From: Stentor roeselii
Lineage: Eukaryota > Ciliophora > Heterotrichea > Heterotrichida > Stentoridae
NCBI GenBank assembly: GCA_006503475.1
Contig: RSEH01000108.1
Span: 1-64,000 of the forward strand
DNA: 64,000 nucleotides
Direction: 5' to 3'
Shown: positions 1 to 64,000 of the stretch, piece after piece
Layout: the number at the start of each line of letters is the position of its first letter
Position numbering within the stretch: the stretch's first letter is position 1
The notes under the pieces: model-generated
Seen by the model: the letters and a program-made list of their open reading frames with translations, nothing else
Database searches by the model: none
What the model was told of the DNA's origin: nothing
Program-made: the position numbers and the translations under genes

Positions 1-2
1 TC

Positions 3-137
3 TCTTTTTTTGATATTGGATACAAAGTCATACAAAAGATTAGAAACCTTTGCAAGAAAAATAATAGGGTTTTACCCGTTGAAATGAGACATAAGGAAAT
101 TGGAAACAATAAAGGTGCTTTTCCTACTAATGATTAG
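3..137 (+). CDS. 3' end of an unknown gene (partial)
   Basis: One forward frame is open from the window edge to a TAG at 135-137. It gives 44 residues that are rich in Lys, Arg and Asn. The other frames close sooner; the frame starting at base 1 stops at 87. The piece is too short to recognise and its start lies outside the window. I call it coding only because the frame is open and the composition resembles other C-termini here. An unseen 15-nt intron could change the ending. Confidence 0.4.
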   Translation, partial: SFFDIGYKVIQKIRNLCKKNNRVLPVEMRHKEIGNNKGAFPTND

Positions 138-765
138 TTTAAAGGATTAATAATTTTAGTATTGAAGTAAGATTGATTGAATAGTTACATGTTCATGTAA
201 TAATCAATCTTATAAAAGTTTAGATTGAACAATCGATTTTGTATTAAGTTCTTCAAAATAATGTTTTTTATAAGTATGTAATTATACAAAAAATATTATT
301 TTTAGAATATAAAATTGATCATAGTTAAATTTGAAAATTTTTCTTACTTTGTTAAGTTTTTTCAATAAATTAATACATTATAACAAAAATTTCAAATTTA
401 TTCCAGAGATTTATTTATGTAGTTGAATTAATAATACTTTAATTTTGAAGAGAGGGTTGTTAGAAGATAGAATTTAATATTTGAGTATATATATTCAATA
501 ATTCTTAATATCTTCTCGTAATCAAATTTATTTTTAAGAGCTCTATTCTTTTTATACTTTAGATTTTAGTAATTTGGTTTAAAGTCAATATTGATTTAGA
601 GAGAGGGTATTTTCTACGCTCAATATTGCTCCCAATTAATGATTTCAATCATCAGGATAAAATTACTGTTAGGTAAAAAATATCTAAATCATCTTCAGAT
701 TTATATAAAAATTGTGTCTTCAAATATTAAACCTACAAATTTTTTTAATTTTGAAACATTTATAA
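138..765. other. Intergenic region with a hairpin-forming inverted repeat
   Basis: This stretch is very AT-rich and I see no convincing gene. It holds an imperfect inverted repeat at 169-211: arms aagattgatt (169-178) and aatcaatctt (202-211), with inner arms ttacatg (185-191) and catgtaa (194-200). The last part is presumably the promoter and 5' leader of the kinase gene that starts at 766. A frame open from 639 overlaps that gene's start in another phase and is most likely a shadow. Confidence 0.5.
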
Positions 766-2769
766 ATGGCAGACAAGGCCGAAAAATTTTTACAATTCTT
801 GGCAGAAAACGGATTAACGATGGAAATTTTAGCTGAATTACCTCCAGAAAGTCTTCTTGACATCGAAGGGCCTGATGGTAATAAAATTAGCAAACTGGAA
901 TATCATCTTATTTTAGGAAAAATTAGCCTATATAAAAAAGCTCAGCAAGAACTATCTCGCACTTCAGAGACAAGAACAAAGACACGTCTTGAGAATGAGA
1001 AACTCCAAAAAGAGCTACAACAACTAAGACAAGAAAAAGATAACCTAGTAGCTGATCGAAGGAGTGTCACAAAAATTATTGAAGAAAATAATGAATATAA
1101 AGCAAAAAAAGCTGTATCAAAAAAGAGAATTGAGGACTTTTGCTCAACAACAAGAGATATTACCACAATCGCTCTAAAGGATGTTCAAAAAATGGTGAGA
1201 GAGTTGAATTCTTTAGGTTCAAATTTAGATATTTGCTTTTGTATGGATGCTACTGGCTCAATGTCAGGATTAATTAATGGTGTAAAAAATTGCATTATTA
1301 GTGTTTCACAGAGAATTAGCTCTAGTACTGGAATGAACAGTAGATTTGGTTTAGTCGTTTATAGAGATTATTGTGATGGAGCATTAAGACATCAAATTTG
1401 GGATTTTACGAATAGTACTAATCTTTCTGGATATCTTGGGTCAGTCACCGCAACTGGAGGGGGAGATGGGCCTGAAGACTGCTTTGGAGGATTATATGCT
1501 GCTTGTACTAAAATTAACTGGAAAGCACCTGCTAGAGTTATTATTTGGATGGGAGATGCACCACAGCATGGACTTAAATATTCAGGTGGAGGTGATACTT
1601 ATCCATCAGGAGACCCTGATGGTATAACATCTCAGAAAATATTTGAACAACTAAGGGAAAACAAAATTATTTTAGTTTTTTGTAAACTTACAAGTTACAC
1701 AGATTTAATGATGACTCAGTTGCGTCAAGAGGTAGCACCATTTGGTGATAACCTTCTGCTCGAATACAATTTTGAAGGTGATAATATATCAGAGTTTCTT
1801 GTAAAAACCATCACAACAACAACATCAAGAACTTTATCATTTTTTTCCAAAAGTGGTAAAGAAAAATCTTATTCATTAACCCCAACAACGTGGAATGTAA
1901 ACTCCGGCTTTTGGAGATCAGAAGAGTCTTGTGAAATAATCAAGTTTAAAGCATACACAGGAAGTACTCTCGATCCATTAATTGATTTACTTTTAGATGG
2001 TCCTGATGCTCAAAAAAGAGTTGCAAGGATTCGTGTTACTATTCAACCTGTTGCAAGAGGAGAAATGAGATTGGCTTATTATGCAGTAATCACTGAACAA
2101 TCAGGATATTTTTTTACGAGAAATACTAAAACGAAAGGAGTAGTTAAGGAAAGTAGATATGAAGGGGAAATTAATAGAAGGAAATATCTTGTAAATCAGG
2201 CTAAAATACAGACTGTTGCTCATTATATGGCAGATATGTTCAATAAAAAGTTAAAGGTCTTTGATATAACCAGTAAAAAATTTATATATGTATCTGTTGA
2301 ACTTCTTCATTTTCCAGAAAGGACAACTGGAAATCACTTCTATTTATTAGAACCATTTATCGAAGGTGTATACCAAAAGTTTAATAACAACAGTGGTTAT
2401 GTTGACACAGAGTTAGCAGTTCAACATCCTCTATTGCAAACATTTTCTCACTTTACTTATTCATTTTCAAAGGGATTGATTATGGTTACTGACGTGCAAG
2501 GAGTAGTTGAAACGACAAAAGCCTATAAGTTGACTGATCCAGCCATTCATACCGCAGACCCAAAACATCAGCTTCCAGATCCAACTAATTTAGGAGCCAA
2601 AGGCTTTGCTGCATTTTTCGGTACTCATAAATGCAATGAATACTGTAGAAGAATGGACCTTAAAACTCCTGATTCTTTGGACATCACAACTCCTTTAGAC
2701 ACACCAAGAGATACTGTAATGAGCTCTATTGAGGAGGCTGATAAATGGTTGGAATTGGAAAATAATTAA
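766..2769 (+). CDS. VWA-domain alpha-kinase (VwkA-like)
   Basis: Predicted atypical Ser/Thr kinase of 667 residues joining a von Willebrand A domain to a C-terminal alpha-kinase domain, the layout of Dictyostelium VwkA. Residues 50-120 are charged and likely coiled coil. The VWA domain begins near 150; its metal-site motif DATGS is at 161-165, preceded by a hydrophobic strand. From about 380 the alpha-kinase domain shows the family's late signatures: a Gly-rich ITDxQG-like segment (VTDVQGV), LTDPAIHT, a TNLGAKG turn and the zinc-binding pattern HKCNEYC near residue 622. Alpha-kinases phosphorylate substrates such as myosin heavy chain; the substrate here is unknown. The ATG sits after an AT-rich leader. 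It converges on the next gene with 26 nt between stop codons. The family call is firm; the role is inferred. Confidence 0.85.
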   Translation: MADKAEKFLQFLAENGLTMEILAELPPESLLDIEGPDGNKISKLEYHLILGKISLYKKAQQELSRTSETRTKTRLENEKLQKELQQLRQEKDNLVADRRSVTKIIEENNEYKAKKAVSKKRIEDFCSTTRDITTIALKDVQKMVRELNSLGSNLDICFCMDATGSMSGLINGVKNCIISVSQRISSSTGMNSRFGLVVYRDYCDGALRHQIWDFTNSTNLSGYLGSVTATGGGDGPEDCFGGLYAACTKINWKAPARVIIWMGDAPQHGLKYSGGGDTYPSGDPDGITSQKIFEQLRENKIILVFCKLTSYTDLMMTQLRQEVAPFGDNLLLEYNFEGDNISEFLVKTITTTTSRTLSFFSKSGKEKSYSLTPTTWNVNSGFWRSEESCEIIKFKAYTGSTLDPLIDLLLDGPDAQKRVARIRVTIQPVARGEMRLAYYAVITEQSGYFFTRNTKTKGVVKESRYEGEINRRKYLVNQAKIQTVAHYMADMFNKKLKVFDITSKKFIYVSVELLHFPERTTGNHFYLLEPFIEGVYQKFNNNSGYVDTELAVQHPLLQTFSHFTYSFSKGLIMVTDVQGVVETTKAYKLTDPAIHTADPKHQLPDPTNLGAKGFAAFFGTHKCNEYCRRMDLKTPDSLDITTPLDTPRDTVMSSIEEADKWLELENN

Positions 2770-2795
2770 TTATATTAGTTTGGAAGTTCGGGTAT

Positions 2796-3326
2796 CTAAC
2801 GTTTCTTAATATGTTTTTGCAAATAACAATCGTAATCAAGTCTTCTCTTGATAAATTTGAATTCATCTTCATCCCTCTTTTTCTGAAATTCACTACAATT
2901 TAAATATCTTTCATGAAGATTTCTCGTAATCTGATATTTTTTACTAAAACCCTGAATTTCCTTAGAAATTTCTTCTCTTAAATCATTTTCCAACTCCTCT
3001 AAATCCAAAACTCCTTTTAATTCATTCAAAGCTTCCTGTTCATTCCCCTGCAACTTCATAGCTCTAGAAATAAAAAGACTAGCCTGAATTAAATCTTTAT
3101 CACTTCCCATCCGAATAGCTTCAATTTTTGTATAAGAAAAAAGATCAAGAGCGATATTCAGTCTTTCCTGCAAAGAAAAATCAACCCCGAAATCATCAAT
3201 TTCACAAAAATCAACAAGTTTCATTCCAAGCATCAAAAAATCGTTGAGACTCTGACATTTTGTGTCATCTCCTATCATGCCTCTTATTTGATCTGAGATA
3301 TTTCTAAGTAAGTTCATCACATCCAT
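2796..3326 (-). CDS. Unknown helical protein
   Basis: An intact 176-residue frame with an ATG start, probably all alpha-helical, acidic in the middle and ending in a basic tail (HIKKR). I see no motif that names it; a TPR-like helical fold is possible but not supported by clear repeats. Its start codon lies only 24 nt from the divergent start of the SERINC gene, so the two probably share one very short promoter. Its stop lies 26 nt from that of the alpha-kinase gene. Confidence 0.7.
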   Translation of the reverse strand: MDVMNLLRNISDQIRGMIGDDTKCQSLNDFLMLGMKLVDFCEIDDFGVDFSLQERLNIALDLFSYTKIEAIRMGSDKDLIQASLFISRAMKLQGNEQEALNELKGVLDLEELENDLREEISKEIQGFSKKYQITRNLHERYLNCSEFQKKRDEDEFKFIKRRLDYDCYLQKHIKKR

Positions 3327-3350
3327 TATTAAACCGTAATAAATTCCTTC

Positions 3351-4532
3351 ATGTTTTTCTGGATTATCCCCAAAGAGTTCATATGTGGTTTGATCTGTGC
3401 TGGGGTGATCAAGAGTTTAAATACCTCAACCTACTTCGGAGCTCGACTAACCTACTTAAGTCTAACAGCAACCCTGGGAGGATTATGCCTATTAGTGAAG
3501 CTTTTCTCCCAAAATCTTCACATTCCCTTTTCCTCCCTTCTAGATTGTTCATCCTCATCATGTATCTCAGATCGTTTAATCCGAGGTCTGATGCTATCTC
3601 TAAGCCTCTTCCACCTATCAGTCCTAATCCTAGGTTCATTATTCCCATCAACCTCAACATCTTTCTACCAACGACAATGGTTTCTGAAGCTTTTAATCTA
3701 CCTGCTGATGTTTTCAGTGACTTTCATGTTAAACAATTTGTTGGTATCAACTATTTAGGACTATTTCACTCATATCGCCCTTCCTTGCGCTTTTGGATTT
3801 ATTTTGATAGAAGGAATCTACACAGTTGACATTGCCTATGACTGGAACGATACCTGGTACGATAATTACACAAATTCTCAGTCGAATGTTTGGGCTTTTT
3901 TGTTGATTTTCTTTACTTTTGTCAGCTGGTTGGTGAACTGTTGGCTGCTTTACTTGTCTTATGAATCTGATGTGTTTTTTTATATCTTTGTTTACTTTTT
4001 CAGCTGTTTTATACTCACTGTCATTAGTAGTTCTAGTTTGTGTGAAAATGGATGTAATTTTTATTTAGCGCTTTTGTCTTCTTCGCTTTCGGTCTTGGCT
4101 GGGTTTTATTTTATTGTCTCGAGTTTGGTGCTTAAGGAAAGGAATAAAGAGGTTTGTGAAGTTGTTGATTTGGTGATTTGTTGCTTTGTTTTGGTTTATG
4201 TTGCTTTTGTGTTTAAGGAGAAGGATAAGGAACAGAAGTATAAAGAAACCTGTCAAACCGAGTTAAAAAACCAAAAAGAGTTAGAAGAAAGTAAAATCGA
4301 AGAATGTGACCAACCCGAATCCTCTCCACAAGGAAGTTTCCAATTATTCCAACTAATCCTAATCTGTTTCAGCTGTTACATCGGAATGGTTCTAACAGAC
4401 TGGGACCCTGTTCAATCGTATTACCTCAGCAAAGTATCAGGAGTATTCCAAGGCATCTCAGTTGCTTTGTTTTACATCTGGAGCCTGATCGCGCCTCTGA
4501 TTTTTCCAGACCGCGAGTTTTCAAGATACTAA
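3351..4532 (+). CDS. SERINC/TMS1 family membrane protein, one 15-nt intron
   Basis: A multi-pass membrane protein of the SERINC (serine incorporator, TMS1/TDE1) family, known for roles in membrane lipid composition. The frame is broken by a TAG at 3756-3758. Removing a 15-nt intron at 3744-3758 (GTATCAACTATTTAG) keeps the phase and restores the family core: the WFLK segment, then the hydrophobic segment ending near IAYDWNDTW, which matches the SERINC pattern of aromatic and acidic residues after that helix. The spliced product is 388 residues with about nine to ten hydrophobic segments. It ends with a conserved-looking VLTDW, a final Trp-rich helix and PDREFS. The ATG at 3351 is the first possible one after the divergent neighbour. 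A frame starting at 3383 is a shadow. Confidence 0.88.
3744..3758 (+). other. 15-nt intron in the SERINC gene
   Basis: GTATCAACTATTTAG. Without splicing, its last three bases form an in-frame stop. With splicing, the SERINC family motifs join in the same phase. Confidence 0.88.
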
Positions 4533-4574
4533 CTTCTAATTGTTTAAGAATCTAACAACATGAAATAATAACTC

Positions 4575-5444
4575 ATGAACTCCAGACTTAAAATCGATCC
4601 TTCCCGGTCCTTCCGTCGGACAAGCAGTAAACTTGGAAGTCCTTCTGCGACTTTTTCAGCAGAAATCGAGAATTACTTTCCAAGAGAAAGAAGATACCGG
4701 TCCACTGCCATCGGGGAAATAAAACTTGACAGGTCGATTTTAAGACTTTCAACACCTACGATGGAAGATGTTTTGCCGAAAACTTGTAAATTGCCTGAAA
4801 AAATTGAATTTAATGTGAATTCGGAAGTTTTGGAGTTTTTTAAAGTTGCGAATACGCCTTTGAAAAAAAGGAAAAATTTTAAGTATTGTGTTTTGAGAAG
4901 TTTGAGTGATTTCAAGGAATTGAACCTGCCACCTGAGAAGGTTAGTGATTTAGGAGATATTATTCCGAAGGATGCTTATAATTTGGGAAGGTCTCATGCT
5001 TTTATTAAGGCTTGTAAGTTTGGAGCTTTGGAACAGGTTGAGAGGTTGGTTTTGAAGGATAATGGACTTGTACATTCGTTTGATCATTTAATGATGACTG
5101 GACTACACTGGTCAGCTCTAAGAAACTTCTCATCAATAGTATCCCTACTAATCAGCCACCATTCTCTAATAAACCCACTTGACTGCAACCATCGAACCCC
5201 TCTCTTCCTAGCAAGTCGTCAAGGAAACCTCTCATCAATAAAAGTTTTAATGTTATCAGGAGCCGACCCAAACATTCCTTCAAACTCTAAAAAAACTCCA
5301 TTAAAAGTAAGCAAATCAAAAAAAGTGACTGAACTTCTAAAAAACTACATCTTAAAGTTCAACTACTGTCGAACCCTTCCATCAAAGTCGAAATCTAACT
5401 ACTGGGAAGACCATATTATTCCTTATTTAACTGGTTTTAAGTAG
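4575..5444 (+). CDS. Ankyrin-repeat protein
   Basis: A 289-residue protein. The N-terminal 130 residues are basic and Ser/Arg-rich with no recognised domain. From about 150 on there are ankyrin repeats: a helix pair containing TGLHWSALRN, then HRTPLFLASRQGNLSSIKVL followed by the typical turn SGADPN, and a last partial repeat with KKTPLKVSKS. It is likely a scaffold; the partner is unknown. The coding strand switches abruptly near 5100 from G+T-rich to A+C-rich codons. The TAG at 5442-5444 directly abuts the stop of the convergent WD40 gene, leaving no intergenic base. Confidence 0.8.
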   Translation: MNSRLKIDPSRSFRRTSSKLGSPSATFSAEIENYFPRERRYRSTAIGEIKLDRSILRLSTPTMEDVLPKTCKLPEKIEFNVNSEVLEFFKVANTPLKKRKNFKYCVLRSLSDFKELNLPPEKVSDLGDIIPKDAYNLGRSHAFIKACKFGALEQVERLVLKDNGLVHSFDHLMMTGLHWSALRNFSSIVSLLISHHSLINPLDCNHRTPLFLASRQGNLSSIKVLMLSGADPNIPSNSKKTPLKVSKSKKVTELLKNYILKFNYCRTLPSKSKSNYWEDHIIPYLTGFK

Positions 5445-6395
5445 TTAGAAAGAAAAGAGTTCCATATTATTCCCCAAGCCAAGCGCCAGATGATTCGCAG
5501 ATATATGCATGGAAAAGATTGCTTTTTTGGCATTGACTGTGAGAATCCTTTGAAATGTTCGACTGTCAAAGACATAAAAATCATCACATCCTGTACCTCC
5601 TGTTATAAAAAAATGACTTTCAGGTTTGAATTGCAAACAGTATGCCATGCATTTTTTACCGTCGTAGTTTAAGTCACTTGTGTGAAGGTTCATCCCGGTG
5701 CCAAGGTCCCAGAGGGTGATCTGGTCTTTTACATGATAAGCGGCAGCAGCAATAACAGTCCCTTCCATATTAACATCCACAGACTCTCCACAAACATGAG
5801 GCCCCACCATTTCCCTAACAAAAACCGGTGTCCTTTCATCCCAAACCGTAATTTTATCATCCCACCCCGCACTTAAAAACAAATGATCACTAAACCACTT
5901 AACACAAAACACCCTCTGGGCACCTTTCCCTTCTCCCTGTTCAAAAGTATTAAACTGAGAAACAAGTGAAAAACTATTTTCATCAAAAAGTTTAATTTTC
6001 CCATCATTGCATCCTAAGACATAAGCAGTGCCAGTCTGATTAAAGTCCGCAGAATAAAACTGGTCTTCCCGAAACCTGGAGTGATTAATAGACTTGTGTC
6101 GATTGATGTTCCAATGAATCATTCCCCCATCAGATGTCGTCAATAACATCGTCGGTTTTCTGTCACTTTCAGGGTGTTCCGGTCGAAATCGAATTGAAGA
6201 GACTGGCATTTTTTCAGCCCCTGACTGACAGTTTATCAGATTTTGCATCTCGAAGGCACTGTCGTAGATTTGGACGAATCCGTTGGAAGTGCCGATTGCC
6301 ATTGAATCTCCTGCAAAATTCCAACGAAGAGTGAAGATTTCTCCTCGGTCACTGATTATTGAACGTGAATGATTTATTGAAAGAGATTCTACCAT
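5445..6395 (-). CDS. WD40-repeat protein
   Basis: A 316-residue beta-propeller protein with about six or seven WD40 units. Visible blades include GTSNGFVQIYDS, a LTTSDGGMIHWNI unit, LGCNDGKIKLFD, SAGWDDKITVWDER, and late blades ending in ITLWDLG and DDFYVFD. The segment MVGPHVCGESVDV followed by a WD blade is a layout found in a widespread but poorly studied WD40 family. It is likely an interaction platform. The ATG at 6395 lies 2 nt after the stop of a 39-codon open frame on the same strand. The stop (5445-5447) touches the ankyrin gene's stop. Confidence 0.82.
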   Translation of the reverse strand: MVESLSINHSRSIISDRGEIFTLRWNFAGDSMAIGTSNGFVQIYDSAFEMQNLINCQSGAEKMPVSSIRFRPEHPESDRKPTMLLTTSDGGMIHWNINRHKSINHSRFREDQFYSADFNQTGTAYVLGCNDGKIKLFDENSFSLVSQFNTFEQGEGKGAQRVFCVKWFSDHLFLSAGWDDKITVWDERTPVFVREMVGPHVCGESVDVNMEGTVIAAAAYHVKDQITLWDLGTGMNLHTSDLNYDGKKCMAYCLQFKPESHFFITGGTGCDDFYVFDSRTFQRILTVNAKKAIFSMHISANHLALGLGNNMELFSF

Positions 6396-6397
6396 TT

Positions 6398-6517
6398 TTA
6401 GAGGGACTGGGATTGGCAGGGATAGAAAGGGTCAGAGAGGTTTTTCTCATTTAGACTACTTGCTTCCGAGTGGGTTCTACGCGGAACAAAAGTAGCTATC
6501 GAATAGATATTCATCAT
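6398..6517 (-). CDS. Candidate 39-codon small ORF or uORF
   Basis: A short frame with two tandem ATGs that ends in TAA 2 nt before the ATG of the WD40 gene. Its codons look like those of neighbouring genes, and the peptide is Ser/Glu/Asn-rich with no recognised motif. It could be an upstream ORF regulating the WD40 gene, a tiny gene, or a chance frame. Joining it to the WD40 frame would need a 14- or 17-nt intron, outside the 15-nt sizes seen here, so I keep it separate. Confidence 0.3.
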   Translation of the reverse strand: MMNIYSIATFVPRRTHSEASSLNEKNLSDPFYPCQSQSL

Positions 6518-6741
6518 TTTAGATTTATAGCCATATTGAATACGTGTCAGATGGAAGGTTTAGTAATGAGAATGGGTGGGATTTGGAGTTTTTGAGGATT
6601 TTGAGGGATTAGGATTTGTTTTTAAGTTTTTGGGGGTTTATGATGAATGTTGTTGTTTTTGTATGATCACCTCAGACTTAAAACCTAAAAATCTCTAAAT
6701 CCTTAGTCTAACCAATCCAAATGCTTAAACATTAATCTTAT

Positions 6742-8097
6742 TTACACACGACTTTTAACAGAATTCGAAGCCGGTCGTTTAGAAAACCCATGTATTTTAA
6801 GAAATTCCTTCAAAGCCAGAGCATCTTTTTTATGCAGTTCAAATCCATTAACAACAAAAATTTTGACTTTCTCTTCCTTGAGAACATCCTGCACCAAGTT
6901 CATAAGTTGAGTTTTTTTCAAGACCATTTGAAGTTTCGTATAAATCTCTTCTCCCCTATTCGCCAAACACTGAATATGTTTCTTGCAATAAGAAAAACTC
7001 TCTAAAACCTCCTCTTCACAAGTCTTCACAGCGCAAACTCCATCTTTCCCCACCCAGAACCCTTTAAAGTCCTTGAAAAACAACTTACACCCTGAGTAAT
7101 TTTCTTGAAAAAACGTCAAAATCTCAGATTTTTCTTTAATCGCCATGTTTTTTGCAAGGTCTTCCAAAACCCCTGCTCCAATAAACGAGTTACCTGAACT
7201 TAGCTCTTGAAAGGCTTTAAAGTAATTTTCGAATAAAGTGTGAAGTTTTTCGCGGAAATCTTGAATCGCTCTTGAAGTCACTGCCTCTGGTTTGCAGGAA
7301 CTGTCGAAAAGACGCCAGAATAAACCTTCTCGAGTCATGTGGTCGCAACAGGAGATCTCTGAAAAGATTGAACTTAGGTCTGGGTAAGTTTTTTCGATTT
7401 TTAAGGTTTTTATTGAATCGGAAAATTCCTCGAATGTTAAAACTTCTCCTCGGTCTAGGAAGAAATAGTCCACTACCACTTCAGGGCTGTGGAAAATTTC
7501 GACTAGGTGGAGCAGAAAGTCTTTTATTTCTAAACTGCGGGGACCTAAATCGCATTTTGAACTTGCTAGAGTTAGGTTTAAGTGGCTGGTAGAATCTTCC
7601 AAAACTTTACTTGAAGCCCTAGTGCTAAAGTTTTGAGTCTTCATCAATGTCAGCTTTTTCATTTTATTGGTAGGAGACGGGTTCTTGATACATGCCGGGG
7701 AAGAATGAACACATTTCGTAAGTGATTCAATTGAAATTCCCTGAAAACCCGAAGATTTTTGTGTTTTTCCATAGATTTTGAAAAATTCTTTGAATTCTTT
7801 TTCTGTGTATTTGAGCTTCATGTCTCTCAAAAGGTTCCTAAACTGGAGAATCGGAATCTCGACCGGGTACTGCTCTGCCAACTTTTTCAGTCCTAAGGCG
7901 GTGCTTGAGAACTTTTCACGAAGTTTACCTCGCAGGTTAGAAATGAATGAAATTGTCACTGATGAAGAACTCAGTCTAGCTAAGTCTTACTTCGTGTCTG
8001 AAAGGTTTAATGGCCTGGATGATGGACCCTTTGGAAGGTCTTTTGGAGGCGAAATTGTTAGCTTCGCACTTGAAAAACTTAAGGTTCGTCTTGACAT
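6742..8097 (-). CDS. EF-hand-like protein, one 15-nt intron
   Basis: The main frame lacks an ATG and begins after an in-frame stop. A 15-nt intron at 7976-7990 (coding strand GTAAGACTTAGCTAG) removes that stop and joins an upstream exon starting with ATG at 8095-8097. The spliced protein is 446 residues with a Ser/Pro/Lys-rich N-terminus. The body is helical, with segments that resemble degenerate EF-hands (LDRGEVLTFEEF and neighbours), but no loop has the full set of calcium ligands. A Cys pattern VCAVKTCEEEVL lies near the C-terminus. The function is unknown; the splice model is well supported by phase and by the new start. Confidence 0.75.
7976..7990 (-). other. 15-nt intron in the EF-hand-like gene
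   Basis: Coding strand GTAAGACTTAGCTAG. It contains an in-frame TAA; removal keeps the phase and supplies an ATG-started first exon of 107 nt. Confidence 0.8.
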
Positions 8098-9140
8098 TTA
8101 TTGTTGAATTGAGTTGGAAGATCTGGGTTTTATTTGAGACTGGTTGAATGGAAGTGTCCTTGCTTTACAAATAATTTTGAGAATTTACTGAAACTGCTTA
8201 GTTTCGGGTTAGATGATTAGGCTCGAAAAAATATGGATATTCTGTTGCTCAGGAAATACAAAATCAAAGGCGATGCTAAAAATATTAAAGTTAGAGAATT
8301 AGTTAGAAATCTTTTTATAAATTTATAGAATTTGAAAGGAAGTCATCATAGAACTTGCTTTGAATATTGAAATTAACACGAAAGAAACCTAGTTTCGAAT
8401 TATTTCAACCTATTTTTTTAGTAATTAGACAATTATTAATTCTAGATTCTGAGTGATTATAATTTGATTTTATCACAGAATATATGATAAAAGATATCAT
8501 AAAAATATTCCTGCACTTTTAAGAAGGGAAAAAAATCTCAAATATTACAGCTTTTATCTAAATTTAATATTATTTAACATAAAATATAAGAAACTCTTTT
8601 AGATTATTTTGATATAAATAGCATTCTAAATAATGGTTTTACCAAATAATACAACACAGAGGAAACTATCGTATTAGATAAAATTTTAGATTTTGTAATT
8701 ATTCTTCATCAGGCGATTTTCATTCGATTTTCCAGCAATAAAAATAAATGGAATTATAAACTTCATTGTTTTCACATTTCTTCTTCCTTAAACATCAAAT
8801 ACAAAAATATATACACAAACTATCGATAAATTCTCAAAATAACTTGCATAAAATTCTATATTCTGAACCTTTTAATCAAGCCTAGCCTCTCTAAATCCAC
8901 TAAAATCATCCTTGCATAACCATGGCCAAATCATCAAATCCTGAAAATTAAAGTCTCTGATAAATCCTAACAAAGAGCCAATTGAATCGGTTTCGAATCT
9001 GAGCTTAATGGATATGTCTAAATGGTTGTTCTTATAAAGGCTTCCCTTTACTGGCAATCTACTACAATTTATTCATCCTGAAAATCTCAGAAATTCACTC
9101 GATTTGAAAATTTCTACTTAATCAAGCTAATCTTAAAAAA
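8098..9140. other. Long AT-rich region without a clear gene
   Basis: I see no convincing gene. A minus-strand open stretch at 8872-9057 has coding-like codons but no ATG and several upstream stops; it may be a relic. A 31-codon ATG frame at 8233-8328 on the plus strand is too short to support. A small hairpin (atgata...tatcat) lies near 8480-8500. The right part is probably the leader of the gene starting at 8097 and the 3' flank of the small gene at 9141. Confidence 0.4.
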
Positions 9141-9368
9141 TTAAGAGTTCATCACTTTCAAACTTAGGTCAGAAAAACTTCTAAGTCTACTTTCGACTGG
9201 AGGGAACAAAAAGTTCTGGGTTGAAATAGGTCGAGGCGAGTTGTATTTGATGTGTGAGATCATCTCTGAGGGGTCTAAGTCTCTGGGCCTTGGTGATAAG
9301 CTTTCCTTTGCATCTTTGATTAGTTTCAAGGAACAGAACAGAGACATATTTTTATAAGTATTGGCCAT
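9141..9368 (-). CDS. Small unknown protein
   Basis: An intact 75-residue frame with an ATG start and TAA stop. The codons look like those of nearby genes. The middle is Pro/Arg/Ser-rich (SPRPRDLD, then NSPRP). I see no domain, signal peptide or membrane segment. It stands alone in a long AT-rich stretch, which weakens the call. I found no 15- or 16-nt intron that extends it into the downstream open stretch at 8872-9057. Confidence 0.45.
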   Translation of the reverse strand: MANTYKNMSLFCSLKLIKDAKESLSPRPRDLDPSEMISHIKYNSPRPISTQNFLFPPVESRLRSFSDLSLKVMNS

Positions 9369-9825
9369 AAATTTGAATTTTGATTGAATAAGCGATTTTT
9401 AATTGTTATTATAGCGAATATCAGATGGTCAAGTGAATGGATTAAGACTCTAATCGATCTCTTTCAAACTTAATACTAAAAGGACTGAATAGATATAGAC
9501 TTAGATATTTTTATCTTTCGTTGGAATATGAGAGAATTTGTTTATTTTTGGATGATTTGATTTCGTTGAAAAGATGATTTTTATAATTTTTTTATATTAA
9601 GTCTTGATTTTGATGGGTATCTTTCTTAATAATTTGATAAAAATACATCAGCTTTTGTATATAGATTAGGATTATATTAGAAAATTTAATCCCAAATCTA
9701 AAACCATTATTGTTTATCCTATTTAACTAAAATCAAATCCAAACAATTAAATAATCCATTCCCAAAAACCTCTTCATTCAAGCATCTACCTCTAACCTAA
9801 AAACCGACTCTAAAATCCTAACAAT
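9369..9825. other. Divergent intergenic region
   Basis: It lies between the small minus-strand gene and the large coiled-coil gene. It is AT-rich with no gene. The last 100 nt before the ATG at 9826 are almost free of G on the plus strand and carry repeated C runs (atcccaaa, attcccaaaaacc, ctaacctaaaaacc), a pattern seen before several genes in this window and probably part of the promoter. Confidence 0.5.
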
Positions 9826-12800
9826 ATGGATAACTCCGAATCCTTTTCTCTCGACTCCAACCTTCCACATTCCTTCTTCTCCAGTTTTTCGTCAACTTTC
9901 TCAACAACATCAACCTGGAAGCCCCTTTTAACTTCCTTACAAGAGAACCAGCGTTTAAACCGTTTGATTCAAGTGCGAGAGACCAGGCTTCAAGAGCTTT
10001 CTTCAAACACGAACATTCCAGTCCACTCTCGTCTTTCAAGCGGTCCATTCAACGAGGACCTTGGAGGTTGCGAGCAGGACCGTCTGTCTGAAATTCTTCA
10101 TTTAAGCCAGAAGAACCTGAAAATTCTTTCATTTAAAGTCGGGACTCTTCCCAACAACCTTCTGAAAGCGATTGACTTAGTCCTTGACGATCCTATTTCA
10201 ATGACAACAACTCAAAAAATCGAATGTTTATCAGCTATTGAACTTTTGAGGGAAAAACTGTCAGAAATGGTTCTCAACTCTGAAGAAATTCTCAGCTTTT
10301 TTAAAGATATTGCACTTGAATGTGAAGCATCTGCTGGTAACTTTAAAAGTGGTCAGGAAGGACTTCTTCTTTTTGCTGATAAAAGAGAAGAAATTTTCTT
10401 GTCGAAAGACTTGAATAGGGTTAAAATACAGAATTTACATCGACTTGTGATGAACTTGGAAAGCTGGAAAAGACGAAAGGGGATCTTTGTTGAAGAACTT
10501 GATTCTAATTCCAGGATTCAATATGACGAGTGTATTAAAGAAACTATTGAAAAGTTGGGGAAAAAGGAACAAGAAGTCATTGATATTCAAAATCAATTTC
10601 ATTGTAATTTGAATGAACTTCGAGAGAAAGTAAAAAATTTGAAAATTGGACTGAAAAGATTGAGACATTGTGTTGAATTTGAAATGTTTAATACTTGGAG
10701 CTCTTTGATTGGACAAGAGTTTTCAAATGAACCTTCTTGTCACCAGATCATTGGAAAAATCTCGAGTTTTCAGCAGAATGTTCAAGTAAAAAATAAAAAA
10801 ACTAGAAATCGATTCGAAGAGGTTAGAAAAATTGAACTGGACAATAAAAGGTTTTTCTTTTTGAGACTTGGAGAGTTTAAAATGTTTTTAGAAAAGAATT
10901 TTCGATTGGCTTTAACGAAAATTTTAGAACAGGAAAATATTGTCAAACAGGTTCAGGAAAAACTTTATAACACTGAAGTTGAAAGGAACTTTTTTAAGGA
11001 AAAACTGGAAGAAATGACGAAGGAAAAACAAAAGATTCAACAAGAAATGAAAGAAACTTCAAAGTTTTTTCAAGAAGAAATAAAAAAAATTAGAAAATCT
11101 GAAAAAGATAAAAAATTGGAAATTCTTGAAAATGTGAAAAAATTTGTAGGTTGGTTTAAAACCACTCAAAAAGATACTCAGAAAAAATTTTTGCAAATTT
11201 ATAATTTTTTCAGTTATTTCCTGGAAAAATTCGAAAAAATCCTAGAAACTTTAAAGATTTCTAATCAAATTCGACTTGATCATCACAAAACCAAGTCTGA
11301 AATCGATCAAACCCTGATAATTTTTCTCGAAGATCTAAAAAAAGGTCTGAAAAGTTCACTTTTTTCCCTTTTTTCCACAATTCTTTCATTAATAAAATCA
11401 TCGAAATTCCAGATATGTGAAGAAAAAACAGAAATTCAACAAATAGTCTTCAACTTCAGCCAAAATCTGGAAGTTCAAATAAACCAGTTGGGAAAATCCG
11501 GTCTCGACTTGAAAAAACTTGTAAATTTCGTCGACTCCGAAAAGAAAAAAAACGAAAACCTTCTAAAAATCGAAATTTCTGGTCTTAACCTCGAAGTGAA
11601 AAATTTAAACTCACAACTTGCAAGTCTCCAAGAGTCAAAAGAAAAAGTCGAAAACTTACTAAAAACATCTAGAGAAGAATTTTCAGATCATTTTAAGGAC
11701 TTCGAAAAGCAAAAGGCTCAACTTGAATACGAAAAGTCAATTTTAGCTGAAAAACTGATGGAAATCCAAACAAAAATAAAAAAAATTGAAGAACTTTCTC
11801 AAGAAAAAGAAAAAAAACTTCATGAAAAGTTGCTTGAAATTACTGAAAATTTTGAATTTAAGGAGCAAGAGATGAGTCAAAAGTTCGAAGAAATGGAAAA
11901 AGGATTAAAAAAAGATCTTGCATTAAAAGACCAAGTTTTTCATCAAAAATCTGAAGAATTATCTTTTTTGACCTCTGAATTCGAGGAAAACCTTCAATCC
12001 CTAAAAAGTCTTCAACAAAAAGTCTTAAATCTCGAAAAAGAAAACCTAAACCTCAATGAAAATCTAAAAACCCTTTCAACCTCAAACGATTCAAACCTAA
12101 AAAAAATCGACTCCCTTTCCTCCTCCTTAAAATCCGCAAATGATTCCCTAATCCAAAAGTCCTCAGAGCTCTCAGAAACTTCTTCATCCCTTCAAGTCCT
12201 TCAAGAAAAATCCTTAAATCTTTCAAAAGACCTGAGCCAGAAGACTTCTTTACTCGAGTCTCTTTCAAATCATTTGAAAGATCAAGAAAATTTAAACAAA
12301 TCGCTTCATCTCGACTCTCTTCAGAAGACAGAAAAACTGAAAAAAGCGAAAGATTTAGAATCTCGAGTCAAAATTTTAAAACTTTCAAATCAAGAACTTT
12401 TCAGATTTTTCGCTGATTTTCGAGTGGAACTTTCAAGAGACTTGGAAAGTTTTAAAGATTTTGTGGCTTCTTCGAGTCAGGGGCAGGAAGAGCAAAGTTT
12501 AAAAATTCTTGCTTTGGAAAACTGCAATTCACATTTACAAACGGAAAATAGTCGATTAAATGCACTTCTTTTACATCAGCAGGAAGGGAATTGTTGGAAA
12601 AATCAGAGAAATCATGAGAATCGGATGAGAATTATGGGAAAACTTGCGAAGATTAAAAGGAAAACTCGGACTTTTGCACTTGTCTTGGCACATGAAAGAG
12701 GACTTATTAAGGACTTGCATCTTGATTGGATGACTTTTATGAGAAATTCTCTTGAAAACTTTAAAATTATTATTCAATCTTTTCAAGAACTGAAAGTTGT

Positions 12801-15276
12801 AGATGACAAAAAATTTAGAATTGAAATTCAGAAAATCATGAAAGATTCACAAGATAAATGCAGAAATTTTCAAATACAAATAAATGATTTGGTTGAAAAT
12901 ATGACAGAAAAGGAGGAAAAGTTTGAGATATGCAAAAAAGAATTAATGAAAAAACTTGAAAATGTCACAGATGAAAAAAATAAAAATAAGAAAAAATTGG
13001 AAGATTTACAAGTCGTGAATCAACAAATTATGAATGAAACTCTTGAAAATTCCAGGAAATTCAATCAGAATGAACGAGAATTATCAGAAAAATTATTAAA
13101 AAAAGAGCAAGAAAATCAAGAAAACTACAGAAAAATTGAAAATTTGATGAAAGAAAATCAGAATTTAAACCAGGTCCATCTTGAATTCCAAGAAAGGTCT
13201 GAAATGGTTAAAAACGATTTGATTGGAAAAATTCAGTTTTTTGAAGAAAATGAAAAAAAGTTTAATGAAAGTATCGAAAAACTAGAAATGCAAAAATCGA
13301 CTTTTGATGAATTTTTAAATGAATCTGACCAGCCTTCAGCTGAAACTATTAAAAAACTCTTGAATGAAAAAACAGAAATTTTAAAGAATTATGAAACGAA
13401 AGTAAAACAGTTAGAATCGCTTCAAATTGACCTCGAATTTGAAATTTTAAATAAAAATCAATTGAAGACTGCTATTGAAAATTTGAAATCGGAAAATGCT
13501 GAACTTAGGACTCATTCACAGTCACAACAACTTGAGTTAGGCTTCTTGTTAACTGGCAGAAACTTCGCTGAAAAGTTGAACTCTGAAAAAGATGCGATTT
13601 TTAAGGAGAGACTTGAAAAAATTCTGAAAGGATTGACGAGCTTTAGAGAACTTAATAATGTTTTAAGGGCTAATGCCTTGAAATTGTTGTCGAGTTCGTC
13701 ATTTGAAATTGAGGCTTTTAGGATTAAATTGTTTGAACATGTGAGGTTTGATATTTCAAGGATACGCTCTGACTTAGAAGGTCTAATGGACCAATACAAA
13801 GAAGAGCGAGAACTAATCCACTGCAAACTCGATTCAATAAAATCCTCTCTCGACCTGGGGACTGACCTATCGCTTCCAGTAAAAGACTACCTAAAAGACA
13901 ACCAAGAGTCAATCGACGCATTAAACGAGACCTTCGAGCGTTCCTCCCAAGCCTACCAACAAAACATCGAAGAGAACATAAAAAAGGTAGAAGACCTTTG
14001 TGTGAAAGTAGAGTCCTTCCGTGTGAAAGGCTACGACCTTCTCAACAAATACAAGCGAGACTCAGTTCTCGTGGAGACTCAAGACGACATTCAAACAGAC
14101 TACACGAATTTTCTTTCTCTTCCATTACAAGAAGAGTCAAAAGAAATATCCTTTAACTCTTTACCAGCAGAAGACATTTCAACATTCTCATCTTCCAACA
14201 TGCTTCTTTCAAAAATCGACAAACAATCAAAAGCAACAGTACGTCTTCCTCACCTGATAAAAACCCTTGAAAGGTACTTGAATAATAAATATAAAGACGA
14301 CCTTGCAGCTTTGGAAAAAGGGAATAATCCTCTTCCAATGCAAGAATATATTTATCAGTCACTTTTCAATGAGTCTCAACTCCTGGCAGATAAGAAGTTG
14401 ACAGAACTGATGAATACTTTAAAAGAAAATCAACATGATAGAAGAATTAAGCTTTACTGTCGATTGTTGCAGGTTTATGACCCGAACCCTATTAGTTATA
14501 AGCTCAGCCTTTATATTATTCAAATGAGAAACGAGTTTAACAGACTTGTGAATAAACAGGTCATTCCCAAGACTCATACGAAGAGAGTTGATGGAATGCA
14601 AGTACTTAATCTTCTTGGAGCTGTTAGGACATTGTTTGGAACTGATGTGGAAACTGGGAAAGTTGTTTTGAAACACTTGAAACCTGAGAATATGTTGAGT
14701 ACTGTTTGGACTATTACGTGTCTTGAGTACTTTTTTTATAAGAATATGGTACCTGATAAGTGCTTTTTAAGTATCACGAAACAAGAGAGTATGACTGAAC
14801 AGGAATTTGTTTCTGGACTTAGCAGACTTGATACTTTTGTTAGTGAGGATGACTTGCAGGAGCTGTTTACCAGTCAATTCACCGGTTTCATTTCTCTTCA
14901 AGAGTTCATGAACTTATTTAACCTAGACTCACTTTTCGAAAGAAACCAAATCTATCTTGTAGACCAGCTCCATTTTTTAAACTCTCTAATCGAAGGTTAC
15001 AACGCGATGCGCATAAGACACTACAAAGAAGTTGAAAAACTAATTCAATCCAAAGGTGGAAGAAAATCAATTTTAACCTGGGAAGAAGCAAATTTTGTCC
15101 TAATAGAACTTGGAAGTAACGCTGATAATGTCTTCGGTTTTTGTGCTGATGTCCCTGCTGCTGAGCTTAAAAAGAAGATATTTGAATTAAATATAGGCGG
15201 AAAGGGAATTGGGTGTTACAATCTTCGAGTTATTAAAGGAATTTCAGACACTGAAGAAATGATTCAGGCTAGGTAG
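9826..15276 (+). CDS. Giant coiled-coil protein with a shared C-terminal domain
   Basis: An 1816-residue protein, the longest frame in the window. Residues 1-90 are Ser-rich. About 95-1380 is nearly continuous Lys/Glu/Leu-rich coiled coil, broken around 880-960. From about 1455 to the end is a compact helical domain rich in aromatics. It has landmarks such as LADKKLTELMNTL, YCRLLQVYDPNPISYKLSLY and ETGKVVLKHL, EF-hand-like helices without proper calcium loops, and a final FELNIGGKGIGCYNL. The next gene carries the same domain with more than half of aligned positions identical by eye, so the two are tandem duplicates. Size and layout suggest a cytoskeletal or cortical fibre protein, but that is inference; I cannot name the domain. 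Confidence 0.85.
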   Translation: MDNSESFSLDSNLPHSFFSSFSSTFSTTSTWKPLLTSLQENQRLNRLIQVRETRLQELSSNTNIPVHSRLSSGPFNEDLGGCEQDRLSEILHLSQKNLKILSFKVGTLPNNLLKAIDLVLDDPISMTTTQKIECLSAIELLREKLSEMVLNSEEILSFFKDIALECEASAGNFKSGQEGLLLFADKREEIFLSKDLNRVKIQNLHRLVMNLESWKRRKGIFVEELDSNSRIQYDECIKETIEKLGKKEQEVIDIQNQFHCNLNELREKVKNLKIGLKRLRHCVEFEMFNTWSSLIGQEFSNEPSCHQIIGKISSFQQNVQVKNKKTRNRFEEVRKIELDNKRFFFLRLGEFKMFLEKNFRLALTKILEQENIVKQVQEKLYNTEVERNFFKEKLEEMTKEKQKIQQEMKETSKFFQEEIKKIRKSEKDKKLEILENVKKFVGWFKTTQKDTQKKFLQIYNFFSYFLEKFEKILETLKISNQIRLDHHKTKSEIDQTLIIFLEDLKKGLKSSLFSLFSTILSLIKSSKFQICEEKTEIQQIVFNFSQNLEVQINQLGKSGLDLKKLVNFVDSEKKKNENLLKIEISGLNLEVKNLNSQLASLQESKEKVENLLKTSREEFSDHFKDFEKQKAQLEYEKSILAEKLMEIQTKIKKIEELSQEKEKKLHEKLLEITENFEFKEQEMSQKFEEMEKGLKKDLALKDQVFHQKSEELSFLTSEFEENLQSLKSLQQKVLNLEKENLNLNENLKTLSTSNDSNLKKIDSLSSSLKSANDSLIQKSSELSETSSSLQVLQEKSLNLSKDLSQKTSLLESLSNHLKDQENLNKSLHLDSLQKTEKLKKAKDLESRVKILKLSNQELFRFFADFRVELSRDLESFKDFVASSSQGQEEQSLKILALENCNSHLQTENSRLNALLLHQQEGNCWKNQRNHENRMRIMGKLAKIKRKTRTFALVLAHERGLIKDLHLDWMTFMRNSLENFKIIIQSFQELKVVDDKKFRIEIQKIMKDSQDKCRNFQIQINDLVENMTEKEEKFEICKKELMKKLENVTDEKNKNKKKLEDLQVVNQQIMNETLENSRKFNQNERELSEKLLKKEQENQENYRKIENLMKENQNLNQVHLEFQERSEMVKNDLIGKIQFFEENEKKFNESIEKLEMQKSTFDEFLNESDQPSAETIKKLLNEKTEILKNYETKVKQLESLQIDLEFEILNKNQLKTAIENLKSENAELRTHSQSQQLELGFLLTGRNFAEKLNSEKDAIFKERLEKILKGLTSFRELNNVLRANALKLLSSSSFEIEAFRIKLFEHVRFDISRIRSDLEGLMDQYKEERELIHCKLDSIKSSLDLGTDLSLPVKDYLKDNQESIDALNETFERSSQAYQQNIEENIKKVEDLCVKVESFRVKGYDLLNKYKRDSVLVETQDDIQTDYTNFLSLPLQEESKEISFNSLPAEDISTFSSSNMLLSKIDKQSKATVRLPHLIKTLERYLNNKYKDDLAALEKGNNPLPMQEYIYQSLFNESQLLADKKLTELMNTLKENQHDRRIKLYCRLLQVYDPNPISYKLSLYIIQMRNEFNRLVNKQVIPKTHTKRVDGMQVLNLLGAVRTLFGTDVETGKVVLKHLKPENMLSTVWTITCLEYFFYKNMVPDKCFLSITKQESMTEQEFVSGLSRLDTFVSEDDLQELFTSQFTGFISLQEFMNLFNLDSLFERNQIYLVDQLHFLNSLIEGYNAMRIRHYKEVEKLIQSKGGRKSILTWEEANFVLIELGSNADNVFGFCADVPAAELKKKIFELNIGGKGIGCYNLRVIKGISDTEEMIQAR

Positions 15277-15307
15277 GTTAATTTAACTGAAAATTCATTT
15301 TCTTATT

Positions 15308-16816
15308 ATGAAAAACAAGAAATTCAAATTTTTGGTAATTTTATCTGGAGCCGCTCTTGCAAAACCTGCTTATTCTTATCTTAAATCTCTTTGGACTGCT
15401 GTTAATAAACAACTTGCAACGCCTCAGATTGATCTTGAAAAACTTAGTCAACTTTTAAATATTCATCAAGATTCAATTGATTCGATCACTGCTAAAATTC
15501 AGGAATTCTCAGATAAATCACAGGCTGAATTGCAGAAAAATGTGAAAAGACTCGAAAAAATGCAAGAAAATCTCTTAAAACTTCAGAAAATTTTTAAGGG
15601 ACGGAATAAAGATTCTATTATTCTGGATTTTCCTGAACTTGAAAGTGAAAATTCGCTTTGTTTTAGTGAATCGCTGGAATTGAGTGAAATTTGTGGAAAT
15701 TCAACTTTTATTGAAGATGATTCAAGATTGTCAGCGAGAAATAATAGGCTTTTAAAGCTTTATAACCCGAAAATCAAGAGTAGTCTTCGATTGCAGTATT
15801 TGAAAAAATCGATTGAGTCGATTTTAAGCAATAAGTTTAAAGATGATCAGACTGCTCTTGAGAGGGCAAAAGAGCCTTTGACTATGCCAGAATACCTCTA
15901 CCAGTCCTTATTCAAAGAATCCCCAGTCCTAGCCGACAAAAAAGTATGCGAAATCCTAAACACCTTCAAAGAGCACCAAAACGACCCTCGAGTTCGTTTC
16001 TACTGCCGCCTTTTCCAAGTCTTCGACGGATCTCCAATAAGCTACAAGTTAAGCCTATACCTGATAAAACTTCGTCATTTCTTCAACATATTCATCTCAA
16101 AGCAAGTGATTCCAGAAGCTTTAAAAAAGCGAGTAGACAAGATGCAAGTGATTGTAATTTTAAAGTCAACCCGGAAATTATTCATCTCAGACCAAGAAAC
16201 AGGTAAAGTCGTTTTAAAGCATCTTCGCCCTGAGTCGATTCCAGTGATCACCTGGACGATAACCTGCCTCGAGTACTACCTTTACTACAAAAACATGCTA
16301 CCAGCCGAGTGCTTTCGGTCAATCAGTCCTGAAGATTCAATCACAGAAGGCGAGTTCATTGAAGGTCTCAGCAAAACTCACGAAACCTTCATCGATTCCA
16401 ATGAACTTGCACAGTTATTCTCTTCTAAGACTGAAGGCTTCATGACTCTTGCTCAGTTCAGTCAGCTTTTTGACTTAGACTCTTTTTTTAAGAGAAATCA
16501 AACACATATGGTCGACCAGGTCCAGTTTTTAAATGCTTTGATTGAAGGGTACTCTTCTATGCGTGTTCGACATTACAAGGAAGTAGAAGTTTTAATAAAC
16601 AGCTTCAAAAAAAATAAACTCAACTTTTCTGAAGCTTTTCATGTAATCAAGTCCTTGGCTCCTGGACTTGACCCGGAGAAAGTTCTTCAGAATGTCGAGG
16701 AAATCTCTGCAAAGGACTTGAGAAAAAAGATTTTTGAACTCAATGTCGCGGGAATGGGAATCGGATGCTATAACTTGAAGAGCATTGAAAGAATTTCAGA
16801 TGTTTTTGATGAGTAG
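15308..16816 (+). CDS. Short paralogue of the giant coiled-coil gene
   Basis: A 502-residue protein lying 31 nt after the giant coiled-coil gene on the same strand. It begins with a short hydrophobic, Ala/Leu-rich segment after MKNKK that could be a weak anchor or signal. A short coiled coil of about 60 residues follows. From about residue 165 it has the same C-terminal domain as the upstream gene, with nearly identical blocks such as ETGKVVLKHL, WTITCLEY and RHYKEVE, and the same ending pattern FELN..GMGIGCYNL. It is probably a duplicate that lost, or never had, the long rod. If the domain is an assembly or binding head, this could be a rod-less regulator or cap; that is inference. Confidence 0.83.
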   Translation: MKNKKFKFLVILSGAALAKPAYSYLKSLWTAVNKQLATPQIDLEKLSQLLNIHQDSIDSITAKIQEFSDKSQAELQKNVKRLEKMQENLLKLQKIFKGRNKDSIILDFPELESENSLCFSESLELSEICGNSTFIEDDSRLSARNNRLLKLYNPKIKSSLRLQYLKKSIESILSNKFKDDQTALERAKEPLTMPEYLYQSLFKESPVLADKKVCEILNTFKEHQNDPRVRFYCRLFQVFDGSPISYKLSLYLIKLRHFFNIFISKQVIPEALKKRVDKMQVIVILKSTRKLFISDQETGKVVLKHLRPESIPVITWTITCLEYYLYYKNMLPAECFRSISPEDSITEGEFIEGLSKTHETFIDSNELAQLFSSKTEGFMTLAQFSQLFDLDSFFKRNQTHMVDQVQFLNALIEGYSSMRVRHYKEVEVLINSFKKNKLNFSEAFHVIKSLAPGLDPEKVLQNVEEISAKDLRKKIFELNVAGMGIGCYNLKSIERISDVFDE

Positions 16817-16831
16817 TTAGTTTGGATAAAT

Positions 16832-18352
16832 ATGGAAAAATTCAAATCGAATGATGCTTTTGACTTCACTGTTGGAAATCGGATTAAAGGATCACATTTG
16901 GCTCGAGAAGAGGTTAAAGACTGTGGAGATTGTTTTTTGTTAAAGAAGGATTTGGCGGAATGCAAAAAACTTTTAAGTCAGACTGAAAAAAAAAACAAAT
17001 TTTTAAGTGCGCAAAAAAATGACTTGATGAAAGAAGTGATGTTTTTTAAGGAGTCTTTGAAAGAAGTTAAGAAAGATGCGGAAAATGATAGGAAGGTTGT
17101 GGGAGGTGAAAAAAAAGACTTGGAAATCAAGAGACTTAAGGAAGAACTTAAGAAAACTCAAAATTTGTTAGAAGAAGTCACGAAAGAATATGACTCGTTT
17201 TCGATTAACATGTCGCAAATCCCTCATTTTGATGATTTTGATCAGGCAATAAGGGAAAAAGAAGAAATTATCCGCGAAAAAAACCAAATTATTCAAGAAA
17301 AAGATGAAATTATTCAAGAAAAAGAAGAAATTATCCAAGAAAAACAAGAAAAAATTCAAGAAAAAGAAGAAATTATTCGAGAAAAACAAAATTCACTATT
17401 AAAAGCTCAAGCTTCTATCAAGAAACTCAACGAAGAATGCGAAAACTACGAACAAAAGTTACTAGAAACTACAAATTTCAACTCTTCCAACGATTTAAGA
17501 GCTCTTCAAAAGAAATACAACGACCTTAAAGCGAAAAACTTCGAAGAAACCGAGAAATTAACCTTAAAAATCGAGCAACTCTCTGAAGAAAAATGGATGA
17601 TCGAGTCCGCATTCGAAGAACTAAGTCAAAAATTCTTAGAAATCGAGAAAATCACTTTAAAAAGAATGGAAGACTTCAGCCAAAACCTAGAAACCCTTCA
17701 AAACCTCGAAGAAAATCTAAAAAGTAAAGAAAAAATCATCGAAAACCAGAAAAAACTCAACCAAGACCTGGAAATTTCCAAACAACTCGAACTAGACTCC
17801 TTAAAAAAAACCGCATCTCTCGCCTTTGAAAATTTTTCAAAGAAATCATCAGAACCAAGTGACTCACTGAGTAAAAAATTCCAATTTAAAAGTAAAAATT
17901 TAACCCAAGCCTTAAAAGAGCTGTTATTTTGGTTTACATCACTTCAAAGGTCTATAAACCTGGTAGTTGAAAGAGAAAGTGAAGTGATCGCCGCTTGTGT
18001 CAAGTCATTTGACAAGAAAACTGAAAACTTTCGAGCGGACTTTGAAAAGTGGGTCATGAGAAATGAAGAATTGGAACAAAGACTTGTTTCTGTTGAAAGT
18101 AATAATTTGAAGTTCATTAGGGTCATTGCGGATTTACAAAAAATTGTATTTGCGAAAGATAGGCAGTTTGATGAGGTTGTTAGGATGTACTCGGGAATTG
18201 GGAAGGAAATGCAGAGCACTATCGACTTTTTAAGTGTCGAGCTTAGTGATAAGCAGGCGATTATTGTTAAGGAATTTTTACCTTCCGCTTTTCAAATGTT
18301 TAGGAGAGCTAATGAGAACTTGATCACTGAGGTTTATAGAAGAAGGTGCTAA
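16832..18352 (+). CDS. Coiled-coil protein with exact seven-residue repeats
   Basis: A 506-residue protein starting 15 nt after the previous stop. It is mostly coiled coil. Residues 142-190 (17255-17401) are seven successive seven-residue units of the form EKxEIIQ, such as EKEEIIR, EKNQIIQ, EKDEIIQ. The unit length equals one coiled-coil heptad, so the repeat can grow or shrink without breaking the rod. It lacks the shared C-terminal domain of its two upstream neighbours. Tandem arrangement and spacing suggest co-expression with them. Its TAA (18350-18352) overlaps by two bases the stop codon of the convergent Yip1-family gene. Confidence 0.8.
   Translation: MEKFKSNDAFDFTVGNRIKGSHLAREEVKDCGDCFLLKKDLAECKKLLSQTEKKNKFLSAQKNDLMKEVMFFKESLKEVKKDAENDRKVVGGEKKDLEIKRLKEELKKTQNLLEEVTKEYDSFSINMSQIPHFDDFDQAIREKEEIIREKNQIIQEKDEIIQEKEEIIQEKQEKIQEKEEIIREKQNSLLKAQASIKKLNEECENYEQKLLETTNFNSSNDLRALQKKYNDLKAKNFEETEKLTLKIEQLSEEKWMIESAFEELSQKFLEIEKITLKRMEDFSQNLETLQNLEENLKSKEKIIENQKKLNQDLEISKQLELDSLKKTASLAFENFSKKSSEPSDSLSKKFQFKSKNLTQALKELLFWFTSLQRSINLVVERESEVIAACVKSFDKKTENFRADFEKWVMRNEELEQRLVSVESNNLKFIRVIADLQKIVFAKDRQFDEVVRMYSGIGKEMQSTIDFLSVELSDKQAIIVKEFLPSAFQMFRRANENLITEVYRRRC
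17255..17401 (+). repeat. Seven tandem 21-nt coding repeats
   Basis: Each unit codes for seven residues close to EKEEIIQ. Units differ at one to three residues; the last is diverged. This is a coding microrepeat in phase with the coiled-coil heptad. Confidence 0.85.
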
Positions 18353-19017
18353 TTAATTAATAAATACAGGAGGGTTGAGAGGAGAAATATACTGTGGCCT
18401 GATGTTGTTAGAAGAAGGATATGGTATTTTTTGCTTGGTATTGAGGATTTTATCTCAGGCCACAAACTCCTGCTTAAAAAGATTAAAGAAAGCAGCCAGG
18501 CCAAACACCAGGACAGAAAAGTCACCCAGGCTACCTGAACAAGACTTATCAATGCAGAAAAAATAAAGAAAATCCAAGAGTATGCATATAAAGAACTCAA
18601 CAAGTAATAACTCATTAAAAAATCTGACTCTGGCTGTAATAAGTAGACAAGTAATGGAATTACAAGTAGTACCAGGTACATTAACAAAAGAATTAATGCA
18701 TAGGATAATGAAGATCCTGAGTTGTTTAGAAATAAAAAGAAAAGTGATAAAGTTATTGATACCCAGCACGGACAGTAAAGGTCTGGAAGAGAATCATCAA
18801 AAAAGTTACTTCGGGATAAAGTTAATACCTTAAAAACCCGGTCTTTTATTATTGTAGTGTCTGTCAAGTAATAGTCTTTTAAACTAAGATGTTTTATACC
18901 TGATGGATACTCTGGTGGTGACTTCAGGGTGAGAGAATCATCTGAGTAATCGTAAGAACTGAGTGGATCTATTCCATAATACGATTTTTCATCAGGCCTA
19001 AACATATTATTTACCAT
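18349..19017 (-). CDS. Yip1-domain (YIPF) membrane protein
   Basis: A 222-residue protein with a hydrophilic N-terminus of about 80 residues and a block of five membrane segments to the end. The entry motif SLPDLYCPCWVSITL matches the YIPF pattern of Asp-Leu-Tyr-Gly-Pro and Trp just before the first helix, here with Cys where Gly is usual. Yip1 proteins act in ER-Golgi vesicle traffic and bind Rab GTPases. The ATG at 19017 is the first in frame. Its TAG stop (18349-18351) shares two bases with the stop of the coiled-coil gene on the other strand. Confidence 0.75.
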   Translation of the reverse strand: MVNNMFRPDEKSYYGIDPLSSYDYSDDSLTLKSPPEYPSGIKHLSLKDYYLTDTTIIKDRVFKVLTLSRSNFFDDSLPDLYCPCWVSITLSLFFLFLNNSGSSLSYALILLLMYLVLLVIPLLVYLLQPESDFLMSYYLLSSLYAYSWIFFIFSALISLVQVAWVTFLSWCLAWLLSLIFLSRSLWPEIKSSIPSKKYHILLLTTSGHSIFLLSTLLYLLIN

Positions 19018-19182
19018 TTTTTCTATGCATAATATTCGTCACCTCAAAGAGAGATTTAATTTTTTAGTATCTATCAAATTTTCTCACCAGTTAACATAAA
19101 ATTACTTAAAACTTAATAAGGATTATAAACTAAATCCTTAAATAAATAGAAAGCCTGACCATTAAAAGCTTTTATTAAACAG

Positions 19183-19794
19183 TCAACAATATCCAACATC
19201 TCGGTTTCCAAGTGCATAGTTCAACTGACAATTCAAAGAATATGATCGACACTTTTCATTTTCAAGCAACTTTTGAAGCCTGGCAACTTCTTTCCCCTTA
19301 TCTGAATGATTCTTTGCCTTTTCAGTAAACCAGGCAATTACTTTTTTCAATTTACTATTTTCATCAATAGTATCTTTAATCAGCGACTCAAGCTTCATCC
19401 TATTTTCTTCCAATTGTAAGTCGATTTCGATTTTTTTCCCACTCAAGATGAATTCTTTAATCACTTCAGTGGCTTCTTCATAAGAAGTTGAACTTGAAAG
19501 TTGTTCACACGTCAAAAGTGCTTTTTTATGATACTCTAGATCGAAATATCTCAACTTTTCACGTTCTTGAATATTTTCAATGGCTTGATCGAGATTATTT
19601 CTGCTTTCTTTCAGAAAAAAGATAAGGTCGGTTTGGGTCAGGACTGGAAAAAGAACTGAAAGAAGGTGAAGGTTGTCTGGATTTGGCAAAATATTTTCGT
19701 AGCTTGACAGAAATCCTGAAGATTCAGAATACCGGGGCTTTTTAGTGAAGTCGTTTGAAGGAATGTTGGAGTTAGATATTCTAAAGTCTTCCAT
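19183..19794 (-). CDS. CUE-domain coiled-coil protein
   Basis: A 203-residue protein. Residues 42-78 look like a CUE (ubiquitin-binding) domain: LLSVLFP near the start, a central helix, then NNLDQAIENI near the end, which matches the family pattern of FP at the front and a Leu-rich third helix. After it come about 100 residues of charged helix, likely coiled coil. It is probably a ubiquitin-linked adaptor; the partner is unknown. It lies between the Yip1 and kinase genes, all three on the minus strand with 160-165 nt between them. Confidence 0.68.
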   Translation of the reverse strand: MEDFRISNSNIPSNDFTKKPRYSESSGFLSSYENILPNPDNLHLLSVLFPVLTQTDLIFFLKESRNNLDQAIENIQEREKLRYFDLEYHKKALLTCEQLSSSTSYEEATEVIKEFILSGKKIEIDLQLEENRMKLESLIKDTIDENSKLKKVIAWFTEKAKNHSDKGKEVARLQKLLENEKCRSYSLNCQLNYALGNRDVGYC

Positions 19795-19955
19795 TTATTT
19801 GAATCAGATTTCAAGGAAGAAATGATGTACTTTAATCATTTAACCCAACTAAAACATTTCTCTACAACAATCCCTACACTTAATCCACCATTAAAGTCCC
19901 CAAACCTAAACAAAAATTCTTCAATCTCTAAATAAATTTAAAACTTAAATACACC

Positions 19956-21122
19956 TCACATTAAACTAACTGATTTCTTATGATGACCATTTTGAACAGT
20001 CATGAAAATCCTTTCATCATAAGTATACCCAGCGAACAATGCTTGATTCCCATTCAAGTCAATATTCGGGTCTATCTCATCTTTCCACTCTCCAAGATTC
20101 CTTGGATCGAAGTTGTCTGAAGACCTGGGCACGAAAGGAGACTGCAAAGTCCCTGAGTAAAGCTCTCTCCATGGAAAGTCACGCACCCAAGGATGTTGAC
20201 AGACTTCGCTGAACCCCCCGTTGCCCAGTCTATTCGAAACTTTCCTTTGAATCATTTTATTTGCGAAATCTGCTGCTTCGAGAGACCAGTTCTCTGGAAC
20301 TTCTGAGATTCTAGCCTGCTTTGATAAGATTTGATCTCTGATTTCTTTTCTGTCCCTTCCAATATAAGGTCTTTTCCTCATAATCAATTCATACAAAATA
20401 ATCCCAACAGCAAAATAATCCGCAGCAAACGAGTGATTTTGCCTAAAAATGACTTCAGGAGCCATATACCCAGGAGTTCCAGAAGTATCCTTCGAATTTT
20501 CCGCAACCCATCTTCTCGCAATTCCAAAGTCAGTGATAAACAAATACCCTTTCTCATCAAAAACCAAATTTTCAGGTTTAATATCCCGATGAATGACATT
20601 ATTGCTATGAATGAACTGAAGTCCTAAAACAATGCAACAAATAAAAAACTTTGCTTGAATCTCTGTAAATTTCTTAACTTTCGCAATATGATACCTCAAG
20701 TCCCCTCCATTCTTCAAGTCAAGAACCAAGAACAAATTTTCCCTATCTTGAAACGCGAAATGCATGTTGACAATAAAGTTGCATCTCAAGTTTTCCAATA
20801 TTTCTCTTTCATTCATCACAGAATGAACACTTCGCTTGCTGATCACTCTTAACTTCTGCATTTCTTTCAAAGCGAAAAGAGTTTTGGTCTTTTTTAACTC
20901 GACTTTCCAAACCTTTCCGAAACCTCCTCGGCCGATGGGGTATTGGAAGTTGAAGCTCAGCCTTGAAAGCTGCCCTGTCATGCTGCTTGTGTCTGGACGG
21001 GCTGGAAGGTTGGAACTGATGTGTCGAGAGTGATGGGCTGTTGATGTCCTTTTTGGGATTTTTTTGGAGGAGCTGGATGGTTTGTAGCTCGAGCTGGCTT
21101 TATTTTCTGAGTATCTGTGCAT
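19956..21122 (-). CDS. STK32/YANK-like AGC Ser/Thr kinase
   Basis: A complete protein kinase of 388 residues. A Ser/Lys-rich tail of 50 residues precedes the kinase domain: GRGGFG at 64-69, ATP lysine K86 in FALKEM, catalytic HRD at 178-180, DFG at 198-200 and APE near 221. The segment FIVNMHFAFQD, the LVLDLKNGGDLRYH hinge and the RRPYIGR-like stretch after the F helix resemble the STK32 (YANK) branch of AGC kinases. The C-terminal extension keeps an FVPRSSDNFD stretch but I see no clear hydrophobic motif. The kinase domain is a paralogue of the one in the large protein at 24571. It shares a 38-nt divergent promoter with the next gene. Confidence 0.9.
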   Translation of the reverse strand: MHRYSENKASSSYKPSSSSKKIPKRTSTAHHSRHISSNLPARPDTSSMTGQLSRLSFNFQYPIGRGGFGKVWKVELKKTKTLFALKEMQKLRVISKRSVHSVMNEREILENLRCNFIVNMHFAFQDRENLFLVLDLKNGGDLRYHIAKVKKFTEIQAKFFICCIVLGLQFIHSNNVIHRDIKPENLVFDEKGYLFITDFGIARRWVAENSKDTSGTPGYMAPEVIFRQNHSFAADYFAVGIILYELIMRKRPYIGRDRKEIRDQILSKQARISEVPENWSLEAADFANKMIQRKVSNRLGNGGFSEVCQHPWVRDFPWRELYSGTLQSPFVPRSSDNFDPRNLGEWKDEIDPNIDLNGNQALFAGYTYDERIFMTVQNGHHKKSVSLM

Positions 21123-21160
21123 TTAATTATTTCGATATGAAAGATTAGGAATTATTATTT

Positions 21161-22381
21161 ATGGCTGAGCTGAATAACGTACTCAATATAATAAGAAGTG
21201 AGAAGGGATTGGAATTGAATAACTTGTTTTCCAAGTTCAGAGACATCAATCCTTGCTTAGCATATGAAGGCAAAGTTACCAACATGATTAGGGATATATG
21301 TGAGACATTGGAAATAGATTTGGGTATAGGTAGAGACAGCAAAGACCTAATTGATAGTTTTCGAGTAATATACCGAAACACCTGGAAATTCAAAGTTCCA
21401 GAAGAGTTCAAAAAAATCATAATAGCCTGGATAAGTTTAAACCAACTTCCCTACCTTCCAGCAGCAAGATCAAAAAAGCACTACTTAGACTTCCTAAGAA
21501 AAAAGAAGTCTTACTACGACAAAGCTGCGATATCCTCAAGTCCAAGCGACAAGACCATTTTAAATTCCGCATCAACCCAAATCAAAGAAAAAATAATTCT
21601 TCTAAACAAAATGTACTACTTCGAAACTCCAATTCTAATCTTCCGCCAAGACCTCACCGACGCTGAAAAAGAAAACCTTCAAGAAATCTTCGACTTTTAC
21701 GCAAATTCTCACTTAATAATCTCAAAATTCACTACTTTCGACGGGTTAAAAGTCCAAAAACGTCTCTGGTCTTGTGGAGTTTTCGTAAAATTCTGCACAG
21801 TTTTCGGTCTTTACGGAAAACTTTCAAGTAAAAAACAACTTTTAAGTCATAAAACAATTCTTGAAATTTTTACGAAACATTCAATTTTAAAGAAAAATAT
21901 GAATTTTCAAGGGTTTTTTAATAGTCTTCAAGATGTCACTTCTGAACTTTTGAAGATTCCTGGAAAATTTCGCTTTCCTGTTGATTTTCAAGGTTTAGAG
22001 TCAGGACAATATCGGATTATTTTATGTGATCGGATTAAATTGATGATGATTTTGAATATCAGGGAAAAAATGAGAAAATCTGTAAAAAGTTTCGCTTGTG
22101 GAGATGTCAAGTCAAGGATTTCTCCTGATGACCCTTGCTTGAGTTATAAGTTTTTACCTAGTCCTCAGGAACAGAATAAACTTAGAGAATTGAAGTTTAA
22201 GAAAAGTGTTGCTACTCAGAGAAGAACTGTTGTTCCACACTCAGAACCTACACCCAAGGTGAAGAGTAGACCTTTGAGTAGCTTTCAAAGTCTTGCGAAC
22301 TTTAGGAAAACTGGGGATGTTGTTAGGGTTTATCATTCTAAGTCAAAGGCAAGTTTAACGGAATTTAAGAATGAGATGTAA
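21161..22381 (+). CDS. Unknown 406-residue protein
   Basis: An intact frame with no domain I recognise. It is mostly helical, basic, and rich in Phe and Leu. A Ser/Thr/Lys-rich C-terminal tail carries RRTVVPHSEPTPKVKSRP. Helices around 160-260 could form an EF-hand-like or armadillo-like fold, but no motif proves it. The start lies 38 nt from that of the STK32-like kinase in a head-to-head pair, which suggests shared transcription. A+C-rich codons dominate near 21380-21830 and G+T-rich codons follow. Confidence 0.72.
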   Translation: MAELNNVLNIIRSEKGLELNNLFSKFRDINPCLAYEGKVTNMIRDICETLEIDLGIGRDSKDLIDSFRVIYRNTWKFKVPEEFKKIIIAWISLNQLPYLPAARSKKHYLDFLRKKKSYYDKAAISSSPSDKTILNSASTQIKEKIILLNKMYYFETPILIFRQDLTDAEKENLQEIFDFYANSHLIISKFTTFDGLKVQKRLWSCGVFVKFCTVFGLYGKLSSKKQLLSHKTILEIFTKHSILKKNMNFQGFFNSLQDVTSELLKIPGKFRFPVDFQGLESGQYRIILCDRIKLMMILNIREKMRKSVKSFACGDVKSRISPDDPCLSYKFLPSPQEQNKLRELKFKKSVATQRRTVVPHSEPTPKVKSRPLSSFQSLANFRKTGDVVRVYHSKSKASLTEFKNEM

Positions 22382-22621
22382 AAGGGAATATTGTAAGTCA
22401 TTTATTGGGTTTTTTAAGGTATAAAGATTGGTTGTTTCTTTCAATTTTAAAGATAAATAATTGTTTTTTATCATTTGAGGATGATGAAAATTGGGGTTGG
22501 AAGTTTGGAGGTGGGAATTTTAATTGATTATAATTTTTTGTATTCTTTGATCTTATACCTGAAGAAATGGAAATGACGAAAATGAATTATTCAGAGTAAT
22601 TAATTATTGGTTTTAAACTCA
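22382..22621. other. Tail-to-tail intergenic region
   Basis: 240 nt of AT-rich sequence between two convergent genes, unusually long for convergent genes in this window. I see no gene in it. Confidence 0.4.
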
Positions 22622-23491
22622 TTACTGAAAAATCCCTGAATGTCTACAACTTTTATGTTTCGTATAAACAGCAATTTCCCTTTCAATCCTTTCAATCTCT
22701 TCAACAAGTTCCTTCTTCCTTTTAACCATTTCATCCATCTGCGAAACTTTCACCTTTTTCAACTTCTTTAAATCCTTAACAGACTTGACCTGAAATCCAT
22801 CTTCACAATGCGCAGCCTGATCAGTTTTCTGTTTAAATCGATTAAGTAAACTTTCATTTAAATCCTGAGCAGTTGCCAAGTTTTCCTTCAAACAATTAAA
22901 AACTTCTAAATTTTCTTCAATATTTTTCTGACCTTCATAGACCTCTTTGGCCAGTTCTTGAAAAATTCTTTCAACGTCAACCATCTGCTGTTCAAGCGGA
23001 CTGACCTTCGCCCTTGCCCTGTTGCAAAGATTTTTCTGTTGTTTGACTTTTTCCAGCAAGGCCAAAAGAGAATGTTTTTCTTCAGACTTATTTGACCCGA
23101 CTTGTTTATTTTCATTTTCCAGTCTTGCTTTAGACTCTTTTATCTGATTTTCAAGGTCTTTAACACGGCCTTGACTTGTTTTCACGTCTTTTTCCAGGCT
23201 TAATAGATTTGATTCAAGTTTTTCTAACATTTGTGACTCAAAAAAAGAACTCAAGGCTGAAGAGTAGCAGTCTTGACAGACTCTTCTTTTTTCAGATACT
23301 TTTCGAGATGAGCACTTTCTGCAGATGTTCCTTTTGCAGAAAAAACAAATTTTACGAGATGCTCGAACAAGTCCTAAAGATCCGAATTCGACGTCGCAGA
23401 TGTGGCAGTTTTTTGGAGGGATGTAGTTTTTAATGTCTTTTATTGGGATGAAGTCGATTTGATCCGGTGGGAAGAATGAAAATCGCTCCAT
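22622..23491 (-). CDS. FYVE-like zinc finger and coiled-coil protein
   Basis: A 289-residue protein. Near the N-terminus is a Cys-rich module with paired motifs CHICDVEFG, CFFCKRNICRKC and CQDC, the layout of a FYVE-related double zinc site, but without the RHHCR basic patch typical of PI3P binding. Residues 85-280 are coiled coil. The frame continues upstream to a TTG, but I choose the ATG at 23489-23491 because TTG starts are not expected in a ciliate nucleus. The gene may encode a membrane-associated or scaffold protein; lipid binding is uncertain. Confidence 0.72.
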   Translation of the reverse strand: MERFSFFPPDQIDFIPIKDIKNYIPPKNCHICDVEFGSLGLVRASRKICFFCKRNICRKCSSRKVSEKRRVCQDCYSSALSSFFESQMLEKLESNLLSLEKDVKTSQGRVKDLENQIKESKARLENENKQVGSNKSEEKHSLLALLEKVKQQKNLCNRARAKVSPLEQQMVDVERIFQELAKEVYEGQKNIEENLEVFNCLKENLATAQDLNESLLNRFKQKTDQAAHCEDGFQVKSVKDLKKLKKVKVSQMDEMVKRKKELVEEIERIEREIAVYTKHKSCRHSGIFQ

Positions 23492-23695
23492 ATATGATGA
23501 ATTAGAGGGAATCAATGGAACAGGTATTAAAAGGTCGGAAGGTGATAGGAGGAAGTTTGATTAATTTTACTTGATTTTAGTTTAAATGATTTTATTGGAT
23601 GAAAGAGGGTTTAAGGGAGTTTAGTATGATGATATAGGATTTTTTATTATTCGAGTAGGGGTTAATTACAGGTTTAATAGATTAATTATTATATA

Positions 23696-23887
23696 ATGGG
23701 AAGCTGTGTCAAGCCTACTCAAGACGTCGCTGTCGGAAACAAGGTAGTGGTAGTCACTTCTAACTCTTATATCAACGGAATCAACATCGACTCTGGATTG
23801 CCAAAGTCGACTGTAGCGATCACCTTGAATGAAGATGGCCATTTGCTGTGGAAGAAAGAATATGATTTAAATAGTAAAGTTTTTTGA
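23696..23887 (+). CDS. Small protein with an MGSC acylation-type N-terminus
   Basis: A 63-residue frame starting MGSCVKP, the pattern of N-myristoylation (Gly2) with a palmitoylation-ready Cys4. The body looks like a compact beta-rich domain, with a repeated Val stretch and a TVAITLNEDG turn, ending KVF before TGA. The codon choice is clearly coding-like. I do not recognise the family. A TGA stop here fits the standard code. Confidence 0.55.
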   Translation: MGSCVKPTQDVAVGNKVVVVTSNSYINGINIDSGLPKSTVAITLNEDGHLLWKKEYDLNSKVF

Positions 23888-24570
23888 TTTGATTCAGATT
23901 TGACGTCTCTTTAGAGACAAAAGTTTCAGGCCATTCAATCCATTTCGCCTTGCATTTAGAAAGTCTTTCATATTGAGTTTTAAAATAAGTCTTTTTATTC
24001 AATCAATATTTTTATCTATGGATTATCGAAATATTTTCGTATCTTAATAGTTTGATAGTTTTATCATCGCAAATTCGGCATTTTGTAGTTGAGTCAAAAG
24101 TTGTTGAAGACGAATTATCCTTTTTGTAAAGTATGAAATTCAACCATTTTCTAAATTAATTTAGCCTCAGAATGGCAGTTTTTTGAAATTTCTTGTTTAT
24201 GATAGTTTTGATTTTTTAGTTTTTTAGATTTATTCAAGTTTGGCTTAAGAATTTTTTTATTACCAAGTGAAAATTTATTCTTTTAAACAGTTTTTCAATA
24301 ATCAACTCACATCAAAATAATGAGCTGGTCATTGAAATCAAGAAGATAATAATGATTTATAATTAACCTTCAAACCTGCTTTAACTACTATCCTTTATAA
24401 TTTACTCTCTATCGATGCTAATTCAAATCCTATTGAATAACAAACACCATATCCAGAAAATCCTGAAATTTTTCATAAATTACATAAATTTGAATTTCAA
24501 GATTCAATCAATCAAAAACCCTAAAATTTTCAAGGTATTCTAAATTCAATAATAATAATAAGCCTATAAA
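23888..24570. other. Intergenic region with weak coding-like traces
   Basis: 683 nt without a supported gene. On the minus strand two open stretches (about 23820-24002 and 24005-24160) have coding-like content, one with a C-x2-C pair, but there is no ATG and stops separate them. The final 200 nt before the ATG at 24571 are C-containing and nearly G-free, like other promoters here. Confidence 0.35.
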
Positions 24571-27500
24571 ATGTTATTTCTACTAGCCTATGTATTTCTA
24601 TTGATATCCCCTACAGTTCACAGCAATAAAAACTGCATAAAGCCCGGCTGTGACTCCTGCATCTCAGGTTTTTCCTACAAAAACACAAGCTGCTTATCAA
24701 TATGTCCTTCATCATTCTCACAAAATTCTAAAACCTGCGAACCATCTTCATCTCTTTCTCTCTTCGAATTAGAATTTTTCAACTTTTTGAATTTTTCAGC
24801 ATCCTCAATAGATTCCTTTCATCATCCTCTGAACCTTCCATTTTCCGAAGAATCGAAGAAAGGTCCTCTCCCAACAAAAACTCAAGGTTTTTACTTTGAA
24901 TCAACAAGTAGCCTAGTCTCAATCAAGTCCTGGACATTATCACCTGACTTCTGCTTTACACTTTTCTTCAAATCATTTAAACCTGGTAAGATTTTCACAA
25001 TTTCTGAAAATTCCTCTATTTTCCTGGAAATTCTTTCAAAAGACTCAAAAGTAGAGATTTTTCTGAATATTTCTAAAAATGATTCATTTTCTCTTCAAAA
25101 AACTGAATTTTCCAGTTCTAGGTTCTGGACAATCTTTACTTTTAAATGCATTCAGTCGAAACTCCACCTGATGCTTTGGAACAACTACGAAAATATTCCT
25201 TTAATCGGCTCTGAATTTCAAATGTCTTCTAATTCCTCCTCATTCCTTCTCGGAGCGTTTGAAAATCCATCATCAAATTCAGAAAATTCTGAAATTTTTC
25301 GAAATTCTCAAAGTTTTCAAGGTTTTTTGTATTACTTCTGCATGAGAAACGACTTAAACTGTTACTACAAAACTTTATCAGCACCCAGTTGTGACCTGTT
25401 CAATTACGTCGACTTATCCTGCAAGCCCTGCGACTTAAAATGTGGAACTTGGCCTTTTTGCACAAGAGAGACTTGCAACGTTTGTTACTCAAGTTCTTGT
25501 CTTGAGTGTTCAGGATACGGTTCCGAGCACTGCAGTTTATGTGAAGATAACTCTTTAGACCAGTGCATAAAAGCTCGAAACTGTGCCAAGGGCAGCGGGT
25601 TTAAATGTGAAGAATGCCTTCAAACTTTTGAACTCGTTGAAGGACTTTGTCTCAGACCTTACTCGAAATTTTTACCGTTAAACGTGAAATTTGATAGAAT
25701 TCAACAGTTCGTTGGAGGAGTTTTTCAGTCAGGTGCAAATGCTTCTACTTTCGCACCTTTTAACCTGCCAGAAAAAGATGACCCGGTTCCTATGAAACAA
25801 AGAGGGTACTTTTTTAATGCCGGGACCTTCATGATGACGAAAAATTTGAACTTGCAACATAAGTTCAGTATTTTTACTTGGATTTCAGTTAATAACTATG
25901 TGAATGTCATACAAACTGAACTTTTTAGCTTGTTTTTTGATGGAATTGCCAGGATTAGGTTAAGAAATTTTGAAGAGTTTAGGTTGTTTATTGTGAATAA
26001 TGACTGCGTGATGGAGGACTGGAAGGCCCTGGGTGTTATTTTAGATTACAGAGAAGGAACCAGCTATTTACATGCAGTTTGCAATTCAAGGGTAATGCTT
26101 AAAGTCCAAGCAAAAGGTTACGCTTTTTATGACTTCAACAACTTCTTCAACATCACAGCTTCCAACTTTTTTTTCCTTTATCAGCTGGTGATTTTACCTT
26201 TTGTTGACTTTGAGTACTGGAAAATTCTTGATATTTGTCAGAAGCCTTTTGATGCGTCTTGTCTTTGGCGACCTGATACGACAGTTTATTTTAATGAAGG
26301 TTTTCAGGAATATGACAAGTGTGATATTACTTGCAAGGCAGGATGTGGGTCTTTTGCAACTTGTAATCAATGCAAATATATTGACTGCTCGGTTTGTGGT
26401 AGTTTTGAGGAAAAATGTCAGAATGGGCAAAAAGTCGATTTTTGTTTGAATGGGTTGAAAATTTCAGAGGATAGGGAAAAATGTTGTGATTTTCGATGTG
26501 GAAATTGTTATGGTGATCGACATTTTTATTGCTTTTCTTGTAGACAAGGGTTTTATTTGGATGGAAATGTTTGCATGGCTTGGTGTCCTACTGAGTTTTT
26601 AATAATTGGAAAAAAATGTGAACCTCCGAAGGATTTTATTGTTTTTTCTATTTTGTTCAATAAAAAAGGAAAAAGACTTAAAAGTAAATCTGTTATTTTT
26701 GATGTGGGAAACAGTTCTGCTGTTTTGAGTAAAGGACGAGGGCTGTTCTTTTCACAAGCAAAATTAAATTCCAGTGAATTTCTGATGTCTTCAGGGTTTT
26801 CTTTAATGCTCTGGGTCAGGGTGAATAAACATGGAAAAATTCTGCAAAAGGGAGATTTTTTGATTGATTCTAATGTTTTTGTGGAATTTTCCAATCATTC
26901 TTTGAAATTTCCTCCTGTTATTTTAAATACCTGGACTTTAATGGTTTTTAATTTTTTTGAATTGAACGGCGCTTATCATGTGGTTCTTAAAAGTCTTTTC
27001 GGACTGATTTCGACGAGTTTATCGAAAAGGACTTGCTTTGAAGATGTCCAGTCTTCTATGGTTCTTGGGTCTGATGATTTTGCTGGATTTATCTGGAAGG
27101 TTTCAATGTTTTCTAAGAATGATTTAAATGGAAGTTATTTTGATGTTTGTTCTGAACGTGTTCATGAAAATTGTTTGTGGGATTGCGACTTTCTTGAATA
27201 TTTTGATGGAAAAAACTGCAAACCTTGCCATGAAAGATGTGAATTTGGATGTGCTAGGCAGAATGATTGTAATGTTTGTAGTGATCCTTATTGTAGTGAT
27301 TGTGTTAGTCTTGATGGAAAGTGTGAATGTAGTGATGGGTATTTTTGGAATGGAGAAAAGTGCCAAGAATGCGATGGAGTTTGCACAATTTGCAAAAAAG
27401 GAAAATGTCTTAAATGTGCAGAAAGCCATAAACTTGTAAACGATTCCTGCATATGTGAAGAAATAAACGGAAAATGCATAAAATGTGATCTAAACTGTCT

Positions 27501-28797
27501 AGAATGTACAGGAAATGCCAAAAACTGTCCAACCCTTAAAACCTCTTCAAACCTTCAAACTCCTGCCTCCCCCTTTGCACAAAACAAATCATTCATAGTT
27601 ATCTGTTCAGATATCTATTCATTTACTCTTCTCTCCCCATTCTTCCCATCTCCCAACTTCTTATCCCCCTCACCTTCTTCTCTACCCTCCTTAAAATCCT
27701 ACCTGACCTTCTCCCCTTCATTCTGCGACTATTTTTCAAACCAATCATCTCTAAACCTGTCCGACTACCTTAAAAACCCTGAAAATTTCCTAAATTTTTT
27801 ACAAAATTCAAAGAAAAATCCTTCAAACTCATTAAAACTCTCAAAAAGCGATTTCGAATTCCTTCAAATAATCGGGCGAGGGTCTTACGGTGAAGTTTGG
27901 GAAGTTCAACACAAAAAGACCCTGAAAACTTTCGCTTTGAAACTAATTCCAAAGTCTCGTCTTTCCAACCCATCAAGAATCCTTTCAAGTAGGCGAGAAA
28001 GAGACCTGTTGATGAGAATGTTTAACAAATTTATAGTGAATTTGCATTTTAGCTTCCAAGATGATTTTTTTCTGTACTTGGTGATGGACTTGATGAAAGG
28101 AGGAAGTTTGAGATTTCATATGTTGAACAGTAGGCTGTTGACTGAAGAAGAGGCAAAGTTCATCATTTGCTCAGTGCTGCTCGGACTGGACTACGTGCAT
28201 CGTCAAGACATTATCCATCAGGACATTAAGCCAGATAACATTCTTTTCAACTTGAAAGGAGAAGTTTTCATCACTGACTTCGGACTTTCCATCCCTTTAT
28301 CATTGTCGAATGAGATTCTTAGTGCAGGAGGAACTTCTGGGTATATATCACCTGAAATCGCTTTTAAGAAGAACAGGACTTTTACTTCTGATTACTTTTC
28401 TGTTGGGGTGATTCTTTATGAATTGATCTTTGAGAGAAAACCTTTTCGAGGAAGAAGCTCGGAATATTACTTGAACCTTAAAACTGTGAACCCGAAAAAT
28501 TTAGAGGCTCATAAAAACTGGACTTTTGAAGCTGTTGACTTTTGTTATCGACTTCTTGAAAAAAATAATAGTCTTAGACTGGGAAGTCAAGGGTTTGAAC
28601 AGGTCAAAGGTCATCCTTGGGTTAGGAAGTTTTCATGGGATTTGATGGAAAAGGGAAAAATTATACCTTTGTTTGTGCCGGTAGAGAAAATGAATTTTGA
28701 TGTGGAGGATATGAGTGTTTGGAATGATGATAGGGGAGAGGTTGATAGGGATATGATGCTCCAGGTCTTTCAAGATTTTAGTTTTGAAAGAGAGTAG
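24571..28797 (+). CDS. Receptor-like protein: Cys-rich and LamG-like modules fused to an STK32-like kinase
   Basis: A 1408-residue single open frame. A signal peptide (first 18 or so residues) leads into a Cys-rich module, then three LamG/concanavalin-like domains (about 95-245, 365-560, 690-850), each followed by Cys-rich furin-like stretches with CxxC spacing. Residues about 995-1085 are Ser/Pro/Phe-rich. The kinase domain spans about 1095-1390: GRGSYG at 1102-1107, ALK lysine, HQD at 1216-1218 in place of HRD, DFG at 1236-1238, then SPE. Its closest relative by eye is the STK32-like kinase at 19956. I see no clean membrane helix between the two halves; the weak candidate is SFIVICSDIYSFTLL. 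This could be a receptor kinase, or two genes fused by annotation or assembly. The catalytic Arg is missing, so activity is uncertain. Confidence 0.8.
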   Translation: MLFLLAYVFLLISPTVHSNKNCIKPGCDSCISGFSYKNTSCLSICPSSFSQNSKTCEPSSSLSLFELEFFNFLNFSASSIDSFHHPLNLPFSEESKKGPLPTKTQGFYFESTSSLVSIKSWTLSPDFCFTLFFKSFKPGKIFTISENSSIFLEILSKDSKVEIFLNISKNDSFSLQKTEFSSSRFWTIFTFKCIQSKLHLMLWNNYENIPLIGSEFQMSSNSSSFLLGAFENPSSNSENSEIFRNSQSFQGFLYYFCMRNDLNCYYKTLSAPSCDLFNYVDLSCKPCDLKCGTWPFCTRETCNVCYSSSCLECSGYGSEHCSLCEDNSLDQCIKARNCAKGSGFKCEECLQTFELVEGLCLRPYSKFLPLNVKFDRIQQFVGGVFQSGANASTFAPFNLPEKDDPVPMKQRGYFFNAGTFMMTKNLNLQHKFSIFTWISVNNYVNVIQTELFSLFFDGIARIRLRNFEEFRLFIVNNDCVMEDWKALGVILDYREGTSYLHAVCNSRVMLKVQAKGYAFYDFNNFFNITASNFFFLYQLVILPFVDFEYWKILDICQKPFDASCLWRPDTTVYFNEGFQEYDKCDITCKAGCGSFATCNQCKYIDCSVCGSFEEKCQNGQKVDFCLNGLKISEDREKCCDFRCGNCYGDRHFYCFSCRQGFYLDGNVCMAWCPTEFLIIGKKCEPPKDFIVFSILFNKKGKRLKSKSVIFDVGNSSAVLSKGRGLFFSQAKLNSSEFLMSSGFSLMLWVRVNKHGKILQKGDFLIDSNVFVEFSNHSLKFPPVILNTWTLMVFNFFELNGAYHVVLKSLFGLISTSLSKRTCFEDVQSSMVLGSDDFAGFIWKVSMFSKNDLNGSYFDVCSERVHENCLWDCDFLEYFDGKNCKPCHERCEFGCARQNDCNVCSDPYCSDCVSLDGKCECSDGYFWNGEKCQECDGVCTICKKGKCLKCAESHKLVNDSCICEEINGKCIKCDLNCLECTGNAKNCPTLKTSSNLQTPASPFAQNKSFIVICSDIYSFTLLSPFFPSPNFLSPSPSSLPSLKSYLTFSPSFCDYFSNQSSLNLSDYLKNPENFLNFLQNSKKNPSNSLKLSKSDFEFLQIIGRGSYGEVWEVQHKKTLKTFALKLIPKSRLSNPSRILSSRRERDLLMRMFNKFIVNLHFSFQDDFFLYLVMDLMKGGSLRFHMLNSRLLTEEEAKFIICSVLLGLDYVHRQDIIHQDIKPDNILFNLKGEVFITDFGLSIPLSLSNEILSAGGTSGYISPEIAFKKNRTFTSDYFSVGVILYELIFERKPFRGRSSEYYLNLKTVNPKNLEAHKNWTFEAVDFCYRLLEKNNSLRLGSQGFEQVKGHPWVRKFSWDLMEKGKIIPLFVPVEKMNFDVEDMSVWNDDRGEVDRDMMLQVFQDFSFERE

Positions 28798-29292
28798 TTT
28801 TAGATTAAGTTTAATGAAGGGTAATTTTTAGAGAAGTGGATTTTTTTTTGGTATTATTGAAATGTGGATAATTTATATTTAAGTTTTGATTTAAAATATT
28901 GTCTTGGTCAGCTTTGCAGATTTTTTGGAAATTTATTAATATTTTAAAAGCTGGTAAAATTTATATTCTTTCATTCAAGTTTCTGTTTAACTGAGTTAAA
29001 ATATCGAAGGATAAATTTTGCGGGTATAATTTAAGGAATTAACTGCAGTTTGTATTTGTTTCTCTGTACATTTTTATAATATTAACTAGAAAAAATGCAG
29101 GAGCTGAATTTTAAGGATATTTATTCTACTGGGAATAATTGATATAAATATATCTTCAAATTTCATAAAGCTTACTTTTAAATTTATTTATACCCTTTCA
29201 ATGCCATTTACAAACTCATCAACTTTAAGAACATATTTAATAAATTCGATAAACTACACCTCAATCAAATAAAATTCAAATTTATAAAAATA
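28798..29292. other. AT-rich intergenic region
   Basis: 495 nt between two genes on the same strand. I see no gene or repeat. The last 120 nt are C-containing and nearly free of G on the plus strand, as before other genes here. Confidence 0.4.
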
Positions 29293-30354
29293 ATGGACAG
29301 CTTTGACAGGTACTCGTATAAAAGCAAAATCCATCGTCAAAGGACTCCCTGCACCAATTATTCGTCTTTTTCCAGTCCTCCAATCTCACCAGTGCACTTT
29401 TCGACATCAGAAATACAAAGTCAAGAAAAATTGAGTCCAATTTCGTTAACCTTTCAAAGTTCTTACAACTTCCAAGACCTAGTCTTGAAATACTTTTTCC
29501 TAAATGATCAGAAAGAAAAAGTAAATAATTCCTGTGTATCCTTATTAAAACGACTTGAAACCCTTCAAGTTCTCGATTCAAAAATGAAAAAACAATCCCA
29601 ACAAAGCGATATTGACTCCAAAGAACTTTTTTTCGCCCAAACATTAGACCATATCAATAAACTAGAACAACAAAACACTTCAAACAAGTCCAAACTTGCT
29701 TCAGTCATTCAAACTTACCACGAAAAAGTGGCGCAAATAAAAGAATCCAACTTTTTATTAAAAGAAATCGTCTTCAAAACTAAAACGATTGAAAATTTTC
29801 AGAGTCAATTCGAAAAAGTCTCATTCCAGGTGCATGAATTAAAAAAAACATTAACTGGACTCGCAGTGGACTCAGAATTTATTCACAAGCAAAAGCAAGA
29901 CTTGTCTAAAGATCTTGCAAATCTTCAGAAATCCAAAGAAGAGATCAGAAATCGCATCAAATCAACTGAAAAGATTAAAGAAAAGAATAAAAGTGCTGAA
30001 AACACTGTCGCTTTCATTGATGCGAAAACGCATTTCGAAAGCAACCAACTTTTTAATATTAAAGAAAAACTTTCTGGAATTCAAGAAAGGACCGAATTGA
30101 AAAGAAATGACTTGAAAGCAAGGAAAAAAATTTTAGAACTTAGGATTAAGAGGTATAGTGAAAGGACTTACGATTTAAAGAGACGTGAAAAGGACTTAAA
30201 AACGAGAAAATCAGATTTTTCAAACAATTCTGATGTTTTAGCGAGACTTTCCTCTTCATTAGCAGTGAAGGAAACTTACTTAGACCACCTCGAGTGTTCT
30301 TTACTGGCACGTTACGAAATCCTTGAAAAGACATCAATAGAGACCATGTATTAA
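29293..30354 (+). CDS. Coiled-coil protein
   Basis: A 353-residue protein. The first 65 residues are Ser/Pro/Tyr-rich with basic patches (SPPISPVHF and others). The rest, to about 350, is a long coiled coil rich in Lys, Glu and Leu. There is no catalytic motif. It is probably structural; a cilium or cortex role would be a guess. It converges on NMD3 with 20 nt between stop codons. Confidence 0.75.
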   Translation: MDSFDRYSYKSKIHRQRTPCTNYSSFSSPPISPVHFSTSEIQSQEKLSPISLTFQSSYNFQDLVLKYFFLNDQKEKVNNSCVSLLKRLETLQVLDSKMKKQSQQSDIDSKELFFAQTLDHINKLEQQNTSNKSKLASVIQTYHEKVAQIKESNFLLKEIVFKTKTIENFQSQFEKVSFQVHELKKTLTGLAVDSEFIHKQKQDLSKDLANLQKSKEEIRNRIKSTEKIKEKNKSAENTVAFIDAKTHFESNQLFNIKEKLSGIQERTELKRNDLKARKKILELRIKRYSERTYDLKRREKDLKTRKSDFSNNSDVLARLSSSLAVKETYLDHLECSLLARYEILEKTSIETMY

Positions 30355-30374
30355 CTCTTTCAATAAAAGAATAA

Positions 30375-31571
30375 CTATTTGCTAACCTCTTCTCTTTCAA
30401 TCATCAGAGCTTTTCTTACTTTCGGTTTCTTCTCAGGTTTCAAAGTCTTGACAAGAATGACTTCAGGAGCTTCTTGAACAATCTTGTCATCCCACTGATG
30501 ATTGACCATCGATGACATGTCGTATCCTAATACAACATCTCCTGGACTTATCCCTTTGCCGAAGTGGCTCCAGATCTTGAAAGAGTTTTCGCCAAATCTT
30601 TCATCATCTGCTCGGGCTACTTCGACGTCGTATCTCCCGTCTTTGGTCTCTTCTATGTCGAGAACGATGAATTGCTTCAGACGGTCGCTGCTGGCATGCA
30701 CGTTGAAAGGGTTTTTCCAGTAGGCTGATGATTTTATTTCGGCTTGATGGAATGTGTTCACGTCCATCACATGGATTTGAGTGGTAACCTTAGTGCAAAG
30801 AACCATCCGTCCCACAGCAGGTAATTTAAAATTACTGATCAAAATAACCAAATCCCCTTTACAAACTTCAGGAATATCAACAACAAAAGTATGTTTATTG
30901 TTATAAATATTCGACTTAGGGTCAATAGAAATAAGTTGTTTCGAGTACTTCACAAATCCAGGAACTTTCGAAGTAACAAAATCAACAAATTTCTTAGCAG
31001 CTGGCTTTTCAACAAACTGAACATCAAATCCATGATCCTTCTGTTTAACAGCCTTAAAGTCTTTATTCGCATTGGCTTCAATGATCTGTTGTTCCAAATG
31101 ATGCAAAGTTTTCATATGTTGAGCCTTTTGACGAATTTGGACCTTGGCAGTCCAAGTGTGAGGCGTGAAGGACTTTTTGCAGTCGTCGCATTGAGTGTCG
31201 TTTACAATGAACTTGACTACGCATTCTTGCTCCATTGTCACGTTTTCAACCTCTTTTTGGACTTTTACTCTCACCAGAAGCCGACGGGAATGAGGCTCGG
31301 TGTAGAGAAAACCTGAATCTACTACTTTTATCTTGCTTAAGTTCTTTATTCGTGTCAGGCAGATGCTTAGAAGCTCGGATGACTCAAGCTTTGCTGCAAG
31401 CCATGGAGGTCGGTTGTATCTTTCACAGTATCGGCAGATCTCGATTGTTTGGTCTTTTTCTAGGTTTTCGGTTAGGTTTACACGTGTTTGCAGGCAGTTT
31501 ATGCACATCTTTGATGGGTTGTAGGTAGTGGATGAACCACAGAGACAACAAAGGATTTTTACTTGATCCAT
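30375..31571 (-). CDS. NMD3: 60S ribosome export adaptor NMD3
   Basis: A 398-residue orthologue of NMD3, which links the pre-60S subunit to the export receptor CRM1. The N-terminus has the family's zinc-binding Cys pairs (LCCLC, then CINC, then CRYC near NRPP, and DTQCDDCKKSF), followed by the conserved core with QIRQKAQHMKTLHHLEQ, DGFDVQF and KYSKQLIS. It is shorter than human NMD3 (503 residues); the C-terminal tail with export signals is reduced to a basic tail. The start region, including ATG and the next three codons, is duplicated about 56 nt upstream and makes a ten-residue uORF. Confidence 0.92.
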   Translation of the reverse strand: MDQVKILCCLCGSSTTYNPSKMCINCLQTRVNLTENLEKDQTIEICRYCERYNRPPWLAAKLESSELLSICLTRIKNLSKIKVVDSGFLYTEPHSRRLLVRVKVQKEVENVTMEQECVVKFIVNDTQCDDCKKSFTPHTWTAKVQIRQKAQHMKTLHHLEQQIIEANANKDFKAVKQKDHGFDVQFVEKPAAKKFVDFVTSKVPGFVKYSKQLISIDPKSNIYNNKHTFVVDIPEVCKGDLVILISNFKLPAVGRMVLCTKVTTQIHVMDVNTFHQAEIKSSAYWKNPFNVHASSDRLKQFIVLDIEETKDGRYDVEVARADDERFGENSFKIWSHFGKGISPGDVVLGYDMSSMVNHQWDDKIVQEAPEVILVKTLKPEKKPKVRKALMIEREEVSK

Positions 31572-31656
31572 ATCTTTTAGATAATAAAAGATGTTTAAAG
31601 AGTGAAAAAGAGGTTTACTTGATCCATATATTTAAGATATTCAAAGATGTTTAAAA
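31557..31656. repeat. Direct duplication covering the NMD3 start codon
   Basis: Two imperfect copies about 56 nt apart carry ttacttgatccatat followed by an agat...aaagatgtttaaa tract. Each includes the complement of ATGGATCAAGTAAA. The inner copy provides the NMD3 start, the outer one a decoy start. Confidence 0.7.
31595..31627 (-). CDS. uORF upstream of NMD3
   Basis: A ten-codon frame, MDQVNLFFTL, created by the duplicated start region. Its first four residues match those of NMD3. It ends 23 nt before the NMD3 ATG. If the transcript starts upstream of 31627, this would be translated first and could lower NMD3 expression; if the transcript starts within the gap it is irrelevant. Confidence 0.35.
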   Translation of the reverse strand: MDQVNLFFTL

Positions 31657-31954
31657 GACTGAGCAATATATTAACATAAAAGGATATAAATAAACCTAGT
31701 AATCTTCAGTAATTCAATTCACTTTTACTTCAAAATTCAATAAAAAGCTCTGATACTCACTGAAAGACAATTACTTTAAATAAAATGTTTTAAATAAAAG
31801 GGATAAAAATTTCATGGAAAAATTCAATTAAATTTCAACAATTTGAATGAGATTTTTTGAGTTATCAGAAACCAGTCTGCCATCATTTAAAGCGATGAGA
31901 ACTTCTCATTTTTAACCTAATTCACTCTTCTTGCATTCGAATTATCTCAGTTTT
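31628..31954. other. AT-rich intergenic region
   Basis: Sequence between two minus-strand genes, AT-rich. Apart from the outer copy of the NMD3 start duplication I see nothing in it. Confidence 0.4.
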
Positions 31955-32380
31955 TTAAATTCTAATTACTTCTATTGTTTTAAAATCTATTGAATCCACA
32001 GTCAATTCTTCAGGATCAAATACATTTACAAACGAAGAACCAAAACTAGAAACCGCCAGCACTGATTTCTCCTCAATTCTTTCATTCACTATATTCGGAG
32101 ACTTTTTTGAATTAGACTCAAGAAGAACGTCTTCAAAAGTTTTACTAGAAATAAACAAATCACTTTCTGATCTTTTCAGTCTTTCTTCGAGAATCTTGTT
32201 AGAGTATTTCAAATTCTTTGCGGTTTTTTGCATGCTTAAAAGTTTTGATTCGAAATCATCTTTTTGTTTTTGAAGCTTTTCGATGAGGATTTTGTTTCTC
32301 CGATGAAGGATTTTTGATAACTGCAGAATGTTTTTGAAGTTATTTTTTAGAGTTTCGGCTTCCAGATTAAAATCCTCCAT
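31955..32380 (-). CDS. Small coiled-coil protein
   Basis: A 141-residue protein, coiled coil from about 5 to 85 and Ser/Val/Glu-rich after that. The longer frame starts at TTG two codons upstream; I choose the ATG at 32378-32380 (MEDFNLE). No family recognised. Confidence 0.65.
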   Translation of the reverse strand: MEDFNLEAETLKNNFKNILQLSKILHRRNKILIEKLQKQKDDFESKLLSMQKTAKNLKYSNKILEERLKRSESDLFISSKTFEDVLLESNSKKSPNIVNERIEEKSVLAVSSFGSSFVNVFDPEELTVDSIDFKTIEVIRI

Positions 32381-32749
32381 ATTCAAGTTTATTGACTGTT
32401 GTGGTTTTTGGAAGCAAAATTTGATGGTTCACTATTATTTAAGCTATTTTTTTAGAAATTCTTAATCAGTCCCTATAACTATTTTTTGAATAATATTCTA
32501 TGTCCTTAGGATTATAAGTGAAATTATGAGAAATTTTACAAAGATTATCAGTTGACTTAGTAATTTACAAGTAATGAAAATGAAAACAGGTTCAAGAAAG
32601 GTAACCTTTTTAATGTTTTTTAATAATTGAATTGAACTTCTTTACTATTTCCAATAAATCCTTTTGTAACTAAACTTAATCTATATTCAATTATATTAAA
32701 CTTAATCCAATAATTATGATACTAAGTAAATCTTTCCTCAAAGCTATAA
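32381..32749. other. Divergent intergenic region
   Basis: 369 nt between two divergently transcribed small genes. It is AT-rich, with no gene or notable repeat seen. It must hold both promoters. Confidence 0.4.
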
Positions 32750-33265
32750 ATGCAAAGATATCCAGCTACTAGATTCAATCAAAGGTTCCCTCCAATCCAA
32801 TTTCAGTTCACGCAAAATCAACCGGTCTATGAAGATTACACTTCCAGTCAATACAGGCAAAGTTCACAAGCAGTCAAGACTCAAAGTGATTTTAGTGAAA
32901 TATTTAATGTCATTTATGAAAAAAATTCCAAGTGTATGAATAATCATTCAAAAGGCTTGAGAAATAGCCATTCGACTGGAACCTTAGAAATCATCAAAAA
33001 TTTCGAGTCTAAGTCTAAAAAGATAGAAGAAAATATGAAAAAAGAATCAAAAATACTAAAAAATAGGGTGAAATACTTGGAAAAAGAATGCTCAAGAATC
33101 AAATCAGATGAGATCTCTAGAACTGAATCTATCCTTAAGCTATTTTCTGAACTGAAATCCAATATAAAATTACTAAAACATTCTAAAGTGATTCAATCAA
33201 AAAATGAAAAAAGAAAACCTCCCCAATCCATTAGACCATCAAAAAAGTCAAAATGTATTATATAA
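32750..33265 (+). CDS. Small basic coiled-coil protein
   Basis: A 171-residue protein. The N-terminus is Gln/Tyr/Phe-rich; residues 80-150 form a short coiled coil; the tail is Lys/Arg/Ser-rich (KRKPP.., then KKSK). No family recognised. Only 4 nt separate its TAA from the stop of the convergent gene at 33270. Confidence 0.65.
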   Translation: MQRYPATRFNQRFPPIQFQFTQNQPVYEDYTSSQYRQSSQAVKTQSDFSEIFNVIYEKNSKCMNNHSKGLRNSHSTGTLEIIKNFESKSKKIEENMKKESKILKNRVKYLEKECSRIKSDEISRTESILKLFSELKSNIKLLKHSKVIQSKNEKRKPPQSIRPSKKSKCII

Positions 33266-33269
33266 CTAA

Positions 33270-34364
33270 TTAGTACTTAGTCTGTAAAAATCCTTGTTGA
33301 TAATTGACCTGAGGTACTTGAATGACTTGTGGAACTTGAGTTATTTGAGGCACTTGCTGCATCTGATTAGGATATTCTTGAACATACTGAGGCTGATTAT
33401 AACCAGAGACAATTACAGGTTGTTGAACATAGTTATTCTGAGGTACATACTGAGAATAGTATCCTGTTTGTAAATGCTCTTGTCCCTGTGAAAATCCTTG
33501 CTGAGCATTTTGCCCCTGTGAAAACCCTTGCTGAACATTTTGCCCCTGCACATACTGTTGTCCATTTTGATATCCTCCAACAAACCCTTGTGCTTGAGGA
33601 TTACTCTGGGTATAAACCGGTTGATTAGAATATCCTTGATTATACCCACTATTATACCCGGGTGCATAACTAGCAACAAACCCAGGCTGGTTATTATTCC
33701 CCTGATTATAACCAACAGTAGTACCACTAAAGCCATTTCCTTGATATCCAAAGTTATTCTGTCCAAAGCCATTATTCTGATACCCACTCTGATAACTTCC
33801 CTGATTAAACCCTTGATTTTGAATTCCTTTCATATCAGGGTATCCTTGAATAACAATAATTTCAGGAGCCTTATACCCTTCATTTAAATATTCTTCCCTG
33901 AAGTTCTCCTGTCTTACAACGGTCTTTCCAATTTGCAAGTTGTTTTCATGTTGAAAATCATTGACCTGAGGACTATACTCGAATTCTTTTTGTTTAGGGA
34001 CAAAGGCTCCGATGCTGATTTCTTTGTCCTTCTGTTCAATTTTCGGTTTTACCTTTGAAGGGGTCATGACTTGTAAAAAAGTGGTTTCTTCTTCTTCTTC
34101 AACTTCTTCTTTGACGAAGCGACATTCGCAGTTCATCACTCCTGGAGCTGTTTCTTCTGATGATGTCTGCAGGAAAGATATGGAAACGTCGTAGTATTCG
34201 TAGGAATGACGGATCTCGTAGTTATCACCTGAGGAATCTTTTGCTAGGTATAGGTGAGGGTGCCATAGCTCTCGATGACTTATTGGAGATACGTCTTGGG
34301 AGTGAACTATTGCTGAAAGGTACTCGAATGAATGCACCTTGGCTAAAAGAAGGCAAAAAAACAT
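33270..34364 (-). CDS. Secreted Gln/Asn/Gly/Tyr-rich prion-like protein
   Basis: A 364-residue protein. A short signal peptide (MFFCLLLAKVHS) is followed by about 130 residues of mixed sequence with an acidic run (KEEVEEEEE). Residues 175-350 are low-complexity, made of GYNQ, NQPGF and QGFSQGQN-type motifs; two nearly identical copies of QQGFSQGQN stand side by side, and the tail has QVPQ repeats. The composition is prion-like, but the signal peptide points to the secretory pathway, so a secreted, adhesive or mucocyst/pigment-granule-type matrix protein is possible. That is inference. Confidence 0.75.
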   Translation of the reverse strand: MFFCLLLAKVHSFEYLSAIVHSQDVSPISHRELWHPHLYLAKDSSGDNYEIRHSYEYYDVSISFLQTSSEETAPGVMNCECRFVKEEVEEEEETTFLQVMTPSKVKPKIEQKDKEISIGAFVPKQKEFEYSPQVNDFQHENNLQIGKTVVRQENFREEYLNEGYKAPEIIVIQGYPDMKGIQNQGFNQGSYQSGYQNNGFGQNNFGYQGNGFSGTTVGYNQGNNNQPGFVASYAPGYNSGYNQGYSNQPVYTQSNPQAQGFVGGYQNGQQYVQGQNVQQGFSQGQNAQQGFSQGQEHLQTGYYSQYVPQNNYVQQPVIVSGYNQPQYVQEYPNQMQQVPQITQVPQVIQVPQVNYQQGFLQTKY

Positions 34365-34544
34365 TTATTTGTTTATCCGTTTTTAACTTGTTGAGAAGAT
34401 TTTTAGTTGATTTGGGAACATTATTTGGTTTTTTGGAGGATTTTGGAATTTTTTGGAAGGGGAGGGTCTTATTAAAATTTTTTGAAGATTTAAGTCTGGT
34501 TAAGAATTGAAAGATGGAGGTGAAAATGAGAGAATAGAAATATA

Positions 34545-34937
34545 ATGTTATATAGAGAAAGTAACTTAAATTTTTACACTCCTACTAAAGTTTCTTATAA
34601 GTTCAATAATCAAGGATACAGTTACCAGCACTCACCCTTGTTTAGTCCTAAAAATGCGAAATTGAAAAAGCAAAGGCCTTATTTGATCCAAAACGGTATC
34701 ACTCACTACAATATATTCGAAAAAAAACAACAAACCTATCGCGAATCATCACGAACCCCACTAAATTTTTACAACCCACATTCAATATACCTAAAAAGCC
34801 CACCCCAAAAAGAAACCCACTTTCTTCCAAAGTTGAAAACCCTGAAGGTAAACCTAAGGTCGAAGTCTTACTACCAAGAAAAGCGAGTTCATACAGAAAA
34901 GAGTTTAAAAGATGAAAACACTGGAACAGATGATTAA
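34545..34937 (+). CDS. Small basic Tyr-rich protein
   Basis: A 130-residue protein, Lys/Tyr/Ser-rich with Pro and short NFY motifs repeated (LNFYTPT and LNFYNPH). Its acidic end is TGTDD. No domain recognised. Its stop lies 2 nt from the stop of the convergent gene. Confidence 0.6.
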   Translation: MLYRESNLNFYTPTKVSYKFNNQGYSYQHSPLFSPKNAKLKKQRPYLIQNGITHYNIFEKKQQTYRESSRTPLNFYNPHSIYLKSPPQKETHFLPKLKTLKVNLRSKSYYQEKRVHTEKSLKDENTGTDD

Positions 34938-34939
34938 CT

Positions 34940-35431
34940 TTATGAATTATAATATCTTGACCTGTTCTTTATTTGGAATCGACTTCTGTGTAGCTTTGAA
35001 ACGCTGTAGCCGCTTGGCCCTTTTCTTATATTTGGACTACTCGTCGGGAGCCTTTCCTTATTTTCCATTTCAAAGTAACGAAAGAACCGAAATCTTATTG
35101 ATTTTGATTCTGTGCTTCTGTCAGAGTCAAGCTCTTTAGAATGGTTCATCACGCTCCCGTTTGTTGATTTTTTCAAAGCACGTAAATTTATTTCTTTCGC
35201 TGTTTGGGAAGTCTTCGGGGATTGAAGGTTACTTTTCAACTTTTGGTCTTTTCTTGTTCTTAAATCTCGTGATTCTGTGGATTGTTTCAGGTCGACGAAG
35301 CAGCTGATGTCGACTAGGTTTGTTGGAAGGATTTTTCTTATTTTAGGAAGCTGGATTTTTTCTGTTTCCATGAATTTTTTATAATATTTGAGTAGCTTAG
35401 GAATGCTAAAATATTTATTAAAGATCCTCAT
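34940..35431 (-). CDS. Small basic protein, start uncertain
   Basis: The open frame runs to a TTG at 35542. I choose the ATG at 35429-35431 (MRIFNKYF), giving 163 residues. A later ATG at 35371 (METEKIQ) is also possible and would give 143. The protein is Lys/Arg/Ser-rich with the basic helix IPKLLKYYKKF near the start. No family recognised. The neighbouring plus-strand gene begins at 35557, so the promoters overlap. Confidence 0.55.
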   Translation of the reverse strand: MRIFNKYFSIPKLLKYYKKFMETEKIQLPKIRKILPTNLVDISCFVDLKQSTESRDLRTRKDQKLKSNLQSPKTSQTAKEINLRALKKSTNGSVMNHSKELDSDRSTESKSIRFRFFRYFEMENKERLPTSSPNIRKGPSGYSVSKLHRSRFQIKNRSRYYNS

Positions 35432-35556
35432 ACCCCTAAATCCCCAAACCGCCATATCCAAGCCTTCGACCCCCAAATTTCCAATCACAAAACATTCCTT
35501 GAAATCTCCAAAAAATCCAAACAATTTTTCAAGAAAATCCAAAAAGGTTAATATAC

Positions 35557-38500
35557 ATGGAACTATATGACGACCTAAGAAAATTTGTAATCTCTAACCA
35601 GCTGGAACTATCAGGCCTGCCATTATCAACAAAGCCTTCAGAAATAACCGAAATCGAGATCTGCCTAGAAGACCTAAACAGCATGCAAGGAGTGAAACCT
35701 TTCAAAAACTTAAAATCTTTATATTTATGCAACACAAGTCTTTCTACAATAGAAGGCCTTTCAAGCCTCTACAGTCTAGAAGAACTTTACCTAAGCGAAA
35801 ACCAGATCCAAACAATAGAAAACCTTGAAAGCCAGTCAAATTTACGAAGACTGAACCTTTCAAGCAACAAGATCCAAACATTAGAAAACCTTGACTTTTT
35901 AGTCTCTTTGGAGTGGTTCTGGATAAACGAGAACCTGATAACAAGAGTTGAAAATCTGGAAAATCTTCGAAATTTAAAAGAATTTTCAATAGCCCGGAAC
36001 AAAATCTCTGAAATCAGCAACTGTTTGATTCAAAGTGCGTCGATTGAAGTACTTAACCTTTCAGCTAACCCGATAACGAGTTTTCAAGAAGTGAAGAGAC
36101 TGGCTTTAATGAAAAGTTTGTCAGACTTGTCACTTGCTGACCCGAACTACGGAGAATCAACGATTTGTTCACTTACGAATTACTCAGTTTTCGTTTTGTT
36201 CATGTTGAAAAAACTGAAAGTCCTTGACCAGATCCAAATCACTTCCGAACTTCGAAATTCCTCTGAAAACACTTTTTTAAAGAAAAAACTTTTTTACACC
36301 ATGAAAGTAAAAAGTGTCAAAAGGGCCGTCGCTGCTCTTGTCAAGTCCATCACTGAAGAAGCTTATTTAAAAATGCAGGAAAATTGGAAATTTATCCTTT
36401 CAAAACTTATCAAAACAAAGGAAATTGAAATAGAAATCGATGAACGACTTTCAAATAGTTTTTCTTCATTTAGCCCTTTTTTATTTTTACTTAAAACTGG
36501 GCAGGAAAGTTTAGAAAATCCTTTAGATTCAGTTCCTGATTTGCAGAATTTTTTGAATTCCTGTCATTCTAAGAGTATTCAGGCTTTGAAGGAAGAATAT
36601 CAGAAAATTTGTAGGTTTTTACGTATTTTGAATTGTGTCCAAAATAAGATTTTTCTTTGGGGACTTGCAACTGCGCAGGAGATTGACTTGGAATTTGAAG
36701 CTGGAGGAAATTTGAGGTTTGAAGAAGGAAGTGTTAATGATAGTTGGTTTCGTAGTTGCTGTGAATTGGTCTGCACAAGGCAGGGTGAAGGGATGAAAGC
36801 TACTGTCACTAGGGTCGCTCGGATTCATAATCGACTGTTGAGGACTAGGTTTGAGGAAAAGTTGGAGAGCTTGGTTGATACTAATGAAGGCCAGTATAAA
36901 AGAAATATTGATTATTTGTTTTACTCTGGGAATGACCTGCTAGATATAATAGTCCAAGGTTTCAAATCTCCATCAGACTACGCCAAACAAGGAGGTCCCT
37001 GCTGCATCCCTCTAAGTTACTCTCTAGACACAGCTGAGACCGACCGAGTTCGAAAGTTAGACGAAGACCTCGAAGACGTTCACGAGATTTACTGGCCATC
37101 AGGAAAAGTGCTTCTCTGCAAGGTTTACTTCGGCAAAGGGAAAGGTGACTTAAGAGTTCCTTACTACGGAGAACATCTGAGTCCAAAAGAAATTTGGGAC
37201 CTTTGCCCTTTCAAGCCTCCAAACATCTGCTGGGCCGTTTACCGTACCTTTGAATTTGACGTGAAACAACGTGTTTGGTTCCTTTTCGACAACGCGTTTA
37301 TCCTCCCTGAGTACCTGATTGAATTTGAGTACTCAGCTGAAGGGTTCCCTGAAAAGAACTTAAAAATAGAACCCACTGTGCAAGGAATGACAAAGACTTT
37401 AAATGCGTTTTACTCTGAAGTCATTCAAAAGGTAGAAGACTTGGAAGATGATGAGGAAGTTGTACCTCGCCGAAGACTGGTGAAAAATGTTGAGAATTTT
37501 ACAAGTTTTTTTAATGGAGAGTTTTTGGGACTTATGAATTGTGGACTGGCTAATTTGAACTTCTTTCAAAGTAATGAAAAAATCACTCATTTGGTCCTTT
37601 CTTGTAATCAACTTGAAAATATCAAACCTGTCGCTTTTTTACCTTTGCTTGAAAAACTTGACTTAAGTTTCAACTTGTTGAAGAACCTTGACGGCATTCA
37701 AGGACTGAACAACTTGCAAGAACTTGACATTCACAATAATCACCTTGAAACCCTTGCAGAGTTATTGAAAGTTCCAAGAAGTCTTTCAAAAATCAGCTGT
37801 TTTTTGAATAAGTTTTACCTGGACCCTCGATACGATGAAGTGATTTTGAGTCTTTTTCCAAGTCTTGTGATTCTTGACTGGAGAAACATTTCAAAACTAC
37901 AGAAAACTTGTCTTGTTGAAGAAATTGACTTGTTCTCCCCGGCGGTTTTGAACAGGTTGAAAGATTTTGAAAGTACTTTTTTTTCACTAGAACAAGTAAA
38001 CTTCTCACGACTCGGACTGGTCTCAACAAGAGGTCTATCATCTTTCATCTCTTTGCAAAGACTAAATCTTTCAGGAAATCTTTTATCCTCAGTAGTTTCT
38101 CTAGAAAATCTAGAAAAACTAGAAGAACTTGACTTAAGCAAGAATTTTCTAAGTTCAATCACAGCTCTTCCTCTGCATCTTCGGTATCTAGACTTGAGCA
38201 GTAACAGATTTTCCAGTCTTCCTTTTGTTTCAGGACTTTTTGACCTTGTTCATCTTTGCGTGGACTGCAACGAGTTGTGGACAACAAGCGAAATGCGTTG
38301 TTTGTCGAATTTGATAGAACTTTACATTTCCAACAATTTGATTTCTGACATAAAAGAAGTCCTTTCATTGAAAAATCTGGCTTTTCTCATCATTTTTGAT
38401 TGTTTGAATAACCCTTGTGTGGACCCAGCTCGTCACCGTCTGCATCTTTTGTTTTACTTTTCAACGCTTAAGGTGTTAAACGGGGCTAACGTCGAACCTG

Positions 38501-39411
38501 CGGAGTACCTCGCAGCGAAGCAGGAATATGGAGGAGCTTTGACTGAAGACTTGCTTGAAAGAAGATGCACTGGGATCAAGACTTCTGACTTGAGACAACT
38601 GGACTTGTCGTCTTGTAAATTGAGAAGTATTGAAGCCATGTTTACATCTGAACTCTTTCCAAGGCTTTTGGAACTCAACCTTTCGAATAATCAATTCAAC
38701 AACTTCTCGATGTTTGGGTATTTGCCTATGCTTGCTAAGGTTGACTTGTCTTTTAATAAAATTGACAGTTTTCAAGGGTTTTCTAAGGTACAGATGCCCT
38801 TGCCTAATGTGGAGATCTTGAATTTGTCTCATAATTCACTTACCAGTCTTTTAGGACTGCCTCAGGTTCAGCTTCGAAGTCTCAGAATTTTCAACTTGTC
38901 ACATAATCTTCTCAACAGGATCGATTTCATCGAGTGTCTTGGAAATTTAAGAGAATTCGATGTGAGTTTCAATAAACTCAGAGTAGTTGACCGTAAACTC
39001 GAACTATTAAACCTCAGGAGTGTCAATGTTGAGAGCAATGGACTAAAAAATATCAACTTTTTAACTGGATTACTTTGGCTTCAGGCCATAAAGGCTCAGA
39101 ATAATAGAATTTCTGACATCGGCGATATTGAAAAAATTCAGAACTTGCCGAATTTGTTAGAACTTTCATTGGCTCCTAACCCTATCGAGAGGAAAGCTGG
39201 GTATCGCAATGGAATTATTAGGAAAATACCCACTTTACTGTTTCTTGATGGAAAAGAAGTCACTGATGATGAGAGGATTGAACAGGTTGAGATAAAAAAA
39301 CCACTTAATAATCTTCAAAAAATGACTACGAGAATCGCGTCGATTACTCTTGATGCTTATTTCTTGAAAATTCATCCAAGGACTGCCGGTAGTCTAGGAA
39401 GAAAGAACTAA
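35557..39411 (+). CDS. LRRC9-like leucine-rich-repeat protein
   Basis: A 1284-residue protein with SDS22-type leucine-rich repeats in three blocks (about 45-215, 655-790, 805-1235), separated by a long non-LRR region. The middle region contains a segment with WPSGKVLLCKV and later LPEYLIEFEY, which I associate with LRRC9, a protein conserved mainly in ciliated organisms. The overall order (LRR, helical and beta middle, LRR, LRR) also fits. A role in the axoneme or basal body is inference from that relationship. The coding strand alternates between A+C-rich and G+T-rich blocks several times, for example near 36950. The stop lies 14 nt before the next ATG. Confidence 0.78.
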   Translation: MELYDDLRKFVISNQLELSGLPLSTKPSEITEIEICLEDLNSMQGVKPFKNLKSLYLCNTSLSTIEGLSSLYSLEELYLSENQIQTIENLESQSNLRRLNLSSNKIQTLENLDFLVSLEWFWINENLITRVENLENLRNLKEFSIARNKISEISNCLIQSASIEVLNLSANPITSFQEVKRLALMKSLSDLSLADPNYGESTICSLTNYSVFVLFMLKKLKVLDQIQITSELRNSSENTFLKKKLFYTMKVKSVKRAVAALVKSITEEAYLKMQENWKFILSKLIKTKEIEIEIDERLSNSFSSFSPFLFLLKTGQESLENPLDSVPDLQNFLNSCHSKSIQALKEEYQKICRFLRILNCVQNKIFLWGLATAQEIDLEFEAGGNLRFEEGSVNDSWFRSCCELVCTRQGEGMKATVTRVARIHNRLLRTRFEEKLESLVDTNEGQYKRNIDYLFYSGNDLLDIIVQGFKSPSDYAKQGGPCCIPLSYSLDTAETDRVRKLDEDLEDVHEIYWPSGKVLLCKVYFGKGKGDLRVPYYGEHLSPKEIWDLCPFKPPNICWAVYRTFEFDVKQRVWFLFDNAFILPEYLIEFEYSAEGFPEKNLKIEPTVQGMTKTLNAFYSEVIQKVEDLEDDEEVVPRRRLVKNVENFTSFFNGEFLGLMNCGLANLNFFQSNEKITHLVLSCNQLENIKPVAFLPLLEKLDLSFNLLKNLDGIQGLNNLQELDIHNNHLETLAELLKVPRSLSKISCFLNKFYLDPRYDEVILSLFPSLVILDWRNISKLQKTCLVEEIDLFSPAVLNRLKDFESTFFSLEQVNFSRLGLVSTRGLSSFISLQRLNLSGNLLSSVVSLENLEKLEELDLSKNFLSSITALPLHLRYLDLSSNRFSSLPFVSGLFDLVHLCVDCNELWTTSEMRCLSNLIELYISNNLISDIKEVLSLKNLAFLIIFDCLNNPCVDPARHRLHLLFYFSTLKVLNGANVEPAEYLAAKQEYGGALTEDLLERRCTGIKTSDLRQLDLSSCKLRSIEAMFTSELFPRLLELNLSNNQFNNFSMFGYLPMLAKVDLSFNKIDSFQGFSKVQMPLPNVEILNLSHNSLTSLLGLPQVQLRSLRIFNLSHNLLNRIDFIECLGNLREFDVSFNKLRVVDRKLELLNLRSVNVESNGLKNINFLTGLLWLQAIKAQNNRISDIGDIEKIQNLPNLLELSLAPNPIERKAGYRNGIIRKIPTLLFLDGKEVTDDERIEQVEIKKPLNNLQKMTTRIASITLDAYFLKIHPRTAGSLGRKN

Positions 39412-39425
39412 TGTAGTTATAAAAA

Positions 39426-40364
39426 ATGTCAGACCACGTCTCTCGTTGGGGTGTCCTGAAAGATCAATACCAGCAAAAAGACTACGAAAAGTTAGAACTT
39501 CTTCCTCAATACCGGCGAAGTTACCAACAAGACAACCCTTTAGACCTAGACCGTAAAATCCATTCAGAGCATTCTTTGTTAAGCAACTTATTCGAAGACA
39601 TGTCAATGTCGACGAACACCGGTCCTCCAAGTTACGACGTAATAAAAACCTAGAGCTTTCTCCTTCCAATCCCCAACGACTGTGTCGGTCTGATCATCGG
39701 CAAGCAAGGCGACATGATAAAACATTTGCGAGTCACTTCAAACGCTTCAGTGATTCAAGTGGCGAAAGACTGCGCTCCAGGCTGTAGTTATCGAAACGTT
39801 TTCATTGAAGGGTCTTTGGAAAGTTACTGCCTCGCCAAGAAGATGATCTATGAAATCATTGACGAAAATAACAAAGCGAAAAGACTTCCGACTTACAACT
39901 TGACTCATACTTTGTCCTCTGAGCCTTATATTGAACTTATTGTTCCTGAACCTTATGTTGAACTGATTTTGGGAAGTGATTTGTTTACTTTAAGAAAAAT
40001 TCATGCTGAGTCTGGAGCACAGGTCTTGGTTCCGACAAAGTGCGCACCTGGGACGAATAATCGGTATTTGACTATCACTGGGCAACCTGAATGTATTAGG
40101 ACTGCTAAAAGGATGATTTATGAAATTCTTGAACCTGTTAGATTTAGTTAGGCTTACCGGGAACATTCTATTGCTAATGGAATTGCAGTCACTCCTCATG
40201 AGCAGATTGACCCAGAGTTTCCTTATTGCTCGTTTTATGCCCTGGTTTTGAAAGTCCAGATGATCACCATGACCGCTTCAGAGGCCACATGCAACCCGGC
40301 GACAGCCGCATTGAAAGGAATAACGAAGAACTTGCAAACCAGCAAATTTAACAAATGGTCCTAA
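39426..40364 (+). CDS. KH-domain RNA-binding protein, two 15-nt introns, possible frameshift near the end
   Basis: Three open pieces join through 15-nt introns at 39639-39653 (GTAATAAAAACCTAG) and 40137-40151 (GTTAGATTTAGTTAG). The first junction rebuilds a KH domain: FLLPIPNDCVGLIIGKQGD with the GxxG loop GKQG. A second, less canonical KH domain follows, in which the GxxG loop reads GSDL. KH proteins of the FUBP/KSRP type bind single-stranded nucleic acid. After the second intron one frame runs to TAA at 40362-40364. A different frame from about 40240 to TAA at 40349-40351 gives a more protein-like, charged ending (DDHHDRFRGHM...). A single missing base in the C run near 40236 would explain this, so the C-terminus is uncertain. 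Confidence 0.72.
39639..39653 (+). other. 15-nt intron in the KH gene (first)
   Basis: GTAATAAAAACCTAG. It carries an in-frame TAG at its end; splicing joins the N-terminus to the first KH domain in phase. Confidence 0.87.
40137..40151 (+). other. 15-nt intron in the KH gene (second)
   Basis: GTTAGATTTAGTTAG. It ends in the in-frame TAG that would close the second KH piece. The downstream frame is open but short, so this one is less certain than the first. Confidence 0.65.
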
Positions 40365-40370
40365 TTTACA

Positions 40371-42407
40371 TTATTTTCCGAAAGTGACACTTTTATAAGT
40401 ATCAGAAGAATGGTCAGATCTCAACGATTTTATTGATTCTAAAGACCCTTGAGAAAAAACTTTATCAGTTTCATTTTCTTCACTTTCCTGTCCTTCTTTA
40501 ATCCCTGTCAGTCTATTCGTGTTAAGCAAGTTCCTGTTTTGCCCTTGAATCGAAAGTGCCCTGTTGATTATTCTAGGGTGGTTCCAATAACGTTCTTTCA
40601 ATTCAAAAGGTTCCCCTTTCGCTGAGAAGTGATCATGTCTCTTAAGTTGTTCAGCAACGACAGGAATCCTTTCAAAGTTCGGTTTTGTCTTATTATTTAA
40701 ATTGACACTTTTCCTATTCATGTACTTTCGAGCGTCAGCTCTTTTGACAGCATCTTCCTTATCCACAATAAATACGAATTTTTTACAAGTAGTGGCAACA
40801 TGGCCTACTTTCTTGCAGAGATAACATCTTATACCCAAAAGAGCGAGACTTTTGTACTTTCTGATGTTGTAAATTACCACATTCGTTATTTCTTTCTCCT
40901 TCGGACGCGAGTTCAGCACGTTAAACAAGCTGAGGTGGTCCAAAGTTAAAAATTCTGCAAATTCAAGACACATCGCTGAAGCTGTTCGAGGATCTCCTAA
41001 GAAAAAAGAGACTTCTCCGAAATATTTGGTTTTTTTTATGTCTTTGAAAACGGTTTTGGTCTTTTCGTGGTATATCTGCACTTTTCCGCTGCAGAGAAAG
41101 TAAATTACTTTGCTTGGGTCACCTTCTTTGAAGATTATGTCACCTGTTGCGAAAGCCTCGATTTTCATTTGGTTGCCGAGGTACTTCAGGAAAGAACCGG
41201 AGTAACAGTTAAAGACTACGCTTTTTGCTAAGAGGTATCCTCGGGTTTGAGTAAAGATTTCTTGACGGAGAGGTGTTGATAAGTTGTCGAGAATTCCGAT
41301 TTCTCGTTGGTCGTTCTTTTGGCTTATACGTTGGAGATAGTAGATGTATTGGATCACCCGATGTCTAAAATCCGGTGGCAAGTTATATTTAATCAAATGT
41401 TTCTTCAACCTTCTAGCAGTAGCTTCATAATACTTATTATCCGCATCATAATTTTCAAAATACCCCTGAACATTTCCAATAATATCCCCAAACAATACAC
41501 AAGCAAAGCACATAGAAACAGCAGCAACAATTCTAGAATTAACCGTTTTCGGTAAAATATCTCCATACCCAACAGAAGTCATAGTCTGCAAAATTAAATA
41601 AATATTTCTCAAATACCTGTCTCCAGCATTTTCAAAATACTGTATCCAAAGACTGGGTTCTTCCTCCAAACTCCTCGCAAAAAAGATATAAACCACACAA
41701 GTCAAAGAGTGAGTCCAAAAAAAAACAGTAAAAAAGAAGTTCAAACCTTTTATCGGACTCAACAAAAAACTACTCACAAAAAAGTCTTCCGACTTATAAA
41801 ACAACGACTTGACTTCAGACAATCTCAACAATTTAATAAGCCAAAGGAACCTTAAAGATGAAGGCTCAGTTACAGGGACGTATAAAGTGTTTTCTTCGAA
41901 GTTAGCTTCGTTGATCAGCAGGTTGTAAGGAAAGACTGCAAGGATATCAAAAAAACACCAAGTTTTCAAATATTGCTTCATGATGAAAACTCGACTGGAA
42001 AATAAAATTCCATTGAAGTAGACTTCGGTGTTGAACTTGAAGAGAATATCGAAAAAGAAAAATAACTCTAAACAGTTTATCACGTTTTGGTAGGTTTTGA
42101 TATGGGAAGGGCAAAAACTCAGCATGAATGGGATCAGGATGGACTCTGTCATTATTAAGAAGAGCTTTATTATGTCCCATGTGACTTTAAAGTAACTCTC
42201 TGGGCTGATTAGGAATTTTGATTTTTCTTTGTATCTTCTTCTTCCTTGAAATCTGTTTGGGAAGAAGTCGGTGTTGAGCCGTTTAGGAATTTGGGTTTTT
42301 TCTCGGATTTCTTTTATATTGCCGAATTGAGTCACGTTTTCTAGAAGTGAAATCGCTCCCCATCTTCGGGAATGTGCATTGATTTCACTTTTTCTTTTCT
42401 TTTCCAT
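40371..42407 (-). CDS. CNBD-type K+ channel with a C-terminal zinc knuckle
   Basis: A 678-residue ion channel. Residues 72-245 carry S1-S5 with a modest S4 (LRFLWLIKLLRL). The selectivity filter is TSVGYGD, with GYGD at 280-283, so it is K+-selective. S6 follows, then a C-linker and a cyclic-nucleotide-binding domain at about 400-505 containing FGEVSFFLGDPRTASAMC, the FGE and R-T/S-A pattern of the ligand site. Right after it is a CCHC zinc knuckle: C528, C531, H536, C541. The tail is basic. It likely hyperpolarises or repolarises the cell membrane and may respond to cAMP or cGMP. Zinc knuckles are usually RNA-binding modules, so their place on a channel is unusual. Confidence 0.9.
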   Translation of the reverse strand: MEKKRKSEINAHSRRWGAISLLENVTQFGNIKEIREKTQIPKRLNTDFFPNRFQGRRRYKEKSKFLISPESYFKVTWDIIKLFLIMTESILIPFMLSFCPSHIKTYQNVINCLELFFFFDILFKFNTEVYFNGILFSSRVFIMKQYLKTWCFFDILAVFPYNLLINEANFEENTLYVPVTEPSSLRFLWLIKLLRLSEVKSLFYKSEDFFVSSFLLSPIKGLNFFFTVFFWTHSLTCVVYIFFARSLEEEPSLWIQYFENAGDRYLRNIYLILQTMTSVGYGDILPKTVNSRIVAAVSMCFACVLFGDIIGNVQGYFENYDADNKYYEATARRLKKHLIKYNLPPDFRHRVIQYIYYLQRISQKNDQREIGILDNLSTPLRQEIFTQTRGYLLAKSVVFNCYSGSFLKYLGNQMKIEAFATGDIIFKEGDPSKVIYFLCSGKVQIYHEKTKTVFKDIKKTKYFGEVSFFLGDPRTASAMCLEFAEFLTLDHLSLFNVLNSRPKEKEITNVVIYNIRKYKSLALLGIRCYLCKKVGHVATTCKKFVFIVDKEDAVKRADARKYMNRKSVNLNNKTKPNFERIPVVAEQLKRHDHFSAKGEPFELKERYWNHPRIINRALSIQGQNRNLLNTNRLTGIKEGQESEENETDKVFSQGSLESIKSLRSDHSSDTYKSVTFGK

Positions 42408-42561
42408 TAATATTTACATGTGTTTAGATTTAGAGATTTTTCTTGAAGTTTTGGAAGGATTCAGGTTTTGGGTGGTTTAGATGGTTTTTATGATGAATGT
42501 TCTTTCTTATATTAAATCTTATAATTTTAATGATGTTTTGAAGCAGAGGGTTTTATTATAA

Positions 42562-43101
42562 ATGACTTCACCGGGTCCACAAAGTACATGCAAACCTAGA
42601 AGGTCTTCATCAACTGGGAAAATTACTCACTCAATGAAGGATATGCTAGGACAGTCGACTCTATCAATCAACCACTTAAAAAGACGATCCTCAAAAATCG
42701 AGCTAAACAAAATCCTACCAAACCCTCGTATAAATCGTAAAATCCTCATAAAACGCGACGCTCTTCTAGACGACAAACTAAAATCCAGCGCAATTCAAAA
42801 AAACCCATTAAAAAAGCAAAATCTTTCTCAAAGCCAAAAGTTTATCCTAGTATCCAAACCTGACAACCCAAAAACCAACAAAGTCTTCATGTTAAGTGAT
42901 TTCGAGGTGAAAGAATCTTTATTCAGCCACTTAGAAAAAACAAGAAAACTCGGGAATTACTTAAAAAAATTCCGCAAGCCAAGCGTGGAGCCTTCAAACC
43001 TATGGACAGAAAAAGTGAGTTCAATTCAAAAGAACTTCAACACGACAGTCTTCAACACTGGGATCATTTCAAGAATGGTTCTTCACGAGTATCATTTATA
43101 A
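42562..43101 (+). CDS. Unknown basic protein
   Basis: A 179-residue, Lys/Arg/Ser-rich protein without a recognised domain. It has a helical middle and a C-terminal part with LWTEKVSSIQKNFNTTV. It may bind nucleic acid or the cytoskeleton, but nothing proves either. The next gene starts 15 nt after its stop. Confidence 0.62.
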   Translation: MTSPGPQSTCKPRRSSSTGKITHSMKDMLGQSTLSINHLKRRSSKIELNKILPNPRINRKILIKRDALLDDKLKSSAIQKNPLKKQNLSQSQKFILVSKPDNPKTNKVFMLSDFEVKESLFSHLEKTRKLGNYLKKFRKPSVEPSNLWTEKVSSIQKNFNTTVFNTGIISRMVLHEYHL

Positions 43102-43116
43102 TTTGTAATAATCAAC

Positions 43117-43836
43117 ATGGAACCATGCTCCTTTTGTAGATACTCTGTTAATTCTATCGTCTTTCCTTGCAAACATGTCATGTGTCAAAGGTGCCTTTTA
43201 ACTGATGTTGAAAAAAAACTTATAAGGTTTTACAAGATCTTGAAACAAGATCCTCATGCTTTTGATGGAAAATTCTCGTTTTTCTCTTGTCGAAATAATT
43301 GTGAAAACAGCAAATTAAGTATCAATTATCAGCAATGTCTTCGGATTATTAGTGAAAGTGAGAAAAATCGGATAGAAAAGAAAAAACTTCTGAAATATTT
43401 TGAAGTTGGAGCAAATTTTTTCTTTGGAATCATGAGTTTTTTTGAAAGATGCTTATTTTGTAAAAAAATTGTGAGTTTTTTAGGATTTCGTTCGATTATA
43501 TGCCAAAAATGTATCAAGGAGGTCTGTGTTAGGCAAATGGGGGTTGAACCTCGGGTTGTTACTATTGAAAGTTCTGAAACAGAGGAAAAGTATAGTATTA
43601 TTATAGAACTTTTTGATAGTGAACCGATGATTATTAATTATGATGAGAGAACGAATTCTTATCCGGTATCTGGAGTCTTGAATGGATTTATGATCGAATT
43701 TAGTGAGCCTAGAGATAGTCATATGAAGGTTTTCCTGATTAAAATTATTAGTGTTGCTGAGAGAAATAGAAATTTTGCTATTATTCAGGACCCGAGTGAT
43801 ATTAAGATGATATGCCTAGTGCACCTTTACTTTTAA
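43117..43836 (+). CDS. RING-like zinc protein
   Basis: A 239-residue protein. The N-terminus has CSFC, then PCKHVMCQRC, the core of a RING finger (C-x2-C ... C-x-H-x2-C-x2-C), followed by a long insert with CRNNCENS. A second Cys cluster is CLFCKK and CQKC near 115-135. The C-terminal half has beta-rich composition. A ubiquitin E3 role is plausible but the zinc pattern is irregular. The start lies 15 nt downstream of the previous stop. Confidence 0.65.
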   Translation: MEPCSFCRYSVNSIVFPCKHVMCQRCLLTDVEKKLIRFYKILKQDPHAFDGKFSFFSCRNNCENSKLSINYQQCLRIISESEKNRIEKKKLLKYFEVGANFFFGIMSFFERCLFCKKIVSFLGFRSIICQKCIKEVCVRQMGVEPRVVTIESSETEEKYSIIIELFDSEPMIINYDERTNSYPVSGVLNGFMIEFSEPRDSHMKVFLIKIISVAERNRNFAIIQDPSDIKMICLVHLYF

Positions 43837-43948
43837 ATTAATTCTCTGACATTTACTTTGAAGCTTTTGAGATGATAAATATAATAAAGTTTCATGTTTT
43901 TAATAATGAATATAGTAATTATTAGGGATTATTATGGTATGATTAAAT

Positions 43949-45571
43949 TCATAAATTATTCGTAGCTAAAAGTTTAATATAAGAGATACACTCTATAAAG
44001 GATGGCCGATTTCTGTAGTTTAATATGAGCATCATATTTAATAGATTTCGAATCCATTCATTTCTAACTTTATCAACATAGTATTTCACATCTTGTTGAT
44101 TCTCAGAGGAGTTCAAAGAACCAACATCAACATCATCAACACACATTTCCAAAATAACCAAGCCAAGACTAAACACATCAGCTTTACTTTTATGATACCT
44201 AGCCTTATTACTCCCCAACAATAAGGCTTTTTTTATCTCAGGGGCCATATACTTCAAAGTTCCTTTAATTTTATTTTCGATAGTCTGTAATTCCAAAGGT
44301 TCTCTTTTCCGACTGGAAACATTAAAATCAATAATCTTCAATTTTTTATCACTAGTGACTAAAATATTATCAGTTTTGATATCCCGATGATAAATTCCCA
44401 ATTGTTCCATAATACAAAACGATTCAATCAAAGTACTAACATAAAATTCAATCCTTTCCCTTACCCCTTGTCTATCTAAACTCATTTCATTCGTTAAATT
44501 CCTTTCAACATACTCATAAGCAAACAAACAAACATCTTTTTCCATTTTTTCCGCTTCAAACCTAATAAAACAATTCGAGTCTTTCCTTAATTCCGAGAGT
44601 TTTTTATAGATATCGATTTCTTTTTTACAAGTTTTCAGGTCCAACAGGCTATTCAAAGTTTTATATTCTTTAACAGCGAGAAGAGAATTATTGAAAGGAA
44701 CTTTATAAATAGAAACACTGACCCCATTGTTGGAGTTGGTATAAATCATGACTCCTTTCTTTAAATCAAAGTCAAAATTTTGTGGATCTTTGACTCGCTG
44801 CTCAATCGGCAAATGATCCAAATTTTGAGATACGCGAAGTTTCAGTTCTTCGAATTGAAATCGGTAATAATTTGAATTGATTTTTAATTCTTTTAATTTG
44901 TAGAGAAGCTCGTCTGCTTCAAGGAAGGCTGGCGAAAAATCTTGTCCTAAGCATTTTTTTATCTTGAATAAATCGTTTGCTGTTGAGATAGAGTCAAAAA
45001 TGATGTTTAGACAGAAATTTAAAAGGTCTTCTGAACAGATTTCAGTTTTTTGAGCAAGAATTAGAAGCTTTATCAACTCTCGGTTGTTTGAAGTACTGAT
45101 TTCTTTAGTGATTCTTTTGTTTAGATCTGAGATGATTTGGTTTTTTATGGAAATTGAAGCTGATGAGCTGTTGGGAAATGATGAAATAAAGGCTGAGGAG
45201 GAATAAAACGAGTTTAAATGAGAAATTCGAGATGTTTTCAAACCTGCTTCTAAAATATTTGAAAAATAAGGAAATAGACGCAGAACTAACCCGGGAAAAT
45301 GAGGTTCGCTGTAATTATGAAAGAGTTGGAGATAGTCTTTTATTAGGTTGAATTCATCTTCTCTGATCTTGTCATGGCTCGAGCATTTTACTATTAAAAT
45401 GTAGATTTTATATAAGGTTATGTCTACATCATCTTCTGGAAGTACTTCAACAGCTTCAAGATTGCATGAAAACTTTTGTTTTAATAATTCTGATAATTTT
45501 TTATAGCCTCGGACTTGGCTGGAGACCTTTTCTTTTAAGGGAGATTTTAATTGTCTGTAGAGGTCAGCCAT
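43949..45571 (-). CDS. Divergent protein kinase with DFN instead of DFG
   Basis: A 540-residue protein. The N-terminal 260 residues are helical without a known domain. The kinase domain is in the C-terminal half: ATP lysine in LAVKEY, catalytic HRDIKTDN, DFN at 415-417 where DFG is usual, then GTLKYMAPE and a DVFSLGLVILEM helix. The glycine-rich loop is poorly kept (NSNNGVSV). The intact lysine, HRD and Asp of DFN suggest it may still bind ATP and act. The subfamily is unclear. It sits alone beside a long intergenic stretch. Confidence 0.82.
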   Translation of the reverse strand: MADLYRQLKSPLKEKVSSQVRGYKKLSELLKQKFSCNLEAVEVLPEDDVDITLYKIYILIVKCSSHDKIREDEFNLIKDYLQLFHNYSEPHFPGLVLRLFPYFSNILEAGLKTSRISHLNSFYSSSAFISSFPNSSSASISIKNQIISDLNKRITKEISTSNNRELIKLLILAQKTEICSEDLLNFCLNIIFDSISTANDLFKIKKCLGQDFSPAFLEADELLYKLKELKINSNYYRFQFEELKLRVSQNLDHLPIEQRVKDPQNFDFDLKKGVMIYTNSNNGVSVSIYKVPFNNSLLAVKEYKTLNSLLDLKTCKKEIDIYKKLSELRKDSNCFIRFEAEKMEKDVCLFAYEYVERNLTNEMSLDRQGVRERIEFYVSTLIESFCIMEQLGIYHRDIKTDNILVTSDKKLKIIDFNVSSRKREPLELQTIENKIKGTLKYMAPEIKKALLLGSNKARYHKSKADVFSLGLVILEMCVDDVDVGSLNSSENQQDVKYYVDKVRNEWIRNLLNMMLILNYRNRPSFIECISYIKLLATNNL

Positions 45572-46415
45572 TTGGTATATTTCTTATTTGTTTACTCTAA
45601 AATAGTTTAAAATGGTCTGGGGAATTGTCCGAGTTATATTTGAGTGAGAACTTTCAAGGAATATGAAGAGGATATTAACTTATTAGTGCAAAAACTGCTT
45701 GATTATAAATATCTCAAATATCATTAATAAGTGGTTTAATGTAATTTTTTGCATAGCTTCTTAATCTTCATATAAATTTGTATGATATATATTTCTTAAT
45801 GATAATATTGCAATGATAGCACCTTTTCTGCTCAAACAAATAGTTATTTAATTTGGTAATTTCGACTTATATTATTTATCATCATAAGTAGTTTTTGAGA
45901 TTGGTTTTGGTTAGTTTTCTCTGTTTATACAATAAATCGCTTTTGATTAAAATCTGAAAATGAAATAAGATTAATCTAATCGTGAAAAGATCAATCTTTT
46001 CTAAAACTTAGACGAAATAGAGAATATGATGAATAGCGGTTATATATTTTAATCGATCGCTCAGAATCTAAAACCTAACACAAAAATTCCTTCAATTTAA
46101 AAACTTTTTTGATCTAATTCAGAATTACCCCATCACTATTTTCATATGCTTTAAATTTTATAATGATAAATATAGAACAATTTCTACTTTACTTTCCTTT
46201 CTAAAAACCAGGAAAAGGATGAAAAATGTAGCATTTCATTATTAACTATATCCTTATTATTAACATATTGAAACCTAAGAAATATATACATTCTTCATTT
46301 TTAGTAGATCCAATCCAAAATGTCCACCCTGTAATCAAATAACCCCAGTAAACTACCAGCAAAGGCCAAACTTTGCATCACCTCATTCAAAACTAATCCA
46401 GCAATGAGCTTGATA
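45572..46415. other. Longest gene-free stretch in the window
   Basis: 844 nt of very AT-rich sequence between two minus-strand genes. I see no gene, RNA gene or clear repeat. The left end holds the promoter of the kinase at 43949. It is notably longer than the usual intergenic space here. Confidence 0.4.
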
Positions 46416-46886
46416 TTAAATTAAGCTATCTAACTTCTCTAGCCTGAGTCTCAGTGCATCAGGCTCGAAGATCTTCGGTATTCCCAAAACCTCGCCACTC
46501 CAACTCATGACAACTTGTCCTTCGCATTCCATGAAAGGCATCATCCAGTTAGACTTCCAGTCTTCCATCTTCTCAAACTCAGGATTTTGACAAAACTTGC
46601 CACTTGCTGATAACAGGTGTATCTTTTTATGAGCTGAAAGCTGGCTACTCTGTCTAAAGAGCTTAGAGCACCCAGGATAGGAGCAAACCAAAGGTTTTTC
46701 ATCACTATGGGTGTATGAGTGCTCTTTTAGGTTCTGATTGGAAGAAAGTATTTTTTTGCAGACTCTGCAAGTAAACCGCTTGGATTTCTTATGCTTGATG
46801 AAAAAGTGTCTTTGCAAGCTATACTTAGTGCTATACTGTTTTCCACAGTTTTTAAACCCGCAGACAAACGTCTTTTCGTCGTCCAT
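46416..46886 (-). CDS. C2H2 zinc-finger protein with three fingers
   Basis: A 156-residue protein whose first 85 residues hold three classical C2H2 fingers: C-x4-C...H-x4-H (CGFKNC...HFFIKH), C-x2-C...H-x3-H (CRVC...HSYTH) and C-x4-C...H-x3-H (CSYPGC...HKKIH). The HSDEKPLVC linker matches the TGEKP type. The tail is acidic and Trp-rich. It is probably a DNA-binding transcription factor resembling the TFIIIA/Zap family in finger order. The target is unknown. Confidence 0.85.
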   Translation of the reverse strand: MDDEKTFVCGFKNCGKQYSTKYSLQRHFFIKHKKSKRFTCRVCKKILSSNQNLKEHSYTHSDEKPLVCSYPGCSKLFRQSSQLSAHKKIHLLSASGKFCQNPEFEKMEDWKSNWMMPFMECEGQVVMSWSGEVLGIPKIFEPDALRLRLEKLDSLI

Positions 46887-46945
46887 TTATAGCCTGTAAA
46901 CTGATAAAAGAATAAAGAATTAGGTTATTTGTATTAAAAAGTAGG

Positions 46946-49162
46946 TCATTCTGCCAATGGTGGTCTAGTCGAAGGAGAAAACACAAAAACCCTCCTTTCT
47001 GGAAGACCTGTTGAATGCTCTTTTCTTCTCGGCTTTAAAACTTTTTTCAAAGGCTGAGGCGACCTTTGCCTTCTTTCTTGGTAAAAAGGGTTGATTTCTT
47101 TTATCTGTGAGTTAATTGAATGAAGACCGGTGGTCAAAGCGTCTCGAGTGGCCAATACAGACCTTTTGTAAACATCTAAGTCTGATAGAGATGATTTTAA
47201 AGTGTTGGCTGTTGACTCAAAATGTAATCTTTTTAGTTTTATTTGTTCCTTTAAAGAATTGACTAAATTTTTCTTACATTTACTTGTCAAGGCAGTGACT
47301 TCTGAAGAAATATGGAAAAGTTTTTCATGCTTTTCCTTTTTTGCCTTCTCTTCAATTATTGAATACTTTCCTAGTTCTTTTAAAGCGATTTCCAGGTCGA
47401 CTGAAAGAAATTGGTTTTTTTCACGTAATAGCTGAAGGTCTTTTTTGAGTTCATCTAATTTTGTATCAGGAGACTGTCTTAAAAGATTAAGTTGTTCCTT
47501 CAACTTTCCAACTTTATTCACTATCCTCACCTTTTCAAACTGCTTTTTATTAATTTCCTCTTCAATACTTTTCAGATCTCTATACTCATTTTTCACCTTT
47601 TTAACCTCTGACCTGAATTTCAAGCTTCTTACTGCATTAACACATTCCTCATTTCTTTTACATGCGATTCTAATTTCTTCAGCAGTCCTCAACGAAAAGT
47701 AATTCCCATCTAGTTGTACTTTAAAAATACCTGCATTTTTTTTAACAGCATCAAGTATTTCAAGTCCAAATTCATCTTTGACCCTATTTTCACAAAAATC
47801 AAAAACTTGCAATTTTTCATTATTTTTTATAATTTTCGCGATATCACTTCCGTTCCTAATAAAATTATGCCCAATGCTAATCTTCCTCAAGACCTTATTT
47901 TCAGCAAGTGCTTCAACTAAAATCGAAATTTCTTCACATTCATTATCATCTAAATTCAACTGAAGAAGTTTCTTATTCTTCGCAAGTCCCAAAGCAAGAT
48001 GACTGATGCCTTCACTTTTCAACCCACAAGCTTTAAGGTTGAGGTCTGTCAAGGCAAAATTGTAAAGCATTAAAAAGTGAAGACTTTGGCCTACTTTTGA
48101 GCCTAAAGCGTTTCCCTCGATGTTGAGTTTGTCGAGGTTCGCATTGTGTTGAATGCAATGAAAGAACTGGCTTCCTCCTTTATGACTGATCTCGTTTCTG
48201 CTGATATCCAGTCGTTTCAAAGTGCAAATGAAATCATTGTCTGAAAGCATTTTTCCTAAAAGATGTGCTCCGATGTCGCCTACTTTGTTTTGTGATAAAT
48301 TTAGTTCTTCTAACTTGGTGCTTAATAAAACTGAACAAAATGACTCTAAGGACTTGGAGGTTAAGTAGTTATTCACTAGACTTAAACGGAATATTGACTT
48401 GTGGTTGGGAAGAGATTCTGAAAGCTTTTCTAGACCTGAGTCTGTCAGGTTCACCTCGTTTAACTCGAGGATTTGAAGGACTGGAGAGGATTTTATTAGG
48501 GATGAAAGGGATTCGCTGCTTGATTGACCGAATTTGTTTCGGTTTAGACCGTTGTAGGAGGATAAGTCGAAAGAAATTACTGAAGAGTTGGACTCGTAGT
48601 TTGAGAGAAAAGATGAAAGTCCTGATGTTGTTAGGTCGTTACTGCTGATGTCGATGTGGATTAGATTCGGGTTGGCTTTTAAATGGTCAGATAATCTGAA
48701 TACCCCTAAATCACCCAAATGATTATTAGAAAGAGTCAACCTCGAGAAGCCATCCGAGTTCTTCAAAATTTCCCCAATAACATCAGCCGAACTAACCCCA
48801 AGTTCCTGATCTTTCAAGTTAAAATGTCGATTTTTCAATCCTTGTTCACAAATCTTATAAAACCTAAACTCCTGATTATCATTCGGTGCGATTTTCAAGT
48901 CTTTACATCTACTCAAGTAGATATTTTTAATCCCATCCCTCGTAACTCCGTTTAAATGAGTAAGAAAAATCGGTGATAATTGTGATTGTCTAGAAGGAGG
49001 AGTAGGACATCTGGAAGTCGCAGACACTCTCGACCGAGGCGAGGAAGAAGACTGTCGAGTATTCAAAGAAAATGTACTCTGAGGTGAATAATTGCGAATG
49101 GGAGTCTTGGGAAGTTTCAGATGTTTCCATGATCCTGTTAATTCCCTGTTAGAACTAATCAT
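46946..49162 (-). CDS. LRR (RNase-inhibitor type) and coiled-coil protein
   Basis: A 738-residue protein. A Ser/Arg-rich N-terminus of 65 residues is followed by about 13 leucine-rich repeats of the RI type (about 85-490; for example LTLSNNHLGDLGVFRLSDHL, then SRNEISHKGGSQF), and by a coiled coil of about 180 residues. The end is basic and Pro/Arg-rich. The layout resembles centrosome-linker proteins such as LRRC45, but the resemblance is of architecture only. It is likely structural. Confidence 0.8.
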   Translation of the reverse strand: MISSNRELTGSWKHLKLPKTPIRNYSPQSTFSLNTRQSSSSPRSRVSATSRCPTPPSRQSQLSPIFLTHLNGVTRDGIKNIYLSRCKDLKIAPNDNQEFRFYKICEQGLKNRHFNLKDQELGVSSADVIGEILKNSDGFSRLTLSNNHLGDLGVFRLSDHLKANPNLIHIDISSNDLTTSGLSSFLSNYESNSSVISFDLSSYNGLNRNKFGQSSSESLSSLIKSSPVLQILELNEVNLTDSGLEKLSESLPNHKSIFRLSLVNNYLTSKSLESFCSVLLSTKLEELNLSQNKVGDIGAHLLGKMLSDNDFICTLKRLDISRNEISHKGGSQFFHCIQHNANLDKLNIEGNALGSKVGQSLHFLMLYNFALTDLNLKACGLKSEGISHLALGLAKNKKLLQLNLDDNECEEISILVEALAENKVLRKISIGHNFIRNGSDIAKIIKNNEKLQVFDFCENRVKDEFGLEILDAVKKNAGIFKVQLDGNYFSLRTAEEIRIACKRNEECVNAVRSLKFRSEVKKVKNEYRDLKSIEEEINKKQFEKVRIVNKVGKLKEQLNLLRQSPDTKLDELKKDLQLLREKNQFLSVDLEIALKELGKYSIIEEKAKKEKHEKLFHISSEVTALTSKCKKNLVNSLKEQIKLKRLHFESTANTLKSSLSDLDVYKRSVLATRDALTTGLHSINSQIKEINPFYQERRQRSPQPLKKVLKPRRKEHSTGLPERRVFVFSPSTRPPLAE

Positions 49163-49239
49163 TTCTTTATTAAACCTCCTATAATTGAAACCCAGGAAAT
49201 CATTGAAATATTCGATTTAAAAGAAACTAGTTATAATCA

Positions 49240-50151
49240 CTACTCATCAATTTGCGCAGGAATCACGAACCTCACAAAAAGAGAGACTTTCCAAGAAGCA
49301 CTTATAATTACTTCTGACTCGTGTTGAATTCCAAATAAAATTTTGTCCCAGTTTAAACCTGTTGTTTTCTGAAGGACTGTTGAAAAGTCCTTGTTTTTTA
49401 CAACAGTCTTCAGGTTGTAAAGACTGCATTGACCTTCTTGAAGGGTTAAGTTGAAAAAACAAGCGATTAGTGAAAATTTTGAACTTTCTGAAAACATTGT
49501 TGTCAGTTTACAGCTGCTTGGAAGAATGAAGTTTTTTCTGTTGTGACTGCATTTGAATATGAAGTCTAGATCACGGACGTCTTTTGCTTTACATGAATGG
49601 CAGTCATCGATGGAGAGGCAGAGATGGAGGAGGCTGTCGGGTGAGATTCCTGTTAGTAAGAATTGGTGGAGTCTTTGACTTTTATGTAATTCGCATTCTA
49701 TTGAATTTGGAATGTCTGGAACAACTGACTCATTGGATCTTTGAATCATCACAAACACCTGCTTTTCATAGAAAAAGGTGTCATCTTCTTCAGGCACCTC
49801 ACAGGAAAAGTTTAAATAAACCTGATCTTCGGCGGTAGCCAGGTTTATTAAAACTTTCGTTCCCGCCAGACTACTACTCGCTTGAATTCCTTCCAGGAAA
49901 TCGTTGGACACACATTTAAGAATAACTCTGTTTTTGCTATGCTTTGATTTCACAGAATAGGTTTTAAAAAATGTTTGGCTAGATATCTCAATTTCTACCC
50001 AGGATTTTAACGATGATGAGCGGCCTTCTTCTTGAATTGTCATGATATCGTCTTGGAAGTTTAAGATAAGGAAGTTACTGTTGCATGCTGCTCGCACTGC
50101 CCTGTAAAGTTCAACTAAAAAGTTAGCCTGGCATTCAATAGTAAGCTTCAT
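49240..50151 (-). CDS. HUS1-like checkpoint clamp subunit
   Basis: A 303-residue protein with the fold pattern of the sliding clamp family and details of HUS1, the subunit of the 9-1-1 complex that is loaded at DNA damage. After MKLTIE comes a helix and strand pair, then a WVEIEISSQTFFKTYSV segment that lines up with the HUS1 pattern of Trp-x-Glu and FF. Later is VVPDIPNSIECELH, comparable to the HUS1 HDIPI region. The longer frame begins at TTG; I choose the ATG at 50149-50151. PCNA is unlikely because the linker and surface patterns differ. Moderately sure. Confidence 0.68.
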   Translation of the reverse strand: MKLTIECQANFLVELYRAVRAACNSNFLILNFQDDIMTIQEEGRSSSLKSWVEIEISSQTFFKTYSVKSKHSKNRVILKCVSNDFLEGIQASSSLAGTKVLINLATAEDQVYLNFSCEVPEEDDTFFYEKQVFVMIQRSNESVVPDIPNSIECELHKSQRLHQFLLTGISPDSLLHLCLSIDDCHSCKAKDVRDLDFIFKCSHNRKNFILPSSCKLTTMFSESSKFSLIACFFNLTLQEGQCSLYNLKTVVKNKDFSTVLQKTTGLNWDKILFGIQHESEVIISASWKVSLFVRFVIPAQIDE

Positions 50152-50200
50152 ATTTATTATCTCCCTCGCCAAGCAGGGGGGTCTTAATAAGTATAGAGAC

Positions 50201-50647
50201 TCAAGCTTGTTTTCTAGAAATTAACAATTTTTTACTTGCAATATTTTCAGGACAATTCAAGCTTCTCTGTTTTTTCGGACTTTTGAAAATCTGATACCTG
50301 GGCTTGATAGCAGGAAAGTGAATGAGTTCTTGTTCTTGTTTCAAGTAATGACTGTAAAGCACTGAATAGTCCCTTGTTCTTATCGCGAATGGAGAAAGAA
50401 GTTCTTTGAAGTCAGCTGGCATTCCTGGGAGTTTAAACTTGTTCGTTTGGTTCTTTTTTAGTGGAAGGGACTGTTTTTTGAACCTTTTTGGAGATACCAG
50501 CTGAGTTTTCGAGCTGTATGATGGAAGGGGAGAATAAATACGGTCATTCACTAAAGATACGTTTAATGACCTTGGGCTTTGGTTGCTTAGAACTGTTTGG
50601 CTTATCTTGTGGATTGAGTCTTGGAGATATTCTGAAAACTCGGACAT
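50201..50647 (-). CDS. Unknown Ser/Lys-rich protein
   Basis: A 148-residue protein rich in Ser, Pro, Lys and Gln. A helix at the N-terminus (SEFSEYLQDSIHKISQTVL) is followed by a disordered basic part. No domain recognised. It shares a long divergent intergenic region with the coiled-coil gene at 51254. Confidence 0.6.
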   Translation of the reverse strand: MSEFSEYLQDSIHKISQTVLSNQSPRSLNVSLVNDRIYSPLPSYSSKTQLVSPKRFKKQSLPLKKNQTNKFKLPGMPADFKELLSPFAIRTRDYSVLYSHYLKQEQELIHFPAIKPRYQIFKSPKKQRSLNCPENIASKKLLISRKQA

Positions 50648-51253
50648 GGATGAAGTTATAAAATTAAGTAATGGGTTTGTTAGAAGGTGGTTGATTTGGG
50701 TTTTGATATGTTGAGGAGACTTTGGGATTATGATTGGTTTTATTGGAGGGTTTTAGGATTTTAGGATTTTAGGAATTTTGGATTGAGTTTTTAACGTTTT
50801 TTAGGGTTTTATTAAATGGGATTTTTTAGGTTTTTGATGATCTCAATAATTCAAAATTGAAGGATGAATTTTAAATCTCTGGGAAAGTAATATCATATTA
50901 GGAAAATCTGTTAACTTATACATATAAGTTATATTTATTATACAAAGATATCAATTAACTAATCTCTTTTAACTTCTATCATATTAAGTTATATTTATTA
51001 TACAAAGATAGCAATAATCAATCGATTTCACTATAACAAAGGTGATACTCCATCAAACAAGTTTTCCTAGTTACACATAACCCATACTTCTCTCTTTAAA
51101 ATTTAATCAAATCTAAACATTTACCTGTCAATCCATCATAAAAACCTATCACAATCCAAAAACCCTCTAAACCCAATCTTCCATCTAAATCTAAATCACT
51201 TTCTCAAACCCCAAAAAACCACCCTCCATTCTCAACATCACTAACAATCAAAA
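50648..51253. promoter_or_regulatory. Divergent promoter region with base-skew flip and a 26-bp direct repeat
   Basis: 606 nt between two divergent genes. The left half, upstream of the minus-strand gene, is rich in G and T on the plus strand (ggttttagg, then attttagg three times in a row near 50750). The right 130 nt before 51254 are almost G-free with C runs. Thus the coding-strand side of each gene is C-containing and G-poor. In the centre a 26-bp sequence containing ttatatttattatacaaaga occurs twice, exactly, at 50925-50950 and 50985-51010. The repeats could be a binding site; no proof. Confidence 0.5.
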
Positions 51254-52354
51254 ATGGAAGAAAAACAGAAAAAAGACATTCTCCGTCTGCCATCCTTAAC
51301 AACAGACCGGGCATTCATTCCAGACTCAAGCAAGGTAAAAGAAGGATCCGCTCAAGAGCGGATTCTCGACTACCACAACCAGCTCCATTCCCAAATGAGC
51401 AACTTAAGCCAAGACCTCGACAACGTTCTCCAAAAGCACGAGCAAGACTACCTAAACGCCTTCAAATTCAAGATGTACACCATGATGCAGGAGCTAAAAG
51501 ACCTAAAAAAATCCGCAAATAACACCGACATGAACGTGAAACACAAAGACGAAATGAGAAAACTACAGCAAGAATTAGAACATCACAAAAAAGAAGCAAT
51601 TTCTCTAGGAAACCAAACAGAAGACTACAAAAAACAAATCGAAACTCTCAGAGAAAAAAATCAAGAACTCGAGTCTGATAGTAAGTTTTTCGAAGAAAGA
51701 CTTAAAATGGAAAAAAAGAAACTGCGGGCGAAAAGTGTTGAAAAAAAATGTGAAAGTGTTTTGATCACTGCTCTTGAAAGTTATCCGGTTGTTGCTAGTT
51801 ATTCAAAGTTTGTACCGACTACTGGATCTGGAAAGGTCATTGAGGAACTTTTGATGAGGTTTGAAAGAAATGATCCTTTACTTTTTGTTCACCTTGAAAA
51901 TCATTTGGAAGGAAGAAGTAAAAATTTTGAGAAAATTACTAAACATTATAAGACACTTATTTCGAGGGAAAAAAGGAAAATTCAAAATTTTTCTGTGGAA
52001 AGAAGTTCGTTGTTTTCAAAAAAAAGTGAATTGGAAAATTTGTTTTTGGATTGTGTTGAGGAAGTTAAGAAGGAGATTGGACATAAAAGAACGGAAAATT
52101 TTAAAGCTCATAAATTTCCTTTGAAAAGTAAAACTTCTAATAGGCCTGGTGATCTTTTTACTGCTGCTGATAAGAAGAAGATTATGGAACTGTTGATTAG
52201 TAATGAGCAGGTCCTAATCATGTTATACGAAAAACTTTTCCCATTCAGAGCAAGCCAATTCGGAAGTCCTCAAAAGCCCCAAAACCCCTCAACCGAAAAG
52301 CCGCCAGACTTCCATCAAGACGGAATACCCGACTTGATAAACAATGTTAATTAG
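51254..52354 (+). CDS. Coiled-coil protein
   Basis: A 366-residue protein. Residues 30-190 are coiled coil (SNLSQDLDNVLQ, then KLQQELEHHKKE), followed by a helical, less regular part with basic patches and a Pro-rich tail near the end. No catalytic motif. The TAG at 52352-52354 abuts the stop of the PP2C gene on the other strand with no base between. The first third uses A+C-rich codons, the rest G+T-rich. Confidence 0.75.
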   Translation: MEEKQKKDILRLPSLTTDRAFIPDSSKVKEGSAQERILDYHNQLHSQMSNLSQDLDNVLQKHEQDYLNAFKFKMYTMMQELKDLKKSANNTDMNVKHKDEMRKLQQELEHHKKEAISLGNQTEDYKKQIETLREKNQELESDSKFFEERLKMEKKKLRAKSVEKKCESVLITALESYPVVASYSKFVPTTGSGKVIEELLMRFERNDPLLFVHLENHLEGRSKNFEKITKHYKTLISREKRKIQNFSVERSSLFSKKSELENLFLDCVEEVKKEIGHKRTENFKAHKFPLKSKTSNRPGDLFTAADKKKIMELLISNEQVLIMLYEKLFPFRASQFGSPQKPQNPSTEKPPDFHQDGIPDLINNVN

Positions 52355-53674
52355 TTAACCTTCCCTGTTCTCCTCCGCCAAGCTTTCAAAGCAAGTAAGA
52401 GTATTTCTCGGCATAAGAGAGCTGATACTAGTTCCACTTTTAATCTCAACAACACTTCCAAGTGACCGACTACAAGTCCTGCTTTCCAAGTACCCTTCAT
52501 CCCTTTCCACCAATTCCTTACATCCCAGCTGAATAACAATTGCCGAAACATCATCAACAACAACATCATCTTCCGAAGCAAGTCCAAGCCACCTAAGCCT
52601 TGCTTCTTCCGTCAAAAGTCTTGCAATAGTAGAATTTTCCGCACTTCTCAAACATTTCTCATCATTTTCTCTTTCATCAACACGATCCTTGCACAAAGTC
52701 CTAAAAGTTTCAACGAAATCAGTGACTTCTTGATTATCCATCACATCCCAAACACCGTCACTGGCAATTACAATGAACTGGTCTTTGAAGTTAACTAAAG
52801 AGAACTTTTCAGTGATGGGCTCAGCGATGACCCCCACCTGCTTCGCTGCCAAGTCGCCGAAGGACCTGGACATGGCGAGTCCTGGAATTTCTCGTCCTTT
52901 TTGAAAGACTCGGTAAGGACCGTAAGGGTTTCCGCTTTTGTCCATGGTTCGACTTACGACGCCTCCACTGCTTGAGATCCGGTTTAACTCTTCTTCTAAG
53001 TTTGGCTTCTGGTCGACTGTCAGTTGAATCGGGTCTAAAAGTCGACTTGTCTTGAAACGTGTTCGGAAGTTTGAAGAGTCTTTTGAGGACTTTAAGGATT
53101 GTCTTGGCTCGGTCGGTAAAGTTGAAAGAATGCATCTGGAGTCGCCTAAACTACCCACGTGAACACCTTGACTTGAAAAAATTAAAGTGACGCAAGTTGA
53201 ACCCGACCCGTAGACACTTGTTGTTTTGTGGTTGGAAACTAGAGACTTTTCACATTCGAAGAATAGTTCGGAGAGGAAGTCTTCTAAAGTGTTTTCAGTG
53301 AAAGTTTCAGTTTCGAAGTAGGATTCCATGAAGTGCTCTACTGATCTTACCACTTCGTGACCTTTTGAACCATGGCCGTCTAGAAGAGTGGTCATGTAGA
53401 AACCTGCCTTTTGACGGGTAAAGATGTTATCTTGGCAGATTTTCTTTATTTCTCCACGAGGGTCTTGACCCGGCATAACACATCCCGACACCTTCAATCT
53501 GAAATTTCCAACTTCACAGACATCAGTAAACTCTTTAAAAGGTCTCGTAAGATGAACCACAACTTTCGTATGCGGTAGAAACTTCGAGCTAATTTGTCCT
53601 TGTTTAACATAAATAACAACACTAGGCAAGAACACAGCCTGATTCGTAGTATTACCTTTGTTGCAATTTCCCAT
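52355..53674 (-). CDS. PP2C-family protein phosphatase (first copy)
   Basis: A 439-residue PPM/PP2C Ser/Thr phosphatase. The metal-binding motif DGHG is at 99-102; VGSLGDSRC follows, then a motif with SRSFGD, the core SDGVWDVMDNQEV and the late VDDVSAIVIQL, which together form the two-metal site. The N-terminus MGNCNKG suggests myristoylation of Gly2 and palmitoylation of Cys4, hence membrane attachment. The C-terminal 50 residues are Ser-rich and lie outside the domain. It is a paralogue of the divergent gene at 53741, 66 nt away, and both encode 439 residues. Likely a membrane-bound signalling phosphatase; the substrate is unknown. Confidence 0.93.
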   Translation of the reverse strand: MGNCNKGNTTNQAVFLPSVVIYVKQGQISSKFLPHTKVVVHLTRPFKEFTDVCEVGNFRLKVSGCVMPGQDPRGEIKKICQDNIFTRQKAGFYMTTLLDGHGSKGHEVVRSVEHFMESYFETETFTENTLEDFLSELFFECEKSLVSNHKTTSVYGSGSTCVTLIFSSQGVHVGSLGDSRCILSTLPTEPRQSLKSSKDSSNFRTRFKTSRLLDPIQLTVDQKPNLEEELNRISSSGGVVSRTMDKSGNPYGPYRVFQKGREIPGLAMSRSFGDLAAKQVGVIAEPITEKFSLVNFKDQFIVIASDGVWDVMDNQEVTDFVETFRTLCKDRVDERENDEKCLRSAENSTIARLLTEEARLRWLGLASEDDVVVDDVSAIVIQLGCKELVERDEGYLESRTCSRSLGSVVEIKSGTSISSLMPRNTLTCFESLAEENREG

Positions 53675-53740
53675 AAATAAAGAAAAATGCTGAAATAACC
53701 CTAAAAAAAAATGTAAACATTTGAATTCATCCTAATAATA

Positions 53741-55075
53741 ATGGGCTGCTCAATATCTCCTCAAAAAAGAACAGTTCAACTAGCTCCAATGAGTTCATTA
53801 TTCACCTACCCTCATTTCCTATCTCTCAACATCCAAACAACAACCAACGAAAGCTTCGAGCGCCTCGTGAAAGTGACAGACCCTCTGGTAAACGTGACAA
53901 AAATCTTAAAAATCACAGAAAATCCTTTTTACCTTTCCTACTGTGTCCTACCCGGCCTCGACCCTCAGTTAGACCAAGGAAAAATCTGCCAAGACGCATG
54001 TTGTTCAGTCTCAGATGACGATTCACTTCTTCTTACTCTTTTCGACGGTCACGGAGAACTTGGAGAAGAAGTTGTGAAATTTTGCATTCAACAAGTAGAA
54101 AGTCTTTATTCAAGTCTAAAAGAAAAACTTGGAGTACTTTTTATTTAGAGTAGCCCGAAGAACTTCTTACAAGAACTTGTAAGTAAATGTGATGAAAAAT
54201 TAAAAAAAACAACGATTGATTTATCGTTGTCTGGATGTACTGCTTTACTTGTTTTTTTCACGAAGGGGAATTTTTATATGGCTTGTGTTGGAGACTCTAG
54301 AGCGGTCTTGGCAACTGAAGCCATTCCGCAGGTCTTGCCTGTCAAGGAAGCTGACTCGAATAGTTCAGAGATTTTGAATGAAGTGAGGGAAAAACGTAAG
54401 TTGCCTTCTACTCTTTATTCTATTCAACTGACGAAGGATCAGAAACCTGAACACCCTGAAGAATGGGCTCGGATTAATGAATGTGGAGGAAGGGTTCAAC
54501 AGTTATTGGATAGGAATGGAATGAAAATTGGACCTTATAGGGTCTTTGATATGAAGGGGAATCAACCTGGACTTGCCATGAGTAGAAGTTTAGGAGATTT
54601 GTTGGGGAAACAAGTTGGTGTTATCAGTACCCCAGTCTTCACAAAGTACAAATTTCATAAAGAAAGTGACTCATTTCTAGTAATGGCATCAGATGGGATC
54701 TGGGACGTGATGGACAACCAAGAAGTAGTAAACTTTATAGAAACATTCAGAACAAAATGCATAAAAGAAATAGATTCTCCATTTGTAGTAACTGAGACCA
54801 TAACAGCAGATAATGTTTCAATATCACAGCTACTCTGTGAAGAAGCTCGTACCAGATGGTGCACAATAGTCGAGATGGAAAATGTCATGATTGATGATAT
54901 TTCTTGTGTCGTGCTAGAGTTCAACCAAAAGATCAGTGCTCATTCAAATGAAATCAAGTATGTTCCTCAAAGTTACTCAAAGGTACAGCAAGTTAGTGAT
55001 ATTCGACGTGCAACTTCTATACATGAAATCAAAACAAGAGATCCAAGAAGGGGCAGTTTTTGTGTTTCTAAGTGA
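53741..55075 (+). CDS. PP2C-family protein phosphatase (second copy), one 15-nt intron
   Basis: The frame from ATG at 53741 stops at 54146-54148; the rest is open from there. A 15-nt intron at 54134-54148 (GTACTTTTTATTTAG) joins them in phase, giving 439 residues, exactly the length of the head-to-head paralogue. Metal motifs are intact: DGHGELG, VGDSRAVLATEA, SRSLGD, SDGIWDVMDNQEV and IDDISCVVLEF. The N-terminus MGCSISPQ suggests dual acylation. The TGA stop is well placed and supports the standard code. Likely role as for its neighbour, possibly in balance with it. Confidence 0.93.
54134..54148 (+). other. 15-nt intron in the second PP2C gene
   Basis: GTACTTTTTATTTAG. Splicing removes an in-frame TAG and keeps the PP2C core continuous. 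This is the clearest intron in the window because the paralogue gives an uninterrupted reference. Confidence 0.93.
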
Positions 55076-55250
55076 CCAACCACTGTAAATTAAATGATAA
55101 CTTGATTATTCTCAGCAAGATCTGAAAAATAATAAACTGCTTTTTAAACCAATTTTTCTTGGTAAATAGTCTAAATCATTGAAATTTTTAAAATTCACTG
55201 AAAAAGTTTTCAGTGATTTTCGTTTCCATTTATTTGTTTATGATATCTTA

Positions 55251-55757
55251 ATGGGAAATTTAAACTCTTCGCTCGTCGATCTTCCTTTTCCGAATGGTTT
55301 CTGCTACCTGCAAAGCGAATCAACTGAAACTCACGTATTTGTTTCATTAAAAGAAAAAGTTTTGCACTTTTCTCTTGGGGAAGGGAACCTTCCTTTCAAG
55401 TCAATCAAACTTGACAAGGATTTTAAAATTGTGAGAGAAATACAAGAAAAGCAAAGTGTTGTTATAAGCTTCATTTCAGGAAAAACAAGACAGTCTTCAG
55501 TGATGAGAACAGAAACAGTTGAGCAATTTCTATTATGGTCGAGTTATTTTAAAAGTCTTAAAAGGCCTGGCTGGGACTCAAGTGATTCTCAGTTTTGTAA
55601 AGTTTGTGCAAAAGAATTCAATTTTTTCCGTCGTCAGCATCATTGCCGCAAATGTGGAAAAGTGGTTTGCAGGAATCATGGAAACAAAAAAATCTGGCTT
55701 CGAGAACTTGGATATAACACAAAACAACGTGTTTGCATGGCTTGCTTTAATATTTAA
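55251..55757 (+). CDS. PH-like and FYVE-domain protein with an MGN N-terminus
   Basis: A 168-residue protein. The frame opens at a TTG at 55179; I choose the ATG at 55251, which gives MGNLNSS, a myristoylation-type start. Residues 10-95 have the strand and final-helix pattern of a PH-like domain (ending FLLWSSYFKSL). The C-terminus is a FYVE zinc finger: WDSSD, then CKVC, the basic RRQHHCRKCG patch, CRNHG and CMAC. FYVE domains bind PI3P on endosomes. Together with the acyl anchor this suggests a small endosomal adaptor. It converges on the PGM gene with 19 nt between stops. Confidence 0.85.
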   Translation: MGNLNSSLVDLPFPNGFCYLQSESTETHVFVSLKEKVLHFSLGEGNLPFKSIKLDKDFKIVREIQEKQSVVISFISGKTRQSSVMRTETVEQFLLWSSYFKSLKRPGWDSSDSQFCKVCAKEFNFFRRQHHCRKCGKVVCRNHGNKKIWLRELGYNTKQRVCMACFNI

Positions 55758-55776
55758 CACAATTGATTAACTAGGA

Positions 55777-57447
55777 TTAGGTTATTACGTCAGGCTTTTG
55801 TCTATCAAGCATTTCGTGAACGTTGAAAAATTCTCTGGTCCATGCGACAACGTCGTCTAAAGCGGATTCATTTTCTTGGTGGATTAATTCAGTTTCATGC
55901 TTTTCGAAGTAGATTCTGACAGTTGAGCCTACTGAACCAGTTCCTGAAATTCTAAAGACTACTCTCCAGTTTCCTTTTATGAATCTTAGGCCTTGGTTTT
56001 TACTTTCTGAGTGATCAACCGGGTCATGATAAGCAAAATTATCCGCCTGTCCCTCAAACCCTTCAATCTTTCCCTCAACCGCCTTCATAAAAGCCTTAGC
56101 CCTATCATCATCACAGCTTTCATAATCATGCCTAATATAATAATTCCTTCCAAAGTTCCTCCAATGTTCCTCAAGAACATCTTTAACTCCAACCAATTCT
56201 TCCCTTCCTTCATTTTTCTTCGCTAAAATACTAAGCCAGCACAAAACAGCCCAAATTCCATCTTTTTCCCTGCAATGATCACTTCCAGTGCCGAAGCTTT
56301 CCTCTCCACAGAGATTAATAAATCCAGCATCCATCAAATTTCCAAAAAACTTCCACCCAGTCGGCGTTTCATGTACAGGGAAGCCGATTTTCTTTCCCAC
56401 TGAATTAAGAGCCAAACTTGTAGCCATGCTTCGAGCAGCTCCTTTGATGGCGCCTCCGAAGCAAGGAATATCAGAAGCGTTGGCGGCGATGACGGCGATT
56501 GAATCTGAAGGAATAACAAAGAACTGCTTGCCAAGGATCATGTTTCGGTCAGCGTCGCCGTCGTTGGCAGCGCCGAAGGTCGGGTAAATGCCGTGAGTTT
56601 TGTTAACACCCATTATTTTGACTAAATCGTGAGCGTAAATCAGGTTCGGGTCTGGGTGGCCGCCGCCGAAGTCCTCGAGAGGAACTGAGTTTAAAAGACT
56701 GCCCAGAGGCACTTCGAAGATTTGGTTGAAAATCTCTCTCACGTAAGGACCTGCCACTCCGTGCATGCAGTCGTAGACTAGGGAAAAGTCATTTCGAGAT
56801 ATCAGTCTTTTTATGTCGTCGAAGTTGAAAAGAGATCTCATTTTTGAGATGTAGTCTTCGGTTGAACTTATCACTTCTACTGTGAATTCTTGACCTTCGA
56901 TGTCGAACTTTTGGACTCCTTTAGTAGATATGTCGATCTCTGGTAGGTCTACTTGTTTGTATTCAGTTATTTGGAGAGAGTGATCGTAGATTTTGTTGGT
57001 TACTTCTTCTACCGCTGAACTTCCGTTTGAACCGTTGAATTTCATACCGAAGTCTCCGTCTGGACCACCTGGGTTGTGACTGGCAGTCAAAATGAGTCCT
57101 CCTTTAGCAATCCCTCCTTCCCTCTCACGAATGATAATCGACACAGAAGGAGTGGACAAGATTCCATTTTCCCCGACCCAAATTCTTCCAATTTTATTCC
57201 CAGCAGCGATTTTGAAAACAGTCTGAATAGCTTGTTTATTGAAGTACCTTCCATCGCCTCCAACAACAAGAGTGCTTCCAACCAAGTCTTCCTTTTCCGA
57301 ATAGACAGTCAAAACACTCTGAAAGAAATTTTCGACATAATTAGGCTGACTAGCTTCAGTGACTCTTTTTCTAAGTCCAGAAGTTCCAGCTTTCATGCCA
57401 GGAATAGCAGTGGTGGCGACAGTTCTTATAGAAAACATTATATCCAT
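55777..57447 (-). CDS. PGM1: Phosphoglucomutase
   Basis: A 556-residue enzyme interconverting glucose-1-phosphate and glucose-6-phosphate in glycogen and sugar-nucleotide metabolism. All family motifs are present: the phospho-serine loop TASHNPGG, the metal loop DGDADRN, the sugar-binding GEESFGTGSDH and the phosphate-binding RISGTGS near the end. The length fits PGM1 (about 560). The start is the first ATG after the divergent gene at 57515. No intron is needed. Confidence 0.95.
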   Translation of the reverse strand: MDIMFSIRTVATTAIPGMKAGTSGLRKRVTEASQPNYVENFFQSVLTVYSEKEDLVGSTLVVGGDGRYFNKQAIQTVFKIAAGNKIGRIWVGENGILSTPSVSIIIREREGGIAKGGLILTASHNPGGPDGDFGMKFNGSNGSSAVEEVTNKIYDHSLQITEYKQVDLPEIDISTKGVQKFDIEGQEFTVEVISSTEDYISKMRSLFNFDDIKRLISRNDFSLVYDCMHGVAGPYVREIFNQIFEVPLGSLLNSVPLEDFGGGHPDPNLIYAHDLVKIMGVNKTHGIYPTFGAANDGDADRNMILGKQFFVIPSDSIAVIAANASDIPCFGGAIKGAARSMATSLALNSVGKKIGFPVHETPTGWKFFGNLMDAGFINLCGEESFGTGSDHCREKDGIWAVLCWLSILAKKNEGREELVGVKDVLEEHWRNFGRNYYIRHDYESCDDDRAKAFMKAVEGKIEGFEGQADNFAYHDPVDHSESKNQGLRFIKGNWRVVFRISGTGSVGSTVRIYFEKHETELIHQENESALDDVVAWTREFFNVHEMLDRQKPDVIT

Positions 57448-57514
57448 TATTTTTTTTCATAAGAGTCTAGAATAAGATGGAAGACATGTGGCGAAGACGG
57501 TGAAAGTCTTATAA

Positions 57515-58033
57515 ATGTTTACATATCTCAATCGAAAAGTTGCTATTGTTATGGAAAATTTGAAAAACGGGTTTTTAAGCAAGTCGACTGTCGAAAACAT
57601 TGCAAATGAGGAGATGAAGGAGTTAAAAGATGAAGGAATTTTAGTTAAAGTCACTTGGAACCCTTTTAAGTGCTTTAGAGATTTGGCGCAAGAGGTTCAG
57701 TTTGATGCAGAAACGAAAAAGGTTTGGGTTTGTAGGAATTTAATTAGGAGGACTAGTGACTTGGTTGCTGGTTTGAAAAGGGAAAAAGCTTGGATTGAGG
57801 GAACTAGAGGAAAAGAACTGAGTAATGATGAAGAAATGAAGGTTTTGATCAAGGCTTGCAAAGCTGAATTCGAGGTTTATCGGGAATTGGACTCGGTTTG
57901 TAAAGAAGAAGCTGCAAGGTTGTGTGCCAAGGTGCAAAGTAAACTAAAGCTCACTAATCGACTTAATCGTAATGTGGATACTTGGCATTTTTATACAAGA
58001 CAGTTGGTTGATGATAACTGGTATGTTTATTAG
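57515..58033 (+). CDS. Unknown helical protein
   Basis: A 172-residue protein starting 67 nt from the divergent PGM start. It is helical and basic, with ending HFYTRQLVDDNWYVY and a central NPFKCFRDLAQEVQF. I do not recognise it. A second ATG 12 codons downstream is also possible. The G+T-rich codons are typical for this window. It is followed by the telomere-like minisatellite. Confidence 0.65.
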   Translation: MFTYLNRKVAIVMENLKNGFLSKSTVENIANEEMKELKDEGILVKVTWNPFKCFRDLAQEVQFDAETKKVWVCRNLIRRTSDLVAGLKREKAWIEGTRGKELSNDEEMKVLIKACKAEFEVYRELDSVCKEEAARLCAKVQSKLKLTNRLNRNVDTWHFYTRQLVDDNWYVY

Positions 58034-58589
58034 TGAAAAGTGATTGAGGCTCAGAACAAATATTGATTTAATTAGATATAAATCTAATCTGAAATCTTAA
58101 CACCCTAACACCCTAATGATTTAATCAGCTATAAATCCAATCTAATTCCTTAACAACCTAATGACTTAATCAGCTATATTTAGAATCTAGCACCCTAATG
58201 ATTCAATCATCTATAAATCCATTCTAACACCTTAACACCCTAATGATTTAATCAGCTATAAATCAAATCTAACACCCTAATGATTTAATCAGCTATAAAT
58301 CAAATCTAACACCCTAATGATTTAATCAGCTATAAATCAAATCTAACACCCTAATGATTTAATCAGCTATAAATCAAATCTAACACCCTAATGATTTAAT
58401 CAGCTATAAATCAAATCTAACACCCTAATGATTTAATCAGCTATAAATCAAATCTAACACCCTAATGATTTAATCAGCTATAAATCCAATCAACACCTTA
58501 ACACCCTAACACCCTAAAACATTATTCTCATAAACTTCAGAGCCCATAACCATTAAACTGACAAAAGCTAACCATAAGTTATTATAACA
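58034..58589. repeat. 37-bp minisatellite with telomere-like octamers
   Basis: A tandem repeat between two convergent genes. Six exact 37-bp units run 58256-58477, each made of ctataaatcaaatcta, the telomere-like acaccctaatg and a short atttaatcag end. Degenerate units flank them from about 58115 to 58520. Some flanking units are 45 bp long, differing by 8 bp, the length of the octamer CCCTAACA. Two or three octamers stand side by side near 58098-58115 and 58492-58516. CCCTAACA is, from memory, the telomere repeat of heterotrich ciliates, so this looks like interstitial telomere-like DNA. No gene in it. Confidence 0.85.
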
Positions 58590-60032
58590 TTAAATTGACT
58601 TGCTCTCTAAAATCTTAACAACACTATCAGACCCAGCGATTGCGACGACATCAGAAGTAGGATGCAAGTCTATTCCAAAAATACTTTCATCAAACTTTTT
58701 CCTATTCAATGTGATTTCATGCAAACAGTGAAAGTTTCTCAGGTCCCAAGACCTGAGACTTCCATCATGTCCCGTGCTGAGCATATAAAACCCAGTCTGG
58801 TCAAAGCAAAGGTCAGTGACAGAGTCAGTATGTCCGACCATATCTTTAATGCATTTATTTGCACTGAGATCAAAGAAGCGTATTCTTTTATCTTCATGTC
58901 CTGTGATAGTAAGACTTGTTTTATTCGTTGTGTAAATGCAGTTCACTTGATGGCTCGTCGAGTGTGAGTCGTGAATGAAAGGAATCTTTGAGAAACCAGA
59001 GGTTTCTACGTTGTAGACAGTGATGAAAGTTAGATAGCCTACTACTATGTAGTTCATGTTTGAACTCACCCAGTCGCAGACTGTTGGGTTGTTCTGAAGG
59101 CCGGGGTATGTAAAAGTTTTACATACTGGAGAACCGCTTCGGTACTCTAATGGAAGCTTCCATAATTTTACTGTTGAGTCTGAACTGCAGGTTATCAAGG
59201 ATTTGTCAGGATTGTTGTATTTTATACTCCAGATACTGTCTGAATGACCTTTCCATTTGGTAAGGCAGTAATTCAGACTAGGACTATCCGGGTCGTAGTC
59301 ACCCATGCTAGGAACAGTCCAACTTCTTATAAAACCTTCCGAATCAGCTGAAAAAAGCATCTCCTCGCCACTGGAAATTGATAAAACTGCTCCACTGTGG
59401 CCTCTTAGAGTCAAATACGGCTCAAAAAGTTCAGACTCGTTCTGCAATAATGACAAGTCCCAAAGCTTTACAAGCCGGTCTTCGCTTGCACTGGCGAGAA
59501 CAGTGTCCGATATGAACTTCACTCCTCTCACTGCATCTAGATGGGATTTGAGAGAAAACTTCGGAGACCACAGCTTTTTAGAGACTGGCTTGTAGTCTTG
59601 GTGCAGATTTGTTGGAGGGATTGAAATTACTTCAGTAGCTAGATCTTGGTATTCGCCGTAGGATTGACTTGATTTGTGTTTTGGAGACTTTTTCAGGATT
59701 TCTTCGTGGGTTGGAAGTTTTAGGTAACTGAGCTTTGAAGGAGTGAAGTAATCTGAATGTATCCTATGATGCATTTTATGAGTTTTCTGCGAATCTTGAT
59801 CAGCAGAGCACTCAAGAGCCGCAATTCTCCTAATCAAATCCTTTTTCTCATTAATCAAATTGCTGATCAATGAGTCCTTTTCCTTCAAAGCCATTAAAAA
59901 ATTGTTCCTTTCAACATTCCACTTCTCCCTCTCCTTATCCAGGATGAGTTTTTGTCCCTTAACATAATCAATGATTCCAGTCCATGAATATTGGCTGAAT
60001 TCGCTCATGCTTAAAGTATTAATAATTCCCAT
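58590..60032 (-). CDS. Striatin-family WD40 protein
   Basis: A 480-residue protein. The N-terminus carries the striatin signature: YSWTGIIDYV (the caveolin-binding-like segment with an aromatic and Ile), then a coiled coil with WNVERNNFLMALKEKD and KDLIRRIAALE, matching the vertebrate striatin dimer helix. After a linker come seven WD40 repeats (about 165-480; for example SASEDRLVKLWDLS and STGHDGSLRSWDLR). Striatins scaffold the STRIPAK complex with PP2A and GCK kinases. It is much shorter than human striatin (about 780), mostly in the linker. The start is ATG at 60032 (MGIINTLS) or 60008 (MSEFSQ). Confidence 0.85.
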   Translation of the reverse strand: MGIINTLSMSEFSQYSWTGIIDYVKGQKLILDKEREKWNVERNNFLMALKEKDSLISNLINEKKDLIRRIAALECSADQDSQKTHKMHHRIHSDYFTPSKLSYLKLPTHEEILKKSPKHKSSQSYGEYQDLATEVISIPPTNLHQDYKPVSKKLWSPKFSLKSHLDAVRGVKFISDTVLASASEDRLVKLWDLSLLQNESELFEPYLTLRGHSGAVLSISSGEEMLFSADSEGFIRSWTVPSMGDYDPDSPSLNYCLTKWKGHSDSIWSIKYNNPDKSLITCSSDSTVKLWKLPLEYRSGSPVCKTFTYPGLQNNPTVCDWVSSNMNYIVVGYLTFITVYNVETSGFSKIPFIHDSHSTSHQVNCIYTTNKTSLTITGHEDKRIRFFDLSANKCIKDMVGHTDSVTDLCFDQTGFYMLSTGHDGSLRSWDLRNFHCLHEITLNRKKFDESIFGIDLHPTSDVVAIAGSDSVVKILESKSI

Positions 60033-60064
60033 TCAAACCTTTTTCTCGCATTAAAGATGCAAAT

Positions 60065-60733
60065 ATGGAGCGAGACCTTTTATCTCATCTTCGAGCGAAA
60101 ATCGACAAAAACATCATCGAGATTGTCTTTGAAATTCAACATTCTGTTTACTATGAGTTCTCTGAAACCAAAGGGACTTGGAACAAAAGTGACATTGAAG
60201 GCCCTCTCATTCTTGTTAAGCGAAGCCAGGAACCTCATTTTTGCTTGATTATCATGAATAAGCACCACAACAATAATTTTTGCCAACAAGTCACTTCTGA
60301 TACGTTGTTTGAGAAGAAAATTCCTCAGTTGTTGTGTATTAGGGATAAGAATAAAAATGTTCATGGGATCTGGTCAGCCAATGCAGACCTCATCGAGCAT
60401 CTATACAAAAAACTTCAAGACATCCAACAAATCGATTCCCAATCGAAAATGCTCAAAAACCTTCTAGACATAGGAGCAGAAACTTCAATCCCATCAAAGT
60501 CTCCAGAAGCGATATTGAATTCCAGGTCGATCGACTTTTCCCCTCAATTCAGCGCCGAAGAGATCCTAAAGCCAGAATTCTTCCAGCGAGGTGTTCAATT
60601 CGATGAAAAAATAGAAAGTAACCAAGAAAGAGAGAAGTTACGAGAAGTGATAATTTCTTTAGCTAACTGCGACGAGTTTCTCGACATCATCGTGCAAGCT
60701 CTGAAGTCCCGAGGTATAAACTTGGGTTATTAA
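60065..60733 (+). CDS. DCP1: mRNA decapping subunit DCP1
   Basis: A 222-residue protein whose first 120 residues match the EVH1-like fold of DCP1, the activator of the DCP2 decapping enzyme. After an N-terminal helix comes VYYEFSETKGTWNKSDIEGPL, close to the family pattern of W-x-K-x-D-x-E-G, then VKRS and a final GIWSANADLIEHLYKKLQD helix. The C-terminal 100 residues are disordered, with a last helix (DEFLDIIVQAL) that may be a trimerisation segment. The start lies 32 nt from that of the divergent striatin gene. The next gene follows after only 10 nt. Confidence 0.8.
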   Translation: MERDLLSHLRAKIDKNIIEIVFEIQHSVYYEFSETKGTWNKSDIEGPLILVKRSQEPHFCLIIMNKHHNNNFCQQVTSDTLFEKKIPQLLCIRDKNKNVHGIWSANADLIEHLYKKLQDIQQIDSQSKMLKNLLDIGAETSIPSKSPEAILNSRSIDFSPQFSAEEILKPEFFQRGVQFDEKIESNQEREKLREVIISLANCDEFLDIIVQALKSRGINLGY

Positions 60734-60743
60734 GTAGAAATAA

Positions 60744-62189
60744 ATGGCAAACCAATGTTGTCGAAACCAAATTTCACTTGAACAAGCTTTAAGAGAATTA
60801 TTTGATTTCAGAAGTTTTTCAATTAAAATCGGCTTTGAAACTAAAAAAGAAGAACTCAAGGAATTTGTAGCACTTTTGAATTGTGTTGTTAGAATTGATG
60901 ATGTTCAGAATATTATTCAAGAACATCAGTGTCAACAGGATTGTTTTGTTTGTATTGTTAGAAATTGCTTGGGAGACTTTAGAGGAATTGAAATTGATGA
61001 AGTTTTGGACGGGTTTAAGAATATTAGAGAAAGGATCAGTAAATGTAGAGGATATGGAGGGTTTTTTGACCTGGTTTTAAGCCTTTTTGGATTGAAAAAT
61101 AAACTCAAAGTAAAGAAAAGTTATGAATGTGGATATTACGAAAGTATTTCTTTGAAGGTCTTTATTTTTAATGTCTCTGGTTTTTTACAAGAAGTTGATA
61201 AATATTTCAACTTTATGAATTTGGAAAAAAGTTTATTTTTTTGGCAACTTAACTCAACTTTTTTAAAAAAGAACCGAAAACTAAATGATTCCTTTTTCGA
61301 TGAATTACGCCTCATGTACTGCCAAACAAATGAAAAAATTCATTCTCCAGAATGTTGCAACTTGGATTCCGAAAGAATTTCTACAAAACTTCCTTGTTTC
61401 GGTTTCAGACTCAACTGGGGAGATCTAAAAAACCTGGAATATAAAATCGCTCAAATTTGTATAAGTTTTTCAGGAACCTTGCCATTAACAGACCAAAATT
61501 TTTTCCTTTCGAAATTCTTCTCGAAAAGAGAAAATGTAAAAGAAGACCTGTTATGCTGGAGAACTCCAGATGGAATGTGGAATATTTCAATGAATGACCA
61601 AGAAATACCGAATCTCAGTTGGCTTGCGACTATTGTTTATTTGATGATGCATAAAGCGAGACCTGTGTTTTTAATGTATCAAAGAAGTGAACTACCGGAA
61701 ATGAATTTGACAGATGAAGAGATTATTAAATTAGAATCTTTGAGCACTTCTTGTGTTAAAGGAATTTATTGTATGTGCATTACTAACACCTTTCATAGAC
61801 AAATTCCTCAATATAATGTTGTTGAATGCTTGTCTTGTAGAAGCCAAAAGTATGAAGGGTTTCAATGTGATAACTGCCAATTTTATGAACAGAATTGGAA
61901 TTGTGAATGTGGATTTTTTAATTTTTTTATGAATTTGTCTTGTCAAAGATGTAACTTTCATAAGTGGGTTGTCCCGAATATGCATTATAATTGTCAGAAG
62001 TGTTATAAAGTTACTGAAGGACTCGCGTTTTGTGGATATTGTCCTGTTAAAAAGTGCTGCAATTGTAAAGCGCATATTTATGGAGGGCAGGTCCTATCAT
62101 GTGCATCGAAAATCAAACTTATACAAGCTTATCAAAATCATTGTGAATGTACAATTTGCATGAATTGCTTGATGACTCAAAGAATTTAA
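60744..62189 (+). CDS. Cys-rich zinc protein, possibly a degenerate ubiquitin hydrolase-like protein
   Basis: A 481-residue protein starting 10 nt after DCP1. The first 330 residues are helical and beta-mixed with scattered Cys; a LLCWRTPDGMWNIS segment and LRELFDF start are weakly like ubiquitin C-terminal hydrolase-related proteins, but I see no catalytic Cys/His pair that convinces me. The C-terminal 130 residues are Cys-rich: a RanBP2-type finger with WNCECGFFNF and CQRCNFHKW, then CQKC, CGYC, CCNC and CTICMNC. Zinc binding is clear; the function is not. The spacing suggests co-expression with DCP1. Confidence 0.6.
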   Translation: MANQCCRNQISLEQALRELFDFRSFSIKIGFETKKEELKEFVALLNCVVRIDDVQNIIQEHQCQQDCFVCIVRNCLGDFRGIEIDEVLDGFKNIRERISKCRGYGGFFDLVLSLFGLKNKLKVKKSYECGYYESISLKVFIFNVSGFLQEVDKYFNFMNLEKSLFFWQLNSTFLKKNRKLNDSFFDELRLMYCQTNEKIHSPECCNLDSERISTKLPCFGFRLNWGDLKNLEYKIAQICISFSGTLPLTDQNFFLSKFFSKRENVKEDLLCWRTPDGMWNISMNDQEIPNLSWLATIVYLMMHKARPVFLMYQRSELPEMNLTDEEIIKLESLSTSCVKGIYCMCITNTFHRQIPQYNVVECLSCRSQKYEGFQCDNCQFYEQNWNCECGFFNFFMNLSCQRCNFHKWVVPNMHYNCQKCYKVTEGLAFCGYCPVKKCCNCKAHIYGGQVLSCASKIKLIQAYQNHCECTICMNCLMTQRI

Positions 62190-62338
62190 TTACTTAGGAA
62201 ATCATATCTTAATATTATTAAAATTATAAATTATACTTTGAGTAAAGGATACCATTCTAATTCTTTTACTTAAATCAATTTCATCATCCCTACAATTCTA
62301 TTTAAAAAAAATCATTTAAAATATGTTCTATATTTTTT

Positions 62339-63196
62339 ATGAAAATATATAGCGTTCTAATAGCTCTATTTACCTTTGGAAATTCTCTGCTATGTGACGT
62401 TCAGAATTGTGAAACCTGCTCAAATCCTGTCATTTGCATAAACTGTGATCCAGGCTACAAGCGAGCATTAGACGGTTGCATAAAATTAAGTGATGAAGTA
62501 AGAGAAATCATAGAAAACTGCGAAATCGTTTTAGATTCAAATTGTTTAAAATGCGCAGATGGATATTCCCTAAAAGTCGGTCGTTGTTACCCTATTTGTG
62601 CTGATGACTGTGAATGTATTTATCCTGGTCAGTGTTTATCAAGGAGTCTTGCTAGTTGTGGAGATCAATGCAAAGCATGCTGTTCAAATTCAGTTGATTG
62701 TTGTCAGTGTGAAAGTGGTTATAAATTGATTCAGAATACTTGCACAAGTGGCTGTTCAGCTCATAAATGTATTACTTGTGATAAGAAAAATATCGCTTGT
62801 TTGGAGTGTGATAGAGGATATATAGTGAAAAATGGAGCTTGTTCTAAATGTGAAGATAGTAATTGTTTAGAATGCTCACCTGATGATTTGAAAAAATGCT
62901 TGAATTGTGAAGAGGGGTTTAAAGTTGTGAATGGTGTTTGTACTTCATATTGTGATAAAAAATGTGAATCAAACGTTAATGATGAAACTAAAGGTTATCC
63001 TGAGTAGGATCCTAATTATGGAAGCGTGGAAACAGATACGGATACAGGTACAGGTACAGAGTCAGAGTCAGAATCTAGTTCAAATGGTTCAGGTGGTACA
63101 GTTATTATAATTTCAGTATCTGTAAGTGTTCCAGCTACGTAATTTTTATTTAGATGCATTTGTTGTGTTTTTTGGATTTGGATATGCAGGAAATAA
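62339..63196 (+). CDS. Cys-rich surface protein with an in-frame TAG and a spliced membrane anchor
   Basis: A signal peptide (MKIYSVLIALFTFGNSLLC) leads into about 190 residues of Cys-rich furin-like repeats (CxxC with CPxGY/CxxGY turns). The frame meets TAG at 63005-63007. Beyond it the same phase stays open: an acidic, Ser/Thr/Glu/Gly-rich stalk, then TVIIISVSVSVPA. A 15-nt intron at 63139-63153 (GTAATTTTTATTTAG) splices this to CICCVFWIWICRK and TAA at 63194-63196, giving a complete membrane anchor with a basic end. So the original gene surely ran past the TAG. Either the TAG is read through or removed by a 21-nt intron (63004-63024), or the gene is newly broken. Confidence 0.75.
63139..63153 (+). 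other. 15-nt intron in the surface-protein anchor
   Basis: GTAATTTTTATTTAG. Splicing removes an in-frame TAA and completes the hydrophobic anchor. It is nearly the same as the second PP2C intron. Confidence 0.78.
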
Positions 63197-64000
63197 TAGT
63201 TAGTATTATTATTAATGGTTCATCTGAAAAGTTAGCATTCTTAACCTAAAAAAGTGAATTTTTAACAACAACTGAATAAACTATAATCTTAAACATAAAG
63301 ATTAAGATATTTTCTATAAAATAATAAAATATATATATAATTAAAATTTGTTGCTGGCAAAACCAAAGTTATGTAAAGCATTGAGAAACTTACTCCTCTT
63401 CATCTCAATAATAAGCATCAACTGTGATATCATCTCAGAAGATCTCTCATGACTGTGAAGAAATCACAAGATACAAATTCTATTGAAATCTGCGATATTT
63501 CTTTAGATTCAAAATGAATGTAATGCTCAGGAAACTTTTCATTAAAATCAGACGTTATAATCCTGTCTTTTCCAAAAACTGTGAGTGCATTCCTAGATAA
63601 AATACCTAGCTAAGAGTTTTAAAGTAGTGGAAATCGCTATAAAGTTCCTGAGAATATTTGCAGATTAGCTCTCAGTGAGAATCTGGATATTCGTTGGCTG
63701 ACTCGATCATTCAAAAACAAAGAATTATCTGATCTTGAAGTTCTTTATTCATTTCCAAAGTTGATGATCTGATACTAGTCTCTATTATCCTCAAACTCCC
63801 TGATCATTCGTCAATAGTATCCAAAGTCCACAAGCATTAAAAAGCTCTAGAAAGTCGATCTGATCATCAGAAATCCTTAAAAAATGAATGTTTATTGGTA
63901 CATGAAACACAAACTAATTAATCTAATTAGTGAATTTCACACAAGATTACTGTTAATAGTCTTTGAAAATCCTAACTAATCTTATTTTCTTCTAAAATCA
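63197..64000. other. Gene-free end of the window with a decayed gene copy
   Basis: AT-rich sequence. About 63375-63690 resembles the surface-protein gene upstream (see the pseudogene entry). The rest, including a gatctgatcatca-rich part near 63750-63880, holds nothing I can name. Confidence 0.4.
63375..63690 (+). pseudogene. Decayed partial copy of the Cys-rich surface gene
   Basis: Landmarks of the gene at 62339 recur in the same order. tgcgatatttctttagattc (63491-63510) matches 62519-62538. The aaatcagacgttataatcct stretch (63545-63564) matches 62573-62592. actgtgagtgcattcct (63579-63595) matches 62607-62627. A fourth match (about 63627-63664) corresponds to the GYKLIQNTC-coding part. Many stops and small length changes interrupt every frame. 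It is a tandem duplicate that has lost function. Confidence 0.7.

What the first reader, a model, noticed from the sequence alone, without database searches (positions are those of the whole stretch)
24571..28797. Receptor-like protein with a cytoplasmic-type STK32 kinase
One frame joins a signal peptide, three LamG-like domains and Cys-rich modules to a kinase of the STK32/YANK type. That kinase branch is otherwise found as soluble enzymes, and a soluble paralogue lies 3.5 kb away. If real, it is a receptor kinase built independently of animal receptor kinases. Two oddities need solving: no clear membrane helix, and HQD in place of HRD. In one shifted frame the 27600-27770 segment is more hydrophobic, which hints at a missed intron or an assembly slip.
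Basis: partly seen in the sequence, partly recalled or inferred. Interest (0 to 1): 0.75.

Follow-up and report, generated by a model that had tools for sequence, protein, structure and literature searches.

The report
Ciliate surface protein fused to kinase
In a heterotrich ciliate, one gene joins the outer part of a large family of cell-surface proteins to a complete protein kinase in place of the family's membrane part, giving a candidate home-made receptor kinase whose position in the membrane is still unproven.

Summary
Window 24571-28797(+) is one open frame of 1408 codons: signal peptide, three LamG-like beta-sandwiches with Cys-rich modules, a disordered linker and a full AGC-group kinase. 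Residues ~5-995 belong to a family with 32 other loci here; in the six followed further, more Cys-rich repeats and a multi-span membrane region come next. The kinase's 29 best relatives lie in short frames of 337-442 aa. A two-gene reading fails: no in-frame stop before the kinase, no forward ATG between 27515 and 28012, no 15-nt-type intron in the linker. It is not a long-decayed copy: neutral drift of 0.05 changes per site closes the frame in 300 of 300 runs. The shifted hydrophobic frame gains no support as a missed intron. Topology is unsolved: the best candidate helix, 1007-1025, is weak. STK32A is only narrowly the nearest solved AGC kinase. I read the protein as a receptor-like (or else luminal) kinase built from a CRMP-like surface sensor.

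The parts
24571..24624 (+). signal peptide, residues 1-18 (cleavage site inferred from the paralogues' V-x-G|N pattern)
24748..25365 (+). LamG-like beta-sandwich 1, about residues 60-265
25360..25656 (+). Cys-rich module 1, about residues 264-362
   Evidence: invariant Cys columns
25663..26238 (+). LamG-like beta-sandwich 2, about residues 365-556
26236..26622 (+). Cys-rich module 2, about residues 556-684
26638..27150 (+). LamG-like beta-sandwich 3, about residues 690-860
27148..27528 (+). Cys-rich module 3, about residues 860-986; homology to the paralogues ends about here
27529..27840 (+). linker, residues 987-1090, Ser/Leu/Pro/Phe/Asn-rich, mostly predicted disordered, no relative found in the genome
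27589..27645 (+). weak hydrophobic stretch, residues 1007-1025, the best candidate membrane anchor after the signal peptide
   Evidence: KD mean 1.51
27853..28623 (+). AGC-group protein kinase domain, residues 1095-1351, catalytic residues kept
28216..28224 (+). HQD in the catalytic loop, residues 1216-1218
28624..28797 (+). C-terminal tail ending in FQDFSFERE plus stop; lines up with the tail of relatives (e.g. L030 FIGYSFE)
19956..21122 (-). separate paralogous kinase, 388 aa, HRD

Best explanation
Shown: a single open fusion gene in a heterotrich ciliate. Its first ~985 residues are the LamG/Cys-rich outer part of a large CRMP-like family of polytopic surface proteins. What follows in that family (roughly 800-1000 more residues in the six read: further Cys repeats, then membrane spans) is replaced by a ~105-residue, mostly disordered linker and a complete AGC-group kinase. 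Inferred: the protein enters the secretory pathway, is held in the membrane by the weak segment 1007-1025 (perhaps with partners), and works as a type I receptor-like Ser/Thr kinase. The LamG/Cys part would bind a glycan or protein ligand outside, and the kinase would phosphorylate cytosolic substrates, with HQD loosening the usual control by activation-loop phosphate.
For: One open frame. Ectodomain homologous to 32 other loci over residues ~5-995; two or three C-terminal membrane spans by KD in each of the 6 followed further. Kinase complete, with the family-invariant residues, and modelled with high confidence over most of the domain. No stop before the kinase and no forward ATG between 27515 and 28012; starting at 28012 would lose the glycine loop and the ATP-binding lysine. 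No site of the genome's 15-nt intron type (GTAA...TAG, found in 6 of 6 paralogues) in the linker. Linker frame open in 28 of 5000 shuffles. Frame 0 has the best codon score of six in all 150-base windows starting 27450-27800. 0 of 300 neutral runs stay open at 0.05 changes per site. The weak helix lies exactly between outer part and kinase. Precedent: the Tetrahymena LamG protein Mdl1p and nine partners are reported with non-classical membrane helices bearing charged faces (PMC9159632, passages).
Against: The candidate helix is poor: KD mean 1.51 and summed apparent insertion energy +5.7 on a recalled scale, against -2.8 to +1.9 for the best helix of each of six paralogues, though their weaker spans reach +4.6. 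It holds an Asp, AlphaFold leaves it uncoiled, and no Lys or Arg follows for 16 residues. Codon log-odds fall below zero at 27550-27700 in all six frames, and a synonymous-codon test finds no coding signal in the linker, though it hardly separates frames in the ectodomain either. No transcript and no second species could be examined. Both halves sit on very long branches (2.56 and 3.0 against medians 0.40 and 0.29), which could mean relaxed constraint.
Confidence: 0.45

Rival explanations
1. Same fusion gene, but the product is soluble in the secretory pathway: a luminal or secreted kinase that phosphorylates surface or secretory-granule proteins, with the LamG/Cys part tethering it to glycans.
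For: Signal peptide without a convincing membrane helix. The family's membrane region is gone. Sequons in linker (N1057, N1062, and N1005 beside the weak helix) and kinase (3) would be usable in the lumen. Phytophthora is reported to have four kinases with a signal peptide and no membrane domain (PMC3019232, passage).
Against: Sequon and Cys counts of the kinase do not stand out from its relatives (0-4 sequons and 1-6 Cys in 25 rows). Fold and tail are those of AGC kinases. The known secretory kinase Fam20C is of another, atypical family (abstract in listing).
Confidence: 0.3
2. A real but functionally decaying fusion: a one-off rearrangement, lacking membrane anchor and regulatory Arg, recently freed from constraint.
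For: Long end branches of both halves; HQD and GTSGYISPE in place of HRD and GTPGYMAPE; the only copy found in the genome. In the neutral simulation 9 of 300 copies are still open at 0.01 changes per site, so very recent decay is not excluded.
Against: 1408 codons without a stop; 0 of 300 neutral runs remain open at 0.05 changes per site. Family-invariant Cys and kinase residues are kept. No close intact parent of either half was found, as a young accident should have.
Confidence: 0.13
3. Two genes, or an assembly or base-call slip at 27500-27900: a surface-protein gene and a kinase gene wrongly joined.
For: Linker composition unlike the rest; the junction DNA has no second copy to confirm it; another paralogue (L019) shows frame breaks, so slips or pseudogenes exist here.
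Against: No stop for the first gene and no start for the second; chance openness 0.0056; the shifted frame gives no better helix on the insertion scale (+6.0 against +5.7) and scores lower as coding.
Confidence: 0.1

Closest known systems
CRMPs (cysteine repeat modular proteins) of Tetrahymena, Toxoplasma and Plasmodium (PMC9670195, passages seen)
   Same: Signal peptide and a long Cys-rich outer part; reported as surface-exposed proteins with several C-terminal membrane spans, which is also the plan of the six paralogues followed here
   Different: The window protein lacks the membrane spans and ends in a kinase; homology to CRMPs was not tested by sequence
Tetrahymena Mdl1p, a LamG membrane protein of mucocyst docking (PMC9159632, passages seen)
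   Same: Signal sequence, LamG domain, non-classical membrane helix
   Different: 346 aa, one LamG domain, no kinase; not compared by sequence
AGC kinases, nearest solved STK32A/YANK1 (4fr4), MRCK, RSK, GRK, PKC iota, SGK1
   Same: Kinase fold and catalytic residues
   Different: HQD for HRD; fused behind a signal peptide and ectodomain
Oomycete TKL receptor-like kinases (PMC3019232, passages) and Entamoeba transmembrane kinases (PMC2880585, abstract in listing)
   Same: Protist ectodomain-kinase proteins
   Different: The oomycete ones are TKL with membrane spans; the Entamoeba ones have a membrane segment; ectodomains not compared
Stentor kinome with 'novel domain architectures' (Reiff and Marshall 2017; only its title, in a reference list)
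   Same: Heterotrich kinase expansion
   Different: Could not be read; it may or may not list such a fusion

Membership tests
Type I receptor Ser/Thr kinase (as a working kind) | cleavable signal peptide and extracellular ligand-type domains | tested here: met
   by eye, alignment and fold; no signal-peptide program was run
Type I receptor Ser/Thr kinase (as a working kind) | single transmembrane helix between ectodomain and kinase | tested here: inconclusive
   weak segment 1007-1025, below the best paralogue helices; no helix in the model
Type I receptor Ser/Thr kinase (as a working kind) | complete kinase with catalytic residues | tested here: met
   G-loop, K1124, E1143, D1218, N1223, D1236 among the invariant columns
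Type I receptor Ser/Thr kinase (as a working kind) | kinase on the cytosolic side, ligand-controlled | not testable with these tools
   needs topology mapping and assay
STK32/YANK | nearer to STK32 than to other AGC families | tested here: inconclusive
   STK32A first but by small margins; 11th by fold; neighbour kinase nearer GRK1 and PKA
STK32/YANK | canonical HRD catalytic loop | tested here: not met
   HQD
AGC kinase group | AGC-type catalytic domain | tested here: met
   the 60 PDB rows shown of 550 are AGC kinases by name (grouping recalled); family profile likewise (60 of 216 shown)
CRMP-like polytopic surface family (32 other loci here) | homologous LamG/Cys-rich outer part | tested here: met
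   31-35% identity over roughly 700-1000 residues, E down to 1e-158
CRMP-like polytopic surface family (32 other loci here) | C-terminal polytopic membrane domain | tested here: not met
   present in the 6 paralogues followed there, absent in the window protein

The most novel reading that the evidence does not exclude
A receptor kinase of the AGC group: a ciliate built a one-protein sensor-kinase by replacing the membrane domain of a CRMP-like surface protein with an AGC kinase, using a non-classical membrane segment and a non-RD (HQD) catalytic loop. AGC kinases are otherwise soluble or peripheral as far as I recall.
Probability: 0.4. Interest if true: 0.65.

Novelty: new variant of a known kind. 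Interest (0 to 1): 0.5.

Why it matters
If the product spans the membrane, it is an independent invention of a receptor kinase from an AGC enzyme, which would show how such sensor-kinase fusions can arise outside animals and plants and would hint at what the large CRMP-like surface families of ciliates signal to. If it is luminal, it is a secreted AGC kinase, which would be odd in another way. One cDNA and one topology experiment would decide.

Tried and rejected
Missed intron making a membrane helix: the introns seen in this genome are 15 nt GTAA...TAG (6 of 6 paralogues). No such site lies in 27400-27900; the 15-nt GT..AG candidates there (27407, 27497, 27890) and a 14-nt one (27882) lack the pattern, and a 16-nt GTA..TAG at 27293 falls inside a conserved Cys motif. 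Frame slip: the shifted frame has a KD peak of 1.69 but no better insertion energy and a lower coding score, and would need two slips.

Separate kinase gene: no start codon. Origin from the neighbouring kinase 19956-21122: neither shown nor rejected (AU p 0.34 alone, 0.41 with its sister L030, and 0.36 for the HKD group instead); its 42% identity is the highest of 25, range 34-42%. The trees place the long branch differently.

Relatives elsewhere: viral contigs none. Genome contigs gave only two short Cys-motif matches in spirochaete MAGs, not read further. No eukaryote collection was on hand, so presence in other heterotrichs is untested. Linker as a known element: no relative in the genome at E up to 1. 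NCBIfam gave only sub-cut-off bacterial kinase models. Other Cys-rich-kinase fusions: I compared by eye the places of 113 Cys-module matches with the kinase matches listed; only the window gene had both in one frame. Those lists are partial (150 of 347, 135 of 1346 and 116 of 1208 candidates scored).
Full report
The window is G000:C13:1-64000 of a 44.4-Mb genome in 522 contigs. It looks like a heterotrich ciliate by three signs. The right end of C13 carries TGTTAGGG repeats, a permutation of the CCCTAACA reported for Blepharisma (PMC9942806, passages). Introns of 15 nt with GTAA...TAG interrupt the C-terminal region of all six paralogues followed there; the same paper reports mostly 15-16-bp introns. 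Long genes are open under the standard code, which fits Stentor (standard code used for it in PMC9371601, passage) rather than Blepharisma, where UGA is Trp. The species was not identified.

Observation. The frame 24571-28797 (+) encodes 1408 residues without a stop. It starts with a signal peptide (by eye). Pfam sees kinase families only (Pkinase, residues 1095-1351, E 6e-54), but the outer part aligns with 18 paralogues over 1000 residues with 108 invariant columns, 48 of them Cys. Four of 19 aligned members hit Pfam Laminin_G_3, the window member none. The AlphaFold model from that alignment (mean pLDDT 69, pTM 0.51) has three blocks of beta strands. Foldseek's best PDB matches are neurexin 1-alpha LNS1-6 (E 1.7e-12) and laminin LG domains; whole-chain TM-scores are only 0.1-0.3, single beta-neurexin domains reach 0.47-0.49 of the target, and galectins and lectin-type parts of clostridial complexes also match.

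Parentage of the outer part. A search of the whole genome gives 32 other loci matching residues ~2-996 at 31-35% identity, some over a part only; none of these matches goes beyond residue 998. In pairwise BLASTP against 19 of them, 17 alignments end at 981-996 and two run to 1032 and 1036. I followed six of the 32 further: all six go on with more Cys-rich repeats and reach a region with two or three hydrophobic spans (KD 1.6 or more), broken by a 15-nt intron; I did not read every one to its stop codon. Pfam has no significant model for that region in the three scanned. By plan (signal peptide, Cys modules, C-terminal membrane spans) these resemble the CRMPs of alveolates (PMC9670195, passages); this was not tested by sequence. 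The window gene thus keeps the first half of such a protein and has lost its membrane half. Its outer part is the most divergent of the 20 compared (mean identity 31%, others 33-46%).

Parentage of the kinase. Its 29 best relatives in the genome all lie in short open frames of 337-442 aa (four of them with an in-frame stop inside the match). They share an AGC-type catalytic domain, and several the tail, with it. By sequence the nearest solved kinase is STK32A (E 2e-50), just ahead of MRCK, RSK6 and GRK1; with the family profile STK32A leads SGK1 by 1.2e-82 to 7.5e-80; by fold GRK5 and PKC iota come first, STK32A eleventh; the neighbouring paralogue is nearest GRK1. I accept AGC and leave STK32 open. 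Catalytic residues are kept: G-loop, K1124, E1143, D1218, N1223, DFG D1236. HQD replaces HRD; of 28 relatives with a readable motif 25 have HRD and 3 HKD. An Arg-to-Gln change at this place points to a non-RD kinase, not a dead one (recalled kinase biochemistry).

Is it one gene? There is no stop before the kinase, and no ATG in any forward frame between 27515 and 28012, so a separate kinase would lose its ATP-binding lobe. The frame over 27520-27858 is open for 113 codons, which happens in 0.56% of 5000 dinucleotide shuffles, while the other frames have 6 and 3 stops. No candidate of the genome's intron type lies in it. Frame 0 has the best codon score of six in all windows starting 27450-27800, though it falls to about -0.5 at 27550-27600; at 27850, inside the kinase, a minus-strand frame is 0.01 higher. 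Against this, a synonymous-codon test gives no coding signal in the linker (-0.18, against -0.06 and -0.23 in the other frames); that test is weak, since it hardly separates frames in the ectodomain either. The junction occurs once in the genome, apart from three short matches of 76-96 bases inside the kinase part, and the linker has no relative. Neutral simulation of the whole frame leaves 0 of 300 copies open at 0.05 changes per site, 2 of 300 at 0.02 and 9 of 300 at 0.01; the linker alone stays open in 49 of 300 at 0.1 and 8 of 300 at 0.25. The end branches of the two halves are 2.56 and 3.0 changes per site against medians of 0.40 and 0.29. So the frame has been kept under selection for a long time, or its nearer parents are lost. 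Both halves being long is what a shared fused history would give, but does not prove it, and trees flag both as long branches whose place is unsure.

Topology. After the signal peptide the most hydrophobic stretch is 1007-1025, exactly between outer part and kinase. Its KD mean is 1.51 and its summed insertion energy on a recalled biological scale is +5.7; the best helix of each of six paralogues reaches -2.8 to +1.9, their weaker spans up to +4.6, and the signal peptide +4.6. AlphaFold leaves residues 984-1067 disordered, though without related sequences for that stretch. Precedent for poor helices exists: Mdl1p and nine partners in Tetrahymena are reported as having non-classical membrane helices with charged faces (PMC9159632, passages). 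I put 0.45 on a membrane-anchored receptor-like kinase, 0.3 on a luminal or secreted one.

Known or new? Oomycetes are reported to have TKL receptor-like kinases, and Phytophthora four kinases with a signal peptide but no membrane span (PMC3019232, passages); Entamoeba has transmembrane kinases (PMC2880585, abstract in listing). The listings of my ten literature searches (not all aimed at this) showed no AGC kinase behind a LamG/Cys-rich ectodomain, but the library lacks preprints, including the Stentor kinome paper whose title announces novel domain architectures, so I do not claim it is unpublished. I call it a new variant of a known kind.

Noticed in passing
32 loci, e.g. L017 (C466:13-3036), L020 (C1:1740-4757): The LamG/Cys-rich family sits near contig ends: for 19 of the 32 (those with contig length) the median distance to an end is 5.9 kb, reached by random placement in 7 of 10,000 trials. 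Of six contig ends read only C13's right end shows telomere repeats, so this may be subtelomeric or may reflect assembly breaks at repeats.
   Followed up: partly
C386:12232-15243 (L019): A paralogue 78% identical to L015 whose open frame stops after 1067 codons, with related frames resuming later: pseudogene or base-call slips.
   Followed up: no
L056 and L057 (kinases on C231 and C93): Two relatives of the kinase carry MGNC... just before the kinase domain, a possible N-myristoylation start, so some of this kinase family may be membrane-bound by a lipid (by eye).
   Followed up: no
window 9826-15276 and 15308-16816: Neighbouring frames of 1816 and 502 aa look alike in their C-terminal part (KYKDDLAALE... 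and KFKDDQTALE...), as if the tail of a coiled-coil protein was duplicated in tandem (by eye).
   Followed up: no
window 30375-31571 (-): 398-aa frame that looks like the ribosome export factor NMD3 (recalled, not searched).
   Followed up: no
window 22622-23515 (-): 297-aa frame with an N-terminal CxxC-rich zinc finger of FYVE-like spacing (by eye).
   Followed up: no
L036, L044, L049: Three related kinases have HKD in place of HRD and form a supported clade (100/100, 95/98), so this kinase family tolerates changes at that Arg.
   Followed up: partly
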